Source: Diphasiastrum complanatum (lineage: Eukaryota > Streptophyta > Lycopodiopsida > Lycopodiales > Lycopodiaceae). From it: DNA of 64,000 nt. Below the pieces are notes generated by a model. It had not been told where the DNA came from. It saw only the letters and a list, made by a program, of their open reading frames with translations, and made no database searches. Location of the stretch: the NCBI GenBank assembly GCA_029204225.1, contig CM055100.1:25365106-25429105 (forward strand). Reading direction: 5' to 3'. The position numbers were made by a program, and so were the translations under genes. Of the stretch, positions 1 to 64,000 are shown in pieces (position 1 is the first letter of the stretch; every line of letters starts with the position of its first letter).

Positions 1-330
1 CTTGAAATCTTCGTTTTCATGTTTGTCTTCTGTTCCCTTTGTCATCGACGGCAGGTCATAGTACTGCCTCTCCAGAACTTCGTAGCTAACAGGGTCATCA
101 TTGGCCATTGTCCTGCTCTCATCGAATTTGACATCTCTCACTCTTTTCATAGTAATCGTCGGAGCCCACCGTTGTTTTTTGCCGAACAACCTAGATTTCA
201 ACACTGTCCAACTCGATTTCATGGAGAAGGTGCAGTATCATTTAATAAAGATTCGACGTGATGCAAATAAAAGCCCATAGTATCTGCATCTCGCAGGTGT
301 CATGGGACCACCAACAATTTTGGTGGAGGA
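1..330 (-). pseudogene. copia remnant, integrase C-terminal/hinge region
   Basis: Read on the minus strand, the first ~210 bases translate without a stop into a stretch containing VRDVKFDES, which matches the 'SRDVxFDE' block just after the integrase core of plant Ty1/copia polyproteins. It is followed by an acidic, charged hinge. Nothing of the catalytic core is present and the window edge cuts it. The part next to position 330 (GGTGGAGGATAC on the plus strand) is purine-rich and could instead be the polypurine tract of the adjoining LTR, so the right boundary is uncertain. Confidence 0.45.
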
Positions 331-333
331 TAC

Positions 334-1077
334 TGTTAGAGAGTTTGCGGAGCTCGAGACAACCCTAACCCTAGTTAATAAGTGAGAGGGATTTGGCACC
401 CTGCTTGTGTAAGTCCAACCCGATGATCACATAGAGATTTGATTAATTAGAAAGTCAATAAAAGGACTTTAGGACTTTTTGCAGAACTTTTAATGTCGCA
501 GGGTCTAAATGTCAAGTGAATAAAGTTGGGTTTCCCTCCAATTTTGAATGGTTCCCACTCTTTTTTAAATTTGAATAATTAGAGAGACAGAAATGGACCA
601 ATAGGATTTAGAGTCCAAGGTCCTTCTCTCTACTATAAAAAAGGACCAACTCGAGTTTCGTACAGATGTACATATCTTCATTTCAATAAAGCAGATTGGT
701 TCTCTTGTGAAATGGATTTATGAATGTCCTTGCTCTCTATCACTTTTCCTCCATCTCTCATGCTTTTATTGTGTTTGCTAATTGTTGGATCTGATTGTTA
801 TTGGGATTGCATGTTTTTATACTTTTTATGAGAGAGAAAGGGAGAGAGAGAAAGAGTAAGCTATCTTCATTGTGGATCTTAGTGTTAATAATTGTAGTGT
901 TAATGCTTAGGGTTAATGGATGTTAGAGTAGATGTGGATCTTCCATTCATGCTGAAATTTGAAATATGCTATCGCTCTCATGGGAACGAACCTATGTGTG
1001 ACAACTAACTTCATCTTCTTGATGCTAGATTGATTAGATCTTGGGTTGAAGATAGGCAAGGAAAGAAATCCACTACA
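334..1077 (+). mobile_element. gypsy-type LTR, probably a 3' LTR (copy 1)
   Basis: A 744-bp unit that starts TGTTAGAG and ends CCACTACA. It is closely repeated at 19919-20663 in the same orientation, with matching landmarks throughout: a CCCTAACCCTAG stretch, a TATA-like tract near 640 and a short GA run near 835. Its right flank is ATTCT, inside a copia reverse transcriptase. Its left flank is GGTGGAGGATAC, which could be a polypurine tract. No ATTCT duplication lies on the left, so this is not a complete solo LTR; it behaves like the 3' LTR of an element whose body is off the window or lost. Confidence 0.8.
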
Positions 1078-1714
1078 ATTCTCGATTAAAAATGTATTAA
1101 TCTTCTGAAACCAGGCTCTTGGAGACTGTTTCAGATCATACAAGGGTTTATGAATTTTGCACACTAGGTGCTCATTCCCTTTTAGCTCATATCCTTCTAG
1201 CTGGGACATGTGGATCTCCTCTTCAATGGTGCCATAAGAATGCAGTTTGAATGTCCATCTGGTGAATTTCAAGATCTGTTGTAGATGCATAAGAAAGAAG
1301 TACACGAATTGAAGCATGTTTTACCACAGGACTGAAGGTTTTGAAATAATCGAGATCTGGGATCTTATAGAAGCATTTGGCTACCAATCTGGACTTGTAT
1401 TGATTTATTTTACCTACAACATCATACTTCACCTTGAACACCCACTTGCATGGGATTGGATTTCGATCCTTTGGCAGCTCAGTCACAGTCCATGTTTGAT
1501 TCTCAATCAGAGAATCAATTTCTGCATCCATGGCAGCCTTCCACTGGTCAACATCAGTAGGTGCTGACATAACCTCATGAATTGTGTGTGGTTCTTGCAT
1601 AAAATAGCAGGCCGGATCATGATTTGAAAGGGGCAACCATTCCGTACAAAGTTGTATGACATTTTCTAGTATTTCCATGATTGCAACATTTATTTCATTG
1701 TAAATCTCTTGCAC
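1078..1714 (-). pseudogene. copia reverse transcriptase, N-terminal half
   Basis: The minus strand encodes the start of a Ty1/copia reverse transcriptase: the 'W..AM..E..SL..N.TW' block, PCKWVFKVKYD, a decayed KSRLVAK, HQMDIQTAFL, then after a frameshift LYDLKQSPRAWFQKINTFLIEN. The reading stops exactly at the LTR at 1077, at the codons for E-N. The continuation (GFTPNR, then the YVDD active site) is not next to it but at 19914 and below. At least one frameshift, near 1230-1310, separates the two parts of this half. Confidence 0.85.
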
Positions 1715-3515
1715 AACTTATGGACTAGCATGCACACCATACCTCTGCAGATGGGATGATGAGGGTATTTTCAGATTCACATGCATGGAAACACATCAAC
1801 AAAGAGTATCCAAGCTTTGTCAATGAGTCAAGAAATGTGAGATTTGGTCTTGAAACAGATGGTGTGGAAGGGGATAGAAGCATATGACATTTGGCCTGTT
1901 TGTGGAAGGGGATAAAAGCATATGACATTTTGCACCCCTTACATGAGAGGGGGTTTACACTACATGCCATTGTAATGTGGACAATGCATGGCTATCCAAG
2001 ATTAACTAAATGCTCAGGTAATCATTCAAACAACGTCTATCTTGTGTACATAGGAGTTTGTTTACAGTTACATACAACTAGTTTCTGGCATCTACATGAT
2101 ATACTACAATGGCTAGAATTATTCTTTGACATTTGTTGGACAGGCTTTCAAATGGCCATATGACTGCCATATGACAAACATGAATCTCATAAATAATTAT
2201 TGTGAATGAACATGGTCGCATCATCTTGCATGGCTTCCTCCTCATGCCACAATAGTGGAGCATACTCGATGTAGTTGTTGGTGCAAAAATATAGTAACAT
2301 AAAAAAAAGAGAGATTCATGTACTAATCATCCCTCTGACATGCTACCTTCAGGCCTTGTCTTTTGACGCACAAAATCTTTTAAGACTTTCATGCATCTTT
2401 CTGTAAAAAACATCCACCTAAAAAGTCACAAATGATTAAAAATAAGTGTTTTATTTAATGAGTTCATGTATCAATTGATTTAGTTTAAATACGCATGCAA
2501 AACAAAATTTATACACTTATAGACCAGCAATAGAAACTTTTTCACCCAAGTGCACCAATAAACGCACTTCCAAGTCCATGATGGAAGTCAGAAAATATCT
2601 CTCAAACATGCACACAATCTCCACCATATTCTCATGTCTCTTGCGAAGATCCAGCTCACGAATTTCTTTTGAACACATCCATATGCAACATATTCAATTC
2701 ATTTTATGTCTATTTGAATTTCTAGAAATATTAAATAAAAACATGCACCAAGTACATGTAAATACTTGACAATGATTGATAGTTTGTGTATGGTCTCACA
2801 AATATCTTTTGACAAGCACCCGTGAATTGACAATGGATAGATGAATTGAATCATCTTTAGCTAGTCATGAGACTTGAGACCTTGCAACTTTTCATCCACT
2901 ATGAATGATGTCTGTAGAGAATGGGCAAAACTAGTTGGTGTTCTATTGTCATGAATAATGGAGTGCACATGGTGAAGCTCCTCCTTAGTGAATGTTACCA
3001 TCCTTTATCCAACATTCTTTTTTGGTGTTTGATTCTTTTAGATCGTGCTTTGCAGCAATGGTATCTTTTTTGTTGGTGTATGATGTGAAATGGTGGTTTG
3101 CGTGGTCTACGATTGATTGCGACTGCAGCGGAGTCATGACGGAAGCAGAACACGAGAGACGATTACGATGTCTCTACTAACAATAAGAAAAACAATTGTG
3201 AACATAGTACTAACTGCGATTTCAGAAATGTGGATTGACTAGGGAACGAAATCAAAAGCTTGTGGTCCTTTTGGGTTATCAGAGTAGGAGTTCGAGACTG
3301 CCGTAATAGTAGGACTGCGAAGCATTAGGCGTCTTGGACAGCCATGTGATCCTTTGTCTCTGATAACCGTGTTTGCGTGCAAGAGAGTGAGAGACACAAT
3401 TGCATTCAATCAAGAACGTAATAATTGAACAGTAGCAAATCTGGAACACAATATAGTAGCGCTGATAAGCACATATTCCTACTTACGAATTCCGAAACAA
3501 TGGCTACAATTCTTG
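1715..3515. other. AT-rich stretch with no recognisable gene
   Basis: No ORF here resembles a known family. A short direct repeat (GAAGGGGATA-AAGCATATGACATTT) occurs at about 1867 and again at about 1908. The part just above 1714 may be decayed copia hinge sequence on the minus strand. Confidence 0.5.

Positions 3516-3600
<85 letters not shown>
3516..3600. repeat. (CT)n-(TA)n compound microsatellite
   Basis: About 11 CT units run straight into about 32 TA units, directly visible in the sequence. It lies in or beside the probable LTR of the copia element on the minus strand. Confidence 0.98.
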
Positions 3601-3601
<1 letters not shown>

Positions 3602-3606
<5 letters not shown>

Positions 3607-4464
3607 CTAACTCTAAGGACCTAGCTACTTAAGACCTTTTGGTCATTTGATCACTCTGTGCATCTATAGATTGTTCAACTCACTACTCTCTGTTTTTTTT
3701 TTCTCTTCGTTCAGATTCATATATATAGTTGTCAGAGTCTTTTGATCTATTGTAATTATAGTTTACAAGATGATTAACAACCGTTTAAACAAGATTCGTG
3801 GATCAATTATTGGAAGCGTCGTGAAGGAGGAGCAGTACAGAGTAGCGTATCCTCCATATGCATCGTAGTGGAAGAATGTAGGCCATGATGGCCATAGTAT
3901 GTCTGCAGTCATTTGAATAACCGCTGGTCGTTCGTTCAGCTGTTGATCGCTTGCTTTGTAAGTGATCGTTTGCTTCTTTCGTTGGTAACCGTAGTTGATA
4001 ACTTACGGAGCTAAACGATGAGATGGGTCAACTTCGTTGGGCTGATATTGCAGGAACTCGCAAATCATTGTCACTGGTTGACTTCGTTGATAATCGTAAG
4101 TATGTTGCTTACATTTTCAAATGATTGAGGAGAGTTGACTCTGGCACTTCCATCATAGGAGATCGTAAGAAGTTCACTTGTGGTGGTCGACGGAATTTTA
4201 CGTTTTGTTGCCATTGAAGATTCCTCAAGTGCTCGTAGATAGTAACCTACGGGTTTTAACGGCTCCCTGTGGTTTGCGGTCTCTTGCATTTTGCGGTTTG
4301 AGTCATGTTTCTCCGTAAACGTTGATTTAACGGTGCCGGCAAAGGCTTTGCGGTTCAGCCTGAATCGACTTTGCAAGTATTTTTGCAGACTGATTCAGAG
4401 AGAGGGAATTCTTGAGAGTAGAAGGAGGGCGAAGGGATAAGTAGGAGAAGATTAAACTCCAACA
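3602..4464 (-). mobile_element. probable 3' LTR of the copia element at 4484-5986
   Basis: On the minus strand the copia coding region ends at 4484. It is followed by a polypurine tract (AAAGGGGAG, 4465-4473) and then TGTTGGAG, the usual start of an LTR, at 4464. The far end of the LTR could not be found because the partner 5' LTR is not recognisable in the window; it may extend beyond the microsatellite at 3516-3600. Called from the PPT-TG junction only. Confidence 0.5.
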
Positions 4465-4483
4465 CTCCCCTTTAAGCTTACTG

Positions 4484-5986
4484 CTACGAATCTGGACTCA
4501 AGTTGAGATTTAACAATTCTATTAGAGTAGAATGTTTGTCCCTTGATAATGGTTTTGTCAGAATGTCAGCCAACATAATGTTTGTGTGACAGTAACTTAG
4601 TGCAATGTCTTTGTTCTGAACCTTCTCTCTGAGAAAGTGAAGTTGAACTTCTATATGTTTGGTCCTTGTGTGAGCTCGTCGGTTCAAGGACAGAGCTATA
4701 CAACTCTGATTATCGCACTGGAGTATAGCTGGACCAAACCGCGGGAATCTCAGATCCTGTAGTAGTCTTCTAGGCCAGAAAATCTCCTTCACTGTTGACG
4801 TAGTTGTGACATATTCAGATTCTATGGAGGACAGAGAAGTGCATTTCTGCTTTCTGCTATTCCATGAGATGGGTCCTCCTGCGAGGAAGCAAATGTAGCC
4901 TGATGTGAATTTTTTGGTATCCATGTCTCTTGTCCAATCTGAGTCTGAATAAGTAATCAAAGAGAGTGCAGCTTCCGTATTTCCATTATAACTCAAAGCA
5001 TAATACTTTGAGACTTCAATGTACTTTAGAACTCTTTGTAGAGCTTTCCAATGTTGTAGGCCTGGATTGGACATGAATTGCAACAGTGTGCTTACAACAT
5101 ATGCTAGATCAGGTCGTGTGAAAATCATAGAGTACAGGAGAGAACCCATGATAGACTGATAAGAGTACTTGCACATTTCTTGCTGATCTGCCTTTGTTTT
5201 GGGACACATGTCTTTGGAGAGCTTACATCCTAGATCCGTAGGAGTGTCTTTGGGCTTGCAATTCTCCATGTCGTATCTTCGAAGTACATTAAGTAAGTAG
5301 GATTGTTGGCTTATGGTGATTCTTCTGCTCGCGCGATCTCTGTGAATATCCATTTGAAGTAGGTAATGGACTGGACCTAGATCAGTCATCTCAAACTCTG
5401 ATGAGAGTAAGGACTTGGTCTCTTGGAACAACGGATTTGAATTGCTGATGATTAGGGAATCATCAACGTATAGTGCTATTACAACATAGCTTGGCCCCTT
5501 TGGTTTTAGATACACATTTGAATCTGCGGTGTAGGTGGTAAAGTCGTGCTGCAACAAGAAACGATTTATTCTATCATACTAGGCCCTTGGAGCTTGCTTC
5601 AGACCATATAATGCCTTATGCAATTTCCATAGTAGATGCTTCTTGCCTTGAGGGATGTAACCTTCCGGTTGATAGATGTAGACATCTTCTTGTATGTATC
5701 CATGTAGGAATGTCGTTTGAACATCCATCTGGTGAATATCCAGATCTTCTGTAGCAGATATAGCCAATATCTCATCCTCCACCGTCCTTGGATTGCGGAA
5801 CTCTTGGCTTGTCAGAATTGGTGTGAGAGCCTTGTGACTTCGAGGCCTGCTTCTTCGCTTTTTGACTGTGGGTCGGTGCTGCATCTTGACTATTGTCTGA
5901 GCCCTAGCCATGGCCATGCCCTTGAAATTCAGGCCTTGTTGCTTATTTACTCTTGTCTTGGGTTTGACTTGCCTGTGTAGTTTCAT
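4484..5986 (-). pseudogene. copia reverse transcriptase-RNase H (partial polyprotein)
   Basis: The 357-codon frame 5557-4484 holds the second half of a copia reverse transcriptase (ALYVDDSLI active site, DLGPVHYLL, CKPKDTP, RPDLAYVV) and a complete RNase H domain (YSDSDWTRD, SSIESEYV, CDNQSCIAL, HTRTKHIE, ADILTKPL). The preceding frame (5986-5579) supplies HQMDVQTTFLHG and LYGLKQAPRA; the Trp codon that should follow PRA is a stop (about 5580). Upstream of about 5770 the sequence no longer looks like reverse transcriptase and is probably a foreign junction. No gag, protease or integrase adjoins it. Non-functional, as judged from the stop and the missing 5' portion. Confidence 0.9.
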
Positions 5987-6026
5987 AAGTTGGTGGTGTT
6001 GGAATTACCACCGGGGCTAGCTGCAG

Positions 6027-6734
6027 TTGCTGTTCCATGTGCTTTTGGTAGGCCTTGATACGGTAGATGCTAAATCTTGCGACACAACAATGGAGTCAAA
6101 TGTAAAGCTCACTATAAGAGGTAATGAGAGATCCTTTGAGGACATTACTCTCTATAGGAAGCTAGTTGTTTCACTCCTATATCTAACCATCACAAGGCCT
6201 GATCTTAGCTATTGTGCTGGTAGATTAAGTCAATCTATACATGATCCTAGTGTGAAGCATTGGAAGCTAGGCAAGAGAGTATTGAGGTACATCTCAGGTT
6301 CTAGAGATTTTGGCATTGTTTATAGAGGATCGTCACCTAACTTGTATGGATTTTCAAATTTGAACTTTGTTGGAGATCACAAGAATTTGCTTAGTGTGAG
6401 TCAAATGCTAAGTAAAGGCCTCAAGGTTGAGTTTGAGGGAGATGATTGTATGATCAAAAGGAAGGATGTCTTGATTGGAAAAGGTAAAAGGCAAGGCAAA
6501 TTGTTCAAACTAGATGCTTGTGTTATTGCTAAGCAAGTTGGATGTGTTACAAGAAAACACATATCTATTCAAGAGGTTTGGCAAAAAAGGATGGGACACC
6601 TCAACTTCAAGTCATTGGAGGTAATGGCTGAAAAGAAGGTTGTGATAGTTCTTCCAAGTTCCTTAAGTGACATCAATCATGTTTGTGAGTCTTGTGCTTT
6701 GTATAAGTCACGGAGAGCCAAGTGGTCAAAGTAA
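6027..6734 (+). pseudogene. chimeric copia fragment: RT/RNase H start fused to gag-pre-integrase
   Basis: A single 235-codon frame joins two copia segments in the wrong order. Codons 1 to about 115 correspond to the linker between reverse transcriptase and RNase H (ITRPDLSYCAG, HWKLGKRVLRYI). From about 6370 the frame becomes the pre-integrase region (NLLSVSQMLSKGL, then the zinc-binding part with MGHLNF and CESCALYKS). The same pre-integrase segment occurs at 7760-8090, so this looks like a second, rearranged copy of that element rather than independent sequence. The fusion is in frame, but no catalytic domain is complete. Confidence 0.8.
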
Positions 6735-7150
6735 CTCATGGAGAGACATATCTTCTCTCTTCTCTATCTCATCTCATGTTTATACATAATTCTCTTGGGT
6801 TCTACTATCCATTGGTGCACTATATTTGTGATTGCTTGCAATTCTATGTGTAGAATGATCTATATTTGTTACTTTTTGATCCACACATGTGAAATACAGT
6901 AGTTTGCTAGTTTTGTATAGACAACAACAATACTTTATATTTTGGTTCATGTTTGGTCAAGTTCTATTAGAGTTTGCATTTTATTTTGTTTGTAGATGCT
7001 GATTTTTCTACATTGGCAAGATTGGAGTAGATTCTTTTGTAACCAAAGATCCTTTATGGATTGGATCATTTATGATCTGAATATTTCACACTTTTCATTG
7101 AGATTTTGTTATATGTACTTGTATAACACATTAAAAATATTCATATTTTA
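6735..7150. other. AT-rich non-coding stretch between copia fragments
   Basis: No ORF or motif was recognised. It may be remains of gag or an LTR of the flanking copia family, but no partner copy was found. Confidence 0.4.
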
Positions 7151-7151
7151 A

Positions 7152-9745
7152 TTGTCATCTAAATATTTTCAAGTTTTTCAAAGTCTTGCTATTCAAAGAA
7201 CTTTGCCAAGTTTGATGGATCTTCAAGAGATCTTGATCAATGAAGAATATAGGTCTCAAGCAAGGAGTGATCTAGAACAACTCAAGTTGGAAAGGAGGCT
7301 ATGCTCACAAAAGACAAATTCAAGGGCAAAAACACAGAAAAGTGGTCTAAAGGGAAAGATCAAGGGGAGGCTTCTTCAAATGGCAAAAAGAAGGATAGAT
7401 AAAAGTTCAAATGTTTTTATTGTGGCATCAAAGGACACTTTGCAAGTGAGTGCTACAAAAAGAAGAGAGATCAAGGTGACAAGCAAAGTAATCTTACAAA
7501 TGATGATGCTTTTGTGATGACTTCTAATGATGGAGATCTAGATCCATGGTGGATTGATAGTGATGCAAGCTCACACATGACGTTTCACATAAAGTACTTC
7601 AGTTTTTTGTTCGCATATGGAGATGACAAGAGGGTAATCTACATGGCCGATGGTGGTGAGTGTGCAATCAAAGAGATTGGCACAATTCCTATTTATCTCT
7701 CTACAAATAGGAATGTTCATTTGGAAGATGTTTTGTTTATTCCATCTATTACCAAGAACTTACTTAGTGTGAGTCAATTGCAAAGTAAAAGCCTCAAAGT
7801 TGAGCTTGATGGAGATGCTTGTATGATCAAAAGGAAGGATATCCTAGTTGCAAAAGGTAAAAGGCAAGGGAAGTTGTTCAAACTACATGCTTGTGTTATT
7901 GCTAACCAAGTTGGATGGGTTGCAAAAGAGCAAATATATATTCAAGAGGTTTGGCATAAGAGGGTGGGACACCTCAATTTCAGGTCATTGGAGATAATGG
8001 TTAGAAAGAAGGTTGTGGTTGGTTTTCCAAGTTCCTTAAGTAGCATCATTCATGTTTGTAAGTCTTGTGCTTTTTCAAAGTCACTTATACTAGATCTACA
8101 AAGCCTTTTCAGGTTGTACATTCAGAATTTTATGAAATTACTACAATTAGCAATAGTGGAACTAAGATGTATGTAACTTTCATTGATGATTTTAGTAGAT
8201 TTTGTTGGATCTATCTACTAAAGAGCAACGGTGAAGTGTTTGATATTTTTTTCAAGTTCAAGAATGCAAGGGAGAATCAATTTTTCACAAGGATCAAGTG
8301 CTTGACAAGTGTAATAGTGGAGAGTACATAGCTACCAATTTCATGGCTTTTTGTGATGAGCATGGGGTCATACAACACCAAGGACCCCACAACAGAATGG
8401 AGTGGTTGAGAGAAAGAATAGGACTCTTTGTGAGAGTGCCAAAGCCATTAGGTTAAGTGCTAACCTTGATAAATCATTTTGGGATCAAGCTTTGTTGTGT
8501 GCCAATTTCTTGTTGAATGGGTGGCTGAGTGCTATTTTGGATGGAAGGACACCTTTTGAATGCTATTCAAGAGGAGACCGAGTGTCAACTTTCTAAAAAC
8601 ATTTGGATGCACATGCTATGTCAACATTACTCTTGATGATAGGACCAATGCAAGGAGGATCCATCTTCAAGGAGAGGTATTTTTGTTGGATATAGTGAGG
8701 TGAGTAGAGCCTACAAGGTTTACATTTCTTGTACTAACAAGGTGATTGTTGGTAGAGATGTCATTTTTGATGAGGAAAAATTCCAAAAATAACTTCAAGT
8801 ACTATTGACGTTGATGATGTGAATGGATCTAACAATTTTGATGATGATGTTATGGATCTTACTTTAGATGGTGATGATGAAGGACCTTCATCAAGTCAAA
8901 AGCCAAGAAGAACATCAAGGGAAAGGCAAATACCTTCAACACTCACATATGATGAAAAGGATAAACAAGTACTTTTTGAAAATTATGTTGCTTTCTTAAC
9001 ATCTTTTGATGAACCTACATGTGTAAATGACACAAGGAACAAAGAGGAGTGGATCCAAGCAATGGATCTTGAGTATCAAGCTCTCATGAAGAATGAAACA
9101 TGGAGATTGGTGAAGTTACCCAAGGACAAGAAAGCTATTGGATACAAATGGATCTTCAAGGTGAAGACAAACCAAGATGGATCTATCAACAAATACAAGG
9201 CAAAATTAGTGGCAAAAGGATATGCTCAAGAGCATGGCATTGACTATGATGAGAATTTTGCAACCGTGTCAAAGATGGTGAGCATTTGGGTCATTATTTC
9301 ACTTGCTACTCTTTATGGATGGTATCTACAACAATTGGACATTATAAATGCATTCTTTACTAGTGATCTTGAGGAGGAAATGTACATGGAACAACCTGAG
9401 AGTTACATTTCTACTTCAAAGCCAAATCACGTGTGTCTTCTACAAAAGAGCTTATATGGTCTTAAGCAAGCACCAAGGAGTTGGTATGCTAAGCTTAACA
9501 CTTTCTTACTCTCTCAATGGTTTGTTATGAGTGAGTATGATCATTCACTTTATTATAGGCTTGTTGGAAGTTTTGTTACCATCTTGCTAATCTATGTGGA
9601 TGATATCATCTTGAGTGGTGGAGACAATCAAGATGTGGAGGATATCAAGAGTGCTCTTAAGAATGAATTTGAGGTGCATGATCTTTGTATCTCCAATGAT
9701 GACAAACCTGATACACTGCTCCACAACTACAATGACCTGATTTGA
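7152..9745 (+). pseudogene. copia polyprotein gag-PR-IN-RT, broken
   Basis: Domains appear in normal copia order but in several frames. They are: the end of gag with a zinc knuckle (CFYCGIKGHFASEC, about 7410-7455); protease at about 7545 with WIDSDASSHM, where the usual DSGAS has a Gly-to-Asp change; pre-integrase and integrase zinc site (HKRVGHLNF, CKSCAFSKS); integrase core pieces (FIDDFSRFCWIYLL, then ERKNRTLCESAKAI near 8405); and reverse transcriptase 8819-9745 (YKWIFKVK, LYGLKQAPRSWYAK, LIYVDDIILSG). The reverse transcriptase stops soon after FEVHDL, so its end and RNase H are missing. Frameshifts or stops occur near 7510, 8180, 8330, 8600 and 8790. No LTRs were recognised. Inactive. 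Confidence 0.9.
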
Positions 9746-10529
<784 letters not shown>

Positions 10530-10539
10530 GTGAGTTTGA

Positions 10540-11500
10540 TGAGTTTTATTTCATATTACAGGCAGAATATGATTGCCAGTTTTTATCACAGTACTTCAAG
10601 GACAAATTGTCGTCCAATTTTTGTTCATTGAGACAGAGACTCAAGAACGACATTGATAAAGCAGAGGTAGAAAATTTAACGCCAAAATGTCCTGAGTGGA
10701 TGGAAAATGAGAGATGGCAGCTTCTACGTCAACACTTAAAAAGAAAAACTTTCCAAGTTGTATTCCACTTTTTTGTTTTATCTATGTATTTTGAAACCAA
10801 AATTTGACTTGAATGCTTGGTCATCTCTTGTCAACAAAACAAAATCAACAAATCAAAACAACAAAAGATGTCGAATGTTGGTCAAGCTAGATATGCGGGC
10901 ATCAATATGAGACTGGTATGTGTGTATACAACAAAACGTGCATTTGTATACTCCGATATGCGAAACCTCTTTTTTCATGATGTCATTTATTTTTGTCTAT
11001 TGTTGAGTGTCAAATTCCAGGCACAAGAAAAGAATAGGGCCCAAATGTTGTCGAGATCTATGTGGATGCTCATACTAGTAAAGGTTTTGGCAAACTACAA
11101 GCAGGCGAGTTGGATCCTGACCTGTGGCTGAGACTTTGAAGGTAACACCCAACATGAGATATAATAACATATATTTTTGAAATTATGGTTTAAATGCATT
11201 TAATTTTAGAAAATGTAATGATGAACATGTATATGATTTTGCATGTAAATTTGATTAGCTATGTTTTTTTTGTGTAGAACGAAGATTTTAATTAATTATA
11301 TGTCAAGAACAAACCCTGACGGCAAAGTAATGAAGATTTTAGAAGAAAATAGTCGGGCATGAAAGAGAGTAAGAGGCCTAAGTGTCTATAGAAAAGAGAT
11401 GCAGTATTATTCCCAAGTAGATGAAATGAGAAAGGAGATAGAGAGACAAAGTGAAGAAATGGAAGAACTCCGAAAGACTGTACAGATGTAGATGTAGATG
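10540..11500 (+). pseudogene. decayed CACTA-associated (TNPA / plant 'Transposase_24'-like) coding relic
   Basis: Several plus-strand frames together resemble the second protein of plant CACTA (En/Spm) elements: a basic helical part (CPEWMENERWQLL, 10690-10730), a 'NKINKSKQQKMSNVGQARYAGI' style block near 10840 and PNVVEIYVDAHTSKGFGKLQ near 11043, then a charged coiled-coil end (DEMRKEIERQSEEMEELRKT, about 11430-11485). These match the family pattern of a short helical domain, a 'xELYxxTH' block and a C-terminal coiled coil. Frames are broken in at least three places. The position just before the CACTA-like terminus at 12040-12660 supports the call. Recognition is from pattern memory and should be confirmed by a profile search. 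Confidence 0.5.
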
Positions 11501-11594
11501 ATGAAAAGTTTATCCTAGGTTAGTTCGCTTTCTCATTTCTTCTTTCTCTCTCTCCATCTTTTTTTTTTGAAACTTGGTACGGTCCTAGCTATCT

Positions 11595-11665
11595 ACATAA
11601 AGAGAGGGAGAGGGAGAGAGACAAAGAGAGAGAAAGAGAGAATGAGAAAGAGAGAGAGAATGAGA
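11595..11665. repeat. imperfect GA-rich tract
   Basis: Interrupted GAGAGA runs over about 70 bp in the relic between the TNPA-like fragment and the CACTA-like end. Confidence 0.8.
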
Positions 11666-12039
11666 TATATTCCTTATTTCAGTTTTGATCATACATCATG
11701 TTGCTGTAGAGGAGGATCCAATGCTACAACAGTTGGGTTCAGCTCAACCGTTATCTACAGCTAAAGAGATTTAACCTCACTTATTTCTAAGAGTCTAATT
11801 ATTACACATGTACTTTGAGACACAAGACAATGCATGGGATGTCATACTCTAAATTGTGAAAGCCTTATAAAAAGTATGGACCTCATTAGAGAGATAGAGA
11901 TAAGTTTTCTAACAATTTCATAATTTTTTTCGTATGTCATGTAGCATGCAACTATAGAGAAGGATCCGACGCCACGGCAGTCATGTTTAGCTCAACCGTG
12001 ATCTGAGATAAACAACTTGCTATCGAGGTTTAGGGTTTA

Positions 12040-12660
12040 GGGTTGGTGATATTTTTTGCAATTTTAGCCAACAAATTGCAGGTATTTATTCACAATTTTT
12101 TTTGCAGAAATTGTCAAAACAATTGCGAAAATTCATTTCCGCAATTTTTTTCAAAATAGTGTATAAAAATTGCGGAAAACAAATTCGCAATTTATATTCT
12201 ATTGCGAATTTATTTTTCGCAAATTTTATACACTATTTTGAAAAAAATTACGAAAATGAATTTCCGCAATTTTTTTTGCAATATTTGCACAAAAAATTAC
12301 GGAAAAATATCCGCAATTTTTGCTACAACAATTGCGGAGATGAATTTTCGCAATTTTTTTGACAATTTTTGCCCAAAAAATCTGGCAAAAATATCAACCA
12401 AACAAATTGCGGAAACAAATTGTGGAAATAAATCTGCAATTATTCTGCTAAAAGTTTTCTCAATTGTTTTATTGTTAATTTAGCTATAAAAATTGTGAAA
12501 AATTAGCCAAAAAAATTGCAAGACCAAAATTGCGGATTTGTCAAAAAAATTGCAAAAACCGTTTTCGCAAATTTTTTTTGGCAAAAACTGACAAAAATTG
12601 CAAAAATTTTTGCAATTTTTTGTCATTTTTTTCGCAATTTTTGCCGCCTTTTCTTGTATT
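12040..12660 (+). mobile_element. CACTA-like right terminus with dense subterminal repeats
   Basis: About 600 bp is packed with TTGCGAAA/TTGCGGAA-type words in both orientations and ends GCCGCCTTTTCTTGTATT. Read on the minus strand that end is TACAAGAAAAGGCGGC, close to the CACTACAAGAAAA terminal repeat of plant CACTA elements, with the first bases mutated. The same end, better preserved, occurs at 24487-24501. Subterminal arrays of short repeats are typical of this superfamily, where they bind the element's own TNPA protein. Within it, about 12115-12330 forms one large imperfect inverted repeat centred near 12205. Confidence 0.6.
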
Positions 12661-12701
12661 AACCATCCTCTAAGCATAAACACAATAGAAAGTACTCTAA
12701 C

Positions 12702-13933
12702 TTGCATGACCATTTCAAAAGAAATATATATTGTGATATCCACAAAAGAATATGTCGTCTTCTAATCAAAGGAATGGCTTTTGTCTTCTACATATCTGTT
12801 GAAATTCCAGATGATGAGTCTGTTGAATCTTCAACTGTTTCATTGATTGAAGCATCTGCACCTGTTCCAATTGATGGAAAAGATGCAGATACTGATATAG
12901 GGGTTGAAGCTCTCCCTTGTTCTATAATCCTCTCTGATTCTCTTCCATCTGCATCTCTTGTTAATCAACTCAATGTTCCTTTATATTTTATAAATAATGA
13001 ATGTTATATTTCATTTAATGATATAGAAGATGTATTGCATTTGAGAGAGGATGAAATGCTCTCAATTTTTGCACAAAATTTATCAGAATTTTCTGACATT
13101 GTTGATTACTCATGTGATGATCTTGAAAGTGAGATAGATTATGATAAAGATGACAATTGGAAATCTGGCAATGAGGCCTTGGAGGCCATGATTGAAAAAT
13201 CTAAAGCCTATGAAAATACTTTGCCTATAGAGGAGGAATTTTTGGAATTTCAAAAAAGATATCCCCCTAGGGCTAGATATATCCCCTCTGGAAATGTAGA
13301 GGCCATTGGAGGACATGACATCAACAGAGCAAACATCATTGATTACAATGATTATGATCTGGTAAGTAGATATTATATTGGTATTGATATTGTTCAGTTT
13401 TCTTATTTCTTATTGGCATTGATATTGTTCAGTTTTCTTATTGAGTTTGCAATGTTATGTATCATTTTAAATTTATTTTCTTTTCTCGTTTACAGGATGC
13501 TATTGGAATAGATGCCTTTGGTATGAGACATGGAGGCGTCCGAGGTGTGTCAGTCGGGAGAAAAGATGTTTCTCTATCTCACTATTTGAAAAACTTTCAA
13601 AATAATGAGATTTGTATATATCATTCATCTTATAATCCATATGCAACCACTGTCATTATGGCCATCAAATCATTATCAGTTTGTTTAAAGGGCCATAAGT
13701 ACGCAAGAGGAACATATAAAATAATTTTTGTGAAGAGAGATTTGGCTATTAAGATATTGGGTTATACTCCCAATGAGACTATGAAAAGATCATCTACAAT
13801 GGCCCTTTATTCGGGTTACATTGATATGATCAAGAGAAAAAATTTAGAATTTTTGGATCCATATGAAAGGAGATTATTTCTTCATGACAATACCATCCGT
13901 CTGAATCTTGAAGAGGATGATGATGACAATTAA
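12702..13933 (+). CDS. unidentified two-exon gene encoding an acidic protein
   Basis: Two long frames are joined cleanly by a predicted intron 13362-13495, with donor GTAAGT and acceptor TTTACAG. The join is phase 0 and reads D-L-D-A-I-G across it. From the ATG at 12702 this gives about 365 residues. The first exon is Ser/Asp/Glu-rich for about 200 residues and ends with a basic PPRARYIPSG segment. The second is more globular and finishes in an acidic tail, EEDDDDN. I do not recognise the family. The true start may be later, because TTGAAATTCCAG at 12806-12817 resembles a splice acceptor. It lies between a CACTA end and a transposon-like gene, so it may be a captured or transposon-borne gene. 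Confidence 0.45.
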
Positions 13934-14500
13934 ATAGTTTTCTGTAATAGATTTTTAATATATTACAAGGATCTCTCTTTTGTAATGAATTTGAATGTCT
14001 TTCGAAATATCGTAATACTTGGCGAGTTTTTAGCTTGATATCTAAATTGTGTTCTTCTGTAAAACCACTGAAAAAGTTGAACTAAATATTTATTTCTTGA
14101 ATTGTGTCCTCCATGATTTGTTGCTCTACAAAATGCTCCCCTTGCTTGCCAATGAAATTTTTCCATGCCTTGTGATGACCAGATACTTGAGCTCCCATAT
14201 TCCTTTGCAAAATAAGTTGCATGATGAAGGATGAGGTGTGCTGCAAACAATAGTTTTTATTAGTTACATCAGTAGAAAAAAATATAAGCCTGAATGAGAA
14301 AAGTACCAGATAACGATGTAGATTAGCACCATGTAGTGAGTAATGTTGTCTTTTGTCCATCAATCATTTACAAATTTTACAAATGTGGTGCAACGATTTT
14401 GCAAAGTCCTCATATTTTCTGATGATAGGTTTTCTTTCTTGATAACACCTATGAGTTTGTCTAAGTTGGTCCACACTTGTCTCTTTTCCACTCAATTACT
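13934..14500. other. spacer between divergently read unknown genes
   Basis: No supported feature. Short frames on both strands overlap each other and show no family resemblance. Confidence 0.4.
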
Positions 14501-14512
14501 TCCTTTCAATGT

Positions 14513-16316
14513 TCATGTGGCTTGAACAATTTCTCTCCAAATTTCGTATCTGACACTTGATTCTTTGCATGTATGATTGGATAAGAATCTTCTTGCTTTA
14601 GCACCTCCAATTGATGGCTTATTAGGAATGTTTCCTTTTTTTCCGGAGAGTCTGTCACTTTTTTCAATCGTGACATTCCCTTTATGTAGTCCTGCATTTG
14701 ATAGAACTATTTCCAACCTCCTAATTGCTGCTTTAGCCACTGACTCTGGTTTATGATTCCATGCTAGTAGAATATGCAGGTGAATTAGTTTTTCAATAAT
14801 ACAAACCTCAGCATGCAATGTGCATATGTGAACATATCTTAATGGAATTGGTAGAACACTTCTCATAGTTGGATCTTCAGCTTCTCGTGTTGGGCCAGTG
14901 TTTGTTGATCATCCCAAATTCATATTGTAGCAATCCTTCATGCAATAAAAACATGGATGCTTTGATGTTGCCCCATGAGGACATTATACAAACATTTTAA
15001 TGTTTTTAAATTCCCTGCAAGGTGCCATTGAATTTGAAAACTTCCATGGTTTTCGATTGTAAATTTTTCACCCTCCAAATGTCTCTTTATAATCTCACCA
15101 TAATTTGTTCTTGAAAATATCCATGATAGTATTTTATGGTCCTCTTTCAAGACCTGTAGAGAAACAAGTAATGCATGACATGTCAATAAAAACTAGCAAG
15201 GTATGAATTGTTAATATAGATATTCTAAATGAAAATTGAAATGTATACCTGGAATGCCACCAACCACCATATGTGATTTTTCGATTGAACACTAAACGTT
15301 CGATCATCTGTATCTGAAATTTTGTTCATCAAAGTGACACTCACACATTCCAACTTCTGACCCTTGATGATTTCAGATTCATCCAATTTTATACAATAAT
15401 GATCTTTCCATTTACTTGATGTTCGTCTAGTTTATAGAGTCGAATAATGTATTTTAGAACATTTTCAATATCAAGGAAAATATTATTGCAATCGTTGTAA
15501 TTGAGCTCACCATATTCTGATTTGTATAATTTAGTTATATGAAGTGGTTGGCCAACTACTTTGAACATTCTGTCATTATAAAAATTTCTAGCTAATCTTA
15601 CCTGATATGGATGCGGAAGATTAATTTTCTTCACCATCACTTGGACAAAAGCTTCTTTAACTATTCTAAAAAAAGTAGAATAAGCATTTCTGCTAATTCC
15701 AGATACATCACATGCACCTTGTATCACATTCGCATCCATATTGAACCTTAATCAAAACAGTCTCTACAATTTCATTTTTCACTTTTTCAAACCGAGCATT
15801 TTTTATCATTTCCTTTGCTGACTTTCTTGGTAAAACATGAGTTAAAGATGATCCAATGCATGAACGATATGTTAAACAGTTCTTTGCCACCAAACATGAT
15901 CTGCAACAAACATATGAAACTCAAATTATGTTTAATAAATAAATAATCCATGTTATCAAGTGCAAATCAAACTTAAATGACATATACAAATCAAATAAAC
16001 AGTTTAGATGACAACATACTTGAATGCTCAGATACTTTTTTTCCTGATTGCCACTATGTGTAGATAGGTCATCAATATTTTTCATCGGTACTCTCTTTCT
16101 TTTCTTCTTCATCATTGTCTTATTGATAACTTTTAGATCAACAGCAGATTTTAAACTCTTGGATCGCAACTTTTCCATGGATTCTAACATTCCTTGGTTT
16201 GATCCTCGAAGAGTAGTGACAGTAGCATTCAACTCTGACATAGCATTCTTGAGTGCATTGTTTTCAACACTAGTGTGTTGCACATAATGAAGCAATTGTT
16301 GATTTGCACGTTGCAA
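14513..16316 (-). CDS. unidentified multi-exon gene of a transposon-like family
   Basis: Exon-like pieces read down the minus strand. First (16316-16018) is a coiled-coil start with a basic KKKRKRVPMKN stretch and a plausible donor GTATGT. Next (about 15895-15390) is a segment with GISRNAYSTFFR and WKDHYCIKLDE. It is followed by a donor after AFQ near 15250, then 15147-14890 carrying LAGNLKTLKCLYN and, after a one-base shift, GATSKHPCFYCMKDC. Last (14866-14513) comes LSNAGLHKGN and KPSIGGAKARRFL. The order 'L-G-D/N-L-K-L', 'G-A-S-PC-x-x-C', 'LH-GN', 'GxxxxxxL' resembles a widespread uncharacterised family of probably transposon-encoded proteins. At least two frameshifts suggest a pseudogene. 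No name can be given. Confidence 0.4.
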
Positions 16317-19300
16317 TTGTTGATTAGCAAATTGTAATTGTTGATTCAGACAAGATATGCAATATCACGCAACCTTTGACAATATCCAAGTAATCCACTA
16401 TTTCCTTCACATACATATATGAGAAGATGAGCTACAGACTTAAAATATGGACACAAACTGATCCATCCACTCACAAATCTATATTCATATGATTATTCAT
16501 TCTCAATTCTCTAACTATTGTTGCATCATTCTCTACAACTTTCGCATTTTTTTTAATAATTCGAGTGCATTCCATCGGAAGAGCAACATGCAAATGGAAC
16601 ATTGCCATTGTTAAAGCTACAATCATGTAAATGAATCTACCTACAATTAATCAATATGAATAGATCTAGCATTCCTTACTTTTGTAATGTTTATGTTGCA
16701 CTGAAAAATCGTCCCGCCTCATATTTCACTATAAGCATACAGTGACTTCAAAAGTTTTGCCTCTCCCGCTTCAGTTTTTGCATTGAGCACACCAAGATTT
16801 TCAGTCTTAAAGCTCTAGTCCCAAATTTTGGAACAAGCAGGAAGAGGGTTTGGTCTTGCCAGGAAGCGCTAAAAGAGGAAGGGCCCACACTGCCCTTCGT
16901 GAGTGATTGAGGGATACCGCTTCCAACCCAGAGGGCCATCTCAACCACCCCATGCTCCCCATCCAATGAGGGTTTTCCAGGCCCCCAGATGTACGGCTGC
17001 AAGGAGGTGTAACTACACTCTCGATTCTATTGGTCCTATCATTCCATATTCATAGCTCTAGGTGAGGGTGATTAAAGACATCCCCACTACACTAAAGCCT
17101 TGTAGCCTATGGGTCCAAGTCCGCCTCATGGCATTATGGCTCTAGCTTGAAGCCTTTAGAGTAGAGGTTATGTCGATCTTACGGCTATACTTGGTAAAGA
17201 GGGTGGTGCTTACAATTTTCGTAAAATGTCCATGAACACTCAATCAACAATATTAAGACACACAAGATGAAGCTAGTGCACATACATGAAATAGAAACAG
17301 GATGTCATCTCTTTGTTATTTGTCATGCAACGTGGGGGTGCCATTTATACGCGCCGCCTTGTTTGATAGGCGGTGGTATTTTGCCAACCGTTAAGCCTAG
17401 GTATTTCGCTAGGCAATTCCAACGACATTTGTGACTACATTGACCCTTAACCAAGGTGGCGTATTTCGGCCACACATGGTAGACTACTCGCTCTGGTGTT
17501 CCAAAGAGGTCGGGTTAGTGATTCACGTATGCACAAAAGCATAACGTTTAACGACTCTTGAAAGCCAGTGTGATATATGAAGAGATTCTAGTTTTCAAAA
17601 TGGTAGAAAGGAAGCATACTAGTTTAACAATACCGATGTCATTCCCAATAACATCAAATCCACAACCATATGTAGCTATGTAGCAACGTACAGGTCAAGG
17701 ATTAGCAAATGCATTGACAATTTTCCCAAAGCATATTTGAATCAACAAAGGCATACCTCGTGTATTGGAGGAATATCGTGCTAAGGATTACCCAAGTCAT
17801 GAGGCCACGTTCCTTTTTCCTTGAAACTCGCAAGTTGATCCGAGACTGACATCTGTGGGCGGCTGGGTTGGATCACAACTACATTTCTGGATTTGTTCTA
17901 CGCCAGCAGAGAGATAAGAGGCTGACATTTGTAGAGGAATCAAATCGATGTTGCTTTGTTAATGGAAGAACAACGACTGTTGGGCCCAATTCAGGAGGGT
18001 CGAACAGCTATAGCGCAGGTAGAGACCAACTCTTCATAGATTACGCTGCTCTGTCAGCGGGACAGGGCCACACTTTTGAGCGAGTTGTATAGGACTGTTG
18101 AAATGGGCTTCTGATCACGTGGAAGGCCTCAATTGATGTACTTTCTACAGTCAGACGTGAGTCCCCATTCTCGGTTAGAGAGAACTGTCGGCCAGGTACT
18201 CGTGAATGTCTCCAGATGTTCTAATAAGCCCTTAATCGTAGTTGATTAACAACACTTGTTGTAATCCTTGCTTTGACATGGCTACGCCTGGACGGGATGG
18301 CATTGAATTCATCAACAGAGCAACTTTCATAGAGCTGCAACGACTGCCTTTGATCTCGTTGATGATGTAGAAGGAAACTCAAATGTCATAGCTACAATGT
18401 GGTGTGTGTGGACTGGGTGTCTGCGACCCTCACACCAATCTGCTCTATGCACAGATAACTAATTCCTCCATCAGCACAGGCAGGTTGGCATCGATCTCCT
18501 CATCCCACCACACAGAACAATGAGAAATAAAATCCTTCCCCATTCATTCTCTCACGTCCCGTGGCTCACTCTCAATTCTTTCTCATTCATTCTCTCTAAA
18601 CAAAAGTTCTCTCCCATCTTCTCATCCTCTCACACTTCAACAATGACCAACCTCCTTGAACTCACGTGAAAGGTTAACAACAACCCACTCTATCAATAAC
18701 ATCAACGACTCTCTGTTCTTTTCGTTCAAGAATGATCCCCTCTTTTATAGGCATCTCTCACACCTTCCCCTTCAAAATGTCATTTCTTCATTCTTTAGGC
18801 CCTTCATGCCATGTGTCTTTCTTCCCTTGGAGAGGTACCCAAGCATTGATTTTGGAGGTGATTTGAGGTGATACCCATCCTTTCCAAAGATAGTATCAAA
18901 TCTAGGTGTACCCCACTACCAAGTGTGTGAGCCACCTCCCTTTATTGCATTTGTGGGTGATATAAATGATAAGTACTTCACTTGCTTACCTTTCTTAATT
19001 GAGCAGTCCTTATGACTTCTTGTGTCAATACTTACTATTTTTAAGTAGGATATTTTTAGTAAGTGAGTGTAACCCCTCCTTTGCATTTCCATCTTGTGTG
19101 TCCATGGCCCATGGTTTAGGTCGTCGAGGTTCATTTGTCGAGGTGCCATTCAACACACTACCTCGAGATTTTGCCACTGGCCCATACTTTGCCATTACCA
19201 ACTCTTTTGTGTTTTGAACTTGTCCCGCAACTTCTCTGTTATTTTCGTGAGTCAATTTTTCCCCTCAATATTGCTTTGACGCGAACAACTTTCAGCGGGC

Positions 19301-19564
19301 ACTCATGACTTGGGGTTTCTTTAAGACAACCGGTTCCCTGAAAAGCAGAGTACGACAGTGTCGGCTGTTATAATCGGGCCAATTCTAAGTTGTAACCTAT
19401 TCCAATCGGCCATTTCTAAGGCCTTAAACTTTGCTATAGCCACATTTTGGGCGGGCTGGGACCCCTACCTATAGGCAACTTTATGCCGATTTTACAATCA
19501 ATAGCCAGGTTTTACATGCCGGTTTTTTACAAAATTGTGAAAATCGCTTAAAACATAGACCGAT
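16317..19564. other. no recognisable gene
   Basis: Mixed composition, including a more GC-rich part about 16750-17500, but no ORF with family resemblance and no RNA gene was seen. The segment from about 19250 upward, next to the copia remnant, may be decayed RNase H sequence. Confidence 0.4.
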
Positions 19565-19918
19565 TTTTTGTGCGAAATATCGGCTAGCAGCTTCAAACCA
19601 GGGTCAAGTGAAAAGTGGCTCGGTTTGCACTCGGCCATTCCATATTTCTTTAACGCATTGGTGAGGTATCTCTAATGGCTGATGAAAATCTACTTGCTGG
19701 GTCAAATTCAGAAAATTTGAATTCTGAGACAGTAGTGAGCAGGACCCATATATGTCATCTTGTATTTCTATGCTAACAGGCATTTAGTATCCTTCAACAA
19801 ATTTAAATTGTTACTAAACAGTAACGTGTCATCAACATAAAAAGTAATCATTATGAAAGAATCTGATAGAGACTTAAAATAAACATTTGAGTCTGCCGAT
19901 TTGGAGTGAAACCATTCT
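19565..19918 (-). pseudogene. copia reverse transcriptase, C-terminal half
   Basis: On the minus strand this reads GFTPNR, then after a one-base shift ADSNVYFKSLSDSFIMITFYVDDTLLFS, MGPAHYCLRIQIF, and finally ALKKYGMAECKP and LDPGLKLL, the normal order of a copia reverse transcriptase from just before the YVDD active site onward. The first codons continue exactly from the other half at 1078: the joined frame runs INTFLIEN then GFTPNR with the target bases ATTCT present at both breakpoints. It is degenerate, with several stops. Confidence 0.8.
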
Positions 19919-20663
19919 TGTTGGAGGGTTTGCGGATCCCGAGGCAACCCTAACCCTAGTTAATAAGTGAGAGGGATATGGCACCCTGTGTGTGTACGAC
20001 CAACTCGATGATCACATACATATTTGATTAATTAGAAAGTCAATTAAAGGACTTTAGGCCTTTTTGCGGGACTTTTAATGTCGTAGGGCATATGTCAAGT
20101 TAAGTGAATAAAGTTGGGTTTCCCTCCAATTTTGGATGGTTCTCACTCTTTTTTAAATTTGAATAATTAGGGAGGCAGAAATGGACCAATAGGATTCAGA
20201 GGCCAGGGTCCTCCTCTCTACTATAAAAAGAGACCAACTCGAGTTTCCTACACATGTATATATCTTCATTTCAATGAAGCAGATTGGTTTTCTTGTAAAA
20301 TGGATTTATGAATGTCCTTGCTCTCTATCACTTTTCCTCCATCTCTCATGCTTTTATTGTGTTTGCTAATTGTTGGATCTGATTGTTATTGGGATCGCAT
20401 GTTTTATACTTTTTATGAGAGAGAAAGGGAGAGAGAGAAAGAGTAAGCTATCTTCATTGTGGATCTTAGTGCTAATGATTGTAGTATTAATGCTTAGGGT
20501 TAATGGATGTTAGAGTAGATGTGGATCTTCCATTCATGCTGAAATCTGAAATAGGCTATCGCTCTCATGGGAACGAACCTATGTGTGACAAGTAACTTCA
20601 TCTTCTTGATGCTAGATTGATTAGATCTTGGGTTGAGGATAGGCAAGAAAGAAACCCACTACA
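19919..20663 (+). mobile_element. gypsy 5' LTR (copy 2)
   Basis: A 745-bp LTR from TGTTGGAG to CCCACTACA, nearly identical along its length to 334-1077. The left flank is ATTCT (19914-19918) inside copia reverse transcriptase. The right flank is a primer-binding site at 20668, which makes it a 5' LTR. A TATA-like tract (CTATAAAAAG, 20219-20228) is in the expected promoter region of the LTR. Confidence 0.9.
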
Positions 20664-20667
20664 ATTT

Positions 20668-20685
20668 TGGTGCCGTTGCCCAGGA
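20668..20685 (+). other. primer-binding site of the gypsy element
   Basis: TGGTGCCGTTGCCCAGGA starts four bases after the LTR. It resembles the TGGCGCCGTTGCCGGGGA primer-binding site seen in plant Ty3/gypsy (Athila/Tat-like) elements, so the element is assigned to that side of the gypsy group. The assignment rests on the PBS and on the protease type. Confidence 0.75.
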
Positions 20686-21881
20686 GCTATGCCAATTTTT
20701 CAGTTTGCAACATGTTTGTTGGATGGTTAGCTTGCATTAGGCATCTTGTGATGGCATGAATAGGGTTAAATCTGCATTTATCGTTAGTTTGGGAGTGATT
20801 TTGCCTGATTTGAGTGGATTTCCTTGTTTGAAATCTAATATGATTGTGGAACAGGGAAAGCTATTCAGATCAGCAATCTTAAGATCCATTTGGATATGAG
20901 AAATCAAAAAAAAGAACAAAAATTGGTCAAATCTATTAGATTTTGGTCAAAAGGAGGCAAAAATCGTCATCAGAGCTGATAAATTTTTGCTCTCTTTCAA
21001 GAAACGTTTGCTGAGTTCCAGGCACCTTCGGTTTGGATCACAAAACCTTCTATTTGAAGGGCAAACAATCCTTCCCAGCAGATTTTTATAAACATCAGAA
21101 AAACCACCAAAAAATATCAAAAAATCACCAAAACCCTAAAAATACAAAAAAAAGAACCTTTGTCCGATTCATTCTGCATAGGTGTGATTCAGATCTATCT
21201 ACTGCCAGGTCGATGGAAAATAATATCAGAAATAGAAGGTTTCTTAGAGCATCAGTTGTCATATTGTTATATTTTTGTCAAAAAAGTCTCTTTTTTGCAA
21301 AAATACCAGTATTACTCTTGATTCTTTGCCAAAACCTTTGCTGAGTTACCAGATTATTTTATTTATAGTAATTTAATATTTTTGAATTTGGCGAACATCC
21401 GTTCTATCTGGATCATAGAAAATCTCTATTTTTACCCTCGTCAAACTACAAAAACTGTGCCTTTATGTGCTAGGAAACTTTGCCAGTTCTACCCTAGATT
21501 TATCTGTGTCAGATTTTTAGTCTGAGATTCGGCGAAGGTTATTTCCATAGAATTTGTCAGAAAAGCCTGATCAGAAAGTTTTTACCAAAAATAACACTGT
21601 TAAACCTTCATCGAGTTAACCTTCGCCAATTCTATTGTTAGATTCTGATTTTCCAGATCCAGTCTTTGTCAAATTTTGGGTCAAATCTGATTCAGTCTGA
21701 TATCGATTCTAAGAATTTTTTCATTTTGAAAAGTATCGATCGGTTAATCTTAGAAATCATTTTCATGGTATAGGTATCTGATTCTCGTCAAGTGGAAGAG
21801 ATCTAGCATATTTGATTTGAGATAGTTCCTAATTGAAAGTCTAGATCCAATCTCATTGTCTGCTTGATTTGATCTGTAATA
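20686..21881 (+). mobile_element. untranslated leader of the gypsy element
   Basis: About 1.2 kb between PBS and gag with no conserved coding. It is AT-rich and has recurrent words such as TTCGCC/CTTTGCC and TTTTTGCC, suggesting old internal duplication. Long leaders are common in this group. Confidence 0.5.
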
Positions 21882-24121
21882 ATGGCTGGCTCTTGGAGGT
21901 GCTCCTTAGGAAGTCAATCCAATCATTGTTAGGAGAGCACCCCGTTTCGATCTACCCAAATACAATGGATTAACAAATCTAATTAGATTTCTTCAGATCT
22001 ATTCTGAATCTTGTGAAGTCTATGGCGAAGTTTTTCCCCAAGATAAACTTAAGGTTTTTCCTATGACCTTAACAGTCGCGGTACAAGATTGGTATTACAA
22101 TCAAGATGAAACTGAGTGTACGAATTCAGAAACTGTCAAACGAGCCCTTATCACACAGTTCAAACCTCAAAAGTTTACGGAAGAGCCTTTCCTACTTTTA
22201 AGTAGAATTAAAATGGGAAAGCGAGAAATGGTTCGATTGAACGAGTAAAACGCCTTAGATCTGAGTGTGAACCTTAACGAAAATGTCATAATTATGTGGT
22301 TTTTGTCAGGTCTACCTAAAAGGATCAGACGTGAGCTGAAACGTCATAATGAATACGCAATTTTGCAAAACGCTATGGATGATGCAATTCGGGAGGAGGA
22401 TGAAGATTCAGATGATGAGTCGAATATCAGTATGTCATCTTATACGGCAGGGCAGACCACTACGACATCCACCACTATTGCATCAACAAATGTCAATGCT
22501 ACTATAGAGACGATGCTCAATGAGTTCGAGAAACTTGGAAAGAACTAGAAGAAAAATATGGAAAAGCTGCAGTTGCAATTTGATGAGAAAATCAAAGCAT
22601 TAGAAGATTTCCATGGACAAGAAAACAAGGAACGTGAGAAGTTTGCAAAGACTTTTCCTACCAGGGAAAATGTCTAGTGTTCCATTTGTACGGGAAATCA
22701 CATAGTGAATGAGTGTTCTCAATTGAAAAAATGAATGGAAATCAGTATATGCCATTTATGTAATTCGCCTGATCATGAGAAGCAGCTAGACCTCATCAAT
22801 CTGCTCTTGGATACCCGAAACAATTAACCTTACCTACCCCACCAAAGCATCTCGCTCCTCCTGCCAATTTGATGGAACCAGAACCTTACAGAGGTACCGA
22901 GCAATGGAATTATAGTAATGATTATGAAGGTGGATCTTCAGAACAATATGCTATTTATGCTGCCACGCAACAAAAAGCATCTAGAAACTAGACCAGAGCA
23001 CCACTTGGATGCTTTGCATGTGGAGAAAATCACAGAGTTGTAGAATGTCCAAACAAATTTGTACCATTCTGTCGAAATTGTGGTTATGGGCATTGCTATA
23101 AGGAATGTCTAGCAAGACCGAAGCTACCACCGGTTATAGCTCCTATAAATTTGATAACAATCAAGCAAAGACCAACAGCTCAGAATAAACTAAGTGTACC
23201 TTTGATGGTGGTTACCAAAGCACAAAAGTAGAAAGAATCTATAGCATAACTACTACTGGCTGATTCTATACCATTAACTGATATACTAACAGCATCTGGA
23301 GTCTATTGAAATCTTCATGTAGAAAAGAGAAGATATCAAGATATGAGGTAGTGGATTAAACATTTTCAAGAAGAATAGGAGGTTGAGGCTGCTAGAGCAA
23401 TAGCCGAATTCATTCTTCACCAATGCCACCAAATAATTCACGTACAGATATGAATGCTTAGTTGTATCATCATGAAGAACCCTTCAAGATGACTGAACCG
23501 AAGCACCGCAAACACAAATGCTCATGAATATTTTGTCTAGTAAGATCAATATTTCGTTGGGAGAGTTCCTGAAGTTGGGCCAAAAACAAAAGAGTATTAG
23601 CGCCAAAGTTAACTCAAGCTGAACCAGAGGTCCATCAAGAGCCACTTTTTTGTGCCGGGTTTGAAGAATCTAATGAAGTACTCCATGTTGGAGCAGCTTG
23701 GAAAAGTGAACAAAAAAATATCACCCTACCGATACAACATAGACAATTTACTAATGAGGCAGCCGTGATAGATGGCGGTTCAGGAGTTAACCTAATTTCT
23801 ACAAAGCTATGTGCAAAGTGGGGCCTTACAAAGATAAAGCCTGCGACTTTTGCTATTAAACTGGCTGATCAAACTACAATTCGTCCGCAAGGAATGGTTG
23901 AAGATATACCTGTCAGAATTGCCGGAGTAGAGTTTGTCATTACTTTCGTAGTGATGACTTACCAGAAGCAGCAAATGTCTAGATATACACTGGATGATGT
24001 GGTTATCATGTTACCAAAAGCACAATGTGAATCCGAAAAACAAGTACCAGAATCGAAAGATGTTTATGATGGCCCAGCTAGGACACAACCTATGAATCTT
24101 GCTAAACCAGGAGAACCATAA
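21882..24121 (+). pseudogene. gypsy gag-protease, broken
   Basis: Gag begins near the ATG at 21882. The retrotransposon gag domain is visible as DLPKYNGLTNLIRFLQ, then DWYYNQDET and LITQFKPQ, followed after a stop at about 22246 by WFLSGLPKRIRRELKRH. An acidic hinge follows. Cys/His zinc-knuckle blocks occur near 22675-22780 (CSICTGNHIVNEC; CHLCNSPDHEKQ) and 23005-23110 (CFACGENHRVVEC; CRNCGYGHCYKEC). The aspartic protease is the open frame 23765-24121 with IDGGSGVNLIS as the active-site loop. In-frame stops and shifts occur throughout the hinge. Reverse transcriptase, RNase H and integrase do not follow; the element is cut off shortly after protease. Confidence 0.8.
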
Positions 24122-24289
24122 AAGATTGTACAAGTTGGATCACAACTTAATCTTGATACTTAATAAGCAATGTTTATAACGCTTGAAATTTTTCCGAATA
24201 AGCCAATGGCGTCAAATAGTATTAAGGATCAGCTGCTGGTGGCCAAATTATATTTTTGTGCAGCAATGATGGGAGGCTCCTGGGAATCT

Positions 24290-24501
24290 CGATTCACAAC
24301 TTGGACAACCCGCACTTTTTTCCGCAAATTCTATAATGAAGACAAAAATTGCAGAAGTTTTTTGCAATTTTTTCCACAATTTCTACCATGACGGTATAAA
24401 TTGCGAAATTTTTTTCGCAATTTTTTGGCTTTCCGCAATTTTGACCCAAAAAAATTACGAAATTTTTTTTTTTCGCATTTTTGCCACCTTTTCTTGTAGT
24501 G
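24290..24501 (+). mobile_element. CACTA terminus (right end)
   Basis: The last 15 bases read on the minus strand are CACTACAAGAAAAGG, the canonical start of plant CACTA elements, preceded by about 200 bp of TTGCGAAA/CGCAATTT-type subterminal repeats. It matches the end at 12660. The opposite terminus (CACTACAAGAAAA on the plus strand) was not found, so the element is truncated, nested or a one-ended relic. It abuts, and probably interrupts, the minus-strand exon at 24502-24751. Confidence 0.65.
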
Positions 24502-24751
24502 GTTGGGAATGTACAAGGTCCTGAAAATGAACGAAACAAAAATTATCTATATCCAAAACATGAGTACTAATAATCTGAGAAAAATTATCAAGATAAGAAA
24601 TTAAATTATAACGATTCTCATAAACTAGCTTATCGATATCGAAGGGAGCAAAAAAAATACTAGCAAAATACTTCAATTTGTCAGATGAAATGTCACTGGC
24701 ATTAAAAAAATCCATAAGTTTTTCATCTGAGGCCATGGAGGAACTAGCCAT
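24502..24751 (-). CDS. unidentified first exon, cut by a CACTA end
   Basis: An open frame of about 83 codons starts MASSSMASDEKLMDFF and ends at the CACTA terminal repeat, where the reading becomes repeat sequence. Composition is protein-like (alternating Ser/Asp/Phe/Leu). A ~70-bp hairpin unit begins only 10 bp upstream of the ATG. I do not recognise the family; whatever followed was lost or lies beyond the CACTA insertion. Confidence 0.35.
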
Positions 24752-24760
24752 ATTGAATCC

Positions 24761-24830
24761 GATATCGGTTCAACGCGACAAATAAATATCGGTAGAGGAA
24801 TAAAGCAAAGTGCGCGCGCTGATCTGATAT
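24761..24830. repeat. 70-bp hairpin unit (U1)
   Basis: Left arm GATATCGGTTCAACGCG and right arm GCGCGCGCTGATCTGATAT are inverted copies separated by about 34 nt. A more degenerate unit follows at about 24880-24951 (GATATCGACTCAGCGCAC and GCGTGCT). Confidence 0.75.
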
Positions 24831-25402
24831 GGTAAGGCCGAGAATGAAATTTTTCGAAAAGCACTCGTCGGAAGTGGCTGATATCGACTCAGCGCACCTG
24901 AATGAATATGAGCATGCACATCAAGGGATGGCGTGCTAGAGAGTTCAGAATAAAAGATCATGGAATCGAAATATGGAAAGTGGTATACATATTTATAGCC
25001 AATTCATGTTGATCACAGCCATACATTTGTCAAATAACGAATTGAGATTTATAGCCTATGTTTATCCACCAATCAGAATGAGACAAATTTGTACCTACGT
25101 CGAAATACATTAACTAGTCTATCACTAGATTCAACGAATCATCATTAGCCCTGACCCTACAATCTGTACCTGTACCGAAATACATTAAATAGACAATCAC
25201 TAGCCTCCTAGAATAATCATTAAAAAAATTATAAACATGATTAATGGATATCATTGAAAAACGTGTACGAGGAGAATTATTACAATCTCTCGCCCTATCG
25301 AAGCACCGTAAAGACGAAAATTTTCCTTTTGAGATAATGTTCATTCAAAACATTTTCATAAGTCTTTCATTATGCGTTCCAGTATGATTTTTTTGCGTAT
25401 GG

Positions 25403-25472
25403 GATATCGGATCATCGTGCCTGGTAGACGATGTATTTGTTGCATTTGGACTGCGCGCGTCGAATCGCTATT
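25403..25472. repeat. 70-bp hairpin unit (U2)
   Basis: Arms GATATCGGATCATCGTGC and GCGCGCGTCGAATCGCTATT in inverted orientation. The loop differs from the other units. An unpaired arm copy (CCAATATCGGATGAGCGCG) lies at 25611. Confidence 0.7.
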
Positions 25473-25846
25473 CCAGGACCAAATTATTATCAAAATTTTC
25501 GAAACTATTGGACCCTATATGCATGATCAAAGCTTGATTCAGAAGACTCTTCATACTGGCCAAAGTTATGCAGAATCTATCGAATCAAGCTCTAATCATT
25601 CATATTGCATCCAATATCGGATGAGCGCGCGATAATACATACTCTGGTTTCCAAATGCTTTATATGCGTGTTGATTAGCTATCGGGTGAAAATCTGACCT
25701 TTGGAGTTTCCAAAATTATAGTTATTGGATATAAAAAAGGTCTTATATTTAAAGCTTAACGTTCTCGATTTCAACATTAAATGGTAGAAGTGTGATAGCA
25801 TACTTTTGTAGCATTAATTGTAGATGTGACCATACTTTATTTGAAA

Positions 25847-26080
25847 TTAATTCTGGTTAATTCGATATGGACTAATCATTTTGATGACTGATGGATATTT
25901 AGATTGATTTGATTGACAAGCCTCTAAGTAATCATCATCGTAATATGAACCTCGAACATCCAAACCACCACGTTTGCAATCATTTCTGATTTTCCCTATA
26001 TATACTGATCGACGACGCTGAAATTGTTTTCTATAGTTATCTGCATCCATGCGATATTGATTCAGCACGCTCGAAAACAA
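25847..26080 (-). CDS. unidentified small ORF next to hairpin unit U3
   Basis: A 77-codon frame with a basic stretch (RKQFQRRRSVYIGK) and an acidic YYDDDY. The first codons overlap hairpin unit U3 (26053-26121). No family recognised and no splice context resolved. It could be one exon of a longer gene or chance. Confidence 0.2.
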   Translation of the reverse strand: MFSSVLNQYRMDADNYRKQFQRRRSVYIGKIRNDCKRGGLDVRGSYYDDDYLEACQSNQSKYPSVIKMISPYRINQN

Positions 26081-26121
26081 CTTCCTTCAATCCGTTGCTA
26101 CTCGCTCGCGCCCATCCGCTA
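26053..26121. repeat. 69-bp hairpin unit (U3), followed by a shorter unit
   Basis: Arms GATATTGATTCAGCACGC and GCTCGCGCCCATCCGCTA. A second, shorter pair sits at 26149-26196 (TATCGCTTCGACGCACC and GCATGTTGATCCGCTA). Both are just upstream of the histone-like coding unit. Confidence 0.6.
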
Positions 26122-26260
26122 CCAACTAACAGATTTGTTGAGCTCAAGTATCGCTTCGACGCACCCGATCAACATTATCGCATGTTGATCCGCTACTACA
26201 CAGTAATGGCATGGACCAAGTAGACAACACGAGGGCATTCAGGTGGAATACCAATTTCAG

Positions 26261-27596
26261 GTGTGGGACAGGAAAATCCACAACCACCACCTCCTCCACC
26301 ACCACCTCTTCCTAGACCAAGGGGCAGAAGAAGAGACCCACCCTGTCTCAAGGATATTCGGAAGCTTCAGAAGACATTTAATTTTCTGATTCTGAAATCT
26401 CACATACAGAGGTCCATCAAGCAGGTGACAAGAAGTCTACTGCAGATGTGAGATGGACGATAATGACAATTGAGGTGCTGCACACAACATATGAGGATTT
26501 CCAGGTGAAATTTTTTTCTGATACTGTTGTTGCAGCTATCCATGCCAAGAGGGTGACCATCATGCCCAAGGATTTGAACATTGTGTTCAGGCTTCGGAAC
26601 ACATATGACAAGTTTGCTGAATACTTTAGACTTGCTCCCTCCTCTCCTCCAAAACAAGATTTAGAGAGGAGAAAACGAAAGCAATCTCAACCAACCAAGC
26701 TTGTTATTCATATACAGAGCGGGAGTGTTTCAAACAAGAGGAGGTCTCTTGACCCTCCAAAGCGAGGGATTTTTCCAAGCCATCTCCTCTGAATACTATT
26801 CTTTCTTCTAGGCATTCTCCTCCTAAGTCTTCTTCTTCTCCTCCCACTTCTGCTAAATCTTCCTCTCCTAATAAATCTCCACCTCCTAAATCTCCTCCTC
26901 CTCCTAAACCCATAAATATTATTTCCCCTCCTCCTATTCTTGGAAGTGATTTAAATTATTTTGTTAGTGTAAAGGTAGAATCAATTTTGAATGACAATTC
27001 TTTATGTGGTTTATCAGTATTACTTCCGTCACCCCCTGCGTTTTAGGATGTCAAAGACCAATGTTGGTCCCCCTTTTCTAGTTTAGATACTGGTGAATTA
27101 GAAAGTAGGAATAAAATGCTAGGGGACAATGTAGGAGGTGGGGCAATTCAGTACTGGATGGAGTTCTTCCAGACCCCAATGTTTATAGATGTTGCATTGT
27201 TTTCCCTTCATGGCTGCATTTGATTTCCCTGATTTCAAAAGTCTGGACGATGATATGCTCCAATACGTTAAACCGGGGACTCCAATTCTCGTGCTGCCAT
27301 ACATGACAAAGTAAATGTCTATTTTTCAGATTTTATTTTATTGAATTTATCATATGAATTTTGATTTCACATGGATTCTCATAAATTTATTGTTTTCTGA
27401 TTTCAGTGATCATTGGAGCTTATATGTGTTGTCCTTGTACATCAATGATGAGGGTGTGCGTAATCCAACTTGTTTAAAGATGAACTCTATTACACACACA
27501 CCCAAAATTGCCAGGACCCATATACAGAAAATACTAGAACTCTTTCCAGTACCAAATGCAAAAGCATATTCGAAACTGAAAATGGTTGATGCAGAG
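26261..27596 (+). CDS. histone H3-like fold joined to a Ulp1-like (C48) protease half
   Basis: Reading from 26263, a Pro-rich N-tail (eight prolines in a row) leads into DPPCLKDIRKLQKTFNFLI and QRSIKQV, aligning with the H3 alpha-N and alpha-1 region (LREIRRYQKS, QRLVREIA). After a shift near 26440 the frame gives ADVRWTIMTIEVL and then AAIHAKRVTIMPKDLNI, almost the H3 C-terminal signature CAIHAKRVTIMPKDIQL. The H3 tail lysines are absent. A Pro/Ser linker follows (26815-26935). Then come AIQYWMEFF, DFKSLDDDMLQYVKP, ILVLPYMT and, across a predicted 96-bp intron (27311-27406), NDHWSLYVLSLY, resembling Ulp1 proteases up to the catalytic His. The expected catalytic Asp position reads M-N-S, and no Cys lobe was found. 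Frameshifts near 26440, 26790 and 27225 and a stop near 27047 suggest a pseudogene or undetected introns. The start is undefined; TTTCAG at 26255-26260 may be an acceptor. Confidence 0.6.
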
Positions 27597-27610
27597 GTAT
27601 AAATTTTTCA

Positions 27611-27680
27611 ATATCGGTTCGACGCGCCCTTGTAGTTATTGATTGGTTTATTTTCATAACGTGCGCGCTGATCCGATATT
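27611..27680. repeat. 70-bp hairpin unit (U5)
   Basis: Arms ATATCGGTTCGACGCGC and GCGCGCTGATCCGATATT, nearly perfect inverted copies, starting just after the probable splice donor that ends the Ulp1-like exon. Confidence 0.85.
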
Positions 27681-27696
27681 CAATCAAAAATTTTTT

Positions 27697-27767
27697 GATA
27701 TCGGTTCGACGCGCGCTTGTTTTCGTTGTAGATTTTATTCTTACATCCTGCGCGTTCATCCGATATC
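27697..27767. repeat. 71-bp hairpin unit (U6), tandem to U5
   Basis: Arms GATATCGGTTCGACGCGCGC and TGCGCGTTCATCCGATATC. The period from U5 is about 86 bp; arms are conserved and the loop only partly similar. Confidence 0.85.
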
Positions 27768-27870
27768 TCATAATGTTCAAATTTGGATTCTACGTATATG
27801 CTCTTCCTACCTTACTCTTACCTGCACAAGAGAAATTGTTTTAGTTATATATTTTATGAAACTGATTCAC

Positions 27871-29093
27871 TTAGAAATAGAAAACAAGGAGTATTTTTAT
27901 ATGGCATAACGTACCTTTACACCATTCAATCGAAATTGATAGTACTGAGGTAGATCGAATTGCAACATGTCTAGTACTTTGAATGTCATTGAGAAACCAT
28001 TCTTCCTCGACCTCAACCATTGCAAGAATGTTGTCATTTCTTTTCACTATTATCTGAAGTTGCTCTTGAGGGTTTATACCAGAATCTTGATCAAGTGGCT
28101 TACAAACATTTTTGCATTTAATCCATCTTCTATAATACAGCAGCAAAGTGAGTATTTGTTTTTCGATGTGATATCTAAATGTCATGGATGAGTAACATAC
28201 TCTGCACTCAACTTGCTGATCTTCTTTGGTATCCCAACCATCATCCAACAACTCGGCGATTATATCAGCACTCAAGTCCTTACAAATAAACATTGTTTTC
28301 GTTCTCCGAACATTGCATTTGAAAAAAAAATCAACAAAAATAGTAAAAGGTAGATACCAACTTAATCTATTATTCTTTGATCCAGTGCTACATTTTAATA
28401 TACTCCGAATATCAATATATAGCCTAAATCGAAAACTTTCTAAAATTGCTACATCAGGAGAAATCCATTCCTCACTCGAAAAATCTGGTAGAGGATATGG
28501 CTCTAATCTACCAACTAAACCATTTTTATCAGAAAAATAGGTGTGATCATAAAAAAAAACTCTTAACTCTAAAAGTGGTTTTGGAGAACAACCTTTATAT
28601 TGTAAAATACCGATATCCGAATGTATGACATCGATTATGCCTGCAATCGATTGAATTGATTGTCATTCAATGAAATTTGATGGATACAAATCTGCAAAAC
28701 CAACAAAAACATTTCATGAAAAATATAATTTAAAGAAAATGCTAAATCTAAAGAAATTGAATCTGAAAACTTACAATTGCATTTCCTTCTATCATTTGGA
28801 TTCAGATCATGAATGTTGAGCTCATTGTGAAGATAAGCATGCTGAACTAAAACTTCCATGATAGATTGACCGGTAGGTGATACTTTAAAATCCATTATTT
28901 TGCCTTTCCAAGAGCTTCTATATATGTTATCCGATCTTTTTCTTTTTCGAAATGAGCCTTTTGCAGAGGGATGCATCAAGATCCATTGATATTTTTGATA
29001 TATTCTTGGTATCCATTGATCTTCTGCATTTTTTTCATTGCAAATATTGATTGCATCAATGGTTCCTCTTGGTCTCCAATTATGTGTAGCCAT
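27871..29093 (-). CDS. unidentified multi-exon coding unit
   Basis: Two protein-like minus-strand frames. The upstream one starts at the ATG at 29093 (MATHNWRPRGTIDAIN) and includes YQKYQWILMHPS and a basic FRKRKRSD. It has a plausible donor GTAAGT after the codons for K-C-N near 28780. The downstream one (about 28330-28190) includes CKDLSADIIAELLDDGWDTK with a donor GTATGT near 28200, and an acidic continuation (VEVEEEWFLND) near 28000. Exon joins could not be settled. I do not recognise the protein. It is convergent with the H3-like/Ulp1-like unit, 270 bp away. Confidence 0.3.
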
Positions 29094-31470
29094 TAGTCGA
29101 AAATACGAGTACGCAGGCTGAGATTGGAGAGAATGTAGAGATTGCGAGGTAAACCTAAGAATGACAAGAAAATGAGAGATGGAATGAAGAAAATGAGAGG
29201 TATACCTATGAATGACAAGAAGTTCCTTAACTACAAGGATTAGTTAACCACAGTTTATGACTATCATTAGAGGAGTTCTAAATCCAAAAAAGACCCTTTG
29301 TAAAGATTCTTTTTATATTTTTTCTCAATTTTTTCTTACACATGGACCAATCAAAACACTAATATTTGAAATCTACGTAACATAACTTTTTGAGTCCACA
29401 TTTTGATTCCACACTAAAAATGACATAACTTTTTAGTGGTAAGTCCAAATTTAGCGAAGTTTGGTGCATTGGAAAGCATTCAACAAGGGCTTTCCAGTGA
29501 TATGTTAGATGACATACTTCTGAACTAGAACTAAAAAGTTATGGCAAGTCAAAAGTATTAGTGCTATAATATTTTAATAATATAAACTACATCTTGCACG
29601 AATTCTTAAAGGGTCTTTTGGGAGCTCAAAACTCCTCTAATGTGACGTCAAATCAACCTCGAGTGAACAATGTCAGGCAGCATAAAAGTATTCAGGCAGA
29701 AACTGTGGTCCAATCACAATTGTTTGTTCTGCCTGGCGGGATATTTAAAAATCACAAAAATTTAGCTGGGAAGTTAAATACAATTTCCGTCCGTCAACCA
29801 CTGTTACAGTTCGTCATAGATGGACACCATTCATTGGGACACATAAGCGTTGAAAGCGTGCGAAGTCAAAAACAACATCTTGACAAAGGGCTCATTTTGA
29901 GTTCTAATATCCCCTAATGGTTTCAACCTTCAAATTATGGAATTTGGCATTATCCTCATAGATGGAATCTTAAAAATACATAGGCCTCAAGGATGAAATC
30001 TTAATTAAACTAGCCCTCATAGATGGAATTAATAAAAAAATATTGAAAATGATTCTCATTGATGTCTTTTAAGATTTTTGTGATGCACATTATGTACAAT
30101 GATCCTGAGTGTTTGTCGGCCTATGATAAAGATTAATGATTTGTCATCTTGTCTCACCTCTACTATATCTATCTTTACAATGGGCCTCCAAGCAACCATA
30201 AACATAGTTGAGGGTGAGGCATTGCTTGCAACCTTTTTGGAAATTCAATATAAGATCCTCCCAAAAAAATAGTAAGTTGTGCCTCATAGCATTGTTGGAG
30301 GATGTGGGTCCCAGCTCAAGGCATAAGTATAGAAGCAAGGCTTATATGGAAACTACAAGAAACTCTATTTTGGAAGACGTTGCAACGTGATTGTTTTGTA
30401 AAAAGGAGGATATTGTGTGTGCAACGCACGTCCATATATACGTGCTGTGCCTGAGAAATACCTCGCCCTTGAGACTCGTTCTTTCCAAGTTGCCTGGCTA
30501 TTGCTGATTTGCAACAATACGATCTAGTGCTAGCAGCCTTTTAGGTGGTAATGAACGTAATATCCTTCACTGGAAATAATCTGAATATAAAAGCTGATGT
30601 TATATCCGACGGGTTTTGATCTGGAAGATGGTTGTGTAGAGTGATCATTGTTTTGCCTTGTCCAGGTATTGTACGTTTTTGCTGAAACCAGATTGTGGGG
30701 CCAGCTGAACGTGGTTCATGATCTAATAGTATTGGTATTACAGCGAATCAGCCCAGTTGGGTATCGATCATGCATTACAATGATCACAATATGTATTTTA
30801 CTCTGCCCTGACGATGCCTTATTTAATTTGTCCAGATGCAAAAAATGACGAGTGACCACGTCCAATTCAAGACAGTAAATTATTCCTACGTTTGTAGATA
30901 TAATACTTCAAAGTTCACTAAAATCACTGCTACCGATTTTCTGTGAAACAGAAAGAAGTTCATCTTTAGTGATTGAATACGCTATTCGGATGGTTGGTAT
31001 CTTCTGATTTGTGTGTGTGCGTGTATGAGTGTGGACATGATTGTTATACGATAATGATATCAGTGGACATGACTCTTATACGATAATGATATCAGTATGT
31101 ACCATAGTCATTCTGTGACATAAAGACCCCACTGGTCCACAGACGTAAAATAAGCTCATGACTGCATCCCAGTAGCAGAAGAGATGCATGATCCGGCCAA
31201 GCTTTATTGTTCGTGGAGATTATAACAAGGTCACTGGAGTGATAGCTGAACGGGAATTTCTCTTATCAGATTAAAAGTGTCCTAGTTGCGAGTTGATAGG
31301 TATATCCAAGATCCTGAATTCAACTTGCACGTTCAGTCAGTGAAATGAGAAACTTTCTAACTTAAGCCTTTCCGTCAAAAGTACCGCAAGTATCTCCGAA
31401 AACAAATGTTTATCTGTAGATTCTACAAGCCTAGTTCAGAGTCATCACATGGAAAAGGCTAAGCAAAGAC
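29094..31470. other. intergenic, upstream of the OVATE-family gene
   Basis: No supported gene. Frames of up to 107 codons (29594-29917, +) show no family resemblance. The last kilobase is presumably promoter and 5' untranslated region of the OVATE gene; no distinctive element was recognised apart from a short direct repeat (GTGGACATGA-TTATACGATAATGATATCAGT) at about 31030 and 31071. Confidence 0.4.
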
Positions 31471-32436
31471 ATGAAACGAATGCCTCAGACCTACAGCAAA
31501 CTAGCTCGTTCGACTGTGGACTGGAATATGAAGGAGGATGAAACTGTACGCGAGTCCGATAGTGAACGCCATAGTAGCGCTGGAAACTCAGAAACCAAGC
31601 ATCCCATATCTGAAGAGGAAAACTACTCCGAAAACCTCTCTCCAAGAAGATTGTCTGCTTCCAGCTCTCAGTACACGGACAAAGGTCATCAAAGCGAAGA
31701 TCCAAATATATCAGATGAACCTTTTTTTTCAAGGATAGATCCGCCTTATCGGCTAACGACAGACTTTTCAGAAAGGAAGCATTCTAGCTTGACTAGCCCT
31801 TCTCGGGAGAAAAGCTCAGTGACTGGACATGCATCTCTTTCAAAAATCAAGACCAAAAGTCAGGTAGCCAAAGGGACCTGGGATGCAGCGGGAAGTAACG
31901 TTGCAACAAGTAGAAGTGCCAGCTCTTATAGCCCCTACAATCCATCAACATCCAGGTCTGGAGTGTCGCACAAGAGCCCAAGCGTATCTTCTTGGAAATC
32001 GGTTGATGCAGCGGATGCGAAAGAAAACCTGAAAAAGTCTTCAACCAGGAAAAAGACGCCTGCAAGAAAGAGCGATGATTCACGTTTGGCAGGAACACCT
32101 CAGAAAAACTTCAGCCCCATTTTTAAAGCATTCTCGAGCGATCCTTTCAAGGATTTTCAGGATGCTATGGTTGATATTATTCTAGAAAAAGATTTTAAAA
32201 ATTTGGTGGATCTGGAGGAATTCTTTGATTGTTATCTGCAATTGACTTCTCCATCGTATCAAGATCTAGTTAACCAGTTTTTTAGCGATTTTTGCAATGA
32301 GTTGCTACTTCCCGAATCATCTGTTGCTCGAACTTCTGATGATGTAGCTGTTTCCGAGTCTTTGGATATTCATGTTGCCTCCGATTTTAAATTCAGTTAT
32401 AACGCTGATGAACTATTGCCGCCATCACCTACTTGA
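31471..32436 (+). CDS. OVATE family protein
   Basis: An intronless 321-codon frame. The C-terminal ~60 residues (about 222-281) form an OVATE domain: SDPFKDFQDAMVDII, LVDLEEFFDCYLQL and YQDLVNQFFSDF line up with the family pattern 'SxDPyxDFrxSMxEMi ... LLxCYLxLN ... iixAFxDL'. OVATE proteins are plant-specific transcriptional co-repressors that bind TALE homeodomain proteins and influence organ shape and secondary wall formation. The N-terminal two thirds are Ser-rich and low in complexity, with basic clusters (STRKKTPARKS, about 190-200) that could act as nuclear signals; this is usual for the family. Single-exon structure is also typical. Start: the first ATG of the frame; an earlier ATG at 31449 is out of frame. 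It is convergent with the sugar transporter gene, about 5 kb away. Confidence 0.85.
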   Translation: MKRMPQTYSKLARSTVDWNMKEDETVRESDSERHSSAGNSETKHPISEEENYSENLSPRRLSASSSQYTDKGHQSEDPNISDEPFFSRIDPPYRLTTDFSERKHSSLTSPSREKSSVTGHASLSKIKTKSQVAKGTWDAAGSNVATSRSASSYSPYNPSTSRSGVSHKSPSVSSWKSVDAADAKENLKKSSTRKKTPARKSDDSRLAGTPQKNFSPIFKAFSSDPFKDFQDAMVDIILEKDFKNLVDLEEFFDCYLQLTSPSYQDLVNQFFSDFCNELLLPESSVARTSDDVAVSESLDIHVASDFKFSYNADELLPPSPT

Positions 32437-33194
32437 ACGATCTAATGAAAATAATCACAATAGAAGAAGATTTATTCTTGTCGGCTTGCAATCAGGTCCT
32501 TTGATCTCGCAGAGTTGTATGACGCGGATGAAATCCTGATCATTATAAGGACAGGTTTTTAGATCAGGTCTATCAGAAGCCAGGTGAAATGTCCCGTAGC
32601 AATTTTCACTTCTGCTGCATTATTAGCTGTTTAGGTGGATCCAAAATTAATGTCAGCGATTGCTTTCACCACAAAGCCGGATCAATAACGTCATTTTCTA
32701 ATAAGTCAGACCTTGTGTGCATCTGGAGAAACGCACACCGAAGTTCCAGATTTCCGTACTAAGACTGATGTACACTTCCATATGTATCAGAATTTCTTTG
32801 TAAGCGTGAAATCAGAAATCAGCTCGATGTAAAATTTTCATTCCGAAAATGAAGTGTTTAAGCCTACGAATGGTAGAGAGGTAGACAAGAGATCTAATTT
32901 GGTTTTTTAATCTGCACATCAATCGCATTCAGATGTCTACCTAGGGAAAGGAAACCTCGGCAAAAAAATGCAATCCTGCAACTTGGCTAATCTAGCACCC
33001 CCTTGCTAACCAATAACTAATCATAGGCATACCACCAGATCTTGTCCTCCTTGAGGCTATTCCTCTTCACCAAGGACAAGATCATACAAATCTTGGAGCA
33101 CTATAGTAGGGAGTGCTAAATCTGTATATAACAAAAAAATCTTCTAGTAAACACCTTATTGTTTGATTAACAAAGTGCTTTTTCACATTCAAAA
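32437..33194. other. 3' flank of the OVATE gene
   Basis: No second gene seen. The 3' untranslated region presumably occupies the first few hundred bases; no clear polyadenylation site was chosen. Confidence 0.4.
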
Positions 33195-33270
33195 ATGGCA
33201 TCAATGGGTGGTTTTTTGCTTGAAGCTAGTGAAAGACTTACATCCACTATTCGTAGTCTTCAATCTGAAT
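33195..33270 (+). pseudogene. copia gag N-terminal fragment
   Basis: MASMGGFLLEASERL and the next few codons match the gag start of the copia element at 50278 on the other strand (MASQGGYLLEANERL), then similarity stops. A solitary scrap. Confidence 0.5.
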
Positions 33271-34329
33271 GAGTAGATCTTCATTTATGGACAAAACGAT
33301 GATCGCCATTGCGCACTCATCCCCACATTCAATGGACAATTTGCGTTGAGCAAATGATCATACCCCCTCACCTCCTCCCGGCCCCCACCTCTCTCTCTCT
33401 CTCTCTCTCTTTTCAATTTCCACCTGCTTAGCACATTGGGGAAAGGATCGGTCATTCTGAACACATGCACTCTAACACATCCAAGCCCTACAACATAGCT
33501 ACTAGTATGCTGAGTTCCCAGACGTGCGACAAATCTCATCACCGAGTTGGTTACTGCCAAATGATCCACAAACCAAAGTTTATGACCAGCTCTCAAACAT
33601 TGTCAAGAACGCACAAACCGGGAGGATTCATCACCCCAACATATTTGAAGGTCAGCACTTTATGCCTTCCGTTCGGCGATGCAGCAACCACTTCAAGGTC
33701 GTGCGCTCAGCAAGGCAGCTCTTAACACTTCTGTTTCTCAAGGATTTTCAGTTTGATCTTTTGGGCGAATCTGCATAGCCGAAGGAGTCCGAACTAATCC
33801 ATGATGGAGGGCGTTGCTTGCAGTTGTAATACATCTACTCATTTTCTTTTTCTCATACAACTTGTTTTTGTATATCACATGCCCTGTGATAAATCAAGTG
33901 TTTATTTTCTGTGGTCGAGTGATACTGATGAAACTCTTATATCTTGAAGACCAAATATTATTTCTTGGTGATAGTAGACCACGAGTCACTTCCTCCAGGA
34001 AGATTGTTATCCTGCTATTGTTAAAGTGGCCTGGTTTTGTTTACTACAAAAATAAATAAACGATTTTTTATGTCAAATTTCAACTTCTCATCATTTTAAA
34101 GCTTTGTGGCTGGCTTACTAAAACCACAACTACCTGAAAGCAATTTCTACCTTTTGTCATCCTCTCATGGTGGGTCATTAAAGCTAGGAACTGAAGGCAC
34201 TTTATTTTCTTTTCTAAGCTACTTTTTAGAACATGCTTTTCATTCACTCCATCTAATTTAGATGGTGCATAGTAGTGACAATAGAAAGATAATCTGAGAT
34301 CTTTTTGTAACTACTTGTCATTTAGTAGC

Positions 34330-35924
34330 AAATATGAATCATTTGTATAAAGATAGTCTTGAACGATTACAAGAGAAAGAGACAATGCTAGCTATGCATG
34401 TCCAAGAACAAGCAATTCGGGTGATGTGACAAGAGCCAATTGCAACAAAAAAATATAAACAACACTAAAAATTAAGGGTAAGAACATTGAAGAGGAAGAG
34501 TCTTCTACTGCTTCAATGTCAACTAGATCTTATCTTAATCCTTTAGTTGAGCAGGAGAGGTAATAGCAAGTTCAAGATGATCTGCTCTACGAGTACAAAA
34601 ATGAACCTATTCCATTACCCGAGGAAACTAAACAAAAACACTTGCCATGACCCTCAAGAATAGAGATCATATCCAATCTTCTGTACTCTCAAATCACATT
34701 ACCTTTCCATACTGTTTTGAAGCTTTCTGAACCTTTGCACAAGATCATAACCCGAGAGCTACATCAGCTCGATGAGGATATCGAAATACCTCATCAACCA
34801 GAGATTCCAAGGCTCTAACCCAATAGGCTGATGCTACCTTGTTTCAAACATGGAAGGCGAGAGGCTGAATCACCTTACCTATGAGCAAGCTATTGTACCA
34901 GCTATCATCAATAGTGGGTCATGACTGAATATCATATCGCTATCACTTGCTAAGCAATGGAGTTTTAGGCCTATTGTTCCACCCAAATATCGGCTGAATT
35001 TAGCTAACCAGACTTCCTGAGCCATATGGACATATAAATGTCGTATCCATTAAGATCATAGGTTCTAAGTTTATAGTTGATTGTGTGGTATTAGATCTCC
35101 CACAAGAAAAGTCCGCCTATAAATTTTTATTAGGAATCACATGGTTAACAAATGCTGAAGTGATCCAAGATTGGAAGAAACAATGAATCATTTTTCGTAA
35201 TAGAGATCAAAGAATATCGGTGGATTACACTACTGGTAAAGCAAAACAAGTATGGGAAGAAGACAAATGTTCCTCTACCACATATGAAAAAACCAATATT
35301 TCTCCAACTATCCAAGGACATTACACACAATCTACCGATATCATCAATTGGGGACACGTGTTAGCAACCATTGACTATGTAGATGCTAATAGATGCAGTA
35401 ATGAAGTATTATCCGAATCTGAGAGATGGATAACGATCACATCTAGAAGCATAGATCAACCAATTATGGATGCTTTTTATGTTTCTTATATGGATGCAGA
35501 GCTTGTTCAAATAGAATGGCTACCAAATGCTTTGGTTAATGCACCTATAGCAATTACAGATGAAGGTATCATGCTAACAGATGAACAAATACTTTATTAT
35601 CTAGATCCACAATCGTCCCACCTTGTAAGGATACCGAAAGAGATTAAGCTGCCATCACCTTTTGCACATATAGATGAATCCATTCTAAAATATTTAGCGC
35701 AGCCTAGTCGATTAACTAATTATCATTTGAATGATAAGTTATACAAATGGGATAATCCAAGTGACAAGGTTATTAGTACTATAGATGAGAGTCTTCCAGT
35801 CCAACCGTATACTAGATCTCTCAATCGAAGGTTATTAATAATTTCCATATTGCCACAAAATAAACCACTTCCTATCCTCTACTCAAGATTAACTGAGAAA
35901 CAGAATGTGACACAGGGTAGGTAG
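34330..35924 (+). pseudogene. gypsy fragment: end of gag, protease and downstream linker
   Basis: Broken frames include LYSQITLPFHTVLKLSEPL, then at about 34913-35010 LNIISLSLAKQWSFRP and YRLNLANQTS, which align with the protease at 23765 (LISTKLCAKWGLTK, IKLADQTT), and FLLGITWLTNAEVI near 35135. The 234-codon frame 35220-35924 continues past protease but I do not recognise its second half. The first residue of the protease motif is degraded. Probably a relative of, not the continuation of, the element at 20-24 kb, because it carries its own protease. Confidence 0.5.
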
Positions 35925-35989
35925 GTAGGTAGGTAGTGTGACACAGGTTAGATAGATAATGTGACACAATATGGTTACACTCTCTCACT

Positions 35990-36030
<41 letters not shown>
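35914..36030. repeat. (GTAG)n, (AT)n and (AG)n microsatellites
   Basis: Five to six GTAG units near 35915-35936, then an AT run and an AG run at 35990-36030. Confidence 0.9.
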
Positions 36031-36031
<1 letters not shown>

Positions 36032-36360
36032 ATGTAGGATGTTGTGGAGAAAAGTCATTTCGAAGGTTTTCATTGGTCCACGTTTGCCCTAAACTGTTTT
36101 TGAAGGGCATTTGAAAATGAGTTGAAAAGGAGGTGAAATGAGAGAACACTATCTTTCTAGCTGGATGGTAGGAGAGAGAAGCGGGATGGCAGGAGAGGAA
36201 AGTGACGAGAGAGCGTGAGAATTTTTTGTCTTTTAGGTTTTTTTAGGGTTTCTTTTAGGGTTTTCTGGTATGGGAGAGAAATAGTGAGAATGTATGGTGT
36301 TCCGGAGAAAAGATGAATCCTGCATTTTCATTGGGCCATGTGTGCCCTAAAACGTCAATG
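36030..36360. repeat. diverged direct repeat, ~70-bp copies 257 bp apart
   Basis: Copy 1 starts GAGAATGTAGGATGTTGTGG near 36030 and copy 2 GAGAATGTATGGTGTTCCGG near 36287. Both continue through 'GGAGAAAAG...TTTTCATTGG.CCA.GT.TGCCCTAAA'. The spacer and following sequence are rich in TTTAGGGTTT words. Confidence 0.75.
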
Positions 36361-36489
36361 ACAAGCAGTTGGAGGGCGTAGCTGAAAGGCGACCGGCGGT
36401 TTTCTGGAACTTTCCAGAAAAGAGGTTGAAATTTTGTAGAGAGATAAAGATCTAGAAGTTTTCTTTCGTAGAGAGGAGATATATATGCG

Positions 36490-36491
<2 letters not shown>

Positions 36492-36569
<78 letters not shown>
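36492..36569. repeat. (GA)n microsatellite, one interruption
   Basis: About 38 GA units with a single ACAG interruption. A second array of about 25 units lies at 36687-36740. Confidence 0.95.
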
Positions 36570-36570
<1 letters not shown>

Positions 36571-36683
36571 GAAGCGCGAGCGTGATCCAGAGTGATGGAG
36601 AGTTTTTTTCAAAAAAAAATTAGGGTTTTTTTAGGTTTACACTTTTTTTTAGGGTTTTAGATTGAGAAATAGCCATAATGTGA

Positions 36684-36744
<61 letters not shown>

Positions 36745-36746
36745 GA

Positions 36747-37130
36747 TTGATTTTATGCCTTGGCTTTAATGAAGCTCAATTGAGAAGCCTTGGTAATCTG
36801 TATAAGTCTCGAGACCTAGCTCAGAAGGTCTATGCTTCAAGATCCTCTCTATTTTTTGCTGGTTGCAAGTTTGCAAACTTTATAATTCCTCAATCCAAGA
36901 TAACTAGCTATTATTCTGAAGCTCAAACCTGGCAAAAATTGTTCTACAGAAGAGTGGCTAGCTTACGTGAACTGCTTTTTAGCTCCAAATTCAAGGTCAT
37001 GCTAGGCGAACGTTTGCTTCTGCAGTAGTCAAAGAAAAGCTTACGTCTTATAGCTGAACAAGCAGCACTAGATCCATTAGGTTATATTCCAACCTTTGCA
37101 CTTCCATTATGTTTTGAAACTTCTTAATCT
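36747..37130 (+). other. unidentified coding-like fragment
   Basis: A 93-codon frame (LGFNEAQLRSLGNLYK...LLQ) and, after one stop, LRLIAEQAALDPLGYIP, look protein-like but match nothing I can name. It lies downstream of the transporter's stop codon on the opposite strand, so it may be a retroelement or gene fragment. Confidence 0.25.
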
Positions 37131-37360
37131 GAGCATCAACTCAGTAATCGGTAGCCAATTTAGCAATGAAATTCATAATTTTTACAGTGAATTGTTCTTC
37201 GTGCTATTTGATTTGATCATGTGCTCACTCAGATCTTGTATCCATGTTTATGCAGATCGTTAACGGGTTTGAAGATTTATCCTAGGAATTTTATTCTGCT
37301 ACTTCGGTGAAGGTGGGTTTTCCAGCGTTTACTGCCGACATTGCAGAGGACCTTGAATGA

Positions 37361-56511
<19,151 letters not shown>

Positions 56512-57110
56512 GACCGATACGCTAAGATCGTTCTGATAGAGTGGAACGATGAAACTTCACTCCTCCTCTAAGGCGCTTCGGAGAAGTTTGAGAACAGAAC
56601 AGATCTGACTATTTCCCCCACGAAGTCAGGTCCCGGATTCCTCCTAGTTGCCATTACCTCAACTAAGTTGTTTGGCAATATGAACACACCTGATGTAAAT
56701 GCTGATGACAGATCCTGATGCAACCTATAAAAAACACAAACGTATCCATAAGAAGTTCAAATCTACCAAAATCAGATGCAACATTGTCATCGATAGGTAT
56801 ACCTGTAAAACATGAGCAAAGTTCTTAGATTGATTCTGTTTCTGGTAGATGAAAGAACGAGGATCAATTGCAGCTTCTACAGGAAAGATTTGCAGTAAGT
56901 CCTGTGAATTGCATGCTCAGACTGCAGCCAAATCAACTTTTTCAAAATACACGAGTAACAACGGGCTTATGGGAAAGGGGAATCAAGGATCACTAGACAG
57001 GCAAACCCAGATCCAGTCAATTCCCTGCTATGCATCAGCGCCCTCTCTCTCTCTCTGTCTCTGGCTGCTGGTGGCCGAGATCCACATGAAACGCCACTAG
57101 CTCCGCCAGA
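56512..57110 (-). promoter_or_regulatory. 5' untranslated region and probable promoter side of the transporter gene
   Basis: Upstream of the ATG at 56511 the minus strand contains splice-like sites: a donor CAG/GTATAC near 56805, an acceptor TTTTTATAG/GTTGC near 56730 and a donor ATCAG/GTGTGT near 56694. One or two introns in the leader are therefore possible. A short GA run (57040-57060) lies further up. No TATA box was chosen. This is inference from position and sites only. Confidence 0.35.
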
Positions 57111-60100
57111 GTGATGAAGAGAACTGAATGAGCATGCCCGTGGGACCCTTGTTTTTAGTTATAAATAAAACAAACAAATCTTACATTTGAATTGTCATTC
57201 TGAAAAATTAATAAATACATTCTTTTGATAGTAAACCAATCAGATCAATGCGTGATGTATTTTGCTTCATGAAGTAATTTGCATTGTAATGCCAAGAGTT
57301 ATTGTTGCATTTTGACAGGCAACTTTACCTTTCAAAATGAGACCTAATATAGATATAATTAGATTCATTCTATGTAGATTATATCTCTTGATTTTCTGGA
57401 AAAAAAGTACAATTGACAAGCAATAGGGACGTAACCTCTATTGAATGGGTGTAAGAGAAGTTGGGTGATTTCAAATAGAAGGGGGAGGGGGGGGGTGGGG
57501 CGGGGGGGACTAAGTGAAGTAGGCCCAAATTCTTGGAAGGATATGTGGAAGCATATGTATGTGATGCCTGGAGGGATTTGTGGAGGCCACGTTAGATGAA
57601 GCGAGAACATAAATTCCCCTCTCCATGAATTTTAGTGCAAAGTCAATAATGAGGAATTTAAATGTAGATGAAAATTTTAATTTTGTGCAAATTTTGTTAC
57701 ACATGCGGTAAATTGATTTATCTTAGAGAATGATGATCAATATTTTTTATAGCAAAACTTACACTTGTGAAATAAGATTAACAAAAAGAAAACTTAATCA
57801 TTCACATAAGGGAATGGTCTTTCTAAAGACCCTACAAGTTTTAGGATCTTACCATTAATAAAGATCACTATTCCACCATAGATAAAGCTCTTTTAGGAGG
57901 TGACAACTAAGGCCTAATTAGCTAATAGGCACAATACAAACCTTCAAATAAGTGCCATGCTAGTGAATGCCTTTATCACTATCGTTGATGTTGGAGTTTT
58001 GCTCCCTACATAAAGAATAATAATTAGAAGTCTATTCTTCTCTTAATCCTTTAAATTTAGATTTCTATTAGGTTATTGACATGGCAATTTTGTTCTCTTG
58101 GCTACTCTAATCTCTAATCTCTTGGCAAATTTGTTCTCTTGGCTACTCTATTCTCTTCCCTTCTTTACTCTCCTACTTGTGGAACCCATATACAAAATTC
58201 AGGTCATGAGAGTACAAAACAATGGCCACTCTTTGAAGGTGTTTTGTTTTACTTTTTTGGGAGATAGCCGAAATTTGGCTAGCGAGATCATGGAGATTAC
58301 CAGGACAGTTAGTATGGTGAAAAATAGTAGATTCTAACTTGACTACTTGAGGCCTAATATGGTAGGCGAGGTTTTACTTACTTACCCACCTTATTATATG
58401 AATTTGAAAGTTTAGGGAGGAAAATATATCACTTGTGTCGTTTCTATCATGGGTTAGAAATGATGTGGGAGTTAGACCCTAGTCAAAATTATCTAGTCAT
58501 TCATCTTGATCAAAAGTGCACATTTATTAGGTAAGATAAATAGATGGACTGATCCAATAATCTACTAGGGCAATATGCGAGATCTCTACATAACACATTT
58601 CTACTGGTGAGGGTCGAGGGTAAGGTATGGTGGTATGGGACACTATGGCTTATTGGAGATCCATGCTTGCTTGATCCTGGTCTATGGCTCAGTGCATGAG
58701 GCAGAGGTGGTAGAACCTCTAAGCTTGTCTAAACTTGCAAGAAAGTAAAAACTTAAGCTTTGATATTAAAGGTTCCACAGGTTGTACCACTAGCAAGTAT
58801 AGGCATGTGGGGTACACCCATGCACCACCCAAAGGCTCTTCTTGACCTCCTTCTATCCTCCTTGCTCCAAGACACTTGCATAATAAAGAAACTACATCTG
58901 ATCTAACTTTCATAATTCTCAAAGAGGAAAATATCACTCCACCTCCTCTTTCATGAACGTACAATTGTACCTACACCCTACTGTAGTCTAAGGATAAGCC
59001 TTGAGAGAGTTCTAGGGGCTTCTTAGGGCCATAAGGCTATGGGACTAAAGGAGGTGACTAAAGATGAAGGTGAGCTGTGACCCAAATCACCCTTGGGTGA
59101 GGTGGCATAGGGAGGGTGGTGGCCATGTGATATGAGAGATGGTGCCCATAACAATTGCCACTTGCCTCTGGGCCATATGCTTGCTAGATGGTGCCCCTAA
59201 GGCCCGCCACCTAGTACGGCCTTTTAGTGGAATGGTCTGGGTGGGGGTTTAAGCTCCATTCTCAACATTGAGGAGCTTGTTTTGGCCTAGTTTTCTTGAG
59301 TAGAGCTCTCAAGTTCTCTAAGTTGTTCTATTACCATGCTCTGGCCATTGTTTTTTTTCAAATTTACCTTAGTGCGCTATGGATCTTGTTGTACCCTCGA
59401 GTGAAGGACCATCTTCACCACCCCCTCGACACAGCTCAACTTGTACAATCCCTCAACTCTTTATAGAATCAAATCTTGGAAATTTAGTCTATGCATGTCA
59501 CAACTGAGCAAGAGTTGTGTTCTTCAACCCAGTCACAGTCTGCAGTCCTATATCCCATGTTTAACCTGAAATTCTTTTTGCAAGAAAATAGGGGTTGACA
59601 TCCCAATGTGGTCCTTCTTGGCTGGATCGGTGGGTTATCACTTTTCTATGCACAACTTGAAGAAACAAAATGTTTCTATTACCAAAGCTTTGCTAGCTTT
59701 CAACTCCCAACCTAACAAAAAGACACGAAGCGAAAATGTTCGCGAACATCACGAAAAGACACAAAGCGAAATATTCATGAAAGGAAAATGTTCGTGACAC
59801 ATCAGGAGAAAGTCAGATGATGCGAAAGTCAAACGACTAGAAGCGACATGAAAGGATCAGGAAGATCATACAAGTACCATGAAGTAAAGCCCCTGATCTG
59901 ATATGATGACGTTAGCGAAAGAGTGTTAGGACGTGCCTAACCCACCATTCTTGTAATCCATGATTAGTTGTAGATTGTTTAATCTATTTAATCAGAGATG
60001 CTACTCTGAATGTATGCAATTACTAGATGTATAAAATGTCAGACGACTTGCTTGGAATGGATGTTACTCGTTTGTAACGAAGCTTCGAGTTGGCTAAGTT

Positions 60101-60490
60101 TGATGTATGTCAGGCGGCTTGCTTGGAGGGAAGTCACCCACATTGGGACACCCGATCTGGGATGGCGCCAAGTTGGATCTCAATGTTGGTTTCTGAACTT
60201 CCAATTGGTTAAGTGTGATCGTTGTTGGCAAGTTTGCTGCTTGTATATCAAGTGAGTTTGGACGGCAAGTCGTGGTTCTCGGCTCCCTGTGGGATGCCTG
60301 CGATACAAAAACCCATAACTTTCTACAGGGTATGCTGCATTATTACGAACCCATGCCCTTTCTGAACAAATTACGGTGGCAAATGATGGAGGACATCGGC
60401 ATGACAATCTACCACTCCCGACAGCAACAATCTCGCCTCCAAGAAGCACAAAAGATCCAGGACGAAAAGGCGGGACCACCAATGCAATAA
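57111..60490. other. intergenic, no recognised gene
   Basis: Contains a G-rich tract (57480-57510) and a ~40-bp direct repeat (TTGTTCTCTTGGCTACTCTA) at about 58090 and 58131. A frame 60215-60490 (+) ends just before a polypurine tract and could be the tail of a retroelement, but I do not recognise it. Confidence 0.4.
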
Positions 60491-61310
60491 GGAGGGGGAT
60501 AATGTTAGCAATTGTGCTAATACAGAGAAAATAAAAAGAAAGAAATAAAACTCTGTGGCATGTGTTTTGTAAGTCCACGTATGAGTATTTGTCAATAAAC
60601 TGCAACCATGGCATGTGTTTTGTAAGCCCATGAGTAAAAGCTTAAATAATAATAAAATAGCTTAAACTTAGATTTAGAACTTAGACTTAGGAAACTTAAG
60701 ATTAGAAATATTTTATCTTAAATTTTTCTAAGATAAGAAACTTTGAAATTCTAAATCCTAAGTTAGAAGTTCTAGAAAGGCTAGAAACATATTAGTCCCA
60801 GAAGTTAGTAGATACTTATGGACGACCCTCCTTGCCATAAAAGGAGAGGTATTTGCATTGTAAACAACACTCTGAGATTATGCAAAATTGCTCTCTATTG
60901 AGATTATCATTCTATTTCTTTGTGTTCCCATTGGAAGGTGCATAGCTTGAGGGAAGGTGCTCGGGCCTCCTCTTGCCTCCTTTATTTCGCTTATTGTGGC
61001 ATGTTTTTATTGGTTTTTTTAGTTAGCCGCAACTTATCTTTCAAACCCTTTGGGCATTAATCTAGGTCTTACTTTAGCAATCTTGCTAGTTGGGTTTGCC
61101 TTAGCAAGGATTTTTTTATTGTTGTTTCTATTTAGCTTTATTTTTGTTTCGGGCACTAGTTGGGTAAGCCTTAGTGCTCTCATCCCTGTTGATTCTTTCC
61201 GTATTTCCGTTGAGGCTTGTTGTAGAAACTTAAAAAGTGGACGAATCTCTACATCCCTATACTACACCTGTAAGTAGATCTAGCCACCACACACACTAGA
61301 AATACTTCCA
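60491..61310 (+). mobile_element. probable 3' LTR with polypurine tract
   Basis: GGAGGGGGATAA (60491-60502) is followed by TGTTAGCAATTG, the standard PPT-LTR junction. A TATA-like CCATAAAAGG lies near 60835. The right end is not certain; CTTCCAACA at about 61310 would suit. No second copy was found in the window. Confidence 0.5.
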
Positions 61311-62335
61311 ACAACCACTGAGAATATTGAGTTTGTAATGCATTGTCAACTGTTGCATAACAAAGTTTTTCAAGATTCTTGAGAAGATGCAAGAATTGTA
61401 AACAAAAATATGATAAAAAAGAAATTTAAAATTTCTAAATCATCACTGAAATTTGATAAAAGGATATATAAAAAAAATTGTAGATTTAACTTCTTGAATG
61501 CATGATTAACGCAAGTCTCTAGTGTACCAAGTGCAATTTTGTAGGACATACACATAATAAGTGTGCACATAATCAAGTAGCATATGTTGAGTATAATACA
61601 TGTTGTGAAATATTGTATCCATGCAAAAATGAAGGAGATGAGTCATGGCTAACTTATTGAAAGAATACCAGTTGATTCAGGATCAAGATATAATGACTAA
61701 AGATATTGCACATGCTCGTGTGCAAAACAAATGTCAAAGCAAATGTCATGATTAATGAGCAATGATTCAGGAATTGATGAAAAATATGAAGAAGACGTAA
61801 TATTTTAAAGAGGGCAAACAAGCCCTAAGAAAGTCAGTGGATGAAGAAAAACAAAAGATGATAGCTATAAGTAAGTCAATCTTGTTGCAACAAGAAAATG
61901 AGTACTTAAAGTGGATGCAAAAAAGTGAAAAGTTGCTCAAGAAATTCTAATAGAAAATTTTAACAGGGAGCTTGAACCACTTCATGTAGAATCCTCAGCC
62001 TTCTCTCCTTTAGACTCCTCCCCAAACTTTTCCTATTGTAGACACTTCCCACGTTCCACCCACTGCTCCTCAGCTCAATGCCACTTTTCTTGGCACTCCC
62101 TTTGCCACCTCTCCATTAGTTGACATCTTGCCATCTTCTGACATAGACGTGGAGAGGCGCATAATTAAGGATGATCATGGTGCATGTTTCATCACTTGCA
62201 TGAGGCAAATTATGCATGTCGTCTCCAGCAAGGACTTTTTAAAGGATTGGCACAAACCAAATGACAAAGACAAGAATTATGTCATTGACCAGTTTTATAG
62301 AGAGTTTTTAGTCCCCTCCACTGATATGATTTGAT
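61311..62335 (+). pseudogene. possible transposon-derived coding relic
   Basis: Several short plus-strand frames with a coiled-coil feel (61640-61950, with stops) and a 68-codon frame 62128-62334. The latter contains DWHKPNDKDKNYVIDQFYREF, which vaguely recalls CACTA accessory proteins. Too weak to name. Confidence 0.2.
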
Positions 62336-62838
62336 TGAAAATGGATGGTGAGCCACATGGGAGGTGCATACAGTAGTAGATAGAATGTATACAGAATAGA
62401 AGTCCTTTTGTGAGCGAGACAATTTTGTAAGCAAGATCCACAGAGATCCAAGAAGTCCGCTAGTAAGTAAGACACTACTCGTGGGAAAACATCGTTGAGT
62501 CTCACGCCAATGCGCTGTGTGGGTCTGTCATACAACACTCGAAATTAAGAACATCAATAGATGATATTGTAGCTATTACGCACATATCACTCTTAATGTT
62601 TGTATGATCTTGAATGAATTACGGTCTGGCATTGCTCGTGTATCTCATTCACCTTTTATCAATTCCGCACACTGGTTCAATTTTGTTGAATGTTGTTTGT
62701 TAATCTATAATGTAGATCAGCAGTGTCTGTCTACTTTCTAGAGGATTGTAGGAATGATATAGTAGGCATTGACTAGAAATCATATCTGAAATCCATCCGA
62801 ATTCATTTTGTTCGCGATTAATTTATTTTTTGCATCTG
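62336..62838 (+). mobile_element. probable 5' LTR of copia element 'C' (left end not resolved)
   Basis: Inferred from the primer-binding site that follows. The last bases, TTTTTTGCA (62826-62834), would give a CA terminus four bases before the PBS. The start could not be placed, as no partner LTR is in the window. Confidence 0.4.
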
Positions 62839-62850
62839 TGGTATCAGAGT
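62839..62850 (+). other. primer-binding site of copia 'C'
   Basis: TGGTATCAGAGT, one base from the initiator tRNA-Met complement. Confidence 0.85.
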
Positions 62851-62944
62851 CTGTCATAGTCTGACATAGCCACAAGGCTCAGATCCAAGAGGCTAAGCAT
62901 TAAAGACAAAGAACCATTAACAAGTGAGAACACAATTCATAGCA

Positions 62945-63990
62945 ATGACTTCAATAAGCAATATACAATCGAAAATCTGTACAATCCTCGACTCATCAGG
63001 ATCTAACTTCCTAGCATGGAAAGTTAAGACCTTGCTTATACTAAAGGGAGAAGGATTATTTCCCTAGGTGGATGGCACCAAGGAGATGCCTACAGCAACA
63101 GGCAAGGAGCTACGTGAATGGAAGGAGAAGAATGACAAAACAGTAGCCGTATTATCTCCATCCATCGAGGATAGCCTGACTCTTGACCTGGCTACAATCT
63201 CTAAAGCAAAAGAGATGTGGGATACTCTACTCACAAGATTTCAGATGAAATCATGCAGTCAGATCTTGCTACTCGAAGATCCGTTGACAAATCTGCAGTG
63301 GGATGGCAAAGATCTCACTTCCTTTATCAGAAAGATGAAAGATCTATTTCTTTCATTACACAATTCTGAAGCAGAAAATGTAGTATCAATAGAGAAGCAG
63401 CTTACTTATCAGTTGAGAGCCTTATCAAGATCCTTCCAGACAACCAAAATGCTACTAGCAAAGGATCCTACTATGACACTCGAAAAGGCAATTGTCGAGA
63501 TTCGAGAAGAAGTAGAAGCTTGAGAGCACCTTGATCACAAGGATGCTTCTGACCAAGCTCTCTACAACAACAAAGAAAAGACTAAGAAGCAATTCAAGCC
63601 TAAGAGGGAGTCAGATTGAAAGCATGATCAAGATCAGCAAGCAGAAAGAGCTAGCAAAGGCAAATGGAAGAACAGAGGAAGGTCGAAACAACAGAGTGGA
63701 GACAAGAAGACATGCGTGAGATGCAAATGCGAAGGACATACTGTCGATTCGTGTTGGCTAAATCTGAAAATTGAGTGTATCCACTGTCATAAGAAGGGTC
63801 ATGCAGCCATGGACTGCCGCCAGGACCCAAGAAACAAGCAAGCTTAAAAGAAAGCAAAGAAAATCACATATTCTACACTACTAGACCAATGGTTTGACTT
63901 GACTGAAGGAGAAGATGCTATTTATTAAGAAATGAAAGGCTATAAGGTCAGTTTTCTAAAGGATTTTGCATCTCTTGGGTTTGTAAAGTG
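62945..63990 (+). pseudogene. copia 'C' gag with two zinc knuckles (runs off the window)
   Basis: ATG at 62945, then a gag start with SGSNFLAWKVKTLL. After an in-frame stop at 63065-63067, gag continues open to 63523 (MWDTLLTRFQ, LTNLQWDGKDLTSFIRKMKDL, YQLRALSRSF). Past a stop and shifts, two CCHC motifs appear in one frame (CVRCKCEGHTVDSC and CIHCHKKGHAAMDC, about 63710-63825), followed by the region leading to protease. Two knuckles in tandem are less usual for plant copia than one. The polyprotein is cut by the window end, so its integrity cannot be judged. Confidence 0.8.
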
Positions 63991-64000
63991 GATGTGCAAT

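Follow-up and report, generated by a model that had tools for sequence, protein, structure and literature searches.

Remains of a very probable transposon gene joining histone H3 to a Ulp1/SENP-type protease in Diphasiastrum complanatum

A decayed H3-Ulp1 gene and its carrier transposon

We analyzed a stretch of 64,000 nucleotides (the window) from Diphasiastrum complanatum and found, on its plus strand at 26206-27596, the remains of one gene (Table 1). Read 5' to 3', the gene consists of a decayed H3 N-terminus, a Pro-rich stretch, an H3 fold, a linker that is basic at first and then Pro/Ser-rich, and the beginning of a domain resembling Ulp1. A sequence-only reading of this DNA had described a Pro-rich tail, the H3 alpha-N/alpha-1 pattern with a nearly intact H3 signature, a Pro/Ser linker and the motifs LPYMT and DHWSLYVLSL, and all of these lie on the plus strand in the order claimed, the H3 pattern extending from alpha-N to alpha-3. 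The 96-bp intron that it had proposed was also borne out, with both splice sites readable. It had, however, begun the gene at 26261; the ATG lies earlier, at 26206, and opens the gene with M-A-W-T-K-stop, a decayed H3 N-terminus.

Table 1. Features of the H3-Ulp1 gene and of the transposon that carries it (window positions)
Feature	Position	Strand	Basis or remark
Transposon left half, inverted relative to the right half	12661..16846	-	blastn against oriented copies
Transposase-like ORF fragment, D2-type block, C-x2-C in relatives	14516..14908	-	by eye
Second transposase-like ORF fragment, D1-type block in L025:9-611	15392..15751	-	by eye
Transposon right half, to right inverted terminus	24500..29919	+	copy comparison
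H3-Ulp1 gene, exon 1	26206..27310	+	frame interrupted by TAG at codon 6 and by deletions
H3-like N-tail: decayed ARTKQTAR, then Pro-rich	26206..26334	+	limits approximate
Histone H3 fold, alpha-N to alpha-3, KRVTIMPKD loop 2	26335..26600	+	two frames; limits approximate
Linker: basic, then Pro/Ser-rich	26601..27100	+	limits approximate
Ulp1/SENP-like domain, N-terminal part up to LPYMT	27101..27310	+	start approximate
Intron 1, 96 bp, GT...AG	27311..27406	+	splice sites in sequence; phase equal in L048
Exon 2: catalytic His block DHWSLYVLSL and KMN block	27407..27596	+	copy comparison
Intron 2 remnant	27597..27791	+	Gln-Cys exon deleted at 27791/27795
Two long ORFs, 27871-28662 and 28635-29243	27871..29243	-	no family above cut-off
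MITE-like secondary insertion, 35-bp inverted ends	29265..29642		lacking in four copies
Right terminal inverted repeat, CATTAGGGGATATTA...	29885..29919	-	copy comparison

The gene lies within a DNA transposon of high copy number, represented in the window by a decayed copy, with terminal inverted repeats (TIRs) of about 35 bp; inverted repeats bound the repeated unit, as in class II TIR elements. About 187 bp of the left terminus, including the inverted repeat, is missing from the window, and the left end is known from another copy, L044, where it reads CATTAGGGGAAATATGGGCTCAAAATGGGCCCTTT. Left ends of the CATTAGGGG type were found in L044 (at 4773), L045 and L046, and right ends at window position 29919 and in L030, L037 and L038; each of the two ends gave at least 40 matches (the best 40 of 1577 and of 1332 candidates). 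Two copies have both ends; L037/L046 measures about 10.5 kb by its coordinates and L030/L045 measures 7.6 kb, and a target duplication was found in neither of them.

About 11.8 kb inside the transposon (12661-24499), which takes in the left half, is apparently inverted in the window. Positions 12661 and 24500 adjoin in other copies, for example in L028 (at 2289 and 2285), and one and the same MITE-like end sequence lies at each breakpoint, pointing to one inversion event that covered this segment. An AT-rich palindrome at 12062-12328, 82% identical to its own reverse complement, is likewise MITE-like and lies near the inversion breakpoint. The secondary insertion near the right end is lacking in L029, L030, L037 and L038, which are the fetched copies that match across its site. 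Elsewhere in the window, a minus-strand host gene at 37364-40507 resembles, by eye, a tonoplast monosaccharide transporter, and a 264-bp repeat occurs in two copies of 97% identity (44341-44604 and 52902-53163).

On its left side the element has plus-strand ORFs with blocks that look by eye like those of DDE transposases. The fragment at 14516-14908 had no Pfam match, its relative L025:629-1324 none in NCBIfam, and profile A3 none in PDB; the fragment at 15392-15751 gave sub-threshold Pfam matches only. By eye, L025:9-1324 and L044 may encode an unclassified DDE transposase, with three D/D/E-like blocks and a C-x2-C motif, and a further minus-strand ORF of the transposon region lies at 24455-25003. 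Overall, no transposase class was assigned by Pfam (sub-threshold matches to unrelated families only), by NCBIfam or by PDB (one profile), and a distant transposase could be missed by these searches because the ORFs are broken by introns and decay. We rejected a hAT assignment, as the ORFs searched matched no hAT transposase domain and neither of the two copies with both ends has an 8-bp duplication. The sequence-only reading had favored a transposon-borne capture of the Mutator group. Its first half stands, since H3-Ulp1 is carried by a TIR transposon; its second found no support, since no MULE transposase domain was found among the ORFs searched and a 9-bp duplication is lacking in both copies.

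Copies of the fused gene in the genome

The H3-like frame is a dispersed repeat found on many contigs of this 1.74-Gb plant genome. In the assembly, the block 26200-27650 has at least 75 matches of 79-100% identity (best 40 of 1758 candidates), a count that is inexact because alternate haplotypes may be among the small contigs (such as C51, which gave a 100% match). Because it recurs across the genome, the H3-Ulp1 block is not a product of chance. In one better-preserved copy, L007 (contig C17, 3.696 Mb), the tail, fold, linker and protease start form a single frame of 417 amino acids that is open from the ATG to intron 1. When this product was searched against the genome, 88 of 101 matches extended from residue 56 or lower to residue 383 or higher (best 100 of 12,677 candidates; not a random sample, because scoring favors long matches). 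The combination of H3 and Ulp1 parts that had been proposed from the broken window copy thus holds in paralogues. Among the same 101 matches, four, query included, are full-length and free of stops.

The window had also been suspected to be a dead copy of an element intact elsewhere. The family does have better copies, such as L007, but none of the copies read was seen to be whole across the three exons; in L024 a CA repeat throws exon 2 out of frame, and L048 is broken as well. The CA repeat in protease exon 2 expands between copies (L024, at about 5860-5900, and L040), giving His-Thr repeats, and shifts the frame in several of them.

The same gene organization is conserved in a second subfamily, which is known from the gene rather than from element ends. 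Its representative L048 (contig C7, 53.54 Mb) has an H3 fold, a linker and, downstream, exons with GHWSLNLIS, KMN and SPQQNDSFNCGWYT, the Cys exon of this subfamily having been seen in this one fetched copy. Both intron phases are common to L048 and the window's subfamily, and the two share 47% identity over the aligned H3 fold and 35% over the aligned protease. Exon 1 of L048 contains a stop. Among the best 125 of 10,104 candidates in a search with the L048 family, all 125 matches listed span residue 49 or lower to 318 or higher of the 319 searched, and 27, query included, are free of stops (both by eye). A scan of viral contigs with L048 gave seven pattern matches and no relatives, and we rejected a viral origin.

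A third group (L047 and L049) has a Pro-rich lead and an H3 fold that ends at the normal H3 C-terminus, and 2 kb of L047 contained no protease motif. A search with plant H3 (best 150 of 6060 candidates) returned 13 host genes at 97-99% identity. Below these came some matches of 79-93% that are partial, and then H3-like loci of 44-57% that are dispersed, many of which have frames 200-440 amino acids long. A host histone-variant gene family, spread by retrocopying or segmental duplication and flanked by transposon ends only by accident, would accommodate the H3-only group with its normal C-terminus. We consider this origin very improbable for the fused gene, which has introns, is dispersed over many contigs and sits with other ORFs inside a unit bounded by inverted repeats. 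Taken together, the results indicate that the locus very probably derives from a TIR-transposon gene encoding a fusion of H3 with a protease of the Ulp1/SENP (C48) type.

The histone and protease parts

Profile searches confirmed the histone assignment, with matches over the fold in the window, in L007 and in L048. The H3 frame of the window matched the Pfam Histone family (PF00125) at 1.4e-12 over 26382-26792, and solved H3 chains in PDB matched it from 1.3e-8; a second window frame, 26224-26451, stayed under the cut-off (0.046). The values were 3.1e-20 for the L007 fusion frame and 1.3e-25 for the L048 fold. Two AlphaFold models were unusable (pLDDT 37 for one and a mean of 34 for the fusion); the order of helices in the latter resembles H3 and carries no evidential weight.

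We compared the tail in 21 rows, comprising the window and 20 copies, two of which are identical over the gene. The tail had been said to lack all the usual modifiable lysines, which is wrong for K4: Lys occupies tail position 4 in all 21 rows. In H3, K4 can carry an activating mark. At position 9, 20 rows have Gly and one has Ser, so that K9 is lacking, and position 14 has no Lys. Further tail lysines are lacking in 16 rows and number one or two in the other five, at positions 22, 36 and 40 by plain count, the H3 register being lost there. The family tail is thus ARTKQTARGHSGG-like and departs from the canonical ARTKQTARKSTGGK tail.

The divergent H3 fold is a point of likeness to CenH3 and CENP-A, as are a W-L pair opening alpha-N, as in CENP-A, and L-I-P residues, as in plant CenH3 (both by comparison with reference sequences). 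The differences are a loop 1 that is as short as that of H3 in L007 and one residue longer in L048, and a family tail that is ARTKQTAR-like, as in canonical H3. In a small tree with reference sequences, the L007-type sequences grouped with L048 at a support of 95, and their placement near CENP-A and CenH3 had a support of 52-55. We do not favor a CenH3 origin; the ARTKQTAR..SGG-like tail speaks for canonical H3 ancestry.

The protease part is distributed over three exons, of which exon 2 encodes the catalytic His and KMN blocks and exon 3 encodes SSQQVDSVSCGWYT. Exon 3, with the Gln-Cys block, was found in 19 of the 20 other copies read (the exception being L035). The absence of a Cys lobe, remarked on in the sequence-only reading, is therefore true of the window, which lost this exon by deletion, but not of the family. 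The catalytic Cys is retained in all 19 copies with exon 3. Of the 19 rows that contain exon 2, counting the window, 18 keep the catalytic His (L038 has Tyr). The place of the catalytic Asp is held by Asn in 16 rows and by Asp in one (L028) among 17 readable rows, again including the window, two more being unreadable because of frameshifts. L048 likewise has Asn, and the substitution first noticed in the window copy is accordingly a family trait. Relative to the C48 triad, the His, Gln and Cys blocks are present and Asn replaces Asp in most copies.

Neither single window frames nor the spliced L033 domain matched the Pfam C48 family (PF02902). A profile (A1) built from two spliced family members and one second-subfamily member was then compared with PDB, and all eight matches up to E=10 were SENP2, SENP8 or SENP7 (best 7.7e-4); in the alignment with SENP2, the positions of His, Asn/Asp, Gln and Cys fall in register. 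The Pfam check proposed for the protease thus gave nothing, and the C48-type assignment rests on the PDB profile and the motif alignment. The family resembles SENP2 and SENP8 in that the His, Gln, Cys and KMN/DS blocks align, and differs from them in having Asn for Asp in most copies and in lying below Pfam detection. In hhalign, the same blocks aligned weakly (probability 42, E 2.6e-4) with a host C48 protein, L001, which is NEDP1-like by eye. None of the three C48 matches in the genome (L001-L003) was similar in DNA to the window element, to L028 or to L048.

We infer that the three exons would be spliced into one protein, whose catalytic places, filled by His, Asn, Gln and Cys, would make it a cysteine isopeptidase of the Ulp1/SENP (C48) type. 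The first reading had supposed that the product, if expressed, might bind rather than cleave. For the family this should not be taken as the default, given the K4 of the tail and the Gln-Cys exon present in relatives. A family-wide version of the idea is that Asn in place of Asp leaves the protease inactive, so that it binds SUMO or a SUMO-like modifier and serves as a histone-tethered reader or decoy. The Asn of nearly all readable rows and of L048 favors such a pseudo-enzyme; the retention of His and Cys and the Asp of L028 go against it. Papain-type enzymes, moreover, use Asn in the third catalytic place. On balance we regard the pseudo-enzyme as possible but rather unlikely.

Selection, precedents and a possible action on chromatin

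Within the window's subfamily, dN/dS was estimated from 19 copies and the window (L026 was omitted, being identical to L024) and compared with five wrong-frame controls. The value for the whole gene was 0.77, with controls of 0.49, 0.69, 0.53, 0.62 and 0.86. By region it was 1.91 for the H3 tail (controls 0.29-1.62), 0.69 for the H3 fold (0.42-0.79), 1.02 for the linker (0.49-0.94) and 0.53 for the protease (0.53-1.07). Because dN/dS is not below the wrong-frame controls, copies of this subfamily decay freely after insertion, and the decay is neutral.

Between subfamilies, a different pattern was observed. In three comparisons of the H3 part, second codon positions were identical at 0.73, 0.64 and 0.68 and third positions at 0.45, 0.26 and 0.35, and fourfold sites were identical at 4 of 14, 2 of 11 and 2 of 14 (8 of 39 in total). 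The protease exons of L048 and L028 (97 aligned positions, 35% identity) gave 0.51, 0.67 and 0.39 for the three codon positions and 3 of 10 for fourfold sites. By this simple codon-position measure, the pattern is such as protein-level selection would give; three lineages were compared, and alignments built on protein favor a selection-like pattern somewhat.

These data bear on whether the H3 and Ulp1-like sequences are passengers, taken up by transduplication and carried along with no function, as is mostly the case for H3 in the hAT elements of fungi. The neutral decay of the window's subfamily would fit, and there is a precedent in Pseudocercospora fijiensis, where, according to the portion of PMC6710886 used here, a hAT element amplified H3-like sequences to hundreds of copies, all but the original being inactivated. 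Passengers would not be expected, however, to show the same fusion, introns and catalytic residues in two subfamilies whose proteins are 35-47% identical, a much lower identity between them at third than at second codon positions, and long stop-free frames that persist (4 full-length among 101 matches listed in the L007 search and 27 among 125 in the L048 search). We therefore judge passenger capture unlikely, and return to a transposon-encoded fusion with a function of its own.

Partial precedents for each half of the fusion exist. The same portion of PMC6710886 reports tens of hAT-carried H3 copies in P. tritici-repentis, many of them potentially active. The Dothideomycete hAT described there resembles the present element in being a DNA transposon (about 9.5 kb in the fungi) that carries H3 in hundreds of copies. 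Its H3 sequences, however, are copies of host H3, mostly partial and intronless, with no other domain reported in that portion of the paper, and the element has a hAT domain and an 8-bp target duplication (PMC6710886). In contrast, the element described here is from a plant, has a divergent H3 fold that is complete in relatives, a SENP-like fusion and introns, and shows neither a target duplication (in two of two copies) nor a hAT match. A review from 2026 on how plant transposons capture genes (PMC13317346, in part), which cites Hoen 2006, describes KIU/Kaonashi elements as non-TIR MULEs of Arabidopsis that carry Ulp1, together with similar plant MULEs; its main text does not contain the word 'histone'. 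Like the present element they are plant DNA transposons with a captured Ulp1 domain, but the present one has TIRs and no MULE transposase match (PMC13317346). In animals, Ginger1 has a Ulp1 domain at the C-terminus of its integrase-type transposase (PMC2836005, in part). It is similar in that a DNA transposon encodes Ulp1, and one listed Ginger1 element also has a PHD finger; it differs in that Ulp1 sits on the transposase and the hosts are animals, and the main text of that paper does not use the word 'histone' (PMC2836005). Some viruses, too, have captured histones (PMC8015243, in part). An H3-Ulp1 fusion in a transposon was not found in the literature searched, which comprised open-licence papers and leaves its absence unproven. 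Capture of H3 and of Ulp1 is thus known separately, and a lasting fusion of both appears to be new in that literature.

The persistence of the H3-Ulp1 fusion in diverged subfamilies suggests that the histone serves as an anchor for a protease of ubiquitin-like modifiers on chromatin. The H3 part may pair with host H4, or H3 chaperones or tail readers may bind it, and it would in this way bring a deSUMOylase or deNEDDylase to chromatin. There the protease could act on proteins that bear SUMO or NEDD8, silencing factors being the likeliest, and so counter host silencing, or help insertion, at the element. In plants, the silencing of transposons works through H3K9 methylation, DNA methylation and SUMO-dependent factors. 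A transposon-encoded H3-protease fusion that acts on chromatin is, in our view, probably the best overall explanation. Its parts are more tentative when taken singly: that the product is a chromatin-tethered, active isopeptidase is possible but less likely than not, and that the fusion has an anti-silencing purpose is somewhat more doubtful still. An element-made H3 that keeps K4 and lacks K9, enters nucleosomes with host H4 and bears a SUMO protease stripping silencing complexes would be a more elaborate version, which we hold to be improbable.

If the reading is true, a transposon-made histone with an attached protease would add a new means by which transposons influence the chromatin of their hosts, and a histone that keeps K4, lacks K9 and is tied to a protease would make the contest between transposons and silencing directly testable.
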